Part shown: positions 1-64,000 of the stretch, one piece after another | Position numbering within the stretch: position 1 is the stretch's first letter | How the letters are laid out: each line of letters starts with the position of its first letter | Assembly: GCA_913064945.1 (NCBI GenBank) | Contig: CAJYAN010000001.1 | Span: 248,001-312,000 of the forward strand | Direction: 5' to 3' | Length of the DNA: 64,000 bases | Source: an uncultured Gammaproteobacteria bacterium | Lineage (GTDB): Bacteria; Pseudomonadota; Gammaproteobacteria; UBA6429; Thiohalophilaceae | The notes under the pieces: generated by a model | Told to the model about the DNA's origin: nothing | Seen by the model: only the letters and a program-made list of their open reading frames with translations | The model's database searches: none | Made by a program: the position numbers and the translations under genes

Positions 1-2
1 GA

Positions 3-530
3 ACGGTGGTCTATTTTCGAAATCCGGATAGTGTGCTCTCCATGGCCTTTGCCGAATTATGTCCAGCCGTGACGGTTGAATGTGGTCGCCCTGGTGAGCC
101 GCATGGTGTGGACCATGCCGCCGAATTTGTGGATAGCTGTCTGCACCTGTCCGACTTTCCCTCGCATGCGATGCCTCCACAGGATATGGATCTTTTTCAT
201 ACCGTCGCCGTCGTCAAGGTGGCCAGTGATGTACAATTTGCCATCGCCGATCCACAGGCAGAGCTCTCATTGCACGCGGACCTGGATCAACTCAACTTTT
301 GTGAACTCAAAGCGGGAACCTCGCTGGCCGAGGTCCGTCATACTGACAGACGCTTATTACACGCCTGGAATGAACAACATCAGGATGAGGCCGAGCGGTT
401 TTTTAGTGTCGCCAATGGCCACCTGGTGACCAGAGTACCCTTAATGCCCTCAATGTTGACACTGCAACTCGATATTATCCGCCAGGATTGCCTGTGTTAT
501 CTAATGGAGCGACTCGCCATACCGGCGTAG
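3..530 (+). CDS. M14/aspartoacylase-like metallohydrolase, 3' part
   Basis: The reading frame is open from the window edge, so this is the C-terminal part (about 175 residues) of a longer gene. The stretch CPAVTVECGRPGEPHG, followed by a region that ends in a small beta-rich domain, resembles the succinylglutamate desuccinylase/aspartoacylase branch of zinc carboxypeptidases (M14), in which a glutamate after the central sheet is catalytic. The N-terminal zinc ligands are off the window, so substrate and activity cannot be judged. The internal GTG at position 6 is not the true start. Assignment rests on the general pattern of one motif and is moderate. Confidence 0.55.
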   Translation, partial: TVVYFRNPDSVLSMAFAELCPAVTVECGRPGEPHGVDHAAEFVDSCLHLSDFPSHAMPPQDMDLFHTVAVVKVASDVQFAIADPQAELSLHADLDQLNFCELKAGTSLAEVRHTDRRLLHAWNEQHQDEAERFFSVANGHLVTRVPLMPSMLTLQLDIIRQDCLCYLMERLAIPA

Positions 531-552
531 TCTTGCGGAGCGGTTATTGGGC

Positions 553-581
553 GCGACAGTAGTGAGTTATGTTACTATAAT
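553..581 (+). promoter_or_regulatory. Probable sigma70 promoter of the TPR/L,D-transpeptidase pair
   Basis: A perfect -10 hexamer TATAAT lies at 576-581. GCGACA at 553-558 matches the -35 consensus at four of six bases with 17 bp spacing. It sits about 40 bp before the start at 622, with no competing gene in between. Confidence 0.6.
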
Positions 582-621
582 TGTTAGAATTTTACCTATC
601 TGACAGGCACGACACAGGAGC

Positions 622-1815
622 ATGAGCTTGTTTCCCATAATGATAAAAAATGCAATCTCCCCGATTCTTGGCGTCATTTTTCTGGGCTTGATGCTGACCC
701 TGACGCCACACTATGCCGCTGCCGCCGATGAGGCCTCCACCGGGTCAAGTGGCCCCCTCGGCAGTCATGCCGATATGCGTTCACAGTTTAGCAATGCACG
801 CCACCTCTGGCAGAGTGGCAAACTGAAAGAGGCGGCCAGGCTTTACGAATCCATTATCAGCCATCACCCGGATTTACCCGCACCTTACAATAACCTGGCG
901 GTTATTTATGCCGCGCAGGGAGATTACAAAAAGGCACAACTGGTCCTGGAAAAGGGTCTGAATACGGATCCTGGCTATGCGATGATTTATGAGAACCTGA
1001 CGGCAATCTATGTTGAAATGGCGCGTGACTCCTATGGCAAGGCCCTGCAGTTTGTCGATAAATCAGACCATCAACTCAAGCTTCGCTCGCTGGCTGAATT
1101 ATCGCTTAAGCCTTCCGAACAGGTGTCCAGGCTTGAGCTGCCACCGAATACGACGGTTGTCGCGGCAGCGTCATCACCTGTAACAAGACCAAAAGTTGCT
1201 GCTGAACCTCAAGCAGCAGTGGTCCCCAAAGTCCTGACGGCACTCCCCCAGCCTGCAACCGCAGAGACCGCCACCAAATCAGCCGTACCAGAAGCCACCA
1301 CCATCGCTACCAGATCCGCCGTACCAGAGGTCGCGGCGCCAGCGACAAAGGCGCCGACGCCAGTGGCCCCGTTGGCTGAGGCGCAGGGCCCCGAACAGTC
1401 GACGACGTCGAGTGCCCCGGTGCTAATGGCCACCACATCGGTGCAACCCGCACAAATGATGGGGTCGACACCTGAGATAGATAAGACATCGATCGAGAAA
1501 ATATTAGAGGCATGGGCGACCGCCTGGTCGACGCAGTCGCCAGCACAATATCTGGCCTTCTATGACCCGCAGTTTCATCCCGCTGGCATGTCGCGGCAAC
1601 AATGGGAAGCCCAGCGGGTGAAACGTCTTAAACGGCCGCAGTGGATACGAGTCGTGTTAAGTAATTTTGTGATCGAGCCGATAAATAGCCATCGTGTCCG
1701 CGTTGAAGTGCAGCAACGTTACCAGTCAAATACCTATTCAGATAACGAGCGTAAGGAAATTATCCTGACACAAACAGAACAGGGTTGGCGGATTGTTAGT
1801 GAGCGTAGTCTTTAA
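622..1815 (+). CDS. Secreted TPR protein with Cds6-like C-terminal domain
   Basis: The 397-residue product has a hydrophobic signal region up to about residue 35 (ending HYAAAA), TPR-like helices at about 55-135, a long low-complexity linker (about 170-285) rich in Ala, Pro, Thr and Val, and a C-terminal NTF2/SnoaL-like domain from about 290. The linker contains an imperfect tandem repeat around SAVPE. The start ATG is preceded by AGGAG. The C-terminal domain closely resembles the one at the end of the following L,D-transpeptidase (both have WEAQRVK/WSQRKIR-type and QRYQSN/QQYRSN motifs), so the two are probably an ancient duplication or share a partner. It probably works in the periplasm in envelope assembly; the exact role is unknown. 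Confidence 0.75.
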   Translation: MSLFPIMIKNAISPILGVIFLGLMLTLTPHYAAAADEASTGSSGPLGSHADMRSQFSNARHLWQSGKLKEAARLYESIISHHPDLPAPYNNLAVIYAAQGDYKKAQLVLEKGLNTDPGYAMIYENLTAIYVEMARDSYGKALQFVDKSDHQLKLRSLAELSLKPSEQVSRLELPPNTTVVAAASSPVTRPKVAAEPQAAVVPKVLTALPQPATAETATKSAVPEATTIATRSAVPEVAAPATKAPTPVAPLAEAQGPEQSTTSSAPVLMATTSVQPAQMMGSTPEIDKTSIEKILEAWATAWSTQSPAQYLAFYDPQFHPAGMSRQQWEAQRVKRLKRPQWIRVVLSNFVIEPINSHRVRVEVQQRYQSNTYSDNERKEIILTQTEQGWRIVSERSL

Positions 1816-1825
1816 AGTCAATAAT

Positions 1826-3157
1826 ATGAAAAGAAGTGTTGTCATCAAAACCGGTCTGATCGGAACGGGACTGATTGTCCTGTTGAGTAGCTGGCTGGTT
1901 AATGCCACCCAGGAAAAGGTCTGGCGAAATAATAACAATACGGCAATTGGTGCCAAACAGAATAAGAACAGTGCTGTCGTACAGCAACTGCTGGCAGAGC
2001 TGGATGCACGCCTGCATGATAATCCAAAAGATTACGAAGCCAGTCTGTTAAAGGGTTTATTTTATTTTAAGCAGGGCGATTTTAACCGGGCCGTAAAATT
2101 ATTACGTCAGTTAACACATCGCGCGCCGGAATTTCATCTCGCGCACCTGGTCTATGGTGACCTGCTGCTCGCTCAGGTCGGTGTCGTTACCGATGTTGGT
2201 AAGAGTCCCATCTTCAAAGACCTCGATAACAAAATGAGTAAGCAACTGGCGCAATTACGTGAAGAAGCGCAGTTTAGACTGCAGGCCAACCTGAATCGAC
2301 TACACGAAACACGGATCCCCCGCCAGTTGCTAAAATTAGGCCGCTCGGTCGATAAGGCGATTCTGGTAGAAAAATCAACTCACCGCTTATATGTTTATGA
2401 ACGACAGGCCGATCTAAAGCCACCACTTAAAGTCTATGACTATTATGTTAGTACCGGTCGTAAGGATGGTAATAAAAATGCGCAGGGTGATTTACGAACA
2501 CCGGAGGGCGTGTATTTTGTAACCAAGTATATCCCGGACAATAAACTACCCGATAAGTACGGTGTGGGTGCCTTCCCCGTGAGTTATCCCAATGAATGGG
2601 ATCGCCATCTGGGTAAAACAGGTGAAGGTATCTGGCTACATGGAACCGCGAGTGATTTTTATAGTCGTCCACCACGCGATAGCGAAGGCTGTGTGGTGTT
2701 AACTAACATTGACCTTGGATTTATTCAGCGCGAGATCAAGCCCGGTATCACACCGGTGATTATTGCCAATCGCCTGGACTGGGTGGATTATAAAGTCTGG
2801 CGTCAGGAACAGAAAAATCTCCTGGCGGTAATCGATCGCTGGCGCCGTGACTGGGAGAGTCTCGATGTGAATCGTTACTTGTCCAATTATGCGAAGGATT
2901 TCTGGACGCGTGGCTACAATTTTACTTCCTGGAGCCAGCGTAAAATACGTCTTGCAGTAAATAAAAAATTTCAGAAAGTAAAAATCAGCGACCTGTCGTT
3001 ATTCGTCTATCCTGTGGCTGGGGATGGTGGCAGGGAAATGGCCGTGGCACGCTTTCATCAACAATACCGTTCCAATAATTATCAAAGCGATACCAATAAA
3101 CGTCTGTATCTCACCCACGATAAGGACGAGTGGCGCATTTTGTATGAAGGTAGTTAA
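1826..3157 (+). CDS. L,D-transpeptidase (YkuD) with TPR and Cds6-like domains
   Basis: The 443-residue product has an N-terminal membrane anchor or signal (about 8-28), a TPR-like segment (about 40-110), a YkuD L,D-transpeptidase domain (about 170-315) and an NTF2-like C-terminal domain (about 330-443). The active site is visible as His272 in LHGT and catalytic Cys289 in SEGC. Such enzymes form 3-3 peptidoglycan crosslinks or attach proteins to the wall; the C-terminal domain is typical of a proteobacterial subfamily. I chose the ATG at 1826, 10 bp after the upstream stop, because the hydrophobic segment begins there; an in-frame start at 1793 would overlap the preceding gene. It is most likely co-transcribed with the preceding TPR gene. 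Confidence 0.85.
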   Translation: MKRSVVIKTGLIGTGLIVLLSSWLVNATQEKVWRNNNNTAIGAKQNKNSAVVQQLLAELDARLHDNPKDYEASLLKGLFYFKQGDFNRAVKLLRQLTHRAPEFHLAHLVYGDLLLAQVGVVTDVGKSPIFKDLDNKMSKQLAQLREEAQFRLQANLNRLHETRIPRQLLKLGRSVDKAILVEKSTHRLYVYERQADLKPPLKVYDYYVSTGRKDGNKNAQGDLRTPEGVYFVTKYIPDNKLPDKYGVGAFPVSYPNEWDRHLGKTGEGIWLHGTASDFYSRPPRDSEGCVVLTNIDLGFIQREIKPGITPVIIANRLDWVDYKVWRQEQKNLLAVIDRWRRDWESLDVNRYLSNYAKDFWTRGYNFTSWSQRKIRLAVNKKFQKVKISDLSLFVYPVAGDGGREMAVARFHQQYRSNNYQSDTNKRLYLTHDKDEWRILYEGS

Positions 3158-3406
3158 GACGCAGTCTGCATCGGAAAAAAGTTAATTCAGTCGCTCTCAG
3201 CAGGATTGCTTGTGCGGGGAGCATCACGACGGCCCCCTCGTCATCTACAAAACGTTATTGCATCATCATCTCAAACGGTCTGCTGTTTTCCGTTGCTCAA
3301 TGGGTTCGAAAGTGATTTAACCGCACCGTAATAGAATACTGACACATCCCGCGGCTGCAGATGCCCGCTCGAACGCTACTGACAGGCGCGGGAAGTGATG
3401 ACTCGG

Positions 3407-4171
3407 TTAATAACGTATCTGGTACCAGAGTGCCCCGATGACCTCATGACTCCAGAGGCTGACCTTGGCCAGGGCCTGTGCACTAGGAAGAAAGTATTGT
3501 GTGCTGAGGCCGGCCGACATCGACTCAAAGCCCATCGGGGCAGGGATAACCTCCAGACCCGCTTGCTGAAAGGCCTTTACGGCGCGCGGCATGTGCCAGG
3601 CATGGGTGACGAGATAGATTCGTGTGACCTTAGCACGGCTGAGTATCGCCTGACTGAAAATAGCGTTCTCCATGGTGTTCTTGCTCTTTGTCTCCAGCCA
3701 GCGCGTCGGAATATTAAACGACTGCAAGAGCGTCTGCTGCATGATTTTGCCTTCGGGGGTGAAATGATTAAAGACCTGCCCACCGGTAACCAGAATTGGC
3801 AGTCCGGTTTGACGGTGCAAATAGGCACCATAGAAGACCCGTTCCAGGGAATAACTATTGATGGAATCTTTATAATCGTACTCAGGTGTCTGTGGTGACA
3901 GGCCACCACCGAGTATCACTATCGCCTGTGCGGAGGGCCTTGCCAGTTGTGTTTTACTAAGCGGCGGATAGGTTTCCAGCATGGAAAACAAACCGAGCTT
4001 GACGATCGGCAGGCTGAACGCGATTAGACTGATAAAGCTGAGCACCAAAAGGTACTTGCCACAGCGATAAAACCGGCGCATTAACAGCAGACCCGTCAGG
4101 ATGAGCAGGATGTTAATACCGGGTGGTAATAAAAAGGCCGTCAAAATGATTTTAATAATATGCTCGGTCAT
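3407..4171 (-). CDS. YdcF/ElyC family envelope protein (DUF218)
   Basis: The 254-residue protein has two N-terminal transmembrane helices (about 10-30 and 38-58) followed by a DUF218 domain with the conserved AIVILGGGL start and LVTGG turn. E. coli ElyC and SanA, of the same family, affect peptidoglycan and undecaprenyl-phosphate metabolism at low temperature or barrier function. The ATG overlaps the lipA stop (ATGA), so it is translated with lipA as the last gene of the long minus-strand cluster. The precise enzymatic activity of the family is unsettled. The 250 bp downstream (3158-3406) show no gene. Confidence 0.85.
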
Positions 4172-5118
4172 TTGATGGATTCTCCGGCGGCCTGTAAGTC
4201 AGCATGATAAGAAGAGCGTACCAACGGGCCGCTGGCAACATGGGAAAAGCCCAGTTCTTCGGCGATACGTTGCAGGCGAGAAAACTCATCGGGGTGTACA
4301 TAACGTTCGACCGCGAGGTGATGCTGACTTGGCTGCAGGTATTGTCCGAGGGTCAGGCGATCACAAAGGTGATGGCGCAGGTCGCGCATGACGGCAATTA
4401 CTTCTTCTTCGGTCTCCCCCAGACCGAGCATAAGGCCGGACTTGGTGGGGACGTCAGGGTGTTGCTCTTTAAAGGTCTTTAATAACTGTAATGACCAGCG
4501 ATAGTCGGCGCCGGGGCGGCATTGTTTATACAACCGTGGCACTGTCTCCAGGTTGTGATTAAAGACATCGGGAGGTGTAACAACGAGCTTTGCCATGGCG
4601 GCTTCGCGTCGACCGCGAAAATCCGGCACCAGGATCTCGATTTGTGTCTCTGGACAATGCTGGCGGACAGCTTGAATACAGCTGGCAAAGTGTGTCGCCC
4701 CGCCATCGCGCAGGTCATCTCGATCCACCGAGGTAATCACGACAAAACGCAGTTTCATGGCCGCAATGGTTTCGGCCAGGTGTAGCGGTTCGTCTGGATC
4801 CAGGCTTTGGGGTTTGCCATGAGAGACATCACAAAAGGGGCAGCGCCGGGTGCAGATGTCCCCCATGATCATAAACGTTGCGGTGCCATGGTTAAAACAT
4901 TCGCCCAGATTAGGACAGCTGGCTTCTTCACAGACGGTATAGAGCTGGTGTTCTCGAAGTATAGCTTTAAGCTTTTTAACTTCAGGTGAGTTAGGCGAGC
5001 GTACCCGCAGCCATGCCGGTTTGCGTAATGGACTGTCTTTAGGAATTATTTTTACCGGGATGCGATCGGTCTTTTGCTTGCCACGCTGCCGTTGAGGGGT
5101 ATTTTCCGTTTCACTCAT
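4168..5118 (-). CDS. lipA: Lipoyl synthase
   Basis: This radical-SAM enzyme inserts two sulfur atoms into protein-bound octanoyl groups to make lipoyl cofactors for 2-oxoacid dehydrogenases and the glycine cleavage system. The auxiliary cluster ligands are Cys63, Cys68 and Cys74 ([12 protein letters not shown]), and the radical-SAM CxxxCxxC is at Cys89, Cys93 and Cys96. The C-terminal RSSYHA carries the conserved serine that ligates the auxiliary cluster. Its 316 residues are normal for the family. It lies 9 bp downstream of lipB, so the whole octanoyl transfer and sulfur insertion route is encoded together. Confidence 0.97.
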
Positions 5119-5127
5119 GCTACCAGC

Positions 5128-5796
5128 TTAACCTTTGGGATAGACAGGCAATTCGCCACTGTGTTGAATATCATTGTACTGTAAGTGTCGGCACAGATGT
5201 GTGACTAATTGTTGGCTGATAGCTTTGAAATCAGGTGCAGGGCTTAGTAAAGCGCGAAGTTGCGTGACGGATAAATTGGCATAACCACAGGGGTTGATGG
5301 CGGAATAGGGCGACAGGTCCATATCAATGTTGAGTGACAGGCCGTGATAGCTGCGATTTTTTTTAATGCGTAGACCCAGCGCCGCAATTTTCTCCCCTTG
5401 CACATAGACACCGGGGGCATTGGCCTTACGTTCTGCCGTGATATCAAGCTCGGCAAGTAAATCGATAACTGCCTGTTCAATATGCTCGACCAGGTCACGT
5501 ACCCCGATATGTTTGCGATTGAGGTCAACCAGGGTGTAGGCGACTAACTGACCGGGACCGTGATAAGTCACCTGGCCGCCGCGATCCACATCGATGACGG
5601 GAATGGCGTTATTTGTTAGCACATGGTGGCGCTTACCATTAAGTCCGAGGGTGTAGACCGGCGGGTGTTGAAGTAACCAGATTTCATCAGGCGTTGTCTC
5701 ATCACGAGCTTGGGTGAAGGTCTGCATGGCGCGCCAGGTGGGTTCGTAGTCCTGTATTCCCGGTTGACGAATCAACAGGCTGGATGAGATAGGCAT
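5128..5796 (-). CDS. lipB: Octanoyl-[ACP]:protein N-octanoyltransferase
   Basis: LipB moves octanoate from acyl carrier protein to the target lysine of lipoate-dependent enzymes. The signature RGGQVTYHGPGQ is at residues 72-83; the acyl-thioester Cys170 (NPCGY) and Lys136 (GEKIAALG) form the catalytic dyad. At 222 residues it is of normal length. It lies directly before lipA and after the DUF493 gene, the same neighbourhood as ybeD-lipB-lipA in E. coli. Confidence 0.97.
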   Translation of the reverse strand: MPISSSLLIRQPGIQDYEPTWRAMQTFTQARDETTPDEIWLLQHPPVYTLGLNGKRHHVLTNNAIPVIDVDRGGQVTYHGPGQLVAYTLVDLNRKHIGVRDLVEHIEQAVIDLLAELDITAERKANAPGVYVQGEKIAALGLRIKKNRSYHGLSLNIDMDLSPYSAINPCGYANLSVTQLRALLSPAPDFKAISQQLVTHLCRHLQYNDIQHSGELPVYPKG

Positions 5797-5828
5797 GAGA
5801 GAAGTAACCTTCGTCGGTTGTCTGCGAC

Positions 5829-6101
5829 TTATAATGCCATCAGGACATGTTCGCAGGCAGTCAGTTCATAGTAGATGGCGTCGAGTTGTTCTCGACTGGT
5901 GGCATTGACCGTCACCGTGACCGCAATATATTTGCCCTGTTTACTGGGGCGTGAACGAATGGCCGCTTCACCAAGATCCGGGACATGTTGGCGTACCAGC
6001 GTGGCGACGAGAGACTCGAAGTCATCGCGTGCGAGGCCCATGACCTTGATGGGAAACTGGCAGGGAAATTCCAGTAGCGGTTTTTCTGTGGCGTCGGTCA
6101 T
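5829..6101 (-). CDS. DUF493 (YbeD) family protein
   Basis: The 90-residue protein starts with a conserved LLEFPCQFPIKVMG stretch and ends in a ferredoxin-like alpha/beta fold (YITVTV-type strand, then a helix). YbeD of E. coli is a small cytosolic protein resembling ACT-type regulatory domains; no biochemical role is established. Its fixed position between dacC/transaminase and lipB in many gammaproteobacteria suggests a link to lipoate or wall metabolism, but that is inference. It starts 2 bp after the preceding transaminase stop. Confidence 0.9.
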   Translation of the reverse strand: MTDATEKPLLEFPCQFPIKVMGLARDDFESLVATLVRQHVPDLGEAAIRSRPSKQGKYIAVTVTVNATSREQLDAIYYELTACEHVLMAL

Positions 6102-6103
6102 GC

Positions 6104-6973
6104 TCAGTGCTGACCCTCGGCCTGCTCGCGCAGCTGTTGCTTGTAAACCTGATAGTGCTGATACATGGTCTTCCAGACAGCGCCGGGCTTACCGTTGCCC
6201 ACCGGTTTATCATTGAGTCGGGTAATAGGTAAGATTTCTTTGGTGGAACTGCTCAACCAGATTTCATCCGCGTCGAGCAATTCCTGTTCGCTAATGGTCG
6301 CTTCTTCACAGGCCATGTCCTGCTGCTGTGCCAGTTCAACAATCAGGTCACGGGTAATACCGGGTAAAAGCTGATCACTGTGCGGCGGTGTTTTGATAAC
6401 GCCATCTTTGACAATAAACATATTACTGGCCGAACCCTCGGTGACATAACCTGAACGGATCAAAATGGCCTCCGTAGCATTATTATCGAGGGCCTCCTGG
6501 CGTAGCAGAATATTGGGCAGCAGGGCGATGCTCTTAATGCGGCAGTATTGCCAGCGAATATCATCAAGGGTGATGGCGGCAAAGCCTTTGCTCAGATAGT
6601 CAGGGTTGGTAGGGGCGATCGGACTACACATGACAAACACCGTTGGTGGGGTATCCGCTGGGAAGCCATGATCACGTGGCGCCACGCCGCGGGTGATGTG
6701 CAGGTAAATAGATTGATCGCCATGGTGCTGCGCCAATAGCCGGTCAAAGATCGCGGCCCACTGTGTTTCCGAATAGGGATTGTCGATACGCACGGCGGAC
6801 AGGCTGTTGTTCAAACGTCTAAAGTGCTCTTCGAGACGAAAGGGCCTATTACCATAGGCCGGGATAACTTCGTAGACACCATCGCCGAAAATGAAACCAC
6901 GGTCCAGCACAGAGACCCTGGCCTCATCGATCGGCAGGTATTCACCATTGAGAAAGACCTGATTGTCAGACAT
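6104..6973 (-). CDS. D-amino acid aminotransferase (class IV PLP)
   Basis: The 289-residue protein belongs to fold-type IV PLP aminotransferases. Lys147 (RIKSIALLPN) is the expected PLP lysine and Glu179 (TEGSASNMF) the cofactor-contacting glutamate. The N-terminal LDRGFIFGDGVYEV motif is typical of D-alanine aminotransferase. It interconverts D-alanine and 2-oxoglutarate with pyruvate and D-glutamate, both wall precursors, which fits the peptidoglycan cluster. A branched-chain or aminodeoxychorismate lyase role is less likely given the context. Gene name dat would apply if substrate is confirmed. Confidence 0.85.
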   Translation of the reverse strand: MSDNQVFLNGEYLPIDEARVSVLDRGFIFGDGVYEVIPAYGNRPFRLEEHFRRLNNSLSAVRIDNPYSETQWAAIFDRLLAQHHGDQSIYLHITRGVAPRDHGFPADTPPTVFVMCSPIAPTNPDYLSKGFAAITLDDIRWQYCRIKSIALLPNILLRQEALDNNATEAILIRSGYVTEGSASNMFIVKDGVIKTPPHSDQLLPGITRDLIVELAQQQDMACEEATISEQELLDADEIWLSSSTKEILPITRLNDKPVGNGKPGAVWKTMYQHYQVYKQQLREQAEGQH

Positions 6974-7018
6974 ATGGGACCCGTAACAATTGTAAAGTCG
7001 CTGTGGATAGGCAGACGA

Positions 7019-8164
7019 TTATTTGAATAGCAAGACAATATTGTCAATTAGGCGACGCCACAGATTGCCAGTCTCAACATTTTTCAGGGCGACCAGAGTC
7101 TGCTTGCTCAGCACCGTGTCATCCAGCTTGACTTCAACCTGACCAAAGGCCTGTCCCTCGTGTGCCGGGGCAATAATGTTGGACTGTAAGGTCATTTGCG
7201 CCTTGATCTTGTTGCGTTGGCCCCGTGGTGCGGTGATGTAAAGATCATTAGCCAGTCCCAGTGGCAGATGTTCTTCTGTGCCTTTCCAGATACGGGTTTC
7301 AGTCAGGGGCTTCATTGCCTCGTAGAGCTTGAAGGTTTCATAAAAACGAAAGCCATAGTTCAATAGCTTGCGGCTCTCGCGCGCGCGGGCGTTTTCCGAA
7401 TTGGTCCCCAGGACGACCGAGATGAGTCGCATTTCACCCTGTTTTGCCGAGGCGATCAGGCAGTAGCCCGCTGCCTCGGTATGGCCGGTTTTGATACCAT
7501 CGACGCGGGGGTCGAGCCACAAAAGACGGTTGCGGTTTGGCTGGGTGATATTGTTGTGTGTAAATTTTTTAATTTTGTAAAGGGAATAGTGATCAGGGAA
7601 ATCGCGAATAATTGCCTGGCTTAACTTGGCCAGGTCGCGGGCTGTACTGTAATGGCCTTTCTCCGGCATGCCGGTACAGTTCATGAAGTGCGTATTGTTC
7701 ATGCCCAGACGTTTTGCATACTGGTTCATTAACTGAACGAAGGTCTCTTCACTGCCGGCGGTATGTTCCGCCAGGGCGACGCTGGCATCATTGCCCGACT
7801 GTACAATCATACCCATGAGTAAGTCATCGACGCTAACACGTGATTTCAGTTTCAGAAACATTCGCGAGCCTTTCATACGCCAGGCCTTTTCGCTAATCAG
7901 TACCTTATCATCGAGTTTAATGGTGCCATTTTTCAGTTCATTGAGGACAACATAGGCCGTCATCAGCTTTGTCAGACTGGCGGGTTGATCGCGTGCATCA
8001 ATTTCGTGAGCGGTCAGAATCCGTCCGCTGTGATAGTCCATTAACAAATAGGCCTTTGCCGCAATATCCGGTGGCGAAGGCACCAGGCTGGGGGCGGCAA
8101 GAGTGGCTTGACTAAAGAGGCTGACGATAAGTGAAATCAGGCTGAAAATGGCTATTTTTGACAT
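7019..8164 (-). CDS. dacC: Serine-type D-Ala-D-Ala carboxypeptidase (PBP5/6 type)
   Basis: The 381-residue protein has a signal peptide (about 1-23), a peptidase S11 domain with Ser63-x-x-Lys66 (SLTK), Ser-Gly-Asn 123-125 and Lys-Thr-Gly 225-227, then the beta-rich PBP5 C-terminal domain and an amphipathic C-terminal helix (NLWRRLIDNIVLLFK) that anchors it to the inner membrane from the periplasm. It trims the terminal D-alanine of peptidoglycan pentapeptides, limiting crosslinking. It follows rlpA and precedes the D-amino acid transaminase in the shape cluster. dacA and dacC paralogs cannot be told apart from sequence alone. Confidence 0.94.
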   Translation of the reverse strand: MSKIAIFSLISLIVSLFSQATLAAPSLVPSPPDIAAKAYLLMDYHSGRILTAHEIDARDQPASLTKLMTAYVVLNELKNGTIKLDDKVLISEKAWRMKGSRMFLKLKSRVSVDDLLMGMIVQSGNDASVALAEHTAGSEETFVQLMNQYAKRLGMNNTHFMNCTGMPEKGHYSTARDLAKLSQAIIRDFPDHYSLYKIKKFTHNNITQPNRNRLLWLDPRVDGIKTGHTEAAGYCLIASAKQGEMRLISVVLGTNSENARARESRKLLNYGFRFYETFKLYEAMKPLTETRIWKGTEEHLPLGLANDLYITAPRGQRNKIKAQMTLQSNIIAPAHEGQAFGQVEVKLDDTVLSKQTLVALKNVETGNLWRRLIDNIVLLFK

Positions 8165-8245
8165 GATGTTTGAACTCGCTGAGGCATATTTTGGTGAATG
8201 GTTAGTTTAACGGTTGTCGCTAACGAAGCCTAGTCGGCTTTGTGG

Positions 8246-9091
8246 CTAGTCGATCACGATTTGTGGTGCACTAAATCCCTGCTGGCGCAGTTCAGTTACC
8301 AGATGGTCTGCCTCGTCGGTATTGGTGATAGGCCCGATACGGACGCGATACAGCGGAGACTTGGCTTGGTTCAAGGTATCAATACTAACAGATTGGTATA
8401 GGTGAGTAACGCGTTGTTGTAATTGCACGGCATTGGCACGGTTGCTGAAAGCACCTAACTGTAAATACATTTTTGGTGCAGTATGTTTTTGCGGCTGTTT
8501 TTCAAAAGCCTGTAAGGCATAGGGACGTTGTTTTTGACGACGTTTTTGATAGGCCTTCGGGTCGATGGCCTCGACCTCGACCAGGCCAGTGCCCGTGGCG
8601 GTAATGCCCAGCTTGGTGGCGGCGGCATAGGAGAGATCAATAATGCGATTGGCATGAAAAGGACCTCGATCATTCACGCGGACAATCACCTGACGATCAT
8701 TTTGCAGATTGGTGACCTTGACGTAGGTGGGGAGTGGCAGGGTTTTGTGCGCCGCGGTCATGGCAAACATGTCGTAGGTGTCGCCGTTTGAAGTCCGGTG
8801 ACCGTGAAATTTGCGGCCATACCAGGAGGCGATGCCGCGTTTGCGATAGCCTGCAGCGGATTCGAGGATGTGGTAACGCTTGCCATGTACCACATAGCTA
8901 TCCGGATTTCCGTATTGGCTCAGTGGCTCCGGGTGAGGGACGGCGTTAGGAATTCGGTGGGCATCAATTTTTGTCCGGGGGGCGCTGTCATGACGCATCG
9001 TATAACGTGACTCCGTGGTACTACAGGCGACCAGTGACAGACTTAGCAGGCAGCCTAGAATCAGTGGGTTTTGATATCGCAGTCGCGGCAA
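8246..9091 (-). CDS. rlpA: RlpA septal ring lytic transglycosylase, SPOR domain lipoprotein
   Basis: The 281-residue protein has a lipobox ending at Cys23 (LSLVAC), a double-psi beta-barrel domain (about 85-175) and a C-terminal SPOR domain (about 205-280) that binds denuded septal glycan. The family's conserved TAAH and VNDRGPF motifs give His115 and Asp141. The position that carries the catalytic glutamate in Pseudomonas RlpA (NGE) is Asp104 here (SNGDTYD), a conservative but unusual change. It lies between mltB and dacC in the same direction and would cleave glycan strands at division sites. Confidence 0.93.
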   Translation of the reverse strand: MPRLRYQNPLILGCLLSLSLVACSTTESRYTMRHDSAPRTKIDAHRIPNAVPHPEPLSQYGNPDSYVVHGKRYHILESAAGYRKRGIASWYGRKFHGHRTSNGDTYDMFAMTAAHKTLPLPTYVKVTNLQNDRQVIVRVNDRGPFHANRIIDLSYAAATKLGITATGTGLVEVEAIDPKAYQKRRQKQRPYALQAFEKQPQKHTAPKMYLQLGAFSNRANAVQLQQRVTHLYQSVSIDTLNQAKSPLYRVRIGPITNTDEADHLVTELRQQGFSAPQIVID

Positions 9092-9118
9092 ATCAGAATC
9101 CTCCGGTGAGCTTGCGTG

Positions 9119-10111
9119 TTATTTCATCGCGTCCATGATTTCGCGGCTAAGCTGGTAGACCGCCAGTGAGTACAGCGCACTATGATTATAACGTGTAATG
9201 ACATAAAAATTACGCCATGCCAGCCAGTATTCGGGACCGGATTTGCCTTCGAGTTCTAATAAAACGGCTTTTTTCTGGTCGTCGGCAACATTGGGGATGA
9301 CCACCCCGCTTTTCCTGAGCTGGGCAATGGTCAGGCTGGGTTTGAGATCATCGCCTAAGAGCTTACGGTAGGCATCACCCTGTACCTCTACCCGCTGTAC
9401 GACTGGCTGGCCATACTGCCAGCCGTGGCGGTGAAAATAATTGGCGACACTGCCAATGGCATCGGTTGGGCTGTTCCACAAATCACGGTGACCATTATTG
9501 TCAAAGTCGACGGCATAACTGCGAAAACTGCTGGCGATAAACTGCGGCATGCCCATTGCCCCGGCATAGGAACCGAGTTGTTTGGTGGGGTCGATTTTCT
9601 CTTCGCGCGTCATGAGCAGGAATTGCTCCAGTTCACTGCGAAAAAACCGGCTGCGTGGTGGATAGGCAAAGGCCAGGGTTGCCAGGGAGTCCAGTACGGA
9701 ATAACTGCCAATGTGACGACCATAACGGGTTTCAACCCCGATAATGGCCGTGATGATATAAGCCGGTACCTGATATTTTTTTTGCGCCGCCTGCAGGGCC
9801 TGCTGGTTTTTTTTCCAGAAGTCCACGCCGCCACGGATACGGTCGCGCGTCAAAAAAATCGAGCGATATTCATACCAGGGTTTGACCTGTTCTGCCGGGC
9901 GGGCAATGGCATCGAGGATACTTTGTTGTATATGGGCTTGACCTAGTATGGCTTCCAGCTTATGCCGATCGAACTTATGTTTTTTGGTCATGTCGCCAAT
10001 GAAGCTCTGGATATTTTTATCCTGAAGGTCAAAACCACCGGTATTGGCCGAGAGAATTACTGCCGGGTTGAGCAGCAGGAAGAACAGAACGAGATATCTT
10101 TTAAGTGTCAT
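9119..10111 (-). CDS. mltB: Membrane-bound lytic murein transglycosylase B
   Basis: The 330-residue protein belongs to transglycosylase family 3 (MltB). The catalytic glutamate is Glu127 in IIGVETRYG, followed by the conserved GSYSVLDSLATLAF and GAMGMPQF motifs. The N-terminus is a cleavable signal (about 1-21, ending ILSA) and lacks a lipobox cysteine, so this MltB may be periplasmic rather than lipid-anchored. It cuts glycan strands with formation of 1,6-anhydro-muramyl ends, acting with the elongation machinery encoded just upstream. Gap to rodA is 19 bp. Confidence 0.93.
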   Translation of the reverse strand: MTLKRYLVLFFLLLNPAVILSANTGGFDLQDKNIQSFIGDMTKKHKFDRHKLEAILGQAHIQQSILDAIARPAEQVKPWYEYRSIFLTRDRIRGGVDFWKKNQQALQAAQKKYQVPAYIITAIIGVETRYGRHIGSYSVLDSLATLAFAYPPRSRFFRSELEQFLLMTREEKIDPTKQLGSYAGAMGMPQFIASSFRSYAVDFDNNGHRDLWNSPTDAIGSVANYFHRHGWQYGQPVVQRVEVQGDAYRKLLGDDLKPSLTIAQLRKSGVVIPNVADDQKKAVLLELEGKSGPEYWLAWRNFYVITRYNHSALYSLAVYQLSREIMDAMK

Positions 10112-10130
10112 ACGAGTGATTTTCCTGCAA

Positions 10131-11255
10131 TTAACCGGCCAACAATTTGCGGTGTGTCTGGATCGACATGAGAATACCGAAAGCCGCCATCAAGGTCACT
10201 ATGGAGGTTCCGCCATAACTGACTAAAGGTAAGGGAACGCCGACGACAGGGAGTAAGCCACTGACCATGCCGATATTGACAAACAAATAGACAAAAAATG
10301 TGAGTGCCAGGCTACCTGCCAGCAGTCGGCTGTAGGTATCCTGCGATTGTACCGCGATCACCAGACAGCGGGAAATAATAAAAATATAGATCAGCAATAG
10401 CAGCATAATACCGAAAAAGCCGAACTCCTCGCTGAAGACGGCAAAAATAAAATCGGTATTACGTTCGGGTAAGAAATCCAGATGTGACTGGGTGCCATTG
10501 AGCCAGCCTTTACCATAGAGTCCCCCGGAGCCAATGGCGATGGTGGACTGGATAATATGATAGCCGGTACCCAGGGGGTCATTCTGCGGATTGAGCAGTG
10601 TCAGGATGCGTTGTTGCTGATACTCACGTAATAAATTCCAGACAAAAGGCGCACTGGCCGCAATGGCGACGAGTGAAAGAATGATAAAGCGCCAGGAAAG
10701 CCCGGCCAGAAACAGGACAAAGCCACCGGCAGAGGCAATGAGCAGGGCAGTACCCAGGTCCGGTTGCTTGGCGACCATCAGTGCAGGCAGGGCAATCAGA
10801 ATGGCGCCAAGCAGTAAGCGTTTGCGATTTGGTGGCAGGTGGGTATCGGCGAGGAAGCGGGCGATCATCATCGGTACGGCTAGTTTCATAATTTCCGATG
10901 GCTGGAAGCGAAAAATGCCAATATCCAGCCAGCGTTGTGCGCCTTTGCCGATATCACCCAGCACTAATACCGCAATTAACAGTAACAGACCGATGCTATA
11001 GATCCAGGGTGACCAGAATGAAAGGGTCGCCGGTGATATCTGCGCCACGGCGATCAGGATGACAAAGGCCAGGGCAAGCCGGATCAGCTGACGTATGATC
11101 ATACTGTCATCCTGACCGCTGGCGCTGTAGAGGACAAACAGGCCCACCCCGGCAAGCATCAGCAAGCCGAGCAACAGGGGCAGGTCGATATGCAACCGGT
11201 GCATCAGCAGACGGCTGCTGGTTATTCTGTCCTCAACAAATTCATTTGTTAGCAT
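10131..11255 (-). CDS. rodA: Rod-shape glycosyltransferase RodA (SEDS)
   Basis: RodA is the peptidoglycan polymerase of the elongasome and pairs with PBP2. The protein has about ten transmembrane helices and SEDS hallmarks: KQPDLGTALL in the large loop, FAVFSEEFGFFG and the C-terminal LPLVSYGGTSIV. I placed the start at the ATG at 11255, which gives the usual RodA N-terminus (MLTNEFVEDR before the HIDLPLLLGLL helix); in-frame GTG/ATG at 11270/11267 are also possible, and no clear ribosome site decides. Either way it overlaps the end of mrdA, implying coupled translation. Confidence 0.95.
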   Translation of the reverse strand: MLTNEFVEDRITSSRLLMHRLHIDLPLLLGLLMLAGVGLFVLYSASGQDDSMIIRQLIRLALAFVILIAVAQISPATLSFWSPWIYSIGLLLLIAVLVLGDIGKGAQRWLDIGIFRFQPSEIMKLAVPMMIARFLADTHLPPNRKRLLLGAILIALPALMVAKQPDLGTALLIASAGGFVLFLAGLSWRFIILSLVAIAASAPFVWNLLREYQQQRILTLLNPQNDPLGTGYHIIQSTIAIGSGGLYGKGWLNGTQSHLDFLPERNTDFIFAVFSEEFGFFGIMLLLLIYIFIISRCLVIAVQSQDTYSRLLAGSLALTFFVYLFVNIGMVSGLLPVVGVPLPLVSYGGTSIVTLMAAFGILMSIQTHRKLLAG

Positions 11256-13116
11256 CAGGGGGCACATCACTTTTGAGTAAATAATAATCCATTACCTTAC
11301 GAACGATCGGGGCGGCAACGGAACCACCGCCGCCCCCATTTTCGACAATGGCAGCCACCGCGATTCGGGGCTTATCTGCCGGGGCGAAGCCGATGAACAG
11401 GGCATGGTCACGAAGTTTTTTGGCAATATCTTCCGCCACATATTCTTCATCCTGTTTGACACCAAAGACCTGGGCCGTGCCGGTTTTACCGGCAATGCGG
11501 TACGACAGGTGATGACTTATACCACGGGCGGTGCCATGCACACTGTGGACGACGTCCTGCATAATATCAATGATGTTATGCCAGTGTTCGATTTTGGCAA
11601 TGGGGACGTTTCCGCTTGGGATGGCCGTCTGGATACTGAGTGACTCGGTGCCGGGCTCCTGAATGGCATGTACGACCTGTGGCTGATAGCGTTGTCCGAG
11701 GTCGCTCAGGGTCGCGGTGATACTGGCCAGTTGCAGGGGCGTGGCGAGTGTAAAACCCTGGCCAATCCCTGTAATTAGCGTCTCACCCGGAAACCAGGGT
11801 TGATGATAAACTCGTCGCTTCCAGGCCCGTGAAGGCATCAGGCCGGGGAGTTCACCACGAATATCAATACCGGTTAGACGACCAAGGCCAAACGAAGTCA
11901 GGTATTCATGCAGGCGATCGATCTGCAGGGTCAGGGCCAGATTGTAAAAATAGACGTCGCAGGATTCGACAATGGCCTTACGCAAATTGGTAATACCGTG
12001 GCCCTGTTTTTTCCAGTCACGATAATGTCGATCATCGTTCTTTAACATGTAGTAGCCGGGACAGTTGATGGTCTCATTGGGTTTGATGGCATCCAGCTCC
12101 AGTCCGGCCAGACCAATGAAGGGCTTGAGGGTTGAGCCGGGGGGGTATTGACCACGCAGGGCACGGTTAAAAAGCGGCCGGCGTGTGGACTGACTCAGGG
12201 CTTTGTATGTTTTGCTATCAATACCATTGACGAACAGATTGGGATCGAAGGTGGGCATGCTGACTAGTGCAAGGACATCGCCGTTATTCGGATCAATGGC
12301 GACCAGGGCACCGTTGTTATCTTTAAAACCCTTTTCGGCAATTGCCTGTAGACGGGCATCAATGTTGAGGTAAAGATTCTTACCCGGCGTTGGCAGGGTT
12401 CGCTCCAGGACACGCAGGATCCTTCCCTGGGCATTGGTCTCGACGCGCTGAAATCCTACTTCACCGTGTAGTAGATGTTCATAAGACTTTTCGACCCCCA
12501 CCTTGCCAATATAAGTTGTGGCGCTGTACTCCGAGGCGTCCAAGTGACGTAATTCCTCTTCATTAATTCGGCTTACATAGCCAATCGCGTGGCTGGCAAG
12601 GCTGCCCATCGGATAGTGCCGAGTGAGCTGTGCGACAATCTCGACGCCAGGCAGACGGTGCTGGTTGACGGCCACACGAGCCACCTCGGCATCACTGAGT
12701 CGAAAGCGTAACGGTACACCCTCAAAGCGACGTTTACGCCGCAACTGTTTACGGAAAGATTTTACCTCGTCATCACTAATGCGGATGAGTCCACGTAGGG
12801 TGGTGAGGGTCGCCTTGAGATTCTTGATGTGTTCGGGAATCAGTTCGAGGGTGTAGCTGGGCAGATTTTGTGCCAGCAGACGCCCCTGGCGGTCATAGAT
12901 AAGCCCGCGGGTCGGCGCAATGGGCAACAGACTGACACGGTTGTTTTCGGAAAGGCTACTGTAGTGCTGAACATCAATAATCTGTAATTGAAACAGCCGG
13001 GCAAGCAGAATGAGCAATAAAATACCGGCCACGATAGCGCTGGTCAATATGCGTTTATTGATAATTTCGCTCTCGCGGATATGGTCCTTGATGGTCAGGG
13101 AAGAAAAACGTTGCAT
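11242..13116 (-). CDS. mrdA: Penicillin-binding protein 2 (elongation transpeptidase)
   Basis: This class B PBP crosslinks peptidoglycan during lateral growth in complex with RodA and MreCD. The 624-residue product has a cytoplasmic N-terminus, one transmembrane helix (about 23-46), a dimerisation/pedestal domain and a transpeptidase domain with Ser328-x-x-Lys (GSTLKP), Ser-Cys-Asp 385-387 and Lys-Thr-Gly-Thr 544-547. The ATG at 13116 was chosen since it lies 7 bp after the mreD stop and gives the family N-terminus; a start at 13191 would run far into mreD. Confidence 0.96.
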   Translation of the reverse strand: MQRFSSLTIKDHIRESEIINKRILTSAIVAGILLLILLARLFQLQIIDVQHYSSLSENNRVSLLPIAPTRGLIYDRQGRLLAQNLPSYTLELIPEHIKNLKATLTTLRGLIRISDDEVKSFRKQLRRKRRFEGVPLRFRLSDAEVARVAVNQHRLPGVEIVAQLTRHYPMGSLASHAIGYVSRINEEELRHLDASEYSATTYIGKVGVEKSYEHLLHGEVGFQRVETNAQGRILRVLERTLPTPGKNLYLNIDARLQAIAEKGFKDNNGALVAIDPNNGDVLALVSMPTFDPNLFVNGIDSKTYKALSQSTRRPLFNRALRGQYPPGSTLKPFIGLAGLELDAIKPNETINCPGYYMLKNDDRHYRDWKKQGHGITNLRKAIVESCDVYFYNLALTLQIDRLHEYLTSFGLGRLTGIDIRGELPGLMPSRAWKRRVYHQPWFPGETLITGIGQGFTLATPLQLASITATLSDLGQRYQPQVVHAIQEPGTESLSIQTAIPSGNVPIAKIEHWHNIIDIMQDVVHSVHGTARGISHHLSYRIAGKTGTAQVFGVKQDEEYVAEDIAKKLRDHALFIGFAPADKPRIAVAAIVENGGGGGSVAAPIVRKVMDYYLLKSDVPPDANK

Positions 13117-13123
13117 CGTCGAC

Positions 13124-13612
13124 TTAGCTGACCTTATAGACTCGTCTGACGTGACGTAGCGTAATAAAAACCACGGACCAGAGCAGAGCACTCGTCAGCG
13201 CGGGCAGCAGGATATACCAGAATCCCGGGGCCTCGCCAATAATGCCCTTGATCCAGAAAATGATAATGGTCTGTATCAGTAAAAGAAAAAAGATCACGAT
13301 GGACTGCTGCCAGAGGGGAAACAGACGCAGGCGCTGGTGGATCTGTAACACAATGAAGGCAATGATGACCATGGCCAGGGCATGTTGCCCCAGAAGCGTA
13401 TCGCGCATGACATCCAGCAGCAGGCCCATACACCAGGCGACGCCCATGCCAATACGGTGTGGCAGGGCCAGGACCCAGTAAATCACCACCAGGGAAAGCC
13501 ATTCCGGTCGCAGCAGACGGGCCCACTCCGGTATGGGGACGATCATCAGTGTTAAGGCGATGAGTAAACTGAAGGCAACGACGCCCATGCCCTGGGATTT
13601 GCTGAATTTCAT
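13124..13612 (-). CDS. mreD: Rod shape-determining protein MreD
   Basis: The 162-residue inner-membrane protein has about five transmembrane helices and the MreD-type WLSLVVIYWVLALPHRIG segment. MreD belongs to the elongasome with MreB, MreC, RodA and PBP2. Its ATG overlaps the mreC stop by 4 bp and its stop is 7 bp from mrdA, the standard mreBCD-mrdA-rodA arrangement. Confidence 0.95.
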   Translation of the reverse strand: MKFSKSQGMGVVAFSLLIALTLMIVPIPEWARLLRPEWLSLVVIYWVLALPHRIGMGVAWCMGLLLDVMRDTLLGQHALAMVIIAFIVLQIHQRLRLFPLWQQSIVIFFLLLIQTIIIFWIKGIIGEAPGFWYILLPALTSALLWSVVFITLRHVRRVYKVS

Positions 13613-14487
13613 TTACCGCGGGCCTGCTCAGGCGGATCCTTTCTCATACAACCCTCCTGTTCTTTCGATTGTTGTGGCCAGACCAGCAGGACTTCACGGC
13701 TGCGATTCAGGCGTGCCGTTGGCTCGGCAATCACCTTGGCAAAGGGCAGGCTCGGATCGGTATCGATCTGGATAATACGCCCGACCGGATACCCGGTAGG
13801 AAAGACGCAGCCCAGGCCGGAACTCACCAGCAGGTCACCAACGAGGACATCGGCATTGTTCGGCAAGTGGGGTAGCTCAATACGGTTTTCGGTACCGACA
13901 CCAATCGCAATGGCACGTAGACCATTTCGGTTAATCTGCACCGGCAGGGCATGACTGGGGTCGGTAATCAGCAGGGCGGTACTGGAAAAGGGCCCCACAT
14001 GCACCACCTGCCCCATGACCCCGGAGGCATCGATAATGGGCTGGCCGGCATAGACCCCTTCGCGGCTGCCTTTATTGATGACGACCTCGCGTTTGTATGG
14101 GTCAAGGTCGACTGACAGGAGTTCGGCAATGAGGACTCGCTCACCAAGGGTCTTGGAGGATTCGAGCAGGGCGCGGAGTTGCTGGTTCTCAACCTGTAAA
14201 AAAGTCAGTTTTTGCAACTCGGCCTTGAGTAACTGGTTTTGTGTCCGTAGCGTCTTGTTCTCGTCCTGCAGCGTCTCGCGGCTGGTAAAGGTGTCGGTGG
14301 TCCAGTTGAGCACTTCGCCGGGCAGGTTAACCATAAAACGCAGGGGATAGACCAGGGCGGACAGGCCGGAACGGACACTGTCCAGGTGATGGAAGCGGTG
14401 ATCGAGGGTCATCAGTGCCACGGAGAGTAGCACGAAGATCAGTAAACGGACCCCTAGTGCTGGTCCCTGTGTAAAAAGTTGTTTAAT
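13609..14487 (-). CDS. mreC: Rod shape-determining protein MreC, probable ATT start
   Basis: MreC is the periplasmic scaffold of the elongasome: an N-terminal transmembrane helix, a coiled coil (about 70-110, rich in Leu, Gln, Glu) and two beta-barrel domains. In-frame homology extends upstream of the first conventional start codon (GTG at 14433): the translated extension KQLFTQGPALGVRLLIFVLL matches the usual MreC N-terminus and completes the membrane helix. The only codon placed 7 nt behind a perfect AAGGAG (14495-14500) in that frame is ATT at 14485-14487. With this start the protein is 292 residues. A GTG start would cut off half of the membrane anchor. The stop overlaps mreD. Confidence 0.9.
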   Translation of the reverse strand: MKQLFTQGPALGVRLLIFVLLSVALMTLDHRFHHLDSVRSGLSALVYPLRFMVNLPGEVLNWTTDTFTSRETLQDENKTLRTQNQLLKAELQKLTFLQVENQQLRALLESSKTLGERVLIAELLSVDLDPYKREVVINKGSREGVYAGQPIIDASGVMGQVVHVGPFSSTALLITDPSHALPVQINRNGLRAIAIGVGTENRIELPHLPNNADVLVGDLLVSSGLGCVFPTGYPVGRIIQIDTDPSLPFAKVIAEPTARLNRSREVLLVWPQQSKEQEGCMRKDPPEQARGK

Positions 14488-14500
14488 GGCAAATCTCCTT
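14485..14500 (-). promoter_or_regulatory. Ribosome site with AUU start codon for mreC
   Basis: On the minus strand AAGGAG is followed by seven bases and then ATT, in frame with the conserved MreC N-terminus. No ATG, GTG or TTG in this frame lies between the Shine-Dalgarno sequence and the membrane helix. AUU starts are rare and are known from infC and pcnB in E. coli, where they limit translation. Confidence 0.7.
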
Positions 14501-14548
14501 CACCAACTCACAAAGGACAAAACAATACCATTTTATGCTGCTTGAGTG

Positions 14549-14576
14549 TGGCCCCCATTGGAATTCGTGGGGGCCA
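14549..14576 (-). terminator. Hairpin between mreB and mreC
   Basis: TGGCCCCCA at 14549-14557 is the exact reverse complement of TGGGGGCCA at 14568-14576, giving a 9-bp GC-rich stem with a 10-nt loop. On the coding (minus) strand no U-run follows, so it more likely reduces read-through or protects the mreB transcript from decay than terminates fully. It would make MreB levels exceed those of MreC and MreD. Confidence 0.5.
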
Positions 14577-14625
14577 GAGGGTCTGATATCGGTACAAATG
14601 CTCGGAAACGGGGTGCCCGTATGAC

Positions 14626-15726
<1,101 letters not shown>

Positions 15727-15812
15727 TCATAGGGGCTTTGGGCAAGCAGGTATATGTGATAATTTAATGGTTTTGCTCAACTAGTCACACCACAACCCTC
15801 GCGGGAGCGAAT

Positions 15813-16100
15813 ATGTCCCTTGAAACTGATGACGTCAAGCGAATTGCCCACTTGGCGCGATTGGCTATTGATGAAGCCGATATTCCTGGTTACGCCCGTA
15901 ACCTGTCCAACATCCTGGATTTGGTCGAACAGATGAATTCGGTGAATACCGATGCGGTTAGACCCATGGCCCACCCGATGGATGCACAGCAGCGGTTGCG
16001 CCCGGATGTGGTGACGGAGGTGAATCAGCGTGAGAAATTCCTGGCGAACGCGCCACTCGCCGAGGCCGGCCTGTTTCTGGTGCCCAAGGTAATTGAGTAA
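15813..16100 (+). CDS. gatC: Asp/Glu-tRNA amidotransferase subunit C
   Basis: The 95-residue GatC wraps around GatA and GatB and stabilises the amidotransferase. The N-terminal VKRIAHLARLAIDE and the conserved MAHPM stretch are typical. It is first in the gatCAB operon. Presence of GatCAB implies that Gln-tRNA (and possibly Asn-tRNA) is made by amidation of the mischarged tRNA. Confidence 0.95.
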   Translation: MSLETDDVKRIAHLARLAIDEADIPGYARNLSNILDLVEQMNSVNTDAVRPMAHPMDAQQRLRPDVVTEVNQREKFLANAPLAEAGLFLVPKVIE

Positions 16101-16136
16101 GGTTTTCGTCAGCACGTTTAAAAAATTTTTCTGAAA

Positions 16137-17603
16137 ATGGATTCAAGCATGCATACCAAGAGTCTTGCCGAACTGGCAGAAGGCCTACGCAATAAAGACT
16201 TCTCCAGCGAGGAGCTTACCCGATCTTCATTAGCGCGGATTAAACAATATGATATTCAGTTAAACAGTTTTATTACTGTCGCTGAAGCACCGGCATTGGC
16301 CCAGGCGCGGCAGGCCGATGCACAGCTTGCCAGTGGCAAGGCCGGTCCCCTGACCGGGATCCCCATCGCGCAGAAAGATATTTTTTGTACCGAGGGGGTT
16401 CGCACCAGCTGTGCCTCAAAGATGCTCGACAATTTTATCTCACCCTACAATGCCACCGTCGTGCAAAAGTATAATGATGCCGGCGCGGTGATGATTGGCA
16501 AGACCAACATGGATGAATTTGCCATGGGTTCGTCCAATGAAACCAGTTTTTATGGGGCGGTAAAAAATCCGTGGGATCTTGAAGCCGTCCCCGGTGGTTC
16601 CTCCGGGGGGTCGGCGGCCTGTGTGGCCGCGCGTTTAGTCCCTGCGGCCACGGGTACCGACACCGGCGGCTCGATTCGTCAGCCAGCCGCGCTGTGTGGC
16701 ATCACCGGCATTAAGCCAACCTATGGCCGCGTCTCGCGCTACGGCATGATTGCCTTTGCCTCCAGCCTGGACCAGGCCGGTGCCATGGCCGGATCGGCCG
16801 AAGACACGGCAATGATGCTGAATGCCATGGCGGGATTTGACCCGAAGGACTCCACCAGTATCGAAAAAGATGTGCCTGACTATACGGCGTCACTCAACAA
16901 TGACATTAAAGGCCTTAAGATCGGCTTACCTAAGGAATACTTTGGTGAAGGTCTGGATGCTGATGTGGCGGCGAAGATTGAACAGGCGATTGAAGAATAT
17001 AAAAAATTAGGTGCTGAGATTGTAGAGATCAGTTTGCCAAATTCATCCCTCTCCGTCCCGGTCTATTATGTTGTCGCCCCGGCCGAGTGTTCCACCAATC
17101 TGTCCCGATTTGATGGTGTGCGCTATGGCTATCGTTGTGAAGATCCAGAAGACCTGGAAGATTTATACAAGCGCTCCCGTGGCGAGGGCTTTGGCGCTGA
17201 GGTCAAACGACGTATCATGATCGGTACCTATGCCCTGTCGGCAGGTTACTACGATGCCTATTATCTTAAGGCGCAGAAACTGCGCCGCCTGATCAGCGAA
17301 GACTTTAAACAGGCGTTTGAAAAGGTGGATGTCATTATGGGGCCGACCGCGCCATCAACGGCTTTCAAGATTGGTGAAAAGTCCGATGACCCGATCACCA
17401 TGTACCTGTCCGATATCTATACCATTGCCACTAACCTGGCGGGACTGCCGGGGATGTCCGTCCCGGCAGGTTTTAGTAATAGTCTGCCTGTGGGTTTACA
17501 GATTATCGGTAATTACTTTGATGAAGCACGGCTATTAAACGTCGCTCATCAGTATCAGAACGTCACAGACTGGCATCGACAAATCCCGAAGGGATTTGAA
17601 TGA
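16137..17603 (+). CDS. gatA: Asp/Glu-tRNA amidotransferase subunit A
   Basis: GatA is the amidase that releases ammonia from glutamine for GatB. The Ser-cisSer-Lys triad of the amidase signature family is visible as Lys80 (IAQKDIF), Ser155 (GGSSGGSAA) and Ser179 ([10 protein letters not shown]). Its 488 residues are normal. The ATG at 16137 and another at 16149 are both possible; neither has a strong ribosome site. It is separated from gatB by an 88-bp spacer that holds a long imperfect hairpin, unlike the tight spacing usual for this operon. Confidence 0.97.
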
Positions 17604-17608
17604 TATTT

Positions 17609-17677
17609 AACGCAAAGTCGCGAAGGCGCAATGAGCGCAAAGATTTTTTTTCTTTGCGAACTCTGCGTCTTTGCGTT
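17609..17677. repeat. GCAAAG-type imperfect hairpin between gatA and gatB
   Basis: AACGCAAAG (17609-17617) pairs exactly with CTTTGCGTT (17669-17677), and CGCAAAGA (17636-17643) with TCTTTGCG (17651-17658); the left arm carries a few extra bases between them. The arms consist of degenerate repeats of GCAAAG. The element lies inside the gat operon just before the gatB ribosome site (GAGGAAT). It looks like a dispersed intergenic repeat or small mobile-derived hairpin rather than a classical terminator, although the loop holds a run of T. Confidence 0.7.
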
Positions 17678-17691
17678 GAGAGGAATAAATA

Positions 17692-19122
17692 ATGCAGTGG
17701 GAAACCGTTATTGGTCTTGAGATTCATACGCAGCTTGCGACCAGGAGTAAAATTTTTTCCGCTGCCTCGACGGCCTATGGTGCCGAGGCGAACACCCAGG
17801 CCTGTGCCGTTGACCTGGGCCTGCCCGGTGTGCTGCCGGTACTAAATGCCGAGGTCGTGACGATGGCCATCAAGTTTGGTCTGGCCATTGATGCCACGGT
17901 GGCGCCGCTGTCAGTGTTTGCACGTAAAAACTATTTCTATCCGGATCTGCCGAAGGGTTATCAGATCAGTCAGATGGAACTCCCCATTGTTGAACACGGT
18001 AAGCTGGAAATCAGCCTCGAAGATGGCACGAAAAAAGTCATTGGCGTAACACGCGCGCACCTGGAAGAGGATGCGGGTAAGTCATTACATGAAGACTTTC
18101 AGGGCATGACCGGTATCGATCTAAATCGTGCCGGCACGCCTTTGCTGGAGATCGTCTCCGAGCCGGATATGCGTTCGGCCAAAGAGGCCGTTGCCTACAT
18201 GAAGAAAATGCATTCACTGGTGCGCTATCTTGGCATCAGTGATGGCAATATGCAGGAGGGTTCGTTTCGCTGTGACGCCAATGTTTCGGTACGTCCCAAG
18301 GGACAAAAAGAATTCGGTACTCGTGCTGAACTAAAAAACATTAACTCATTTCGCTTTGTGGAACGAGCCATCAATATTGAAGTAGAGCGTCAGATTGATA
18401 TTCTTGAGGCTGGCGGTAAGGTCGTACAGGAAACGCGTCTGTATGATGCGAACAAAGATGAAACACGCTCCATGCGTTCCAAAGAAGAGGCGATGGATTA
18501 CCGTTACTTTCCTGACCCGGATTTACTACCGGTTGAGATTACGGCGGAGCAGATTGAGACCGTGCGGCAGACGCTGCCGGAATTACCCGAGGCGAAGAAG
18601 ACGCGCTTTATCAGTGATTATCAGTTATCCGAGTACGATGCCGATATCTTAACAAACAGTCGTGAGCTGGCCGATTATTTTGAAGACGTCGCCAGACAGT
18701 CTGGAGAAACCAAGCTATCGGCAAACTGGGTGATTGGTGAGCTTTCAGCTATGTTAAACAAAGAAGGCAAAGATATTTCGGTATCTCCAGTATCGGCGGA
18801 TATGCTGGCGGGTATGTTGATACGTATTAAAGATAATACTATTTCCGGCAAGATCGCCAAGGAAGTCTTCGAAGCCATGTGGCAGGGCGAAGGTGATGCC
18901 GACACGATTATTGATAATAAAGGTCTCAGGCAAATCAGCGACACAGGCGCCATCGAAAAGGTCCTGGACGAAATCATCGCCGCCAATCCACAACAGTTTG
19001 ATCAATTGAAGGGCGGTAAAGATAAACTCATGGGGTTCTTTGTCGGTCAGGTCATGAAGGCCATGGGTGGCAAGGCCAATCCTGCGCAAGTCAACGAGTT
19101 AATGAAGAAGAAGCTGGCGTAA
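17692..19122 (+). CDS. gatB: Asp/Glu-tRNA amidotransferase subunit B
   Basis: GatB activates the glutamyl (or aspartyl) group on mischarged tRNA with ATP and amidates it with ammonia channelled from GatA. The 476-residue protein starts with [13 protein letters not shown] and contains the conserved [22 protein letters not shown] and [12 protein letters not shown] motifs of the kinase-like cradle domain, then the helical and YqeY-like tail domains. Length is normal. GAGGAAT provides the ribosome site. Confidence 0.98.
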
Positions 19123-19156
19123 GCGACTTTTTGTTCTCTATAAAGAATCCAATATT

Positions 19157-20029
19157 ATGCGTGATACCTTGCAACGTTTTTTATTTGAAGAGCACCCCAT
19201 TCGTGGCAGTCGGGTGCATCTGGACGCCACCTGGCAGGCCGTGCTCGAACGACATGACTATCCGACACCGGTAAAACAACTTCTGGGTGAACTGATGAGT
19301 GCGGCGGTGTTATTAACAACAACGCTGAAGGTGCAGGGCCGTATGATCATGCAGATCCAGGGGACAGGTCCACTAAAGTTACTAGTCGTCGAGTGCACCA
19401 ACAACCTGACACTGCGTGCGGTGGCCAAGAGTGATGACGAGGTGCCGAGCGGGAGCCTGACGGAACTTATGGGTGATGGCCAACTGGTGATTACCCTGGA
19501 GACCGATCGCCAGCAGGAACGTTACCAGAGTATTGTGGAGTTATCCGGTAATAGTCTGGCGGAGGCGCTGACACAATATCTGAATCAATCAGATCAACTG
19601 GCAACTTACTTGTGGCTGTCGGCGGATCAGCAACAGAGCAGTGGTCTGCTGATCCAGCGTCTACCCGAGACCGGTCTGGAGAAGGATGAAGATGCCTGGA
19701 ACCGGATATGGCAGTTAAGCAATACGATTACGGAAGATGAATTACTGCAGTTGTCACACGAGGAACTCATGCACCGCCTCTATCATGAAGAAGACGTGCG
19801 AGTCTTTGAGCCTGAGCCGGTCTGTTTTCGCTGCAGCTGCTCGCGTGACCGTGTGGCCAATATGTTTATGACACTGGGGTATGAAGAAGTAAAAGATATG
19901 CTCAGGGAGCAGGGTAAACTGGAAGTGGCCTGCGAGTTTTGTTATCACAAGTATGAATTCGATGAAGTGGATATAGAACAGTTATTTGCCTCCGATACAC
20001 CACGCCCACCAGACGTCCATTTACACTGA
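19157..20029 (+). CDS. hslO: Redox-regulated chaperone Hsp33
   Basis: Hsp33 is a cytosolic holdase switched on when oxidation releases zinc from four C-terminal cysteines. The 290-residue protein has the N-terminal substrate domain (DTLQRFLFE through about residue 180), a linker and the zinc domain with CSC in the segment CFRCSCSRDRV and CEFC in VACEFCYHKYEF, so the CxC and CxxC pairs are intact. An additional cysteine precedes the CxC. It lies 34 bp after gatB on the same strand and could be read from the gat promoter. Confidence 0.95.
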   Translation: MRDTLQRFLFEEHPIRGSRVHLDATWQAVLERHDYPTPVKQLLGELMSAAVLLTTTLKVQGRMIMQIQGTGPLKLLVVECTNNLTLRAVAKSDDEVPSGSLTELMGDGQLVITLETDRQQERYQSIVELSGNSLAEALTQYLNQSDQLATYLWLSADQQQSSGLLIQRLPETGLEKDEDAWNRIWQLSNTITEDELLQLSHEELMHRLYHEEDVRVFEPEPVCFRCSCSRDRVANMFMTLGYEEVKDMLREQGKLEVACEFCYHKYEFDEVDIEQLFASDTPRPPDVHLH

Positions 20030-20125
20030 GTGATATAAGCTACTCAACCCGCAGGCGCTTGGTCGCAAAGTTTATTCAACAGGTTTCTTATCTTGCGCCT
20101 TGTAGCCGCGAGTAAAAAATTATTT

Positions 20126-20872
20126 CTAGCTGTTGTGGCAGACGGGACAGTCGGGGTCCTTTTTAAGTTTTAATGTCCGCCATTCCATCTGTAGGGCATC
20201 CAGTAACAGCAATTTATTTTCCAGAGGCTCGCCTACACCAAGCAGGACTTTGATCGCCTCCGTCGCCTGAATCGAACCAATGACCCCGACTAGCGGTGCC
20301 AGCACGCCATTATCCGTACAGTTCAGGTCTTCGCCACCTTCTTCCTTATATAAACATTGATAACAGGGTGTATCCGTTCCCTGGTTCATAAAGACACTGA
20401 CCTGGCCTTCAAAACGGATTGCGGCACCGGAGACCAGCGGTTTGTGGTGCGCCACGCAGGCACGATTGACGGCGAAACGGGTAGCAAAGTTATCGCAACC
20501 ATCGACGGCCAGGTCGACTTGTGGTAACAGGGCGTGGAGGGATTCATCCTCCAGGCGGGCGGAAAATTTGCTAATGACAATATCGGGATTAATCTTTTTG
20601 AGGGAATCCGCCGCCGATGCTACCTTGGGGCGGCCAAGATCATCGACACTATGAATAATTTGTCGTTGCAGATTTGATAACTCTACCGTATCAAAATCGG
20701 CCAGAATGAGATGACCCACACCGGCACTTGCCAGATACATGGCCGCGGCGGAACCCAGACCGCCCAGGCCAACAATGAGTACCGTGCTATCCAGTAGTTT
20801 TTGCTGCCCACTGACATCGACTTGCGGCAGCATGATCTGACGGCTGTAACGTAATAACTGGTTGTCATCCAT
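20126..20872 (-). CDS. moeB: MoeB-type adenylyltransferase (ThiF/HesA family)
   Basis: MoeB activates the C-terminal glycine of the molybdopterin synthase small subunit MoaD by adenylation. The 248-residue protein has the N-terminal RYSRQIMLPQVD motif, the nucleotide-binding GLGGLGSAAAMYLASAGVG and two CxxC zinc pairs (CYQC and the C-terminal CPVC). No rhodanese domain is fused. In many gammaproteobacteria this gene sits beside prmC, as here. Closely related ThiF acts in thiamine synthesis, so substrate is inferred from context and similarity. A CTAG-rich hairpin element lies directly upstream. Confidence 0.9.
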   Translation of the reverse strand: MDDNQLLRYSRQIMLPQVDVSGQQKLLDSTVLIVGLGGLGSAAAMYLASAGVGHLILADFDTVELSNLQRQIIHSVDDLGRPKVASAADSLKKINPDIVISKFSARLEDESLHALLPQVDLAVDGCDNFATRFAVNRACVAHHKPLVSGAAIRFEGQVSVFMNQGTDTPCYQCLYKEEGGEDLNCTDNGVLAPLVGVIGSIQATEAIKVLLGVGEPLENKLLLLDALQMEWRTLKLKKDPDCPVCHNS

Positions 20873-20882
20873 AAGTAAAGCA

Positions 20883-20999
20883 GGCTCGAGGTTCTAGGTA
20901 CGAGGCTCTAGGGTATCGAATATCGGAATAAAGTAAACATTGGAAATCGGTGATGTGATAAAAATCAACGCTGGCGTCTGAGAACCTAGCACCTAGAAG
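20883..20999. repeat. CTAG-rich inverted-repeat element, copy 1
   Basis: The left arm (20883-20912) contains GAGGTTCTAGGTACGAG and CTCTAGGG; the right arm (20981-20998) contains AGAACCTAGCACCTAGAA, roughly its reverse complement. About 70 bp of unrelated sequence lie between. The right arm provides the TAG stop codon of the neighbouring hypothetical gene. The same motif family recurs at 30146-30260. Confidence 0.7.
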
Positions 21000-21379
21000 T
21001 AATGCCGCCAATGTTGGGGGCGCTCGTCACGACAGCCGTGTACCTGCTTTTCATAACGATTAATCGAGACATCACGGCTGACGTTATTGTATCCGAGGTT
21101 GATACGCAGGGTTTCTTCGCTGTAGTAATAGAGTGCACGTTTCATTTTACTCAGCAGACTGTTATCGAGGTGATAGCCCAGTTCGATCAGGGCCTGTTCG
21201 ATAATATTCAGTGTGACGTAGGTGATATCATAACTGATGCTGAGCTGCGTGGCGCTGATGGCCGTGACCTGTTCAATACCTTGCACGTCAACCAGCATCA
21301 CCATGGCCGATTGTGCCTGATGGGCATCGGGGTGAGGTGTGGCAAAGATAATTTCGCGATGTCTAAGCGTGGTTTCCAA
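20993..21379 (-). CDS. Conserved hypothetical protein
   Basis: I do not assign a function. The 128-residue product has a compact N-terminal half that alternates strands and helices (ETTLRHREIIF, MVMLVDVQGIEQV, LSISYDITYVTLNIIEQALIELGYHL), a pattern close to the ferredoxin-like fold of metal-binding HMA domains but without a CxxC. The C-terminal half is basic and rich in Arg, His and Tyr (RYEKQVHGCRDERPQHWRHYF). I chose the TTG at 21379 since GAGAGG lies 8 bp upstream; another TTG at 21412 has no such site. Its position between moeB and prmC suggests a housekeeping rather than accessory gene. Confidence 0.65.
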   Translation of the reverse strand: METTLRHREIIFATPHPDAHQAQSAMVMLVDVQGIEQVTAISATQLSISYDITYVTLNIIEQALIELGYHLDNSLLSKMKRALYYYSEETLRINLGYNNVSRDVSINRYEKQVHGCRDERPQHWRHYF

Positions 21380-21457
21380 ATTTAATACCTCTCGCCTAAT
21401 GCTAACGCGCAATCATGACGGGTCAAGTAAAAAGTTTTAATATCATTGAATGCTTAT

Positions 21458-22303
21458 TTAGTGGTATTGCGCCATAACGACGCGGGGCAGGTTTGCCAGG
21501 TCGTTGTGCCCCGTAATATTTTTGTAATTCAGTGAGCGGAGCAATTCTGTGATTAAGGTGCTTTGGTCATAGCCATGTTCCAGTATGAGCCAGCCATCTG
21601 TCGTCAGAAACTGACGGGCCTGAGTGGCGATTTCACGTATATCATCCAGTCCATCGACACCACTGGAGAGTGCCGTTGCGGGCTCAAAGCGAACATCACC
21701 GCGAGAAAGATGCGGGTCGTGCAAGGCAATATAGGGGGGGTTGGAGACAATCATATCGAAGTTGACTTCGGTGCCAAGCGGTTGGAACCAGTGGCCATGT
21801 TGAAAGTGAACGTTTTTAATTTTTAAGCTCTGTGCATTCTCTGTGGCGACAATTAAAGCCTGTCTGGATTGTTCAATACCTGTTACCGAACAGGCGGGTC
21901 GCTCCCGGGCAATCGCCAGGGCAATGGCACCACTCCCCGTACCCAGGTCGAGAATTTTTTTATGTGTACCAGGGGGAATTTTTTCCAGGCTTAGTTCAAC
22001 GAGAAGCTCGGTTTCGGGGCGGGGGATTAGGGTGTCCGCTGTGACCTTTAGTGGCATGGACCAGAACTCCTGTTCGCCCACGATGTAGGCAATGGGTTCA
22101 CCCCGGCGGCGGCGCTCGAGTAGGTCGATGAAGTATTGATATTGTGTCGAGGTAATGGTTTTTTCCGGCCAGGTAAAAAGATACGTACGGTTTTCCTGCA
22201 GGACATAGGCGAGAAGAATTTCGCTATCCAGGCGCGCCGAGTCCGAAGTGACGGAGAGTTGTTCATTGCCAAATTGCAGCAGGTAAGAAAGACTGTTTTT
22301 CAT
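21458..22303 (-). CDS. prmC: Release factor glutamine N5-methyltransferase
   Basis: PrmC methylates the glutamine of the GGQ motif in release factors RF1 and RF2. The 281-residue protein has the N-terminal helical domain, the SAM-binding ILDLGTGSGAIALAIA and the catalytic NPPY motif (MIVSNPPYIAL). Its target RF1 (prfA) is encoded 1.5 kb upstream on the same strand, separated by an HD-GYP gene that is not normally part of this pair. Confidence 0.96.
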   Translation of the reverse strand: MKNSLSYLLQFGNEQLSVTSDSARLDSEILLAYVLQENRTYLFTWPEKTITSTQYQYFIDLLERRRRGEPIAYIVGEQEFWSMPLKVTADTLIPRPETELLVELSLEKIPPGTHKKILDLGTGSGAIALAIARERPACSVTGIEQSRQALIVATENAQSLKIKNVHFQHGHWFQPLGTEVNFDMIVSNPPYIALHDPHLSRGDVRFEPATALSSGVDGLDDIREIATQARQFLTTDGWLILEHGYDQSTLITELLRSLNYKNITGHNDLANLPRVVMAQYH

Positions 22304-22419
22304 TGGCAGATTATAGGGAGGCAGGCTTTAGCTGTCATTGCCCTGAAGGCAGGGAGTGAAATATTCAGTGACCGTTATGTTGACCTGGCGGTCTGTCGGG
22401 CGGATGGAAAAGCGACGGG

Positions 22420-23634
22420 CTAAAGCCCCGTAATTTTTCGCAGGTCAAAGCCCCACAGGGCGGGATCTTCTACGTTGGCAATACTCTCCTGTGACCGGGC
22501 AAGGTCGATGATCTGCATCGGGATAGGCGTTTTTGCGTTACTGGAGAAAAATACCTTAACCTTTGGTGTCAACAGACTCTTGGTGGATTGATCGGTCACC
22601 ACGCCGAGGCGGCCGGATTGCAGCTTGACCAGCGTCCCGGTCGGGTAGATACCGACCGTTTTAACGAAGGCATTAAAGACGGCCTCATCAAAGTGGCCAT
22701 TCTTCCATTCTGCCATTTTCCGAATCGAGTCGGCAGGTTCCCAGCCGTCTTTATAACTGCGGTTCGAGGTAATGGCATCATAGACATCGCAAACCGCGCC
22801 CATTTTGGCGTAGAGCGATAAGTCTTCAGTGGAAAGTCTGTCCGGATAGCCATTACCGTCGATACGTTCATGATGATGCCGACAGACGTCAAGCGCGATA
22901 TCATCAACATCGTCAGCGGCTTTGAGTACCTCCCAGCCTCGCACGGGGTGTGTCTTGATGACATCGAATTCCGGATCGGTGAGTCTGCCCGGTTTATTCA
23001 GGATGTCATCGGGGATGGCCATTTTGCCAATATCGTGTAGCAGACCGGCCATGCCCAGCGATTGTAACAAGTCATCTTCGACGTTTAGCTGTTTACCCAG
23101 GGCGATCATCAGGGCGCAGACGGCAACCGAGTGCAGGTAGGTATAGTCATCCTTGGTTTTCAGGCGGGCCAGACTCAGGAGCGCCCCCGGATTACGTGTG
23201 ATCGACTGGGAGATTTCCTCGACCAGAGAGACGGTTTCACCAATGGGCAGCGCATTACCCATGCGTGCCTCCTGAAACATGGAGGTAATGGCCAGCTTTG
23301 CCTTCGCCTGTATCTTGCGAGCCGTATCCAGCTCTTCATCCAGTGAAACGCGCGCCTCCATGGCGTGTTGATTTTTAGTCGCACGCAGCAGGGCGGCGTT
23401 GGTTTTCTGCTGTTCGTCGGTCTCGGAAATGGCGTTTACCCGCACGGCGACATCGAGCCCCTGTGCGCTATCGATCCATACCTCGGTGATACCACAGTGC
23501 TGTAGCGTCTCCAGGTCTTTGGTATTGGTGAGCTTGAAGGATGATCTCAGGAAGGGGTGTTCCATCCAGCTACCGCAGAGTTCGTCAACAAACATCCCCA
23601 GCTGCAGGTCCTGAACACTAATTTTCTTGCGCAT
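22420..23634 (-). CDS. HD-GYP phosphodiesterase with DUF3391 domain
   Basis: The 404-residue cytosolic protein has an N-terminal DUF3391 domain (about 1-120; VQDLQLGMFVDELCGSW) and an HD-GYP domain (about 150-330). The metal ligands and signature are intact: HDIGK at the HD site, HHHERIDGNGYPDRL at the GYP site, so it should hydrolyse cyclic di-GMP, probably to GMP. No sensor or transmembrane region is seen. It is inserted between prfA and prmC; the link to translation termination is not obvious and may be simple co-localisation. Spacing (about 116 and 131 bp on either side) allows its own promoter. Confidence 0.9.
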   Translation of the reverse strand: MRKKISVQDLQLGMFVDELCGSWMEHPFLRSSFKLTNTKDLETLQHCGITEVWIDSAQGLDVAVRVNAISETDEQQKTNAALLRATKNQHAMEARVSLDEELDTARKIQAKAKLAITSMFQEARMGNALPIGETVSLVEEISQSITRNPGALLSLARLKTKDDYTYLHSVAVCALMIALGKQLNVEDDLLQSLGMAGLLHDIGKMAIPDDILNKPGRLTDPEFDVIKTHPVRGWEVLKAADDVDDIALDVCRHHHERIDGNGYPDRLSTEDLSLYAKMGAVCDVYDAITSNRSYKDGWEPADSIRKMAEWKNGHFDEAVFNAFVKTVGIYPTGTLVKLQSGRLGVVTDQSTKSLLTPKVKVFFSSNAKTPIPMQIIDLARSQESIANVEDPALWGFDLRKITGL

Positions 23635-23765
23635 TAAGAGTCAGTACTTAATTTATGATTCATCAAAATTGAGCATAGCATAAAACCAGCTAATCACTCC
23701 CCTGGTCGTTGTGGGGTTTTTGATCGCGCGGGAAGTGTCGTGAAAAACCTGTTGGGTGTGAGGTG

Positions 23766-24851
23766 TTACTCATCACCCATGGCGGCGAGTAAATCGGCCT
23801 GATACTCACTGATTAGCGGCTCAATCACATCATCGAGATTGCCCTGCATGACTTCATCCAGCTGATAGATGGTCAGGCCAATACGGTGATCGGTGATGCG
23901 CCCCTGAGGATAGTTATAGGTGCGTATACGCTCCGAGCGGTCCCCACTGCCCACTAATGACTTGCGCGTCTGGGCCTGTTCGGCCTGTCGTTTGTCGATC
24001 TCCTGCTGATTGAGTTTGGCCTGCAGGACACTCATGGCGCTTGCGCGGTTCTTGTGCTGTGAACGTTCGTCCTGGCACTCGACCACTATGCCTGTGGGCA
24101 GGTGAGTCAAACGAATGGCCGAGTCCGTTTTGTTGACGTGTTGTCCACCGGCGCCGGAGGCACGAAAGGTGTCGACCTTGAGGTCTGCTGGGTTGATTTC
24201 AATCTTTTCCAGTTCATCGGCCTCGGGCATGATGGCCACGGTACAGGCCGAGGTGTGGATGCGACCCTGAGACTCGGTCTCGGGGACACGTTGGACGCGA
24301 TGGACACCGGACTCAAACTTTAATTTTGAATAGGCACCCTGTCCCACAATGCGCGCGATAATTTCTTTATAACCGCCGTGTTCGCCTTCGTGTTCACTCA
24401 TAATCTCCAGTTGCCAGCGGCGACGTTCTGCATAACGGGCATACATGCGAAACAGGTCACCGGCAAAGATGGCGGCTTCATCACCACCGGTACCGGCGCG
24501 GACTTCGAGAAATATATTTTTATCATCGTTAGGGTCGGTTGGCAGCATGAGTGTCTGTAGCGCCTGCTCCAGCTGATCAATTTGCACTTTGCCGGTTTTT
24601 AGTTCTTCCTGTGCCATTTCGCGCATTTCGGCGTCGTCTTCTTCCAGCATCAATCTGGCCTCGTCCATGCTGGCGATGATTTTCTGGTAGTCGCGAAAGG
24701 TGGTGACGACCGGGTTGATCTGTGCGTACTCCTGCGACAGGGCGCGGAACTGGTTTTGATCGCCAATCACGCCGGGGTCGGCCAGCAGGGCATTAATTTC
24801 TTCGAGGCGTTCAGAAAGGCCTTCCAGTTTGTTCTGGATCGAGGTTTTCAT
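23766..24851 (-). CDS. prfA: Peptide chain release factor 1
   Basis: RF1 reads UAA and UAG stop codons and triggers peptidyl-tRNA hydrolysis. The 361-residue protein contains the GGQ loop in [18 protein letters not shown] and a PET-type tripeptide region ([13 protein letters not shown]). It ends at the expected length. It lies 12 bp downstream of hemA, the same order as in E. coli. Confidence 0.97.
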
Positions 24852-24863
24852 AGGTGATTACCG

Positions 24864-26129
24864 TTATTCGTCCTGTTCTTTGATGCCCAGACACTCACGG
24901 GCGTGCCGCAACCAGATGTCGCGGCCTTCATGTGCCGCCTGTTTCATTCGACTCGTTGGGATGTGGATTAACTTGTTGGTCAGGGTGCGAGCCAGCTCAG
25001 TCATGACCTCGTCGACATCCCGGCCACTGGCGAGCTGACGTTGTGCCTGGGTCAGGGCGGCATCGCGCAGCTCCTCGGCCTGGTCACGATAGCGCCGAAT
25101 GGCATCGACCACATGTCGTGAACGCAGCCAGCCCATAAAATGCTGTGTCTGTAGCTGGATGATTTCCTCGGCCTGTTCTGCGGCCTCCTGGCGGGATTTC
25201 ATATTTTCTTCGATGACATTCTGCAGGTCATCGACCGTATATAAATAGACATCATTGAACTCACCCACTTCCGGTTCAATGTCGCGAGGCACGGCGATAT
25301 CGACCATGAACATGGGGCGGTGCTTACGTTTTTTTAAGGCACGTTCGACCGCACCCTTGCCCAAAATAGGTAACTGGCTGGCGGTCGATGAAATGACAAT
25401 ATCTGCATCGACCAGCCGATCCGGCATTTCGGCGAGGGCAATGGCCTCGGCATTAAATTGTCTGGCGAGGATTTCGGCGCGCTCCACGGTACGATTGGCC
25501 ACGATCATTTTATGGACTTTTTGTTCACTCAGGTGGCGGGCCACCAGCTCAATGGTCTCACCGGCCCCAATGAGCAGGGCGGTATGTTCCGAGAGGTTAG
25601 AAAAGATCTGTTTGGACAGGCTGACAGCAGCAAAGGCCACCGAGACGGCGCTGGCACCAATGGCCGTATCGGTGCGGACCTTTTTGGCCACGGCAAAGGT
25701 ATGTTGAAACAGGCGATTGAGTTGCTGCCCCAGAGTGCCGGCATCATTGGCTACGCTATAGGCATCTTTTATCTGGCCAAGAATCTGCGGCTCGCCCAGG
25801 ACCAGTGAATCGAGGCCACTGGCAACGCGTAGAATATGCTGTACCGCCGCGCTGTCGGTATGGGTATAAATATAGGGTTTGACGTCTTCGGCCGTTAAGT
25901 GATGATAGTGACTAAACCAGTCAATCAGGGTCTGTAAATCACCATCTTCGAGACCGCCGCAGTAGAGTTCGGTACGATTGCAGGTCGAGACAATGGCGGC
26001 CTCGGTAATGGGGGTCTGGCGGGTAAGTTCCTGCAGCGCGGTGCATAATTTTTCCGGCACAAACGCGACCTTCCCACGGATATCCACGGGGGCGGTTTTG
26101 TGATTAATGCCAAATGCCAGTAAAGTCAC
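24864..26129 (-). CDS. hemA: Glutamyl-tRNA reductase
   Basis: HemA reduces glutamyl-tRNA to glutamate-1-semialdehyde, the first committed step of C5 haem synthesis. The 421-residue protein has the catalytic Cys50 in [10 protein letters not shown], the NADPH-binding domain ([16 protein letters not shown]) and the C-terminal dimerisation helix. It heads the hemA-prfA transcript and is divergent from the TPR lipoprotein gene; the 168-bp gap should contain both promoters. Confidence 0.97.
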
Positions 26130-26297
26130 GCTGTCTTGCCTTGTTGAAAAGTTGATTCTCGCCCTTGGACTTGGTGTCGGTCAGCCCCATGTGCTACATG
26201 AGGGGGCGTATTATAAAGGTAAAAGTCATAAAAGTCGGTTATATTAAACGGGCGAATGAGTAAAATTCCTGCCCTGTAATTTAAGGTTGTCTCCAAG

Positions 26298-28031
26298 ATG
26301 ATGAAAAAATTGATTGTTTTCCTGTCGCCACTCCTGCTGGCGGCCTGTATCGGCCAGCCGACCAGAACATCGGAAGTCGCGGCTACTCAAGCACCTGCGG
26401 TGACTGCCCGGCACGCAGCAACCACTCCTCCGGCGAAAAAAACGACGCCGCTGAGTAGTGAGTTGTTGTACCACCTAATGGTGGCCGAGATTGCAGGCCA
26501 GCGCGGCCAACTGGCGATCGCGGTTCAGCAATATTATCAGGCCGCCCTGCTTTCACGCGACCCGGATGTTGTCGAACGGGCGGCCCGGATCGCCATCTAT
26601 GCCCGGGATGACGTGATCGCCCTTAAGATAGGTAAGCTGTGGCTGCAACTGGAACCCGATAGTGTGCAGGCCTATACGGTGATTGCCACGGCGCAGATCA
26701 AACAGGCGCAATATGATGCCGCCCTGCAGACACTGGATCACCTGCTCACGCTGACCGAACAACATGGCCAGCGTGGTTATCACTTTATTTTCAGTTTACT
26801 TGGGCGGCAGCGGGATAAACAGGCCGCCCTCGACCTGCTCGACAAGCTGATGAAAAAACATGGCCAGACAGCGGATGCCCTGTTTGCCTATGGTCGACTG
26901 GCGTTACTGGTCGGAGAGCTGGACAAGGCGACCACAGCGGTTAAGCATCTGCTGGTACTCAAGCCGGAGTGGGAAGATGCCCAGCAATTGTGGGTCAACT
27001 TGTTAATTCGTCAGGGCAAGGATACCGAGGCGCTGGATTTTCTGGCAAAAACCGTGGCGAAGTACCCGCAGAATCAAGCCATGCGTATGTATTATGCCCG
27101 CAAGCTGGTCGATGAAAAACGTCTGGCCGATGCGTTCGAGCAATTCAAGATTCTGCTGGAGCAGGACAACACCAATATGGATGCCCGCTATGCCCTGGGC
27201 CTGTTGTCACTGGAAATGAATCACCTGGACGATGCCGAGGGCTATTTCAAGGCGCTCTACGCCGACCAGGAGCGGTCCGGTGAAGCCGCCTTTTACCTGG
27301 GTCAAATTGCCGAACAACGGCATAAAGATAAGGATGCCATTCACTGGTATTCGCTGGTGAGTGATGGGCAGCACTATGTCGGGGCACAGATTCGTATTGC
27401 CATGACCCTGGCACAGGCGGGTGACCTGGAGGCGGCCCGCAAGCGTCTGCATAATATCGAGGCGACCTCCCCCAGCATCGAATTGCGCCTATACCTGGCA
27501 GAAGGTGAGCTCCTGCGCACGGCCAATCGCTCTCAGGAGGCCTTTGACCTTTATAGCAAGGCCCTGTTGAAAATGCCGGGGAATAGCCAGTTGTTATATG
27601 CTCGCGCGCTAACGGCGGAAAAACTGGAGCATCTCGACGTTGCGGTGCAGGACCTGAAGACGATTGTCAAACAGGAGCCGAATAATGTGCAGGCGCTGAA
27701 TGCCCTGGGCTATACCCTGGCGGATCGTACCAAGCATTATAAGGAGGCCCTGAAATATATCGAAGCCGCCTATAAGCTCAACTCGACGGACCCGGCCATT
27801 ATCGACAGCCTGGGCTGGGTTTACTACCGTATGGGGAATCACGATAAGGCATTGCACTATCTTCAGCAGGCCTTCGCCCTGCTAAAAGATCCTGAGATTG
27901 GCGCCCACCTGGGTGAAGTCCTGTGGGTCACGGGTAAGCAGCAACAGGCTCGGCAGGTCTGGAAAGAGGCCTTGCAGACACAGCCGCAGCACAAGACTTT
28001 GCGCGACGTGATTAAACGATTTACCCAATGA
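26298..28031 (+). CDS. TPR repeat lipoprotein
   Basis: The 577-residue product has a lipoprotein signal with Cys17 (LLLAAC), a short Thr/Ala/Pro-rich spacer and a continuous array of tetratricopeptide repeats from about residue 50 to the end (for example ALNALGYTLAD and IIDSLGWVYYRMGNHDKALHYLQQA). It is typically encoded just before lolB in non-enteric gammaproteobacteria and is thought to act at the envelope, but no role is established. Its stop overlaps the lolB start by 4 bp, so the two are translationally coupled. Confidence 0.9.
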   Translation: MMKKLIVFLSPLLLAACIGQPTRTSEVAATQAPAVTARHAATTPPAKKTTPLSSELLYHLMVAEIAGQRGQLAIAVQQYYQAALLSRDPDVVERAARIAIYARDDVIALKIGKLWLQLEPDSVQAYTVIATAQIKQAQYDAALQTLDHLLTLTEQHGQRGYHFIFSLLGRQRDKQAALDLLDKLMKKHGQTADALFAYGRLALLVGELDKATTAVKHLLVLKPEWEDAQQLWVNLLIRQGKDTEALDFLAKTVAKYPQNQAMRMYYARKLVDEKRLADAFEQFKILLEQDNTNMDARYALGLLSLEMNHLDDAEGYFKALYADQERSGEAAFYLGQIAEQRHKDKDAIHWYSLVSDGQHYVGAQIRIAMTLAQAGDLEAARKRLHNIEATSPSIELRLYLAEGELLRTANRSQEAFDLYSKALLKMPGNSQLLYARALTAEKLEHLDVAVQDLKTIVKQEPNNVQALNALGYTLADRTKHYKEALKYIEAAYKLNSTDPAIIDSLGWVYYRMGNHDKALHYLQQAFALLKDPEIGAHLGEVLWVTGKQQQARQVWKEALQTQPQHKTLRDVIKRFTQ

Positions 28032-28630
28032 GGGGCGCGCTGCTTTGCCTGACAATCCTGTTTGTTTCAACGGCCTGTAGCACCATCGCCCCACCGCCGA
28101 CCCGGGAGAATATCTCCTGGCAGGCGCATCAGCATCAGGTCGCTCAGCTGCAATACTGGACCATCACTGGGCGTCTGGCGGTGAGTCATGGCAGCGAGTC
28201 CTGGAATCTCGACGTGTTATGGCAGCAACAGGGTGATGCCTACTTTATTAAGCTGACCGGACCTCTGGGTGCAGGACAAATTCAACTGCGTGGTGATCAA
28301 GATGGTGTGGTCCTGGAGGATGGTGAGCATCATCCCCAATATGCGGAAAACCCCGATAGTTTGCTCTACGACAATACCGGCCTGAAAATACCGGTCAATG
28401 GTATGCGTTTCTGGGTGCGTGGCCTGCCGGCGCCGCAAATGCACGAAGATTCGCGGGCTCTGGTCGCCGGCAGGTTAACGCAATTACATCAGGCAGGCTG
28501 GCAACTCCAGTTTCGTCGCTACCAGCAGGTGAAGACTACGGTGTTGCCACAAAAACTCTTTATGCAGCGAGGCGACCTGGAAGTAAGGCTGATGATTGAT
28601 CAGTGGCAGCTGGGTCTGCCGAATTCGTAA
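28028..28630 (+). CDS. lolB: Outer-membrane lipoprotein receptor LolB
   Basis: LolB takes lipoproteins from the periplasmic carrier LolA and inserts them into the outer membrane. The 200-residue protein has a lipobox with Cys17 (FVSTAC), then the LolB beta-barrel half-fold with WTITGRLAVSHG and the YxxNTGLKIPVNGMRFWVRGLP region. It sits between the TPR lipoprotein gene and ispE, as in many relatives. Confidence 0.94.
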   Translation: MRGALLCLTILFVSTACSTIAPPPTRENISWQAHQHQVAQLQYWTITGRLAVSHGSESWNLDVLWQQQGDAYFIKLTGPLGAGQIQLRGDQDGVVLEDGEHHPQYAENPDSLLYDNTGLKIPVNGMRFWVRGLPAPQMHEDSRALVAGRLTQLHQAGWQLQFRRYQQVKTTVLPQKLFMQRGDLEVRLMIDQWQLGLPNS

Positions 28631-28663
28631 AGACCGTTTGATTTATACTGCCGGGCAAAACCG

Positions 28664-29155
28664 TTGCAACGTCGTCAACTCCTTGGAGTCTTTAAATTGC
28701 TATCACTTATCGGGGCCGCCCTGCTCGGGGTGCCGATGTTGTTGAGTACGGGGATTTTCGATACGACGGGTTCAGTTGCAAAGGGCATTCTGGTCGACAC
28801 GCGCCAGATTCAGCCCGGGCACTATCAAAGCATTGAGTACGCCGGTCGGGAGTTTTGGGTCTACCACTGGTCAGCAAAAGACCGACGGCGTGGCAATGTG
28901 CGAGATGACAGGCAGGCGTGGTCGGTCCTGATTCCCTATGAGCCGTATCGGGGCTGTCGCGTGCATCTGCAGGACAACATGAGCAAGGCCATGCGCTTTG
29001 TCGAGCCCTGTTTTAATGCCGGTTTTGATGTCAGGGGCAGACGCTGGCCCGGCACGGGGGTGGCCCGGCAACGGGATTTACCAAGCCTGGCCTATGAATG
29101 GCAGAATAATCACGAGCTCCTCCTGCAGCCGGGAAAGACAGCAAAGCCAGAATGA
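28664..29155 (+). CDS. Rieske-like Tat-exported protein without Fe-S ligands
   Basis: The 163-residue product begins at TTG with a twin-arginine type signal (QRRQLLGVFK then a hydrophobic helix to about residue 30). The following ILVDTRQIQPGHYQSIEYAG and REFWVYHW resemble the N-terminal part of the bc1-complex Rieske subunit. Where a Rieske protein has CTHLGC and CPCH, this one reads EPYRGC (93-98) and EPCF (114-117), followed by GFDVRGRRWPG like the usual (Y/F)D..GR..xG. Thus both disulfide cysteines (Cys98, Cys116) remain, but all four cluster ligands are replaced (Glu93, Tyr95, Glu114, Phe117). It overlaps ispE by 4 bp. Function unknown; fold assignment is my inference. Confidence 0.65.
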   Translation: MQRRQLLGVFKLLSLIGAALLGVPMLLSTGIFDTTGSVAKGILVDTRQIQPGHYQSIEYAGREFWVYHWSAKDRRRGNVRDDRQAWSVLIPYEPYRGCRVHLQDNMSKAMRFVEPCFNAGFDVRGRRWPGTGVARQRDLPSLAYEWQNNHELLLQPGKTAKPE

Positions 29156-30018
29156 CAACGCCATCCTCAACACAGACCTGGTTCGCCCCGGCCAAGCTGA
29201 ATCTTTTTTTGCATATTACGGCCCGACGAGAGGATGGCTTTCACCTGTTGCAGAGCATATTTCAGTTTCTGGACTATGGTGATGCGCTTAACTTTCGCAT
29301 CACAGAGACAGAGGCAATCCAGCGTTTAGCGGGAAATGAACATCTGCCACTGGAACAGGACCTGATTTACCGTGCGGCACGATTGCTACAGCAACATTGC
29401 AGCGTCAGGCAAGGTGTTCAACTGAGTATCGAGAAAAGACTTCCCATGGGCGGTGGCCTGGGCGGGGGTAGTTCCGATGCCGCCACCACCCTGGTGGCAC
29501 TCAATCAGCTCTGGGGCTGTGGTCTGGACAAAGCGGCCCTGGCCAGGCTGGGCCTGCAACTGGGTGCGGATGTGCCGGTCTTTGTCCAGGGTCAGGCCGC
29601 CTGGGCAGAGGGTGTGGGTGAGCAATTACAGCCTCTGCCGGACCTGCCTGAACCCTGGTATGTGGTCCTGATCCCCGGAGTAAGTGTCTCGACTGCCAAG
29701 GTTTTTTCAGATTCGCAATTGAACCGATCCTGTCCAGCCATTACAATACGCGACTTTCTGGCCGGGCGAGCGGGCAATGTCTGTGAGGCGGTGGTGTGCC
29801 GCCATTATCCTGAAGTCGCCGCGGCCCTGAGCGCACTCTCCCAATATGGGGCGGCGCGGATGACCGGCACCGGGGCTTGCGTCTTTTGCGCCTTTGCATC
29901 CGAACAGGCAGCCCGACAGGCCTGGACAGCATTGTCAGTAGACTGGCAGGGATTTGTGGCCCGAGGTTGTAACACGTCACCTCTTTATACACAGGGTCGG
30001 GTAGCGAGGGGGGAGTAG
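29152..30018 (+). CDS. ispE: 4-diphosphocytidyl-2-C-methyl-D-erythritol kinase
   Basis: IspE phosphorylates CDP-methylerythritol in the MEP pathway to isoprenoids, which feed undecaprenyl phosphate and quinones. The 288-residue GHMP kinase shows the N-terminal FAPAKLNLFLHI with the catalytic-region lysine, the ATP loop LPMGGGLGGGSSDAAT and the C-terminal MTGTGACVF. The start overlaps the stop of the Rieske-like gene. tRNA-Gln follows 42 bp downstream. Confidence 0.96.
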   Translation: MTTPSSTQTWFAPAKLNLFLHITARREDGFHLLQSIFQFLDYGDALNFRITETEAIQRLAGNEHLPLEQDLIYRAARLLQQHCSVRQGVQLSIEKRLPMGGGLGGGSSDAATTLVALNQLWGCGLDKAALARLGLQLGADVPVFVQGQAAWAEGVGEQLQPLPDLPEPWYVVLIPGVSVSTAKVFSDSQLNRSCPAITIRDFLAGRAGNVCEAVVCRHYPEVAAALSALSQYGAARMTGTGACVFCAFASEQAARQAWTALSVDWQGFVARGCNTSPLYTQGRVARGE

Positions 30019-30060
30019 CGAGGGCTGTTTATGACCTTACTCATTCCTCGAATTTTTTAT

Positions 30061-30135
30061 TGGGCCGTCGCCAAGCGGTAAGGCACAGGGTTTTGATCCC
30101 TGCATCCCCAGGTTCGAATCCTGGCGGCCCAGCCA
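30061..30135 (+). tRNA. tRNA-Gln (UUG)
   Basis: The sequence folds into a full cloverleaf of 75 nt: acceptor TGGGCCG/CGGCCCA, anticodon stem CAGGG/CCCTG with loop TTTTGAT (anticodon TTG), T arm with GGTTCGAATCC, and encoded CCA. It is in the same place (ispE-tRNA-Gln-prs) in many gammaproteobacteria. Since GatCAB is encoded in this window, this tRNA may be charged first with glutamate and then amidated, unless glnS is also present elsewhere. Confidence 0.97.
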
Positions 30136-30145
30136 AATAAAGATA

Positions 30146-30270
30146 GGGCCTAGGTCCGAGGGACGAGGATCTAGGAACAAAAACGTAGTAACGGCGTCAG
30201 CCGGTATGCTGTTTACCCTAGAACCTAGAACCTAGAATCTAGTACCTCGATACTAGAACCTGTTTTTTTA
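30146..30270. repeat. CTAG-rich inverted-repeat element, copy 2
   Basis: The left arm (30146-30177) contains CCTAGGTCCGAGG and GATCTAGGAAC; the right arm (30216-30260) has three near-perfect 7-bp units of CCTAGAA followed by variants. The arms are approximately reverse complements, with about 38 bp between. TGTTTTTTTA at 30261-30270 directly follows, so the element may serve as a Rho-independent terminator for the ispE/tRNA-Gln transcript ahead of prs. A related element is at 20883-20999. Confidence 0.75.
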
Positions 30271-30285
30271 ACCGAAGGGGTTAAC

Positions 30286-31239
30286 GTGGCCGACAGCAGC
30301 ATGATGGTCTTTGCGGGGAATGCCAATCCGCAGCTGGCACAAAGCATTGCCGGGCATTTGCATATGTCCCTGGGCAAGGTCATTGTGGGCCGCTTTAGTG
30401 ATGGCGAGGTGATGGTCGAGGTAATGGAGAACGTCCGCGGTCGTGACGTCTTCATTGTGCAGCCGACCTGTGCGCCGACCAATGAAAACCTGATGGAACT
30501 GCTGGTCATGATCGATGCCATGCGGCGTTCCTCGGCGGCACGTGTCACCGCCGTCATCCCTTATTTTGGTTATGCCCGGCAGGACCGCCGCCCACGTTCA
30601 GCACGTGTGCCGATTACGGCCAAGGTAATTGCCGATATGATTGGTGCCGTCGGTGCGGATCGTGTCCTGACGGTCGATTTACACGCCGACCAGATCCAGG
30701 GGTTTTTCGATATCCCGGTCGATAATGTCTATGCCTCGCCTATTTTGCTGGGCGATGTCTGGCGGCAGAAGCACCCGGACCTGATGGTGGTCTCACCGGA
30801 TGTGGGCGGGGTAGTAAGAGCGCGGGCCCTGGCCAAGCGTCTGGATGATGCGGACCTGGCGATTATTGATAAACGCCGACCGCGCGCCAATGTGGCCCTG
30901 GTCATGAATATTATCGGTGATGTCGAAGACCGCACCTGCGTCATCGTCGATGACCTGGTCGACACGGCGGGCACGCTGTCGCAGGCGGCGCGAGCGTTAA
31001 AAGAACACGGTGCGAAGAAGGTCGTGGCCTACTGTACACACCCGGTATTCTCCGGTCCGGCGGTGGACAATATTGCCAACTCGGCTCTGGACGAGATTGT
31101 GGTGACCGACACCATTCCGTTATCGGAGGCCGCGCAGGCCTGTAACAAGATTCGTCAGCTGAGTATTGCCGAGCTGCTGGCCGAGACCATGCGCCGCGTG
31201 AGTAACGAAGAATCGGTGAGTAGTTTATTTGTCGACTAG
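30286..31239 (+). CDS. prs: Ribose-phosphate pyrophosphokinase
   Basis: Prs makes PRPP from ribose 5-phosphate and ATP for purine, pyrimidine, His, Trp and NAD synthesis. The 317-residue protein has the ATP-site YFGYARQDR, the class [19 protein letters not shown] motif and the PRPP loop [14 protein letters not shown]. The start is GTG at 30286 behind AAGGGG; an ATG at 30301 would also leave all motifs intact. Confidence 0.97.
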
Positions 31240-31244
31240 ATTTT

Positions 31245-31270
31245 GAAGCACCTGCCTCGGCGGGTGCTTC
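31245..31270 (+). terminator. Hairpin between prs and rplY
   Basis: GAAGCACC at 31245-31252 pairs with GGTGCTTC at 31263-31270, extended by GCC/GGC with one G-U pair. Only a short AATTT follows, so termination is probably partial. It separates prs from rplY. Confidence 0.55.
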
Positions 31271-31353
31271 AATTTAAGTAACCTCTCCTGGTCGCGGGGG
31301 AGGGCAGTCACCAGGTGACTGTATTTTTTTAATCCTTTTAGAGGAGTACTACC

Positions 31354-31995
31354 ATGGCTGAGAATTTTATTCTCGAAGCAGAACCACGCGATGACCTGGG
31401 GAAGGGTGCGAGCCGCCGCCTGCGTCGCACAGGACAGGTACCTGCCATTATGTATGGTGCCGGTAAGGAACCCACTTCGATCTCGTTGAACCAGAATGCA
31501 CTGATCCATCACCTGGAGAATGAAGCCTTCTTTTCCCATATCCTCACCGTCAAACTCGGTGGTCAGGAAGAGAACGCGATTCTAAAGGCGGTTCAGCGTC
31601 ACCCGAGCAAACCCACCATTAATCATATCGATTTGCAACGTGTCAGCGCGAAAGAAAAGATTCGCCTCCATGTACCACTACACTTCATTAATGAAGATGT
31701 GGCACCCGGTGTGAAGGAAGGCGGCATGGTGGCTCACAGTGTGATTGAAGTGGAAGTTCAGTGTTTGCCAAAAGACCTGCCCGAATTTATCGAAGTCGAT
31801 CTGGGTGCACTGGAAATGGACGGTATTTTTCATATGACCGATATCGTTGCCCCCAAAGGTGTTGAGCTGTTTGAACTGACACACGGCGCTGACCATGATC
31901 AGCCTGTAGCCTCTATCCACTTACCGCGTGGTGCCAAGGATGCAGACGAAGAGGCTGGTGAAGCAGCAGCAGCAGAAGAAGGCGGCGAGGCTTAA
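31354..31995 (+). CDS. rplY: 50S ribosomal protein L25/Ctc family
   Basis: The 213-residue long form carries the 5S-rRNA-binding L25 domain (about 1-95; [20 protein letters not shown]) and the C-terminal TL5/Ctc beta domain (about 100-185), with a short acidic Ala/Glu-rich tail. E. coli L25 has only the first domain; the long form is common outside the enterics. GAGGAG lies just before the ATG. It is followed by pth, a conserved pair. Confidence 0.96.
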
Positions 31996-32022
31996 TCACC
32001 TCACTGATGACAGGGACCGGCG

Positions 32023-32598
32023 TTGTCTGGCGGAATTGCACTCATTGTTGGCCTGGGAAATCCAGGTAAGGAATACGAAGCAACCCGCCACAACGCCGGT
32101 TTTTGGTTTGTCGACGCCCTCGCGCGTCAACAACAGATTAGCTTTAAGACTGAAAAAAAATTCCATGGACAGCTGGCGCGTTATACGCAGGCAGGGGAAG
32201 ATGTCTGGTTGTTAAAGCCGGACACCTTTATGAACCTCAGTGGCCAGGCCGTGCAGGCCGTTTGCCAGTTTTATAAAATTCCCTTAGAGAGAATTCTTGT
32301 TGCACACGATGAATTAGATCTTGAGCCAGGCATTGCTCGACTGAAAAAGGGCGGTGGTCACGGTGGCCATAATGGTCTGCGCGATATTATGTCGCGGCTG
32401 GGAAAAGATTTTTACCGACTGCGTCTGGGCATCGGTCATCCCGGTGACAAAGCCAAAGTCACGGCTCATGTTTTAAATAAAGTTTCAGCAGATGATGAAC
32501 GCGCCATTGAAGATGCGATTAATGATGCATTACGCGTTTTGCCAGACATTGTTGGTGGTGAAATTCAAAAGGCCATGCATCAGCTGCATTCAAAATAG
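32023..32598 (+). CDS. pth: Peptidyl-tRNA hydrolase
   Basis: Pth cleaves peptidyl-tRNAs that drop off ribosomes. The 191-residue protein shows [22 protein letters not shown] with the catalytic histidine in RHNAG, the HDELDLEPG loop and [12 protein letters not shown]. The start is TTG at 32023 with a weak CAGGGA upstream; no in-frame ATG precedes the conserved region. It is 28 bp after rplY. Confidence 0.96.
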
Positions 32599-32606
32599 AA
32601 TAACCA

Positions 32607-32618
32607 GGTCCTAGGACC
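32607..32618. repeat. CTAG-rich palindrome before ychF
   Basis: GGTCCTAGGACC is a perfect 12-bp palindrome, followed by TAGATACCAGGAACT. It resembles the arms of the CTAG-rich elements at 20883 and 30146 but is much shorter, perhaps a remnant. The AGGAAC at its end is placed correctly to act as the ribosome site of ychF. Confidence 0.5.
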
Positions 32619-32639
32619 TAGATACCAGGAACTGAAATT

Positions 32640-33731
32640 ATGGGATTTAAATGCGGAATTGTGGGTTTACCCAACGTGGGCAAGTCTACGCTATTCAATG
32701 CCCTGACCAGGGCAGGTATCCAGGCAGAAAATTATCCCTTCTGTACCATCGAGCCCAATGTCGGCGTCGTACCCATGCCCGATCCACGACTGGAAAAACT
32801 TGCCGCGATTGTGAATCCCGAGCGTGTCCTGCCAACCACGATGGAGTTCGTCGATATCGCCGGTCTGGTGGAAGGTGCCTCCAAGGGGGAAGGGCTGGGG
32901 AATAAATTTCTGGCCAATATCCGCGAGACCGATGCCATTGCCCACGTGGTGCGCTGCTTCGAGAATGATGATGTGGTGCACGTCGCCGGCAAGATCAGCC
33001 CGCTGGACGACATTGAGATTATCAACACCGAGCTGGCGCTGGCCGATATGGATTCTGTCGACAAAGCCCTGCATCGATATAGCAAGGTAGCAAAGTCGGG
33101 TGATAAAGAGGCCAAGATCAGGGTCGAACTGCTGGAAAAGGTTAAAGCCCATCTGGATGCCGGCCATCCTGTACGCACAATGGATCTCGATAAAGAACAA
33201 AAGAAATTGCTGCACGAGTTTTTCTTCTTGACTATCAAACCGACCATGTATATCGCCAATGTCGCCGAAGACGGTTTCGAGAATAATCCGTTGCTGGAGA
33301 AGGTCATTGAATTTGCCACGGCAGAAGGTGCGCCGGTCGTACCGGTCTGCGCCTCGATAGAATCAGAAATGGTCGAGCTGGACGAGGCCGAGCTGAATGA
33401 ATTTTTAACCGAACTGGGGCTTGAAGAGCCGGGACTCAATCGAGTCATTCGTGCCGGTTACACCTTGCTGGGCCTGCAGACCTATTTCACCGCCGGGGTG
33501 AAAGAGGTGCGCGCCTGGACCGTGAAGGTCGGTGCTACGGCCCCCGAGGCGGCTGGTGTCATTCACACCGATTTTCAGAAGGGTTTTATCCGGGCAGAAG
33601 TCATGGCCTATGACGATTTTATCCAGTTCAACGGTGAGCAGGGTGCCAAAGAGGCCGGTCGCCTGCGTCTGGAGGGCAAGGACTATATCGTTCAGGATGG
33701 TGACGTCATGCATTTTCGTTTTAATGTCTAA
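32640..33731 (+). CDS. ychF: Redox-responsive ATPase YchF (Obg family)
   Basis: YchF is an ATP-specific member of the Obg GTPases that binds ribosomes and affects oxidative stress responses. The 363-residue protein has the P-loop GLPNVGKST, the conserved [19 protein letters not shown] and a C-terminal TGS domain ending VMHFRFNV. It follows pth by 41 bp, a very common pair in proteobacteria. Confidence 0.97.
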
Positions 33732-33800
33732 AGTGATATTAAGTTATTGATAGCTGGTTAGATTCTATTTTGTGGATTTTGGCCCCTGAAGTCGTTTACC

Positions 33801-33829
33801 TTGACAATTACGGCACAAATGCCCAAAAT
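33801..33829 (+). promoter_or_regulatory. Promoter of tRNA-Met
   Basis: TTGACA at 33801-33806 is a perfect -35 hexamer. CAAAAT at 33824-33829 is placed 17 bp further and matches four of six -10 bases. A GCGCGCC discriminator follows, the GC-rich type associated with stringent control of stable RNA genes. The tRNA begins at 33848. Confidence 0.75.
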
Positions 33830-33847
33830 GCGCGCCTTCCCTTATAT

Positions 33848-33924
33848 GGCTACATAGCTCAGCTGGTTAGAGCACAGCACTCATAATGCTGGGGTCCCTA
33901 GTTCGAATCTAGGTGTAGCCACCA
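33848..33924 (+). tRNA. tRNA-Met (CAU), elongator type
   Basis: A complete 77-nt cloverleaf with acceptor GGCTACA/TGTAGCC, D arm with AGCTCAG..GGTTAGAGC, anticodon stem CAGCA/TGCTG and loop CTCATAA (anticodon CAT), T loop TTCGAAT, and encoded ACCA. The paired first base rules out an initiator tRNA, and the overall sequence resembles elongator tRNA-Met rather than tRNA-Ile2. Its 3' end is imperfectly copied 165 bp downstream. Confidence 0.95.
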
Positions 33925-34347
33925 TTTTCTTTGTTCCCGCTTTTTCAAAAGCATCGCCTCTGTCCTGGATCGGGTCCCCCACTGAATTTTATAGCTGGAG
34001 CCAGGTGACTCGGGCTATCCATGGCCCTTACCCTTCGTGCGTCCCGTTTTGTGTCCAGACAAAATGGTCGAATCCAGGTGTAACCACCATTTTCCTCCCT
34101 TGTCCGACCATCCCGGTGTTCAGCGAAGCCACAGTACGCGAGGGACCTATCGGGTCTATTGCTGGGGTGGTCCTGATGATAGTCTCAGTAGAGAAAATCT
34201 CTGTGATAATTCTGGGTTAGCCATTGGTACTTCCCAGGTGTTGGCGACGGTCCCCTAAAACGGGCATCCCTTCAGCAGCTGAGAGTGTTGAACGTGGTAA
34301 TGAGAATACTGATGATTAAAAATATCAATAATAATAAGAGGTTGGTG
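33925..34347. other. Non-coding stretch after tRNA-Met with tRNA 3'-end remnant
   Basis: I see no convincing gene. The only structured feature is the degenerate copy of the tRNA-Met 3' end at 34066-34095. Short open frames here lack ribosome sites and recognisable protein features. The stretch forms the boundary between the conserved housekeeping cluster and accessory genes. Confidence 0.6.
34066..34095 (+). other. Imperfect duplicate of tRNA-Met 3' end (att-like scar)
   Basis: This 30-bp stretch matches 33901-33930 (T arm, acceptor 3' strand, CCA and the next 6 bases) at 26 of 30 positions. Integrases that use tRNA genes leave such direct repeats of the 3' end at the distal junction. No integrase gene lies between the copies, so it could be the scar of a lost element or a decayed tandem tRNA. 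Confidence 0.6.
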
Positions 34348-35601
34348 GTGGAAAAAATTTGCCTGCTCATTTTTCTGGGCCTGGTCTGGCTGGGTTCGCC
34401 GGTATTTGCGCAGGATTATCTAAGTGGCGATTGGGGGGGGACGCGCAGTCGTTGGGGCGGTGCCGGGGTGGAGCTTGGGGCTATTTATACGGCTGACTAT
34501 TTTAGCGTCGTATCGGGTGGTGTTCGCCAGGAAGGAGCGCTTTTGGCTAATCTGGATCTGACAGCCAGTTTTGATGGCGATAAGCTCTTTAAATGGCCGG
34601 GGGCGAGTTTTTTTCTCTATATATTGGCAGATCACGGTCACCATCAGAATGGTGGTCTCGGACAGCAGGCAGGTGATTTTCAGGGGGTGAGTAATATCGA
34701 GGCCCCCAATGCGATCAAGATTTATGAGGCATGGTATGAACAGAAATTTGCAAACGACGCCGCCTCCTTTCGATTTGGTTTATACGATCTCAATTCTGAA
34801 TTTGATGTGATTGAGACAGCGGGTCTGTTTATTAATTCATCCTTTGGTATAGGACCGGATTATTCTCAATCAGGCCAAAACGGGCCGTCAATTTTCCCGA
34901 CGACTTCGGTGGCGCTACGTTTGGCTTATCAGACGGCAAAAAATTACTACCTGCAGCTTGCCGTACTGGATGGTGTACCCGGCGATCCCAATAATGATCA
35001 GGGTACGCATATTCAATTTAATGCAGGTGATGGTTTGCTGACCTCTGCAGAGTATGGTTATCAACAGGGCGGTACCGATGATGTAGCGTCCCCCTATGGA
35101 AAGCTGGCGGTGGGTGTATGGCACTATACGGCCAGTTTTGATGACCTGCTGGACACGAATGCCAGTGGTAACCCGGTCAAGCGCCACAATAATCAGGGAG
35201 CGTATGTCCTGGGCGAGTTCCAGGTTTATCGTGAACACGCTAATTCTCCGCAGGGACTTGCAGTGTTTGCGCGTTACGGTGTGGCCAATCAGAATATTAA
35301 CCGCATTAGCCACTACCTCGGTGCAGGACTGGTGTATACGGGGTTGTTTGCTGGGCGTGACAAGGACCAACTTGGTCTGGCGGTGGCGATAGCTTATAAC
35401 GGTGATAAGTATATTCAAAAACAATGGAATAGCGGCACGGCGGTTGACGCGAGCGAGACCACGGTCGAGTTATCCTATCGCAGCACGGTATTACCCTGGT
35501 TGACACTACAGCCAGATATCCAATGGATTAAAAATCCCGGTACGAACCAGACGCTAAGGGATGCGACCGTGATCGGCCTTCGTGGCAAAGTTGTTTTCTG
35601 A
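34348..35601 (+). CDS. OprB-like carbohydrate porin
   Basis: The 417-residue product has a clear signal peptide (MEKICLLIFLGLVWLGSPVFAQ) and a beta-barrel body with the OprB-family opening LSGDWGGTRSRW, repeated YxxYE/YGKLAVGVW-type strands and a C-terminal phenylalanine typical of outer-membrane barrels. OprB porins admit sugars and other small solutes. The GTG at 34348 was chosen since AAGAGG lies 6 bp upstream and the signal peptide starts there; in-frame ATGs at 34312 and 34300 would add a charged N-terminal extension. It stands alone beyond tRNA-Met. Substrate unknown. Confidence 0.82.
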   Translation: MEKICLLIFLGLVWLGSPVFAQDYLSGDWGGTRSRWGGAGVELGAIYTADYFSVVSGGVRQEGALLANLDLTASFDGDKLFKWPGASFFLYILADHGHHQNGGLGQQAGDFQGVSNIEAPNAIKIYEAWYEQKFANDAASFRFGLYDLNSEFDVIETAGLFINSSFGIGPDYSQSGQNGPSIFPTTSVALRLAYQTAKNYYLQLAVLDGVPGDPNNDQGTHIQFNAGDGLLTSAEYGYQQGGTDDVASPYGKLAVGVWHYTASFDDLLDTNASGNPVKRHNNQGAYVLGEFQVYREHANSPQGLAVFARYGVANQNINRISHYLGAGLVYTGLFAGRDKDQLGLAVAIAYNGDKYIQKQWNSGTAVDASETTVELSYRSTVLPWLTLQPDIQWIKNPGTNQTLRDATVIGLRGKVVF

Positions 35602-36029
35602 TGGCATTCACTGGCAAGACAGTGGTACTGAGTAATTTCGACGAAATAAAAATCGAGGTGAGCTAAGTCATAACACTGCCTGCTCGTGTCACGGTTCTCT
35701 CTGACCTCTGATGGCCGAAGACAAGAACGAAATCTATAAGGTCATCTCCCCCGAACCGGCAAAGCATGTTGCTGGAAAGATAAGCGAGCAATCGCGGTGG
35801 TGGACGATGAGTGTGTCGGTATGAAAAAAGGTGACGATGAGCAATGAAGCCGTTGAGGAGGTATAGAGGGTGTAGTCACTACTGACCTGAGGTCAGATTT
35901 AGCCGTTAACCATTTGTTAAAGACAATGCAGTATGAGTTACGTCTGGACTGGATCAGCTGAAGATAAATTGATGGAGGGGGTATAAAAAATAAAAGATAT
36001 TAATAAAATCAGTCTGTTGCATGAATATC

Positions 36030-36060
36030 AATCTAAATGAGAATGATTTGCATTTAGATT
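36030..36060 (+). promoter_or_regulatory. Fur box
   Basis: AATCTAAATG (36030-36039) and CATTTAGATT (36051-36060) are exact reverse complements around an 11-bp centre. The internal 19-mer AATGAGAATGATTTGCATT at 36036-36054 closely follows the classical Fur operator, so the porin/FMN/PepSY operon should be repressed by iron-loaded Fur. Confidence 0.82.
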
Positions 36061-36076
36061 AAAGTTTGTGTATATT
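36047..36076 (+). promoter_or_regulatory. Promoter overlapping the Fur box
   Basis: TTTGCA at 36047-36052 (four of six -35 bases) and TATATT at 36071-36076 (five of six -10 bases) are 18 bp apart. The -35 lies within the Fur palindrome, so bound Fur would block RNA polymerase. Confidence 0.6.
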
Positions 36077-36118
36077 GGCTTTCTTCTTGAGATGAAACAT
36101 TAAATTGACGAGGAAGCA

Positions 36119-37273
36119 ATGAACAAACTGCTATTAATAACAACGTTACTGAATATTCCAGTCGTGGCGCTGGCGGGGACCAGTGATGACCAACTTCAAA
36201 ATGAGGTAAATGAACTAAAGAGACAGAACAGGGTTATCCTCGAGCGTTTGGATGCATCTATGGAAATGCTGGAGAGCAAAAATTCTGGGGCTGGGCATGG
36301 TGAAGGTGGAAAAACTTCAATCGGGGGTTATGGTGAGCTTCACTATAACAACCTAAGTGGTAAGGGCGGCGCCGTAGACAAAAAAGAGATCGATTTCCAT
36401 CGTTTTGTCCTATTCATCGGACATGAATTCAACAAGGATATCCGCTTTTTTTCCGAGGTAGAACTTGAACATTCTATCGCCGGTGAATCTCAAGTGGGTG
36501 AGATCGAACTTGAGCAAGCATACATTGAATTTGATATCAGTGAAAAAATGCGCGCTAAAGGTGGTTTGTTTCTGATGCCAGTAGGTATTATTAATGAAAC
36601 ACATGAACCAAATGTATTTTATGGGACAGAACGCAATCCGGTAGAGAAGAATATAATTCCTGCTACCTGGTGGGAAGGAGGTGCGGCATTGAGTGGAGAA
36701 GTCGTTAAGGGTATATCCTACGATATTGCCCTGACATCCGGTTTAAATCTTAACGCCAAGAACAAGGTTCGGGATGGTAGGCAGAAAGTTGCCGAGGCCC
36801 GTGCAAATTCACCAATGGTAACAGGTCGTATGAAATATACAGGAACTCCGGGTGTAGAGCTTGCTGTAAGTCTGGCGAACACACGTGATTATACTCAGGG
36901 GCTAGGTATAAAAAATGGTGCGACCATGGTGGAAACGCATGCAATATATAACAAAGGCGCATTTGGACTTCGTGCCTTGTATGCAACATGGAATCTTGCT
37001 GGAAAAAATTCAGGTTATAACAGGCAAACAGGCTGGTATGTGGAACCATCCTATAAGATAAATCCAAGGTTTGGAGTGTTCGCTCGTTATAATAAATATG
37101 ATAATCAGGCCGGATCTGGCGGGCCTGGAAATAGCGAAAAACAACAAACAGATATAGGCCTTAATTACTGGCCACACGAGGATGTGGTAATTAAAGTAGA
37201 TTATCAAACTCAAGACAATGCCAATAAGCAGAATCAAAACGGATTTAATGTTGGTATCGGCTATCAGTTTTAA
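36119..37273 (+). CDS. Fur-regulated outer-membrane porin
   Basis: The 384-residue product has a signal peptide (MNKLLLITTLLNIPVVALAG), a short coiled coil (about 22-55, QLQNEVNELKRQNRVILERL) and a beta-barrel ending in YQF, the usual outer-membrane C-terminus. This layout is that of phosphate-selective porin O/P-like and related trimeric porins whose N-terminal coiled coil protrudes into the periplasm. It is the first gene behind the Fur box, with GAGGAAG as ribosome site. It is not a TonB receptor: no plug domain or TonB box is visible. In this context it may admit small iron chelates; that is inference. Confidence 0.85.
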   Translation: MNKLLLITTLLNIPVVALAGTSDDQLQNEVNELKRQNRVILERLDASMEMLESKNSGAGHGEGGKTSIGGYGELHYNNLSGKGGAVDKKEIDFHRFVLFIGHEFNKDIRFFSEVELEHSIAGESQVGEIELEQAYIEFDISEKMRAKGGLFLMPVGIINETHEPNVFYGTERNPVEKNIIPATWWEGGAALSGEVVKGISYDIALTSGLNLNAKNKVRDGRQKVAEARANSPMVTGRMKYTGTPGVELAVSLANTRDYTQGLGIKNGATMVETHAIYNKGAFGLRALYATWNLAGKNSGYNRQTGWYVEPSYKINPRFGVFARYNKYDNQAGSGGPGNSEKQQTDIGLNYWPHEDVVIKVDYQTQDNANKQNQNGFNVGIGYQF

Positions 37274-37342
37274 CTGAACGAGTCAGGAGATTTAATATCT
37301 GGTTCCTGTATTGGGACCAGATTTTTTATGTGACAAGGTGTT

Positions 37343-37852
37343 ATGAAACAAAAGATCGTAATCTATTTTGTACTACTGTTGTCTGTATCATCGATACAGG
37401 CTCGTGGTATTTATCAGGAGCCAGCTGAGTTTTTAAATGAGACATTTAAAAAAGGACTTCCGCAGGCTAAAGTGATTTGGCTTACGGGGCAAATTCGTGC
37501 AGACGCGACTAAAATATTACAGCATAAGCCTGACCAATTACGTGTCAGATATTGGCAGAAGGGTCAACGCAGCGCGTGGATTCTTAATGAAATAGGCAAG
37601 GAAAAGCCAATTACAGTTGGAGTCATCGTAAATAAGAATAAAATAGAAAAAGTCAAAGTCCTAATATTTCGTGAAAGTCGTGGTGATGAAATTCGTCATG
37701 CATTTTTCACCCAACAATTTAAGAAGGCTGAGATTCACTCTGACACACAGTTAGACCGCCCTATCGATGGTATTTCCGGGGCAACGATGTCTGTTCGTGC
37801 GCTGACCAAGTTGTCTCGTTTGGCGTTATTGTTATCCTCTAAAATTAAATAG
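37343..37852 (+). CDS. Exported FMN-binding domain protein
   Basis: The 169-residue product has a signal peptide (about 1-21, SVSSIQA) and an FMN-binding domain. The C-terminal DGISGATMSVRAL matches the flavin-attachment motif in which the threonine of SGAT receives FMN from the flavin transferase ApbE through a phosphoester bond. It is thus expected in the periplasm as an electron carrier. The PepSY membrane protein starts 2 bp after its stop, which points to an electron path from the inner membrane to this protein. A YRAKVLIFRESRGDEIR-like strand region fits the family's mid-domain. Confidence 0.88.
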   Translation: MKQKIVIYFVLLLSVSSIQARGIYQEPAEFLNETFKKGLPQAKVIWLTGQIRADATKILQHKPDQLRVRYWQKGQRSAWILNEIGKEKPITVGVIVNKNKIEKVKVLIFRESRGDEIRHAFFTQQFKKAEIHSDTQLDRPIDGISGATMSVRALTKLSRLALLLSSKIK

Positions 37853-37854
37853 TC

Positions 37855-38631
37855 ATGTCTCGGCATAAAAAAAATAGTTTTAAAATGCGATCCATATATC
37901 AATGGCACCGTTATATTGGAGTCAGTATTGCTGTATTTATAATTATTCTTGCCTTGACTGGTATTATGTTAAATCATACAGAGCGACTTGAGCTTGACAA
38001 ACAATATATACAATCGAACTGGTTACTGAATCATTATGGAATTATAGCACCACAAAACGTGATAAGTTTTCATGTAGGTAAACACTGGGTAAGTCTTTGG
38101 GCTGACAAATTGTTTCTGGATGATCATGTCATTGATGAATTAAGTAACCATTTGATCGGTGCAGTATACTATCAAAATATGGTGATTATTGCGGACAGAA
38201 ATAGCCTGTTTGCTTACACCAACCAAGGTGAGTTAGTGGAGCGCATGACAGGCAGTAATGGTGTTCCTGAGGGTATTGAAGCAATTGGTATAACTAGTAA
38301 TTATAAACTTGCTTTAAGAACTGAAAATAGTATTTATACCTCTAATGAGGAGTTTGTAATCTGGCAGAAAACACCAGTTGCAGATAGTGTCTGGTCAGGA
38401 GCTGCCTCGCTACCACACATATTGTATCAAAAGATCCTGGAGAGATACCGGGGAAAAGGTCTCAAACTGGAGCGTGTGATTCTTGACTTGCACAGTGGCA
38501 GGTTTCTGGGCCACGGCGGTGTATTTTTCATGGATCTTGTCGCTATCTTTATGTTATTTCTTGTTCTCAGTGGATTTTGGTTATGGTCTACACGTATTTT
38601 TAAGAGAAAGAAACACAATCACAAAAATTGA
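37855..38631 (+). CDS. PepSY-associated membrane protein
   Basis: The 258-residue protein has an N-terminal helix after YQWHRYIGVSIAVF (about 18-40), a periplasmic region of about 170 residues and a C-terminal helix preceded by LDLHSGRFLGHGGVFFMD. These are the hallmark motifs of PepSY-TM proteins, shortened to two membrane spans. The histidines at WHRYIG, MLNHTE, LHSG and GHGG could ligate haem. Related PepSY proteins reduce ferric siderophores at the inner membrane. With the FMN protein and the Fur box, a ferric reductase role is likely but unproven. Confidence 0.82.
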   Translation: MSRHKKNSFKMRSIYQWHRYIGVSIAVFIIILALTGIMLNHTERLELDKQYIQSNWLLNHYGIIAPQNVISFHVGKHWVSLWADKLFLDDHVIDELSNHLIGAVYYQNMVIIADRNSLFAYTNQGELVERMTGSNGVPEGIEAIGITSNYKLALRTENSIYTSNEEFVIWQKTPVADSVWSGAASLPHILYQKILERYRGKGLKLERVILDLHSGRFLGHGGVFFMDLVAIFMLFLVLSGFWLWSTRIFKRKKHNHKN

Positions 38632-38735
38632 TTTGTATTTAGTTTTCGTATCGATATTTCTCTTTTATTGGTCTTTGATTAGAAGAGAGTGAAGTGTAGA
38701 GTATGATTTAGTCATTTGTTGCCAGAGATATCATC

Positions 38736-39086
38736 ATGCTATATTACATGTCAAAAATCACCGTAACGGTTCTCTTGATTGTCGTCATTTCTGAAGTTGC
38801 TAAACGTAGCACGTTAATGGGTGGTATCCTCGCCTCAGTACCCTTGGTCTCTGTGTTGGCACTTATTTGGCTGTATGTTGAGACAAGAGACGTGCAGAAA
38901 ATAGTGGACCTGTCTTATAGTGTTTTTTGGCTGGTGATCCCTTCATTAGCCTTGTTCGTTGTATTGCCAGTGCTGCTAAAAAGAGAAGTCAATTTCTATA
39001 TTAGTCTGGGGATGGCACTGTTAGTGACAGTGATCAGTTATATCATTATGGTTACCCTGTTAAATAAACTGGGGATAAAGTTATAG
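38736..39086 (+). CDS. DUF3147 family membrane protein
   Basis: The 116-residue protein has four predicted transmembrane helices with the conserved SEVAKRSTLMGGILASVPLVSVLALIW segment split across the first two. DUF3147 proteins have no known function. The ATG at 38736 or 38748 may be the start. It is 104 bp after the PepSY gene and may be read from the same promoter. The next 255 bp, to the end of czcA, contain no gene I can support. Confidence 0.78.
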   Translation: MLYYMSKITVTVLLIVVISEVAKRSTLMGGILASVPLVSVLALIWLYVETRDVQKIVDLSYSVFWLVIPSLALFVVLPVLLKREVNFYISLGMALLVTVISYIIMVTLLNKLGIKL

Positions 39087-39341
39087 CAAACGATGGCTCG
39101 AAGGCTTGTTCCACATGTGTATTTTTAAAGCCTGGTATTTGTTATCGGCCATGCGTTTGACATTATGACGCAGTTAAGTTTTTGGTATGCTGTATTATAT
39201 GGCTCCAGTCTACTGCTCACAAGGCTCGTCTAGTGTAGGCGATAGGTTAGAATAAGTCGCTACCATTACACAGGACGGTATGCTGAAAACATCAAGTAGC
39301 AATCTTCAGGCCAAGTTGATAAAAACGATATCGAGTATGCA

Positions 39342-43760
<4,419 letters not shown>

Positions 43761-43764
<4 letters not shown>

Positions 43765-45032
43765 TGCGCTACTCCTGCGGACTTGATTATAGGCAGTCTT
43801 GCCCCGGTCAGACGTTCAATTTCAATTTGATAACGGTGATAATCGGCTGCGGCCATTACCGCTTCGAGTCGTGCATCGAGTAATGTCCGCTGTGCGTCAG
43901 TGAGTTCGAGTAACGAATATCGCCCGGCTGAGTATCCTTTATCGTAGGCACGTAAGACGTACTGCGCTTGTGGAATAATTTTTTTCTGTAAAGTAAAAAG
44001 TGCAGTCTCGGCGTGTAGTAATTCTTGATAAATTTCGAATAATTTAGTGTGCAGTTCAAGGCGACGCTCTTGAAAATCAAACGATCCACGTTGACCTAGC
44101 AAGCTTTCTTCTTCAATGTAGGGTGCGGCGCGAGAACCTGAACCGATTGGCATGGATGCAGATAGCACAAAGGCTTGATCATCGTTTTCCCTGTAATGAC
44201 GAATGCCTGCAGAGACTTCGATATTCGATCGACTACGGGCATGCGCGACTCGCAGGCGTGCTTCAGCAAGTCGAGTTTGTGTGGCAAAACGAACAATGTC
44301 AGGATTGTACTGTAGTTGATCCACTAGCGCGGTGAAGTCTTCTACCTTGGGCAGGTCAAACAATTCAGCCTGCGCCTTTGCAAAAGTAGGCCTGGTTTCT
44401 CCCCACAGACTGCTTAGCTTTAGCCGCGAAGTGGCAAGCTCATGCTCGGCATGCTCCAGTTCCATTTCAGCGCGAGCATAAGCGATGGCAACTTTTCTTC
44501 GTTCTGAAACAGGACTACGACCTGCATTGACCCGTTGTGAAACGGTCTTGAGTGTATGCTGCATTAAGATTAGTTTGTCGTTGGCAATCACCAGGCGTTG
44601 CTGATCGACTACGACATGCAGAAAGCGCCGCGCTGTTTTTGCTAATAAATCAAGACGCACAGCATCTTGTGTGCTTTGCAAGAGGCTTGTTTCCTGTCGT
44701 GCTACATTACCACGCAACCGGGCCTTGTTGCCAAGCTCAAGAACGGTCGCAAAACTCAGTGTGGTCTCCATGCTGTCGCTGCCACGGTAAACTCCCGAAC
44801 CGGAAAAATTTTGCATCTCAATTTTAATGTTGACGGGCGTTGACTGTCTTGCCTGTTTTATACGTGCAGCAGTAGCGCGTGCGGTATAGCCATTGGCTTT
44901 TAATAGTGGGTTTTTCTCGAGTACATTAACGATTGCTTGATTGAGTGCTATGTGATTATTCGTCGGCACATCCGTCGCGTAAACTATGGATGTACTAAGT
45001 GATGATGCAATCAGAAGAATCCAATATCGCAT
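43761..45032 (-). CDS. czcC: CzcC-type outer-membrane efflux protein
   Basis: The 423-residue TolC-family protein has a signal peptide (about 1-19, SIVYA) and two repeats of coiled-coil helices and beta strands (NPLLKANGYTARATAARIKQARQ; ELGNKARLRGNVARQE). The segment GYSAGRYSLLELTDAQRTLLDAR is typical of the CzcC branch. It forms the outer duct of the metal efflux complex and opens the czcCBA operon. Confidence 0.92.
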
Positions 45033-45130
45033 AGTGTTTTCTCCCGGACAGGCAGACCAGTGGCCGTTGTCCGATGTATAATAATCTGGCTGAGTGTACG
45101 AATAAATCGACTCAGAAAATCAGGTGAATA

Positions 45131-45148
45131 TGCTGAAGAAATTCAGCA
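45131..45148. terminator. Small hairpin upstream of czcC
   Basis: TGCTGAA (45131-45137) and TTCAGCA (45142-45148) form a 7-bp stem with a GAAA tetraloop. There is no U-run on either strand, so it may be a processing site or attenuator between the CzcI-like gene and czcC. Confidence 0.35.
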
Positions 45149-45161
45149 GAATGAATGCTAG

Positions 45162-45560
45162 TTACAGGGGAGGTGCGCGCAGGGGAGGGGTGACATTATA
45201 AAATGATACTGGAATCTGATTGTTGTGATTAAAACGACGAAGCAAGATGCTGTTGGCAGCAGGTAGTAGAAAACCAGCGAGTATAATTAAGAAAACGGCT
45301 ATTAATGGCTGGTCACTTAATTTTTTAATCAGTACATCTGGGGTCGTTGGAAAAATTGTCGCATTCTCATGATGTTCTGATGCAAAATTATCAGTGGTAA
45401 AGTGAAAATCAATCCGATGTTCATGAGCTTGTGATGTTGAGGAATCAAGGTGATGCAAATGCATGTGCGTCGGCACCAGGGTTACCATTAAGACGGCCGC
45501 AACCAGTAGCCAGCTGACAGGTCTATATAATAGGTGAATATGGCTTCGCAACAAGATCAT
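45162..45560 (-). CDS. Histidine-rich CzcI/DUF2946-like membrane protein
   Basis: The 132-residue protein has an N-terminal transmembrane or signal segment (about 14-30), an external loop very rich in histidine (THMHLHHLDSS, AHEHRIDFHF, SEHHEN) and a second helix (about 85-105), ending LRAPPL. Small proteins of this type are encoded in front of czcCBA and were named CzcI in Cupriavidus, where they influence metal induction. The histidine loop could bind zinc or related ions. It is 129 bp upstream of czcC on the same strand. Confidence 0.72.
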   Translation of the reverse strand: MILLRSHIHLLYRPVSWLLVAAVLMVTLVPTHMHLHHLDSSTSQAHEHRIDFHFTTDNFASEHHENATIFPTTPDVLIKKLSDQPLIAVFLIILAGFLLPAANSILLRRFNHNNQIPVSFYNVTPPLRAPPL

Positions 45561-45693
45561 GTGGTGAGCATATCATTTTTGTTTAGGGATGGGTAGCACG
45601 CGACATGAGCCATCGCTCAATTTTCCGATGCACTGCATCTAAAGTTTGGGTGCGTTTTCCCATGTAAAAACTGTGTAGTTAGAACAAAAAACG

Positions 45694-46332
45694 TTAAAAA
45701 GGCTGCAAATAATTAACGGCTGTTTCTTCCAGTCCGGCAAAGCACTGTTGATAGGTCTTCGTATTGACGGATTTATTCAACCCATTGTGATAAGCGATAA
45801 TCGCGTCTTCATCCATCTGTATCAGGATATGCTGGTTTTTTGCGCCGCGCTCGCAGTGTTCGTAGATACGATTACCGGAGGCATCAAACTGACGATAGCT
45901 ATGCAGGTCGCCGGAATAGTGGTGTAAATTGATTAGTGTCTGAATGGGTGCGTTGCGTGATCGTGGCAGGTAGGCTGCCAGATAATCCCGATCGATACGA
46001 CCTTGATCGTCATAGGCGAAAATTTCGACGGTGTGTGCCTGGTGCGGTTTTTTCTGTTCCCACTGAATGCGGCTGAGGAGTCGATGGGTCTTTTTATCAC
46101 TATAACGTACTTCTCGATAAAACTTTGGTAGCCCGGCGTAGCCACCCAGTGACTCCGTCGTTTCAATTTCATGACTGTGTAGATATTGTTTATGCATATC
46201 GAGTAATGAATTAAAAAATTTATTCCAGCGCTGAATATGTTGAGCATCTTCTGACATGGGCTTTATATTGCTCTGGGCCTGTGACACAGGGGAAATCATT
46301 GTTAGTGATAATAACAGCAGAAGTTTTTTCAT
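45694..46332 (-). CDS. Hypothetical secreted protein
   Basis: I do not recognise the family. The 212-residue product has a signal peptide (MKKLLLLLSLTMISPVSQAQ) and a mature part rich in Tyr, His and Arg with alternating strands (FYREVRYSDKKTHRLLSRIQW, VEIFAYDDQGRIDRDYLAAYLP, LHSYRQFDASGNRIYEHCE), reminiscent of a small beta-rich periplasmic domain. The ATG at 46332 was chosen because the signal peptide begins there. It lies 16 bp after a TPR gene, so the two form an operon. Confidence 0.75.
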   Translation of the reverse strand: MKKLLLLLSLTMISPVSQAQSNIKPMSEDAQHIQRWNKFFNSLLDMHKQYLHSHEIETTESLGGYAGLPKFYREVRYSDKKTHRLLSRIQWEQKKPHQAHTVEIFAYDDQGRIDRDYLAAYLPRSRNAPIQTLINLHHYSGDLHSYRQFDASGNRIYEHCERGAKNQHILIQMDEDAIIAYHNGLNKSVNTKTYQQCFAGLEETAVNYLQPF

Positions 46333-46348
46333 GGCGGGTACCTTATTT

Positions 46349-47131
46349 TTAATTTTTTGGTGTCGGGGCTTCTTCCGACCAGTTGCCTTCGGGGAGATAA
46401 TCGGCCTCTTCCTGAGCCACTTTGGCCTCATTCACTCGCCCGAGATGGCCAAGTATTTCGGCCTTGAGCATGAGTGAATTTCGATTTTTGGGTTGTAGAT
46501 GCAGGGCCTGATTAATGTAGTGCAATGCGGTCTCGGCGTCCGTTGAGAGAAAATATCCCAGGGCGAGGTTGTGATAACCCTTCTGGTAGTTTGGGTCATA
46601 GGTGATGGTCTGTTTAAAATGCGAGAGGGCTTTTTTTAGTTCTCCCTTTTGTGCGTAGATGACGCCGAGGTCATCGTGCGCCTCGGCATTACGCGGATTC
46701 AGGGCAACGGCCTGAAGTAAATCTTTTTCGGCGTGGTCACGCTCTCCAAGCCACAAATAACGCACGCCACGCTTGGTATAGCCTAGCGAACTGTCTGGCC
46801 GTTGTTTTAAAAAGCGAGTCAGGTCGGCAATGCCTTCTTTTATCTGGCCTGCTCGCCCCAAGGCCATGCCTCTTCCAAAATAGGCCTCGGCCAGTTCAGG
46901 ACTGGTGGCCAGGGCGGCGCTGTAGTCGGCTATCGCTTTATCAAAATCATGTATCTGAAAGTGAAGATCACCCCGTTTGAGTAATAACTGACTATCCCCC
47001 GGTTTGGCAGAAAGCTGCTGGGATAATACCTCCAGACGCTGCTGGGCCAGTTCGTAGGTCATGGCCTCTGCTGCCGCAGGCTGACTGAATAACAGCATGA
47101 GACAGAGCCCCGTTAAAAAATGGTAATGCAT
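46349..47131 (-). CDS. Secreted TPR protein
   Basis: The 260-residue product has a signal peptide (about 1-22, SQPAAAEA) and about five tetratricopeptide repeats (AIADYSAALATSPELAEAYF, EKDLLQAVALNPRNAEAHDDLG, ALSHFKQTITYDPNYQKGYHNL). It probably serves as a periplasmic interaction scaffold for the following secreted hypothetical protein. No partner can be named from sequence. Confidence 0.85.
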   Translation of the reverse strand: MHYHFLTGLCLMLLFSQPAAAEAMTYELAQQRLEVLSQQLSAKPGDSQLLLKRGDLHFQIHDFDKAIADYSAALATSPELAEAYFGRGMALGRAGQIKEGIADLTRFLKQRPDSSLGYTKRGVRYLWLGERDHAEKDLLQAVALNPRNAEAHDDLGVIYAQKGELKKALSHFKQTITYDPNYQKGYHNLALGYFLSTDAETALHYINQALHLQPKNRNSLMLKAEILGHLGRVNEAKVAQEEADYLPEGNWSEEAPTPKN

Positions 47132-47783
47132 TGTGTTTTCCTATTATTGTCCCCCAATAGACAATAAACAATCGACGCGCCAACGGCAAATATTTTCCCC
47201 CCACGTGCCTGCCGGGTGATCGTATCCGGTGAACACAGTTTATTAGAATAGATTTATATAATGATGAATAGACAGGTATGAGCAAGATACGATTGGACCG
47301 AACGTTGCTTATACAAGCGATGCACGACTTATACTGCATGGCCAATACAATCTTCTGCTGGCGATCTGCAGGGATCAGTGCCTCGCCGCGGAGGTCTATG
47401 TCCTCTAGTGGATAAAGATGTGGGTGCAACAGGCCTAACGTGTCCGGACATCGGTGAAAGGCATGCAAAAATCCCATAATGCAGACGAGACGTTATCGCT
47501 GGCTTGCTATACGCGTCGTGTTTCTATATCGCATTATTCGTCGCTATCGGTCGTAGTCGCCTCTGCTGCGGTCCGGGCACCGTAAGACAGAGTTGCCGAG
47601 GTGGCGAGTTAAGCCATAAACAAGGCCGGGACTAGCGAAAGGCCTGCGGTCGGGCTGGTGGTCACCTTAAGGTTAAAAGACCTACAATTTCACATGCTTA
47701 AGTCGCCAGAATAACAAAAAATAGTTCAGAATTAGCCTCGCCTAGCCGATACCCACTAGACTAAAGGGAATAATTATTAGCCT
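47132..47783. other. 652-bp region without a clear gene
   Basis: I see no supported protein gene. One 45-codon frame from the ATG at 47279 lacks a ribosome site and family features. The part from about 47530 to 47680 is GC-rich with several short complementary segments (for example AAGGCCGGGA and AAAGGCCTGCGG), unlike the AT-rich flank next to the HDOD gene, and might encode a structured RNA or a long leader. Confidence 0.4.
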
Positions 47784-48632
47784 ATGTCTGTTTCTGTCGA
47801 ATCATTAATGAGTAACGTCTCCGGTCTAATTTCATTACCGGAGGTGGCAATACGGGTCAACGCCATGGTTGAGGATCCCGACTGTACCGCTGAAGATGTG
47901 GCAAAAGTCATTGAGACGGACCCCGGTCTGAGTGCCCGCATGCTGGGTATTGCCAATAGCGCCATGTACGGTTACAGCAAGGAAATCAACACGGTGACAC
48001 GCGCCATCACTGTCCTGGGCACGCGACAGATTCGAGATATCATTTTGACAACGGCAGCCGCCAAGACCTTTGAAAATATTCCTACGACACTGATCTCCAT
48101 TGATGACTTCTGGCATCACAGTATCTACTGTGGTCTGCTGGCTAAACAGATCGCCAGTATGACCAGGACACCACATGCCGAAACCATGTTCATGGCGGGT
48201 CTACTGCATGATATTGGTCACCTCATTATGTTTAATCAGATACCGGAGCAGATCCACCAGATATTACTGGAGACACTGCAACCAGACGCAGAAGAGCTGT
48301 ATAAAATTGAGCGCCGCGACCTCGGCTTTGACCATACCGAAGTCGGTGCGGCGTTGGCACACTTGTGGAATTTGCCTCCGGTATTGCAGGAGACCATTGA
48401 GTTTCATCATGAGCCCGAAAAAGCGACCACGTTTTCCCAGGAGGTCTTTCTGATTCACATTGCCAATTGTGTTGCCTCACTACCGTATAGCGAGGATTCA
48501 GAGAAGGATTGGCAGGAAATATTCTCTGCAGAAGTGCTGCAAAAAGCAGGTATCAGCGTTGATGACCTGCAAGTCGCAATACATACCGCGCTGGAAGAAG
48601 AAGAAACCATTCGTAAACTTCTGTTTAACTAA
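47784..48632 (+). CDS. HDOD domain protein
   Basis: The 282-residue cytosolic protein is a single HDOD domain (ISLPEVAIRVNAMVEDPDCT at the start; GLLHDIGHLIMFNQIPE and EVGAALAHLWNLP in the core). HDOD domains resemble HD phosphodiesterases but usually serve in signal transduction without proven hydrolysis. Here an HD pair is present in LLHDIGH, which is common in the family. No output domain is attached. It stands alone. Confidence 0.88.
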   Translation: MSVSVESLMSNVSGLISLPEVAIRVNAMVEDPDCTAEDVAKVIETDPGLSARMLGIANSAMYGYSKEINTVTRAITVLGTRQIRDIILTTAAAKTFENIPTTLISIDDFWHHSIYCGLLAKQIASMTRTPHAETMFMAGLLHDIGHLIMFNQIPEQIHQILLETLQPDAEELYKIERRDLGFDHTEVGAALAHLWNLPPVLQETIEFHHEPEKATTFSQEVFLIHIANCVASLPYSEDSEKDWQEIFSAEVLQKAGISVDDLQVAIHTALEEEETIRKLLFN

Positions 48633-48723
48633 ATCCGGTTTCTGCAGGCTAATGCAGACAAGGGCAGCGGCTATCGATTAGAATTCCTGTCATGTTAACC
48701 GGGACACAGTGAATCTCCCTAGT

Positions 48724-49647
48724 ATGTCCACATCCTCATCCAGGAAAGTCATTGTTGCTGCATTGTTGGGCAACCTTCTTATTGCAGTGACCAAGTTTGT
48801 TGCGGCGGCCATCACCGGTAGTTCTGCCATGCTGTCGGAAGGCATCCATTCGGTGGTCGATACGGGTAATCAGGTATTATTACTCTATGGCATGAAACGG
48901 GCGCAACGTCCGGCCGATAAGGATTTTCCCTTCGGCCATGGCAAAGAAGTCTATTTCTGGAGCTTTGTGGTCGCTATTTTGATTTTTGCCGTCGGTGCCG
49001 GTGTCTCTATCTATGAAGGTATCCGACACATTCTGCAACCACAGACAATACAGAATCCCGTGGTAAATTATGTTGTCCTTGGCCTGGCCATCGTGTTTGA
49101 GGGAGCGGCCTGGCTCTTTGCCCTGAAGGCGTTTCGTCGGACCAAGGGTAAGATGGGGTATATTGAGGCTGTCCAGCGGGGCAAGGACCCGTCTCTGTTT
49201 GTGGTCCTGTTTGAAGATTCGGCGGCCATTCTTGGCCTGCTGATCGCACTTGCCGGGATTGCCCTGACACAGTGGACGGGCAATGCAATTTTTGACGGTG
49301 GTGCCTCGGTAATCATCGGTATGATTCTTGGTTTAACGGCGATATGGCTCGCTTATGAAACCAAGGGCTTATTAATTGGTGAAAGTGCCAACCGTCGCGT
49401 CAGGGAGGGCATCCGGGTGATTACCATGCAATATGATAGTATTGAACTCGTCAATGAGTTGCTGACGATGCACATGGGACCGGACTATATCCTGGTCAAT
49501 CTCAGTCTAAAGTTTAAACCACAGACAACGGCAAGCGAGATCGAGTCGACTATTGCCCGCATGGAAAGTACGATTCGTAATGCCTTTCCGGAAGTAAAAC
49601 GTATTTTCTCTGAAGCGGAATCACACTACAAAGCAGAAGAATCATGA
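48724..49647 (+). CDS. Cation diffusion facilitator (CDF) transporter
   Basis: The 307-residue inner-membrane protein has six transmembrane helices and a C-terminal cytoplasmic domain (about 210-305, ELVNELLTMHMGPDYILVNLSLKF). The metal-site segment SEGIHSVVDTGNQ lies in helix 2, and DSAAILGLLIALAGI in helix 5. CDF proteins export divalent metals such as zinc, iron or manganese by proton exchange. The ATG at 48724 was preferred; GTG at 48709 is also in frame. The stop overlaps the WbuC gene by 4 bp. Confidence 0.9.
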   Translation: MSTSSSRKVIVAALLGNLLIAVTKFVAAAITGSSAMLSEGIHSVVDTGNQVLLLYGMKRAQRPADKDFPFGHGKEVYFWSFVVAILIFAVGAGVSIYEGIRHILQPQTIQNPVVNYVVLGLAIVFEGAAWLFALKAFRRTKGKMGYIEAVQRGKDPSLFVVLFEDSAAILGLLIALAGIALTQWTGNAIFDGGASVIIGMILGLTAIWLAYETKGLLIGESANRRVREGIRVITMQYDSIELVNELLTMHMGPDYILVNLSLKFKPQTTASEIESTIARMESTIRNAFPEVKRIFSEAESHYKAEES

Positions 49648-50132
49648 CAATGCTAATCAATAAAAAATTTATGGATGACCTGACCGCACAAGCCAGGAAC
49701 TCTCCTCGCCTGCGTAGCCACTTTAACCTGCATGCCTCACATGAGGAACTGGTGCAACGTATCTACATCGGTGCGCAACCGGGCACCTATATCCGGCCAC
49801 ACGCCCATATGCAGAAACACAAATGGGAATACATTTCTATCGTTCGCGGTGCCATGGATTTCCTGCAATTCACTGCCGGGGGTGTTCTGGAACAACGACT
49901 CTCTCTGCGGGCCGGTGATGACACAAGCGCCATTGAATTTCCGGCAGGTACCTGGCACAGCCTGATTATAGGACAGCCGGATACGGTTTTTTTCGAGGTA
50001 AAACAGGGGCCATTTGATGCCGCCAGTAATGCGGCGTTCGCAGAATGGGCACCAGAGGAAAATACACCGGGTGTCGCCAGATTCCTGCAGGCGATGACGC
50101 AACTGACGGTTGGTACGGCACTCACCATATAG
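49644..50132 (+). CDS. WbuC-family cupin metalloprotein
   Basis: The 162-residue protein resembles the WbuC family: MDDLTAQARNSPRLRSHFNLH at the N-terminus and a cupin core with PHAHMQKHKWEYISIVRG, where histidines and glutamate form a metal site. WbuC genes occur in O-antigen clusters but also alone; the reaction is unknown. Translational overlap with the CDF gene suggests co-expression. No polysaccharide genes are near. Confidence 0.82.
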   Translation: MTMLINKKFMDDLTAQARNSPRLRSHFNLHASHEELVQRIYIGAQPGTYIRPHAHMQKHKWEYISIVRGAMDFLQFTAGGVLEQRLSLRAGDDTSAIEFPAGTWHSLIIGQPDTVFFEVKQGPFDAASNAAFAEWAPEENTPGVARFLQAMTQLTVGTALTI

Positions 50133-50257
50133 TTTCGTTGGCCTTCACTTAAGCCCTGCCAATGACCTGAATTATTTGAAGGCATAGTAATATCGGGTCA
50201 CGCCATGTGAAGTTTGAAAAACAGGCCAGGAATTTTTTATTTATTGGAGTAACTTGC

Positions 50258-51013
50258 ATGCGGCATGAGGTTGAATGGGTAGCACATCGCGGTTACACCT
50301 ACCATTACCCGGAAAATACCGAAGTCGGTCTGACAGCGGCAGCGAAGGCGGGCGCGCGTTACGTCGAAATTGATGTGCAGTTAACCGCAGACGGTGAGCC
50401 GGTCTTGTTTCATGACCGCAGCCTGGAAAGATTATGTGGTCGTGCGGGTGCTATGCATCAATTAAACCGGAACGAGTTACAGACACTAAAGGTGTCTGAC
50501 ACACACCGCTTTGGTTATCGTTACGCACAAAATCCTGTTATGTCACTACGGCAGTTTTGCGCCTGGTTATCCAAGCGGCCACAAGTGACCGCCTTTGTTG
50601 AGTTGAAGCGAATCAGCCTACAGCAGTTTGGTCGTCAGGCGGTACTGGATGCGGTGACACCTTTACTCAGTCCCATGCAACAACAGGTCGTCATTATTTC
50701 CTATGACCTGGAGGTACTGGCAGATATACGATCCGCCGGGCAATTCCCGATTGGAGTAGTGTTTGATGACTGGAAAACACGTCCACAAAAGACTATCGAA
50801 CAGTTAGAACCGGAATACCTGTTCTGCGACTGGCATCGCCTGCCGCGCTGGAGGCATGTCAGTAATCCCTGGGGGCAACTGGCGGTGTATGAATGTACCG
50901 ACCCCGTGGCGGCGCAGCGACTCGTCAGGCAGGGGGTAAACCTTATTGAAACTTTCGCTATTGGTGAAATGATTCGCGGTGAGCATCTGGAAGACCTGCC
51001 GCCATGGGCGTGA
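50258..51013 (+). CDS. Glycerophosphodiester phosphodiesterase
   Basis: The 251-residue TIM-barrel enzyme cleaves phospholipid-derived glycerophosphodiesters to glycerol 3-phosphate and an alcohol. The core motifs are VAHRGYTYHYPENT, VEIDVQLTADGEPVLFHD (metal and catalytic residues) and FVELK. No signal peptide is seen, so it acts in the cytosol. The ATG at 50258 behind TGGAG was chosen over the in-frame GTG at 50207. Its 3' end overlaps glpD by 10 bp, linking the two steps. Confidence 0.9.
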   Translation: MRHEVEWVAHRGYTYHYPENTEVGLTAAAKAGARYVEIDVQLTADGEPVLFHDRSLERLCGRAGAMHQLNRNELQTLKVSDTHRFGYRYAQNPVMSLRQFCAWLSKRPQVTAFVELKRISLQQFGRQAVLDAVTPLLSPMQQQVVIISYDLEVLADIRSAGQFPIGVVFDDWKTRPQKTIEQLEPEYLFCDWHRLPRWRHVSNPWGQLAVYECTDPVAAQRLVRQGVNLIETFAIGEMIRGEHLEDLPPWA

Positions 51014-52167
51014 CGCTGGATGTCGGTATTATTGGCGGCGGCATCCAGGGCGTGGCTGTCGCACAGGCGGCAGCGGCGGCAGGTCATACCGTAGCAGTGT
51101 GGGAACAGGCGGCCATTGCCAGCGGCACCTCCAGTCGATCCAGTAAGTTGATTCATGGTGGTCTGCGCTACCTGGAGACCGGGCAGTTTAGCCTGGTGAG
51201 AAAGTCACTGGCAGAGCGTAGCCTGCTCTTAAAAAATGCACCAGGCTTAGTCCGGCCAGTGCCGTTCTATATTCCGGTTTATCCTGCCACCCAACGTCGT
51301 CCCTGGCAGGTCCGTTTCGGTCTTTCGCTATACGCCTTACTGGGTAAACTGCAACCTTATACGGGCTTTAAAAAAATCAGCAGTCACTACCTTGCCGAAA
51401 AAGATGGTCTGATAACAACGGATCTACAAGGACTCTATCAATATTGGGATGCTCAAACCGATGACGCGGCCTTAACGAGAGCCGTGATGCAATCTGCAAA
51501 ATCGCTCGGTGCAGAAGTATATTGTCCGGCAAGAGTCGGTGGCGTGAAGTACCTGGATAATGTCTATGAAGTGACGGTGGAACTTGAGGCGCAAACAAGC
51601 CGCTTTGCCTGTAAGGCGCTGGTCAATGCGGCGGGACCCTGGGTCAATCAGGTATTGAATCTTATTGAACCCATGTCAGCCACACTTGATATCGATCTGG
51701 TACAGGGGACACATATTATCGTCGACGATGACGCACCCAGTGGTATTTATTATGTAGAAGCCCCGCAGGATCGCCGTGCCGTCTTTATTATGCCCTGGCA
51801 GGGCAAAACAATGGTCGGTACGACAGAGCACCGATACATGGGAACTGATCCGGCGGCGGTGCAACCACGGCAGGACGAAATCGAATATTTGCTGCAGGTC
51901 TATCATCAATACTTTCCGCAACGGCGCGGCAAACTGATCGATGCTTTTGCCGGGCTGCGGGTATTGCTCCATCAGGATAACAATTTTTTTAAACGTCCCA
52001 GGGATACGTTCATCCATAGCGATCCATCGCTGCCTGGATTACTGACATTGTATGGCGGAAAATTAACGGGTTATCGAGCGACGGCGGAGGAAGTGATGCA
52101 GAGGTTAGACAGCGTCCTGCCAGAAAAAATGAAAAAGGCGGATACACGAAGTCTGGAATTGACATAG
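51004..52167 (+). CDS. glpD: FAD-dependent glycerol-3-phosphate dehydrogenase
   Basis: The 387-residue protein has the FAD-binding GIIGGGIQGVAVAQAAAAAG, the conserved SSRSSKLIHGGLRYLE and MVGTTEHRYMG segments. It oxidises glycerol 3-phosphate to dihydroxyacetone phosphate and passes electrons to the quinone pool at the inner membrane. It is shorter than E. coli GlpD (about 500 residues) because the C-terminal helical domain is missing; the FAD and substrate parts appear intact. The GDPD gene directly upstream would supply the substrate. Confidence 0.9.
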   Translation: MGVTLDVGIIGGGIQGVAVAQAAAAAGHTVAVWEQAAIASGTSSRSSKLIHGGLRYLETGQFSLVRKSLAERSLLLKNAPGLVRPVPFYIPVYPATQRRPWQVRFGLSLYALLGKLQPYTGFKKISSHYLAEKDGLITTDLQGLYQYWDAQTDDAALTRAVMQSAKSLGAEVYCPARVGGVKYLDNVYEVTVELEAQTSRFACKALVNAAGPWVNQVLNLIEPMSATLDIDLVQGTHIIVDDDAPSGIYYVEAPQDRRAVFIMPWQGKTMVGTTEHRYMGTDPAAVQPRQDEIEYLLQVYHQYFPQRRGKLIDAFAGLRVLLHQDNNFFKRPRDTFIHSDPSLPGLLTLYGGKLTGYRATAEEVMQRLDSVLPEKMKKADTRSLELT

Positions 52168-52350
52168 TGTTGATTGCTGTGGACAAACATGACGGACGAA
52201 GCGCTCAGGCGCGTCTATCGTAAAATACAATAGACACACCCATGGCGGTGAATGGTGCAGAACAAAGTTGAACGCTGAAGCTGTTCGAAAAATCGATAGC
52301 GACATCGAGACGTATAAGAGATGTATTAACTGTTTGTTTCGAGGTGGGGC

Positions 52351-53067
52351 CTAATATTCGGCATCGTGATAAACGTTTTGCACATCATCCAGGTCATTCA
52401 GTAGGTCCAGGAACTTATCAAACATCTCAACATCGTCAGTGGAAATAGGGGTGGCCTTTTGTGGCAGGAATTGTATTTCATCGACTTCAAAATCAATCTC
52501 ACCAAAGGCATCCGTCAGGGCCTGTTTGGCCTTGAAGTATTCAGTATGAGGTGCGAAGACGGTGATTTTTGCTTCCTCACTTTCAATGTCGGTAACACCG
52601 ACCTCAGCATTCATTAATGCCTCCAGCACCGCCTCTTCGTCATCATTTTTAAAGACAAGAATGCAGGCATGATCAAACATGTGTGCAACGCTGCCGGGGG
52701 TGCCTATCTTGCACCTGGTTTTAGTAAAACACTGGCGCACATCGCCAAAGGTGCGATTGGGGTTATCGGTGAGGCAGTCGACAATCACCATGGCACCACC
52801 GGGACCAAAACCTTCATAGCGGGCAGGAGAGAAGTCTTCACCGCCTCCGCCCTTGGCCTTGGCGATTGCTTTTTCAATAACGTGTGTCGGGACCTGATCT
52901 TTCTTGGCGCGGTCAATTAAGCCGCGCAATGCCAGATTTCCATCCGGGTCAACCCCACCGGCCTTGGCGCAGACATAAATCTCACGGCCATAGCGACTAT
53001 AGACTTTAGCCTTGGCGTCGGCTGTTTTTGCCATGGATACTTTGCGATTTTGGTAGGCTCTGCCCAT
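52351..53067 (-). CDS. yebC: YebC/PmpR family transcription/translation factor
   Basis: The 238-residue protein shows the YebC layout: N-terminal [27 protein letters not shown] (start of the DNA/RNA-contact domain), [22 protein letters not shown] and an acidic C-terminal domain. Members act as transcription regulators and some rescue ribosomes stalled at prolines. This variant with NRK and [13 protein letters not shown] belongs to the second (YeeN-like) subgroup rather than to YebC proper linked to ruvC. The ATG at 53067 gives the family start; a 44-residue upstream extension is not plausible. Confidence 0.88.
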
Positions 53068-53344
53068 TAGATTACTGCCCTCGGTAAATGACGTGGAGGC
53101 GCAAATTCTACAGATAAGTATTTGACTAGGGAAGCCTTCAGCAACATGGCCGGGAGTGAAAGGCTGCCAAAATTGCGTGATTTTGCTTATATCTTTCATT
53201 CAGGCATTACCGTATAAGATATTGCGAGGCGCTTTGAGTATGACGTCAAAGACTGAACACACTTCAATCTAATATTACGCTGGCCTGCGGGTAAGACTGG
53301 CATAGGCGATTGATTTTCTAAGTTTCATCCAGGGAGTGATCAGC

Positions 53345-53797
53345 ATGTTTAAGGAATTTAAAAAGTTTGCGATGCGTGGCAATGTTGTGGACATGGCGGT
53401 GGGGATTATTATCGGCGGGGCATTTGGCACTATTGTAAAGAGTCTGGTCTCAGACGTTCTCATGCCGCCAATCGGTTTATTGCTCGGTGGTGTGGATTTT
53501 TCAGATCTTTTTATCACGCTTAAGGCCGGCAGCATCGCTGGCCCGTATGCGACCTTGGCAATAGCACAAAAGGCGGGTGCGGTTACTATCGGCTATGGTT
53601 TGTTCCTGAATGCTGTGATCAGTTTTTTGATTGTTGCCTTTGCGGTGTTTTTATTAATTAAGGGACTTAATAAACTGGAACGCGAAAAAGAGGCTCCGGC
53701 GGCTGAAGCGACAACGAAGGAGTGCGCCTTTTGTTATTCAAAAATTGACATCAAGGCCACTCGCTGCCCGTATTGCACTTCGGAATTACAACGCTGA
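53345..53797 (+). CDS. mscL: Large-conductance mechanosensitive channel with zinc ribbon
   Basis: MscL opens under membrane tension to release solutes in hypo-osmotic shock. The 150-residue protein has the N-terminal amphipathic [21 protein letters not shown]1 ([16 protein letters not shown]), TM2 ([15 protein letters not shown]) and, after a charged linker, a C-terminal zinc-ribbon-like motif: [19 protein letters not shown]. This replaces the helical bundle with LLxEIRDLL found in E. coli MscL. The ATG at 53345 behind AGGGAG was chosen. Such variants occur in other bacteria; the ribbon could sense zinc or redox state. Confidence 0.93.
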
Positions 53798-53875
53798 GGT
53801 GAGCGGCTTGTGCTGCCTGGACCATGAATAACGCACACCATTTCCCTGGAGCGGAAAAGAATGAAAAGATGAGAA

Positions 53876-53898
53876 CGGGTAGTTACTGTCACTACCCG
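53876..53898. terminator. Bidirectional terminator between mscL and znuB
   Basis: CGGGTAGT (53876-53883) and ACTACCCG (53891-53898) form an 8-bp stem with a 7-nt loop. On the plus strand CCCTACTTTTTA follows. It lies between convergent genes and should end both transcripts. Confidence 0.7.
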
Positions 53899-53926
53899 CC
53901 CTACTTTTTAAATTGCTCTTCTGATG

Positions 53927-54715
53927 TCAGGCGGCACTTTGAACCGGCTCAGTGACGATGGCCTTGCTGCATCGATGAATCAGCCATGCCGTGATTATGG
54001 CCAGCGAACCCAATGACCAGACAATGACCGCACCGGTCGGCAGATCAAAGAGTGCCGAGGCCACCAGTCCCAGAGCGTACGCGGCGGCACCCATGCCATA
54101 GGCGATCACTAGACTGTAACGGCGGCTCTGCCGTACGGCGAGGGCGGGGATAATCAAGCTCGAAAAGACCAGATAGACACCGACCATTTGCACCGAAGCT
54201 GTCACGGTCAATGCAAACAAAACGTAAAACAAAAGCGAGCGTGTATGGCGTGTGCTGAACCAGATGGAGAGGACCAGGGCATAGACGATCGCCACAGGAA
54301 TAAGCTGATGGTAGCTGACCCAGAGTATTTGTCCGACCAGTAATTCCTTAAGGTGCTCACCGCCATGAGGGTTATGACTGAGCAGTAAAATCCCGCCAGT
54401 GGCCGCCACTACAAACAGCACGCCAATCAGCGCCTCCTGGATATGCCGAAAATGTCGTTCGGTCCAGTTCAGCAACAGGGCACCGAACAGGGCGGCCGTC
54501 ACGGCGACCACCTGGACCGCCCAGCCATCCGGCTCCCAGCCAAAGCTGTGCGCGGCAATAATACCGAGTCCGGCGATCTGGGCAATCGCCAGGTCGATAA
54601 AAATAATCCCACGGGACAGCACCTGCTGTCCCATGGGGACGTGTGTAGCAAGCACCAACAGCCCGGCGACAAAGGCCGGGCCGAGGATGCTGAGATCCAA
54701 TCCCTCAAAATTCAT
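53927..54715 (-). CDS. znuB: Zinc/manganese ABC transporter permease
   Basis: The 262-residue protein has about eight transmembrane helices and ABC-3 family features (GIIFIDLAIAQIAGLGI, the EAA-like QEALIGVLFVVAATGG and VGVYLVFSSLIIPAL). It transports metal delivered by the adjacent binding protein, whose stop it overlaps by 4 bp. The ATPase partner is not encoded in this operon. A terminal His/Arg stretch (HRCSKAI) faces the cytosol. Confidence 0.88.
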   Translation of the reverse strand: MNFEGLDLSILGPAFVAGLLVLATHVPMGQQVLSRGIIFIDLAIAQIAGLGIIAAHSFGWEPDGWAVQVVAVTAALFGALLLNWTERHFRHIQEALIGVLFVVAATGGILLLSHNPHGGEHLKELLVGQILWVSYHQLIPVAIVYALVLSIWFSTRHTRSLLFYVLFALTVTASVQMVGVYLVFSSLIIPALAVRQSRRYSLVIAYGMGAAAYALGLVASALFDLPTGAVIVWSLGSLAIITAWLIHRCSKAIVTEPVQSAA

Positions 54716-55629
54716 TTTGCACCTTTCAATAGATTCGTGATGGTCACGTCGTAGAGGCCAAACAAATCCTTCGCCCCATCAGTACCACCGACGGTGAACG
54801 GTAGTACTACCGCCGGGATATGCGCGTGCTCTGATAACCACTCATCCGGGCGCGCTTCCTGATAGGCCGCGCGGATCACCATTTTTGCAGGCTGGTTACG
54901 TAACTGTCGCAGGACCTCGGCCAAATGTCCGGCACTGGGCGGGACACCGGGTTTCGGTTCCAGTGCGGCAACTTCCTGCATTCCTAGCCAGTGCGTCAAA
55001 TAGATCCAGGCCTTATGGTGAACCACGATTTTGACACCGCGCAGTGGTGCCGCCTGTTTTTGCCAGTGCTGGATAGCCGTCTGCCATTTGGCGTGAAAGG
55101 CCTGATAGCGCTTGGCATAGTCGGTAGCGTTTGGCAGATCAATCTGTGCCAGTCGTTTGGCCAGGGCGGTGGCAACTTTACCAATATTGCGCGGGTCGGT
55201 CTGGATATGCGGATTACCGCCGGGGTGTACGTCACCCTGTGAGCGATCGATACTGGCACCCTTCTCCAGCATCGTGACATAGTCAGTGGCGGCGAAATTG
55301 CCCGGCTGTCCCGGTTGTACATGGTCGTTACCTGACTGACGCAGCAATACGGGTAGCCAGCCGATCTCCAGTTGTGAGCCGGTACAGATCAGCAGGTCGG
55401 CACGACGCAATTTGGCAATCAGGCTGGGACGTGCCTGGATATGATGCGGATCCTGAAAGGCATTGGTGGCGGTATAGACCGATACATCATTACCGCCGAG
55501 TTGTTTCGCCAGTGCCCCCCATTCCGGTTCGCAGGCGAAGACGCGGATGGCCGCGCTGGCGGGTTGTATTACGAGGCTCAGTGGGATCAGGATACAGAGT
55601 AGGTTGAATATATTTTTAAGTTTTTTCAT
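54712..55629 (-). CDS. znuA: Zinc-type periplasmic metal-binding protein
   Basis: The 305-residue cluster A-I solute-binding protein has a signal peptide (about 1-26, QPASAA) and ligand candidates in DPHHIQARPS, GNPHIQTDPR and VHHKAWIYLTHWLGM, plus a C-terminal acidic residue region (FTVGGTDGAKDLFGLYD). These fit the three histidines and one carboxylate of ZnuA-like proteins. The usual long His-rich loop is absent; only a short DVHPGGNPH remains. It delivers zinc or manganese to the permease encoded next. Confidence 0.88.
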   Translation of the reverse strand: MKKLKNIFNLLCILIPLSLVIQPASAAIRVFACEPEWGALAKQLGGNDVSVYTATNAFQDPHHIQARPSLIAKLRRADLLICTGSQLEIGWLPVLLRQSGNDHVQPGQPGNFAATDYVTMLEKGASIDRSQGDVHPGGNPHIQTDPRNIGKVATALAKRLAQIDLPNATDYAKRYQAFHAKWQTAIQHWQKQAAPLRGVKIVVHHKAWIYLTHWLGMQEVAALEPKPGVPPSAGHLAEVLRQLRNQPAKMVIRAAYQEARPDEWLSEHAHIPAVVLPFTVGGTDGAKDLFGLYDVTITNLLKGAK

Positions 55630-55641
55630 GACAGGTCACTC

Positions 55642-56817
55642 CTAGAAAATATGTGCGCCATGCGCGCCAAGACTCATGATGTATTGCACAAACCACTGGT
55701 TGTCTGTCTGTGGTCGTGACTGGTCGCGGTTGTATTGCAGACGCACCCGACTGAATTCGCTATTGGAATAATCCAGCATGGCGCTGTCGCGTTTGGGGGT
55801 ATGACCAAGACTGTCCAGTACCGTGCCGCTATACGCCGCGCCGGCGTTATCCGGGTTAAGCTGATCATGGCGCAGGCCGACGCGCCAGCGTGGCATGAAT
55901 TGATAGATCCCCTGAGCATACCAACCGCTGGGCGTTGCGGAATAGGCCGTGGCGCTGCCCCCGACTGGTGTAAAAAGGCCGTCGTTATTGCTTTGCAGAT
56001 ATTCAGCCTGGAACTTGAAGTTATGCTTGTAAGGATTACCGTTCGGTGCCCACTTCCAGACAAAATCGGCAATGACTATATCGCTGCTACCACTGAATAA
56101 ATCGTTTGTGCCAGTCTTACGCTTGACAGCATCCGCCGACAAATAAGACAGACCGGCGCGCCAGCTATTGCTATCGTCGAGGTCATCACCGACGTGGACA
56201 AAGCCAGTCCAGGTGCCGCGCCCCTTATCGGCAGCGCCGCCTGCCGGGAACGCATCACCGCGTAGCCATTCTGCGCCGACCTCCACAAAGAGATCTGTTG
56301 GTGCCAGCCAACGCACCTGGACACCATCATCACGATATTGCGTGCCTAACAGGGCGCGATACGCCAGGGCGGTATCGACAAAATCCCAGGTATGTGAGTG
56401 CTGTTCATTCAGGTATCCGATCCCGGAGAAAAAGCGACCCAGGCGTAAGGTGAGTCCATGGCCCAGATTGGTATTTTGTACAAAGGCATTCTCCACGCTG
56501 GAAGTGCCATCGTTGGCCATGGAAAAGGTGAAGACGCCGTACCAGTCGGGATCGATATTGGCACGCAGGCCAAGTTCTGACTCACCAATGGAGAATCCCC
56601 GACTACCCGGGTCGCTACCACTGGCTAAGGGAAAACCGGCAATCGAATAGTTTGCCGGGTCACGTGAAAATTGTGCATACGTGCCGTTGAGGATCAGGCT
56701 GATCTCAGGGTTAAAGGCATTGCTGGGTTGGCCGGCGCCGGCGGCATTGACGTTGGTGGATAGGCCGGTCGTTAGCAGCGCACCGGTGATCCAGGTGGCT
56801 AATACAATGTGTTTCAT
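55642..56817 (-). CDS. Outer-membrane beta-barrel protein of the zinc locus
   Basis: The 391-residue product has a signal peptide (MKHIVLATWITGALLTTGLSTNVNA) and a barrel with many aromatic strands (FNPEISLILNGTYAQF, LRANIDPDWYGVFTFSM, GWYAQGIYQFMPRWRVGLRHD) ending in HIF. No TonB plug is visible, so it is a porin-like channel rather than a classical zinc receptor. It is 13 bp upstream of znuA and GGAG precedes its ATG, so it probably admits metal for ZnuA. The 272 bp upstream hold no gene. Confidence 0.82.
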   Translation of the reverse strand: MKHIVLATWITGALLTTGLSTNVNAAGAGQPSNAFNPEISLILNGTYAQFSRDPANYSIAGFPLASGSDPGSRGFSIGESELGLRANIDPDWYGVFTFSMANDGTSSVENAFVQNTNLGHGLTLRLGRFFSGIGYLNEQHSHTWDFVDTALAYRALLGTQYRDDGVQVRWLAPTDLFVEVGAEWLRGDAFPAGGAADKGRGTWTGFVHVGDDLDDSNSWRAGLSYLSADAVKRKTGTNDLFSGSSDIVIADFVWKWAPNGNPYKHNFKFQAEYLQSNNDGLFTPVGGSATAYSATPSGWYAQGIYQFMPRWRVGLRHDQLNPDNAGAAYSGTVLDSLGHTPKRDSAMLDYSNSEFSRVRLQYNRDQSRPQTDNQWFVQYIMSLGAHGAHIF

Positions 56818-57089
56818 AATGTTCTCCATAAGAGTATGCCGATACCTGCGTGAGGCAGCCGACACATCGAATTGTTAAATATCCTGATAGTGGTCTAGCG
56901 CACGTACGAATCGTTCCACAGTAGCAGGAACGTGCTTGAGCCGTCGTACGAAGACAGAATGTCTGGTGCTTTTATTCAGGGCCTCATCAGCACAGATCGG
57001 TATTGCCGGCAGACACTCGTGGTGACGAATTTAATGAAACACAGAGGTCAGGCGTGAAACCAGTGGATGAAGCACCGGAGTAAAAACGG

Positions 57090-57377
57090 TTACGACAAAG
57101 ACAGGGGTGGAGCGCGAATGGAATAAACAGTAGAAACGAGAACAGTATGGAATACCACTGTCTCGTGATAGAGCAGGGGGATATAACGACCAAGATTGAA
57201 GGTGAGGCCACTACTGGTGACGGCATGTGCTAGTTGGTTGGCGACTACGCAGACCGCGCACTTACAATCTGGTTGACTTAGTTCATGCTCGTAATGCGTG
57301 AAGAAGATCGCGCATTGGGCTATCAGGACCCCAAATGCCAGTAGATAGGCCAGCAAATGATTATTACGCTTCAGCAT
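57090..57377 (-). CDS. Cys-rich DUF2946-like membrane protein
   Basis: The 95-residue protein has an N-terminal helix (about 8-28), a cysteine cluster (DCKCAVCVVANQLAHA) with nearby histidines (THYEHEL) and a second hydrophobic stretch, ending IRAPPLSLS. This resembles small DUF2946/CzcI-type proteins found with metal transport genes, in which the CxxC and histidines face the periplasm. The C-terminal RAPPL is shared with the His-rich protein next to czcCBA in this window. It is 272 bp upstream of the zinc-locus barrel on the same strand and may head that transcript. Confidence 0.65.
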   Translation of the reverse strand: MLKRNNHLLAYLLAFGVLIAQCAIFFTHYEHELSQPDCKCAVCVVANQLAHAVTSSGLTFNLGRYIPLLYHETVVFHTVLVSTVYSIRAPPLSLS

Positions 57378-57546
57378 TGTTTCAAATCTGTATGGTTATG
57401 CCTGTTGACCTAAAAGCAGAATTACATCTGACAATACAATAGCACAAAGATTCACTACGTGTTTGACGGTAGGTTTTTTTAGCACGGCCATTGTCGGCGA
57501 TTATCAGCCGGATGCATCCTGGTGTCGAGCCAGGCAGTCTGGTTTA

Positions 57547-58998
57547 TTACGTCTTACGCATGGCACCAAGCATTGCCTCCAGCCAGAGTGTGTAACGTGT
57601 TTTGATCGCAGGGTTATGCTTAGGCTTAAACCATTGTCCCGCATGTTCTTCGAGCCAATGGTTGGGTTGCCCGGCGAGTAAGTAAGCCAGACCACGGGCC
57701 GTGGCCTCACATTCCTGTGGACGGTAGACCGCCAGCCCGGTGATGTCGGCCAGTCGTTGGCAGAGACCATCGAGTTGCCCCAGTCTTCCTGTCAGTTGTA
57801 TTTGCTCTGAGGGTGAGGCGGTCTTTTGCATTTCCTCAATATTACTCGTTATCAAAAACACGATACTCTCAATAATGGCCACGGCCTTTTGTGCGATTGT
57901 GCCTTCACCAATAAATTGCGAGGTAAAGTGACTATGCCAAAATGGTGCGGCTAGTCCTGAAATAGCGTTTAGAAATAACAACGGCGAGGTTTCATTCATC
58001 AACCAGTCGGGTAGCTTTGAAAAAAGGTCTTCGACTTTTTCCTGCTCGATTAACCATTGCAGGGCACTACCTGCACCATTGATCGTGCCTTCAAGCACAT
58101 ACAGGCAATCCTGGTTTTCAAACTGATGTACGACGCTGGTTAATAAGCGGCGGCCATATACTTTGGCATAACCGGAAGGACGTGAGACAAAGGCACCGGT
58201 GCCTACATTGACATAGGCAGTCTCCGGTTGAATCTGCCCATAGGCAAATAATGCGGCGGATTGATCGCCGGTGACACAAGTCAGGGGAACCTGATGTTGA
58301 TCGACGGAGATTTTGCCAAACAGAAATTGATTAGGTACGCATTCAGGCAGGGATTGTTTCTCCAGACCAAATTTTTCCAGTAAGGCGGCGTCCCATTTGT
58401 GCGAGTGGATGTTCCATAATTGCGTTCGAGAGGCATTGACGGCATCGGCCCTGGCAACCAGTCCGGTCAGGCGTTGTGTCAGATAACTGGACATGGGTCC
58501 ATAGGCCAACATGCCCTGTTGTTGAGCCAGCTGGACCTTGGCGAGGTTGTCCAGGCACCAGCGAATTTTACTGGCGCCATAGTGGGGGGAGAGAAACAGG
58601 CCAGTGTGTTTATGAATCGTATCTTGTTGCTTGCTCAGGCATTGCAGCCAGTCTGCGTTGCGCCGGTCCTGCCAGCTGATGATGGGCGTCAGGGCCTCGC
58701 CCGTTTGCCTGTGCCAGCAGAGGCAGTTGGAGCGTTGGGTTGCCAGTCCGGCTGCGTACAGATAACGCGTCTGTTCGCCCAGTAGTTGGCCAATGTCTTC
58801 AATGACGCTGAGGATGGATTGCAATAATGTCTCGGCGTCGTATTCGACAAAGTCAGTGGCCGGGTGTGTGGCGCGGATGTCACGATGGGACTCATAAAGC
58901 AGTCCGCCCTGGTAATCAAAGACCATGGCACGACTGGCGTGTCCGCCCTGATCAATGGCCAGATAGAGTCGGTCTGTCAGGTAGATCGATGCATTCAT
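57547..58998 (-). CDS. FGGY-family (glycerol kinase-like) kinase
   Basis: The 483-residue protein has the FGGY kinase phosphate loop (LYLAIDQGGHASRAMVFD), the glycerol kinase-like GLATQRSNCLCW and IISWQDRRNADWL, and the C-terminal ATP-site region (LTGRLGQLDGLCQRLADITG). Glycerol kinase usually reads DQGTTSSR and GITNQRET, so substrate is uncertain; glycerol or a pentulose are options. Its ATG overlaps the trhP stop (ATGA). Glycerol kinase would fit glpD and the GDPD 5 kb away, but that is inference. Confidence 0.82.
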   Translation of the reverse strand: MNASIYLTDRLYLAIDQGGHASRAMVFDYQGGLLYESHRDIRATHPATDFVEYDAETLLQSILSVIEDIGQLLGEQTRYLYAAGLATQRSNCLCWHRQTGEALTPIISWQDRRNADWLQCLSKQQDTIHKHTGLFLSPHYGASKIRWCLDNLAKVQLAQQQGMLAYGPMSSYLTQRLTGLVARADAVNASRTQLWNIHSHKWDAALLEKFGLEKQSLPECVPNQFLFGKISVDQHQVPLTCVTGDQSAALFAYGQIQPETAYVNVGTGAFVSRPSGYAKVYGRRLLTSVVHQFENQDCLYVLEGTINGAGSALQWLIEQEKVEDLFSKLPDWLMNETSPLLFLNAISGLAAPFWHSHFTSQFIGEGTIAQKAVAIIESIVFLITSNIEEMQKTASPSEQIQLTGRLGQLDGLCQRLADITGLAVYRPQECEATARGLAYLLAGQPNHWLEEHAGQWFKPKHNPAIKTRYTLWLEAMLGAMRKT

Positions 58999-60365
58999 GG
59001 AGCCGTGGTGGTTTCCTGAAAACGCGCCAGCAGGCTCAATTGATAATCCGCCGGGGGCAGTGCTATCCGTACCTGATAACCACCCCCCAGGGCCTCGTGC
59101 ATGCTATTACCTTTCAGGTCTTCCATGTGTTGTAGTTCGAGGGTCTGATTACCTTGCGGGCTGATTACTTCCAGTTTGTCACCAACAGCAAATTTATTTT
59201 TGACATCAATTTCGGCCAGACCTTTTACGCTATCGTAGGATTTGATCTCGCCGACAAAGCGTTGTGTGGTACTGAGCGAGTGGCCCTGTAAATAGTTCTG
59301 GTAGTCCTTGTCGGGGTGGCGCTCATAAAAGCCGTCGGTATAACCGCGATTGGCCAGTGCATCCAGCTTGCGATACAGCTCGGGATTGAATTCACGACCG
59401 GCGACGGCATCATCAATGGCCTGACGGTAAAGCTGGGCCGTACGCGCAACATAGTATTGCGACTTGGTGCGGCCTTCGATTTTGAGTGAGTCGATACCGA
59501 TGTCGACCAGGCGCTGGATATGCTGGATAGCGCGCAGGTCCTTGGAGTTCATAATGTACGTGCCATGTTCATCTTCCAGGATGGGCATCAGGTCGCCGGG
59601 CCGATTGGCCTCCTCGATCAAATAAACCTGGTCAGCCAGTGGGTGACGCTGGGTGCTGCCAATATCGGGAAAGCTCTCTTCCTGTTTCATCGCACCAAAG
59701 GCATCAAACTCGATTTTTTGTACGTCACCGGCATCATTGTCTTCACTGCCATGGACCTTGTAATTCCAGCGACAGGCATTGGTACAACTTCCCTGGTTCG
59801 GGTCACGGTGGTTGAAATAACCCGACAGCAGACAACGGCCGGAGTAGGCGATACACAGTGCGCCGTGGACAAAGACTTCCAGCTCCATCTCCGGGCAGCG
59901 CTGGCGAATATCCTGGACCTCATCCAGTGATAATTCTCGCGACAGGATAATCCGCGTCAGGCCCAGTGATTGCCAGAATTTCACGGTGGCATAGTTCACA
60001 GTATTGGACTGGACCGACAGATGTATCGGTACGTCTGGCCATTTTTCCCGTACCAGCATAATCAGGCCGGGGTCGGCCATGATGAGGGCATCAGGGCCCA
60101 GGGCGATGACCGGTGCCATATCCTTAAGATAGGTATCGACCTTACGGTTGTGAGGCGAGATATTGCTGGCGACAAAAAACTGCTTCCCCAGACTATGGGC
60201 CGTTTTGATGCCCTCATCCAGCGTGGCCAGGTCGAAGTCATTGTTGCGTACCCGCAGACTGTAGCGTGGCTGGCCGGCGTAGACGGCATCGGCACCGAAG
60301 GCATAGGCATAATGCAGGTGCTTGAGAGAACCGGCGGGGAGGAGGAGTTCGGGTGATTTTTTCAT
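58995..60365 (-). CDS. trhP: tRNA uridine hydroxylation protein TrhP (U32 family)
   Basis: The 456-residue protein belongs to the U32 group formerly called YegQ. It starts SPELLLPAGSLKHLHYAYAFGADAVYAG and has the cysteines of the family's Fe-S site (CIAYSGRCLLSGYF, CTNACRW). TrhP, with prephenate as the oxygen donor route or together with TrhO, makes 5-hydroxyuridine at tRNA position 34. The C-terminal beta domain (VGDKLEVISPQGNQTLELQHM) is present. It is followed in overlap by the FGGY kinase gene. Confidence 0.9.
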   Translation of the reverse strand: MKKSPELLLPAGSLKHLHYAYAFGADAVYAGQPRYSLRVRNNDFDLATLDEGIKTAHSLGKQFFVASNISPHNRKVDTYLKDMAPVIALGPDALIMADPGLIMLVREKWPDVPIHLSVQSNTVNYATVKFWQSLGLTRIILSRELSLDEVQDIRQRCPEMELEVFVHGALCIAYSGRCLLSGYFNHRDPNQGSCTNACRWNYKVHGSEDNDAGDVQKIEFDAFGAMKQEESFPDIGSTQRHPLADQVYLIEEANRPGDLMPILEDEHGTYIMNSKDLRAIQHIQRLVDIGIDSLKIEGRTKSQYYVARTAQLYRQAIDDAVAGREFNPELYRKLDALANRGYTDGFYERHPDKDYQNYLQGHSLSTTQRFVGEIKSYDSVKGLAEIDVKNKFAVGDKLEVISPQGNQTLELQHMEDLKGNSMHEALGGGYQVRIALPPADYQLSLLARFQETTTAP

Positions 60366-60539
60366 GTGCGTATCTTAGAAGAGCCTAATATGATTGTGAA
60401 ATACTTTATATACGATTTCAGGAGATAGCATATCACTATGTTACAGTTTGTTACGCCAGCGATTATTTTGCGAGAAAGACTTGAAAAGCGGTCTGGCGAC
60501 AGGGCATAGTGGTTATGTCCATTGGGGATAGGGGGAATA

Positions 60540-60992
60540 ATGCAAATGCAAGCCAGTGTAGCCGAAAGACGTTCCAGCGCACAGAATCAACTCAAGACCC
60601 TGCTGGAGACGCGAACTGAAACCTTGTCACTCTATAGTCAGCTTGCCAATATGCGGCCTTTTGAGCTCGACCGCGAGATGCAGTTGATGATCCAGGAATT
60701 CTGTGAGGCCCTGGTGGACTACTCCGCCAGTGCCCACTTTCAGTTGTATCGCTATCTTGAAGACAAAAATGAGCGTCGTGCGGCGGTACTGGAGGTTGCG
60801 GAGCAGGTCTATCCGCGTATTGCCGAGTCGACACGCGTGTTTCTAGATTTTAATGAAAAGTACGACTGTGAAGAACACTGCAATAATCTAAGTCATCTGG
60901 ATACCGATCTGTCACGCCTGGGTGAGCTGCTGGCGGATCGCATTGTCCTGGAAGACGAAGTGATTTCAGCGATGGCGAAAAAGGCACTCTAG
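60540..60992 (+). CDS. Rsd/AlgQ family regulator of sigma D
   Basis: The 150-residue protein resembles Rsd of E. coli and AlgQ of Pseudomonas: a four-helix bundle with IQEFCEALVDYSASAHFQLYRYL and a C-terminal DRIVLEDEVISAM. Rsd binds the housekeeping sigma factor and frees RNA polymerase for alternative sigma factors; AlgQ also affects alginate and virulence. The ATG at 60540 behind AGGGGG was chosen over an in-frame TTG at 60522. It stands alone. Confidence 0.88.
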   Translation: MQMQASVAERRSSAQNQLKTLLETRTETLSLYSQLANMRPFELDREMQLMIQEFCEALVDYSASAHFQLYRYLEDKNERRAAVLEVAEQVYPRIAESTRVFLDFNEKYDCEEHCNNLSHLDTDLSRLGELLADRIVLEDEVISAMAKKAL

Positions 60993-61104
60993 GCACCGGC
61001 TCATGCGTGCCGTATTACCGGTGAGCTGATATGTGTCAGGGCGGCTGGCTCGGTAGATGGGGTCGTGGCTAAAGGAGCTCATCCATGAGCGATTTGTCCA
61101 TACT

Positions 61105-61248
61105 TTATGCGGCTATGAGCTCCATGAGTTTTTCTGACGTCTTGGTGAAAATGGTGTCATACCGTTCCTGTTCACTGGAAAGTAGCAAGACCGCTTCCTC
61201 AAAACTCAACTCAACAACTTCATAGGTCGGCAGATTTTTGTCGTTCAT
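61105..61248 (-). CDS. Small protein, 47 residues, hypothetical
   Basis: An ATG at 61248 is preceded by a strong GGGAGG with 7-bp spacing. It opens a 47-codon frame (MNDKNLPTYEVVELSFEEAVLLL ... EKLMELIAA) ending in TAA. The product is acidic with a predicted amphipathic helix in the middle. I do not recognise the family. The ribosome site and the amino-acid composition favour a true gene, with no competing frame on either strand. Confidence 0.6.
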   Translation of the reverse strand: MNDKNLPTYEVVELSFEEAVLLLSSEQERYDTIFTKTSEKLMELIAA

Positions 61249-61358
61249 TCTTATACCTCCCATTTATTATGTAGTTATATAGACTTTATCATGCATAATA
61301 TCAAGAAGTATTTGCAAGTTACTGATTCTAATGTATTAAATAATGCTGATGTAAAGCA

Positions 61359-61384
61359 AAACACCAGGGGTTAGCCTGGTGTTT
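61359..61384 (-). terminator. Terminator of the small membrane protein gene
   Basis: AAACACCAGG (61359-61368) and CCTGGTGTTT (61375-61384) form a 10-bp stem with a 6-nt loop. On the minus strand TGCTTT follows. It lies 27 bp downstream of the stop at 61411. Confidence 0.72.
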
Positions 61385-61399
61385 GTCTACAGATGACGT

Positions 61400-61409
61400 G
61401 GGGGGGGGG
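61400..61409. repeat. Run of ten G
   Basis: Ten consecutive G residues lie one base from the stop codon of the small membrane protein gene. The length is outside what is expected by chance here and is a possible slippage or sequencing-error site; it falls in no reading frame. Confidence 0.8.
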
Positions 61410-61410
61410 A

Positions 61411-61539
61411 TTATGACCGGGAGGCGCGTGCCCGGTCCAATTCATCGCGTACTTTTGCCGTGCGGCCGTACTGATTGCCAAGGTGGTAACCCAGGGCAAA
61501 TAGCAGCAGGCTAATCGTCAGGAATATTAAGACACTCAT
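61411..61539 (-). CDS. Small membrane protein, 42 residues
   Basis: The frame from ATG at 61539 encodes an N-terminal transmembrane helix (MSVLIFLTISLLLFALGYHL) and a basic tail (GNQYGRTAKVRDELDRARASRS). An ATG at 61551 could add four residues. No strong ribosome site is visible, but a good terminator follows on the same strand and no other gene overlaps. Single-helix small membrane proteins of this kind often adjust larger membrane partners; none can be named here. Confidence 0.5.
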   Translation of the reverse strand: MSVLIFLTISLLLFALGYHLGNQYGRTAKVRDELDRARASRS

Positions 61540-61658
61540 TTCAACCACCATTACTTAAGTTATCTAAGTTAAGTTATCGGCGCTTCTGTTGCAGAATTAA
61601 AAATTTATTTTTTATCGTAAATACAAGGCGTTGTGCCGGTTTTGGAGTGAGTGGTTAC

Positions 61659-63701
61659 TTAGCTTTTGGTTAGGGGTTTCACGGCGGATTTATCATCCTT
61701 CGACATCACCGTGACCGGGCCGTGGATAGGGAGCATGCGCTCCAGCAATGTCCGGGGTGCCATGCCAAGGCGTTGTTCGTAGATGACCGTATAGGTCATG
61801 ACGCGCTGTAGATAATCGCGCGTCTCATCGAAAGGCACTAACTCTACCCACAGATCCGCCGGGATACTGCCTTCTTCCGGCAGCCAGGACTTCACGCGTT
61901 GCCCGCCGGCATTGTAAGCGGCCGTGGCTAGTACGGCGTTGCCGTGAAAACGCTTCTGTATCTTGTTCAGGTAACCAATTCCGAGGCGGATATTAGTATT
62001 GGCTTTGAGCAGTTCATGCTGTTTCGGGCGGCGGATCCGCAGGTAGCGTGCGATCTGACGTGCCGTACGAGGCAGCAGTTGCATTAGTCCCAGGGCACCG
62101 GCGTGGGACTTAACGTCAGTAATGAAGGCGCTTTCCTGACGGATAATGGCATAGGCCCAGGCGGGATTGACCTGATTTCTGCTGGCGTATTTTTCCACCA
62201 CGTCACGGTGCACCAGGGGAAAACGCTTATCCAGGTCATCCCAGTAGTTGGCCTGTGACAGGGTGACAATGCTGCGATCATGCCAGCCCCAACGGTAAGC
62301 AAGCTGAGCGGACTCCAGCATCTCCCGTTGATTCATGGTTTGCAGGGCAAAACGCCACTCCCGCCGTGCCTGGACAATACGCTTCAGCCAATACAACTCG
62401 GCGGCACGGAGTACGGCCGGATTCGTGTTGGCGCTGTCCAGCTCACTGCCGTGCATCTGTAATGGGTGGTTGGACAGACGATAGGGCAGCCCCGTGCGAT
62501 CCGCGGCGAGAAAGCTGTAATAGCTGCGTGCCTCCGTATTCTGCAAGTACAGCTGACGGGCCTCATCGGGATGTCCCAGAAATTCCAGGGTCCGGGCACG
62601 CCAGTAACGCCAGCGCTCGACGTTGTCGTCTGTGACCTCAATCCGGTTGAGCCAGGAGAGCGCGGCTGACCAGTCCTGATCACGCAGGGCGGAGAGGGCA
62701 AACAGTTCCCGCATATGGTTATCGTTGGTGGAGAGTTTGAGTTGTTTTAGCCATTGATGTGCCTCATCGGTGTTGGCCTCGACCAGTTTGGTGGCCAAAC
62801 GTCGTTCCAGACGTTGTGTCTCTGCGCTCGTGAAGGCATACCGGGTCTGTATGGTGTGCCAGAGCCCGGCCGACTGCTCAGGGTTCTGATAGGCCATGCG
62901 ACGTAGCCCATCGATAAGCAGCCAGCGTAGTACGGCCGGTTGCTGTTTCGATGTCTTTTGATAACGCTCATTAATGTTGACGACATAATTCGGTTGCCGT
63001 CTAACCTTGGACCACATGGCAATCCAGTATCGATCTTTTTCGGGCAGGTAGTGTCGTGCCAAATAGCGAGCCAGGCTGGAACGCCCTGCCTGCATGGCGA
63101 GGCGAATGCGTTGCCAGACACGTTCGGTCGTTAGTCCCCCCTGTTTCTGCCACTCCGTCACGGGCTGGTCACAGTAACGGGGGAGAGATTTGCCCGTCAG
63201 CCAGGTTGCTTCGAGCATGGTGAAGGCACGCTCTGTCTCTCCGAGATGGATAAGTGCCTTGATATAAGTGCACTGTAAGGCGATGTCGTGGCTATAGGCG
63301 AAATTACTGGCCAGGGTTTGCCAACGGCGGTGTTGTGCCAGCGATAACAGCCATTTCTTTTGCAGTTTTACCGCAACAGGGGCACCAGCGTTGTCGCTGA
63401 GAAACTTCTGGATAACGGTCTCTTTGGTTTGCGTCAGGTGTTGACTTAAATATTCATATTCCAGGTAGGGAAAAAGCGGATAGTGACGCAACGACGCGGC
63501 AAGGGTTTTATAACGCGTCCAGTGGTGTAGGCGGGCCGCCTGTTCAGCGGCCAGAAACTGGAGTCGCTGTTGATGAAATTCATCACGATTATAGGCCTGC
63601 GCCGCCTGGCTGTTTGATAACCCGCCACCGGCAAACAATATGGTGATAATGAGAACGGCCTGTCGCAATTTCGTCTTCCCTTGCTGGACTTCGCTTTCCA
63701 C
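61659..63701 (-). CDS. slt: Soluble lytic murein transglycosylase
   Basis: The 680-residue protein has a signal peptide (about 12-34, QAVLIITILFAGGGLSNSQAAQA), a long superhelical U/L domain and a C-terminal catalytic domain with the glutamate in IRQESAFITD, then SHAGALGLMQLLPRTA and YNAGGQRVKSWL. It cleaves murein with release of 1,6-anhydro-muropeptides. The start is uncertain: GTG at 63701 was kept, but TTG at 63668 with GGGAAG upstream would begin right at the signal peptide. The GYLNKIQKRF motif before YNAGG is intact. Confidence 0.93.
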   Translation of the reverse strand: MESEVQQGKTKLRQAVLIITILFAGGGLSNSQAAQAYNRDEFHQQRLQFLAAEQAARLHHWTRYKTLAASLRHYPLFPYLEYEYLSQHLTQTKETVIQKFLSDNAGAPVAVKLQKKWLLSLAQHRRWQTLASNFAYSHDIALQCTYIKALIHLGETERAFTMLEATWLTGKSLPRYCDQPVTEWQKQGGLTTERVWQRIRLAMQAGRSSLARYLARHYLPEKDRYWIAMWSKVRRQPNYVVNINERYQKTSKQQPAVLRWLLIDGLRRMAYQNPEQSAGLWHTIQTRYAFTSAETQRLERRLATKLVEANTDEAHQWLKQLKLSTNDNHMRELFALSALRDQDWSAALSWLNRIEVTDDNVERWRYWRARTLEFLGHPDEARQLYLQNTEARSYYSFLAADRTGLPYRLSNHPLQMHGSELDSANTNPAVLRAAELYWLKRIVQARREWRFALQTMNQREMLESAQLAYRWGWHDRSIVTLSQANYWDDLDKRFPLVHRDVVEKYASRNQVNPAWAYAIIRQESAFITDVKSHAGALGLMQLLPRTARQIARYLRIRRPKQHELLKANTNIRLGIGYLNKIQKRFHGNAVLATAAYNAGGQRVKSWLPEEGSIPADLWVELVPFDETRDYLQRVMTYTVIYEQRLGMAPRTLLERMLPIHGPVTVMSKDDKSAVKPLTKS

Positions 63702-63942
63702 ATATTAAAGCAGTGAATGTGGCAGTGACACCTTTATCTATGGATACCTTGTTATCGGATAATCACCGTCCGGGCTAAAGACCCGAAAGGGCAAAATCTT
63801 TCTGTCGTAGTACACAAAATGGCACAATCATTTCCACATGCTTTATAATTCATGTCTTCTGCGACGGGGAAGCCCGCAATTTATTATTTGACGACACTGG
63901 TCTGCACCCTGACCTGGGGTAGAACCACCTATGGAGCCGCTA

Positions 63943-64000
63943 ATGGAAAAGAAACTCAATCGTTATAGTGCCCGAATCACTCAGCCCAAGTCCCAGGGTG
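63943..64000 (+). CDS. ilvD: Dihydroxy-acid dehydratase, 5' end
   Basis: Only the first 19 codons are in the window: MEKKLNRYSARITQPKSQG, which matches the N-terminus of IlvD, the Fe-S dehydratase of branched-chain amino acid synthesis. GGAG lies 6 bp before the ATG. The 240 bp upstream contain no gene. The assignment rests on this short but distinctive start. Confidence 0.75.
   Translation, partial: MEKKLNRYSARITQPKSQG

Follow-up and report, generated by a model that had tools for sequence, protein, structure and literature searches.

A conserved family of ligand-free paralogs of the bc1 Rieske subunit in Gammaproteobacteria

The window – a 64,000-nucleotide stretch of DNA from an uncultured gammaproteobacterium – contains a forward-strand open reading frame at positions 28664-29155, with a TTG start and a TGA stop, encoding a protein of 163 residues. 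Its frame is open from 28631, and no other ATG, GTG or TTG codon precedes residue 1. The flanking genes, also on the forward strand, we take to be lolB upstream (28028-28630) and ispE downstream (29152-30018), as in the original prediction. Thirty-three bases separate the lolB stop from the start of the reading frame, and its stop and the ispE start share a four-base ATGA overlap; the position between these genes is thus as first described, and the translational coupling to ispE that was read from it is plausible on the sequence. Neither cytochrome b (petB) nor petC is encoded beside it, and the host encodes a normal PetA, whose gene lies together with that for cytochrome b on contig C9. A promoter and terminator scan over 28000-30150 gave nothing better than shuffled sequences. 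A tRNA-Gln gene (anticodon ttg) lies 3' of ispE at 30061-30135, and a 7-base tandem repeat (CCTAGAA, 6.4 copies) occupies 30217-30261, just upstream of a reading frame starting at 30286.

Alignment with the host's own PetA places two former cluster loops in the window protein. The first, E93-P-Y95-R96-G-C98 (28940-28957, forward strand), corresponds to C-T-H-L-G-C of PetA, and the second, E114-P-C116-F117 (29003-29014, forward strand), to C-P-C-H, so that Glu93, Tyr95, Glu114 and Phe117 occupy the four ligand positions, while the disulfide pair is present as Cys98 and Cys116, the only cysteines of the protein. The C-x-H and C-x-C-H ligand motifs of functional PetA are not present, and to judge from these loops the protein cannot hold a Rieske [2Fe-2S] cluster in the known way. 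The original prediction, that all four ligands are replaced and both structural cysteines retained, was accurate down to the residue numbers; the cysteines are observed in place, and the bond between them is predicted. An N-terminal helix (residues 2-28 of the structural model; 28667-28747, forward strand) includes Arg3, Arg4 and Lys11 (codon 28694-28696). The hinge sequence of PetA is not kept, and a linker of about 25 residues is missing from the window copy, as it is from the copies in genomes G023 and G284. The missing segment (LRDPDS..QP in relatives and in PetA) would sit before the first loop, at about 28871-28903.

The protein had been described as Rieske-like by eye, and both profile and structural comparisons bear this out. 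The NCBIfam model for PetA, TIGR01416, matches it with an E-value of 8.3e-7 and 29.2 bits, below the cut-off of 97.4; the host's true PetA scores 232.7 bits, and of nine other members eight score 41.6-93.6 and one (G359) 106.1, above the cut-off. A profile-profile comparison of 11 family members with eight true PetA sequences gave 99.9% (E 2.4e-34) over 176 columns, and a phmmer search of PDB sequences with the window protein found three weak matches, of which two were Rieske proteins. Pfam returned nothing for the window protein, even at an E-value of 10, and nothing over cut-off for nine relatives (eight without any match and one matching DUF7287 weakly, E 0.27); in the control, the host's true PetA was matched by both Rieske and UCR_Fe-S_N. 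An AlphaFold model of the window protein (nine sequences) reached pLDDT 82.1 and pTM 0.67, and a model of a fuller relative reached 84.8 and 0.72. With both models, all 50 Foldseek matches listed were either bc1-complex entries, in whose titles the complex is named but the chain not in every case, or entries bearing the title Rieske protein. The best VIA-align match was 1rie (Z 13.2, 2.6 A, 111 residues). These comparisons show that the window protein is a homolog, and in this host a paralog, of the bc1 Rieske subunit PetA, and the models show a predicted Rieske fold for its head, with a predicted N-terminal membrane helix, where a structure of another kind would have told against the original reading.

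Relatives lacking the ligands are widespread. The aligned set numbers 46 including the window protein: 14 are adjacent to lolB, 25 form a second type, and seven lie elsewhere (three allies of the lolB type and four members of a side group). In the 40 genomes of the host's order a search for homologs at the same locus, proposed with the original prediction, found the gene adjoining lolB in 14, with ispE following on the same contig in 13 of these; in the other, G023, the contig ends. We examined 30 ispE loci in the order. The gene is present at nine; at 17 it is absent and 9-138 bases separate lolB from ispE; two others have different reading frames between these genes, another lacks a lolB within reach, and the last is interrupted by the end of its contig. 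A side-group relative occurs at another place in four further genomes of the order, and two stretches, from G015 and G019, contained nothing that the search pattern recognised. One genome of this survey with lolB and ispE adjacent also encodes a divergent Rieske protein with intact ligands (locus L237, G016:C17). A scan of genome contigs found eight loci, one of them in a named species, Thiohalophilus thiocyanatoxydans.

In a sample of 369 genomes of the class, a cluster-free relative was found in at least 16, belonging to 11 family codes, a lower limit since each search was followed to its best 30 loci. Among the 30 loci of the class-sample search 11 were cluster-free and 18 canonical, and one was left unassigned by its ligand pattern. 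Within the order of one carrier, G145, 46 of 47 genomes gave a match and the best 30 loci were all cluster-free; a further 12 matches all had canonical ligands, nine of them in genomes with a cluster-free copy besides. The remaining three genomes (G791, G818 and G826), in each of which the sole match is canonical, seem to lack one. Sixteen of these 30 loci, together with copies from G164, G300 and G261 and six from the class sample, make up the 25 second-type sequences. A phylum sample of 398 genomes, searched with the lolB-type profile and so covering that type alone, gave the host and eight weaker matches, all eight with canonical ligands. The cluster-free proteins are thus a conserved family across several gammaproteobacterial lineages and not an oddity of one genome, and a literature search of open-licence PMC papers found no description of a family of cluster-free Rieske paralogs.

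The genes around these relatives, given here under their putative names, differ. In the 25 second-type members, rsmJ lies within the stretch read in 21 and yajQ in 13, often with hprA-like and cyaY (frataxin) genes, in varying order and strand; copies at loci L164, L165, L167, L168, L171 and L134-L163 usually stand by rsmJ, with the other three genes often present. Other second-type members lie near sohB (G228 and G332) or serB (G277), and the allies of the lolB type beside an MltD-like gene (G346), mutM (G371) or a hemG-like gene (G284). The side-group gene is between Nudix-like and thioredoxin-like genes in G014 and G025, the two surroundings read. No neighbouring gene common to both main types was found in the stretches read.

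This variety bears on the original suggestion of a role in the envelope. Adjacency to lolB in 14 of the 40 genomes, and the ATGA overlap with ispE in the window, would suit a partner of LolB in the lipoprotein or outer-membrane pathway, but lolB and ispE stand together without the gene at 17 of the 30 ispE loci, and outside the lolB locus relatives occur in seven other neighbourhoods in other lineages, beside rsmJ, mutM, serB, sohB and others. With neighbours changing in this way a LolB-linked role becomes unlikely, and we give it a very small probability; a special link to LolB or the envelope finds no support. Export by the Tat system, also proposed, is possible from the N-terminal sequence: the twin Arg, Arg3-Arg4 in the window protein (counted by eye in this tally), is kept in 13 of 14 lolB-type members and occurs at its position in 12 of 25 second-type members, and the host genome encodes TatC. 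The signal model TIGR01409 matched the true PetA and was not listed for the window protein. The earlier reading is weak where it concerns Tat, LolB and the envelope.

Residue conservation was counted in 42 main-group members (14 lolB-type, three allies and 25 second-type) against 37 true PetA sequences, with the four side-group members added for some positions. No Cys occurs at either Cys-ligand position in any of the 46, and His at a His-ligand position is found in two (at the second, both in the main groups). Asp or Glu stands at the second Cys-ligand position in all 46 (42/42 and 4/4). In the lolB type and its allies a second acid is at the first Cys position (Glu or Asp, 16/17), with Arg or Lys at the position of the PetA tip Leu (17/17); in the second type it is at the first His position (Asp or Glu, 22/25), with Arg at the second His position (23/25) and the tip Leu present (23/25). 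The alignment thus shows the former cluster loops keeping the Cys pair, with two acids and one base in the stead of the ligands. A base in the membrane helix (Lys in 41 members, Arg in one) marks all 42 main-group members and none of the 37 PetA sequences, a count to be read with the trimming of 16 second-type N-termini by a motif that contains this Lys, which none failed. The Pro-loop PAP is absent from all 46 and present in 24 of 30 PetA sequences.

Both disulfide cysteines are invariant in the main groups (42/42), and in 40 of the 42 they are the only cysteines. Such conservation might indicate a thiol-redox protein, with the pair as an active centre passing electrons or disulfides in the periplasm; however, the same pair is present in 37 of 37 PetA sequences, where it is structural, and the side group has lost it. 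This group, from genus g15 of the host's family (loci L239, L242, L243 and L244 in genomes G014, G025, G035 and G030), lacks the ligands, any cysteine and the membrane Lys in 4/4, and has the acid at the second Cys position in 4/4; lolB and ispE are adjacent in the three of its genomes in which that locus was read. Homologs with unrelated residues at the cysteines had been named as grounds for doubting the original prediction, and they do exist, confined to these four. Since the fold and the acid remain in g15 though the disulfide is lost, selection there is not for thiol chemistry, and with a group devoid of cysteines we consider such a function improbable.

A maximum-likelihood tree, built without the ligand, disulfide and membrane-Lys columns, separates the 46 cluster-free sequences from 30 PetA sequences by one branch (support 99/91), and this split recurs in 100% of 200 bootstrap trees. 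The PetA sequences are a choice (37 in the alignment and earlier tree; 10 of 40 left out of the present one), and the earlier tree, with 36 cluster-free and 37 PetA sequences, agrees (100/94). The long cluster-free branches leave room for attraction, the tree is unrooted, and its internal branching order is uncertain. The window copy has a very long branch of about 2 changes per site; it joins the G284 copy in both trees, a meeting of two long branches and a grouping we do not trust. For four sets of relatives, with 7, 2, 7 and 5 members, pairwise dN/dS was 0.05-0.37 in 51 of 53 pairs, with dS undefined in two, and selection is purifying in these four sets, which lie outside the window copy and the side group. 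That the gene is a decaying, non-functional duplicate of petA would fit the loss of all ligands, and in the window copy the very long branch and the missing linker, but the old split, the wide distribution, the frames open in the members read and the purifying dN/dS in four sets of relatives stand against it. For the family as a whole decay is largely refuted, and we find it hardly credible as the explanation of this gene.

What the protein does is approached from its fold and its kept residues. We propose, at a little below even confidence, a membrane-anchored 'dummy Rieske' whose action is through contact with another protein, with bc1 the most likely site. The paralog would be kept as a non-redox protein acting through partner binding; its likeliest partner would be cytochrome bc1, the complex to which its ancestor belonged, and there it might serve as an accessory, assembly or regulatory subunit that occupies or guards the Rieske docking place without transferring electrons. 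For a structural clamp in place of the cluster, the paralog would rely on the disulfide together with a salt bridge joining the two loops. A more specific form of this proposal, that an old and unnamed gammaproteobacterial pseudo-Rieske family regulates or assembles bc1 by cluster-free competition for the docking place of the Rieske head, is possible and on balance doubtful.

Cytochrome b, the subunit to which this count applies, is present in all 16 carriers of the class sample. The co-occurrence speaks for bc1 as partner, but weakly, because with a limit of E 1e-11 the second-type profile finds 282 of the 369 class genomes, in most cases presumably through PetA, and because the carriers are interrelated. 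The absence of a neighbour common to both main types is expected if the partner is encoded elsewhere. Several findings speak against a bc1 partner: no fusion, operon or structure ties the family to the complex; the tip Leu of PetA, which docks on cytochrome b, is replaced throughout the lolB type and its allies, though largely kept in the second type; the Pro-loop PAP and the hinge are not kept; and the side group is without the membrane Lys and the disulfide.

The main rival to contact with bc1 is a carboxylate site for a metal or other cation, in which the acids bind a metal ion and the protein acts as a periplasmic metal sensor, carrier or chaperone; a metal-binding role was also raised in the original prediction. 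The acid at the second Cys position throughout the 46 members and the second acid on the other loop (38/42) are consistent with such a site, and a gene we take to be cyaY (frataxin) lies near many second-type copies. The second acid is, however, placed differently in the two types, the conserved Arg or Lys beside the acids would fit a salt bridge equally well, the ligand positions have no conserved Cys or His, and most cyaY matches are on the opposite strand, with none in the stretch read at the lolB-type locus. PetA itself can hold zinc in its cluster site: in Thermochromatium tepidum (PDB 7yr9) zinc is reported to be bound by the two Cys ligands (PMC10492824). The fold is the same and stable without its cluster there; in that protein, however, the ligands are present, and here they are absent. 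We regard metal binding as unlikely, and continue to prefer protein contact.

Enzymes that have lost a cofactor while selection keeps the fold are well known; for electron carriers, to our knowledge, such loss is little described. NirD, a Rieske-like nitrite reductase subunit, lacks the ligands in some bacteria and so shares a Rieske fold without a cluster, but it is a soluble, cytoplasmic enzyme subunit and is not known as a relative of PetA. With PetA (TIGR01416) the family has in common the N-terminal signal or anchor helix, the Rieske fold, the Cys pair and the YD/FD..GR core; it differs in having no cluster ligands, no Pro-loop PAP and, in the main groups, a Lys in the membrane helix, and the window protein differs further in standing away from petB/petC and scoring under the model's cut-off. 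Our literature search (open-licence PMC papers) gave one case of a ligand-free electron carrier of this kind, the 'deranged' Rieske proteins of Acidocella, which are reported to have lost three or four ligands, to keep the disulfide cysteines and to accompany a degenerate bc1 (PMC10715153). The likeness is in the lost ligands and retained cysteines; those proteins are the iron-sulfur subunit of a degenerate complex, whereas here there is an extra paralog alongside an intact PetA. The Acidocella proteins are a precedent for the anatomy and not for a separate conserved paralog, and they qualify the novelty originally claimed for the role.

A conserved cluster-free paralog beside an intact PetA would mean that the Rieske head's structural task and its electron-carrying task had been separated in nature, and if the proposed competition at bc1 is right, the pseudo-Rieske family would be the respiratory-chain counterpart of a pseudoenzyme. 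The family also poses a risk for automatic naming, as one of the nine scanned members exceeds the NCBIfam cut-off: the cluster-free protein at L103:1135-1734, with its 106.1 bits, would be called the respiratory iron-sulfur subunit of bc1 by TIGR01416.
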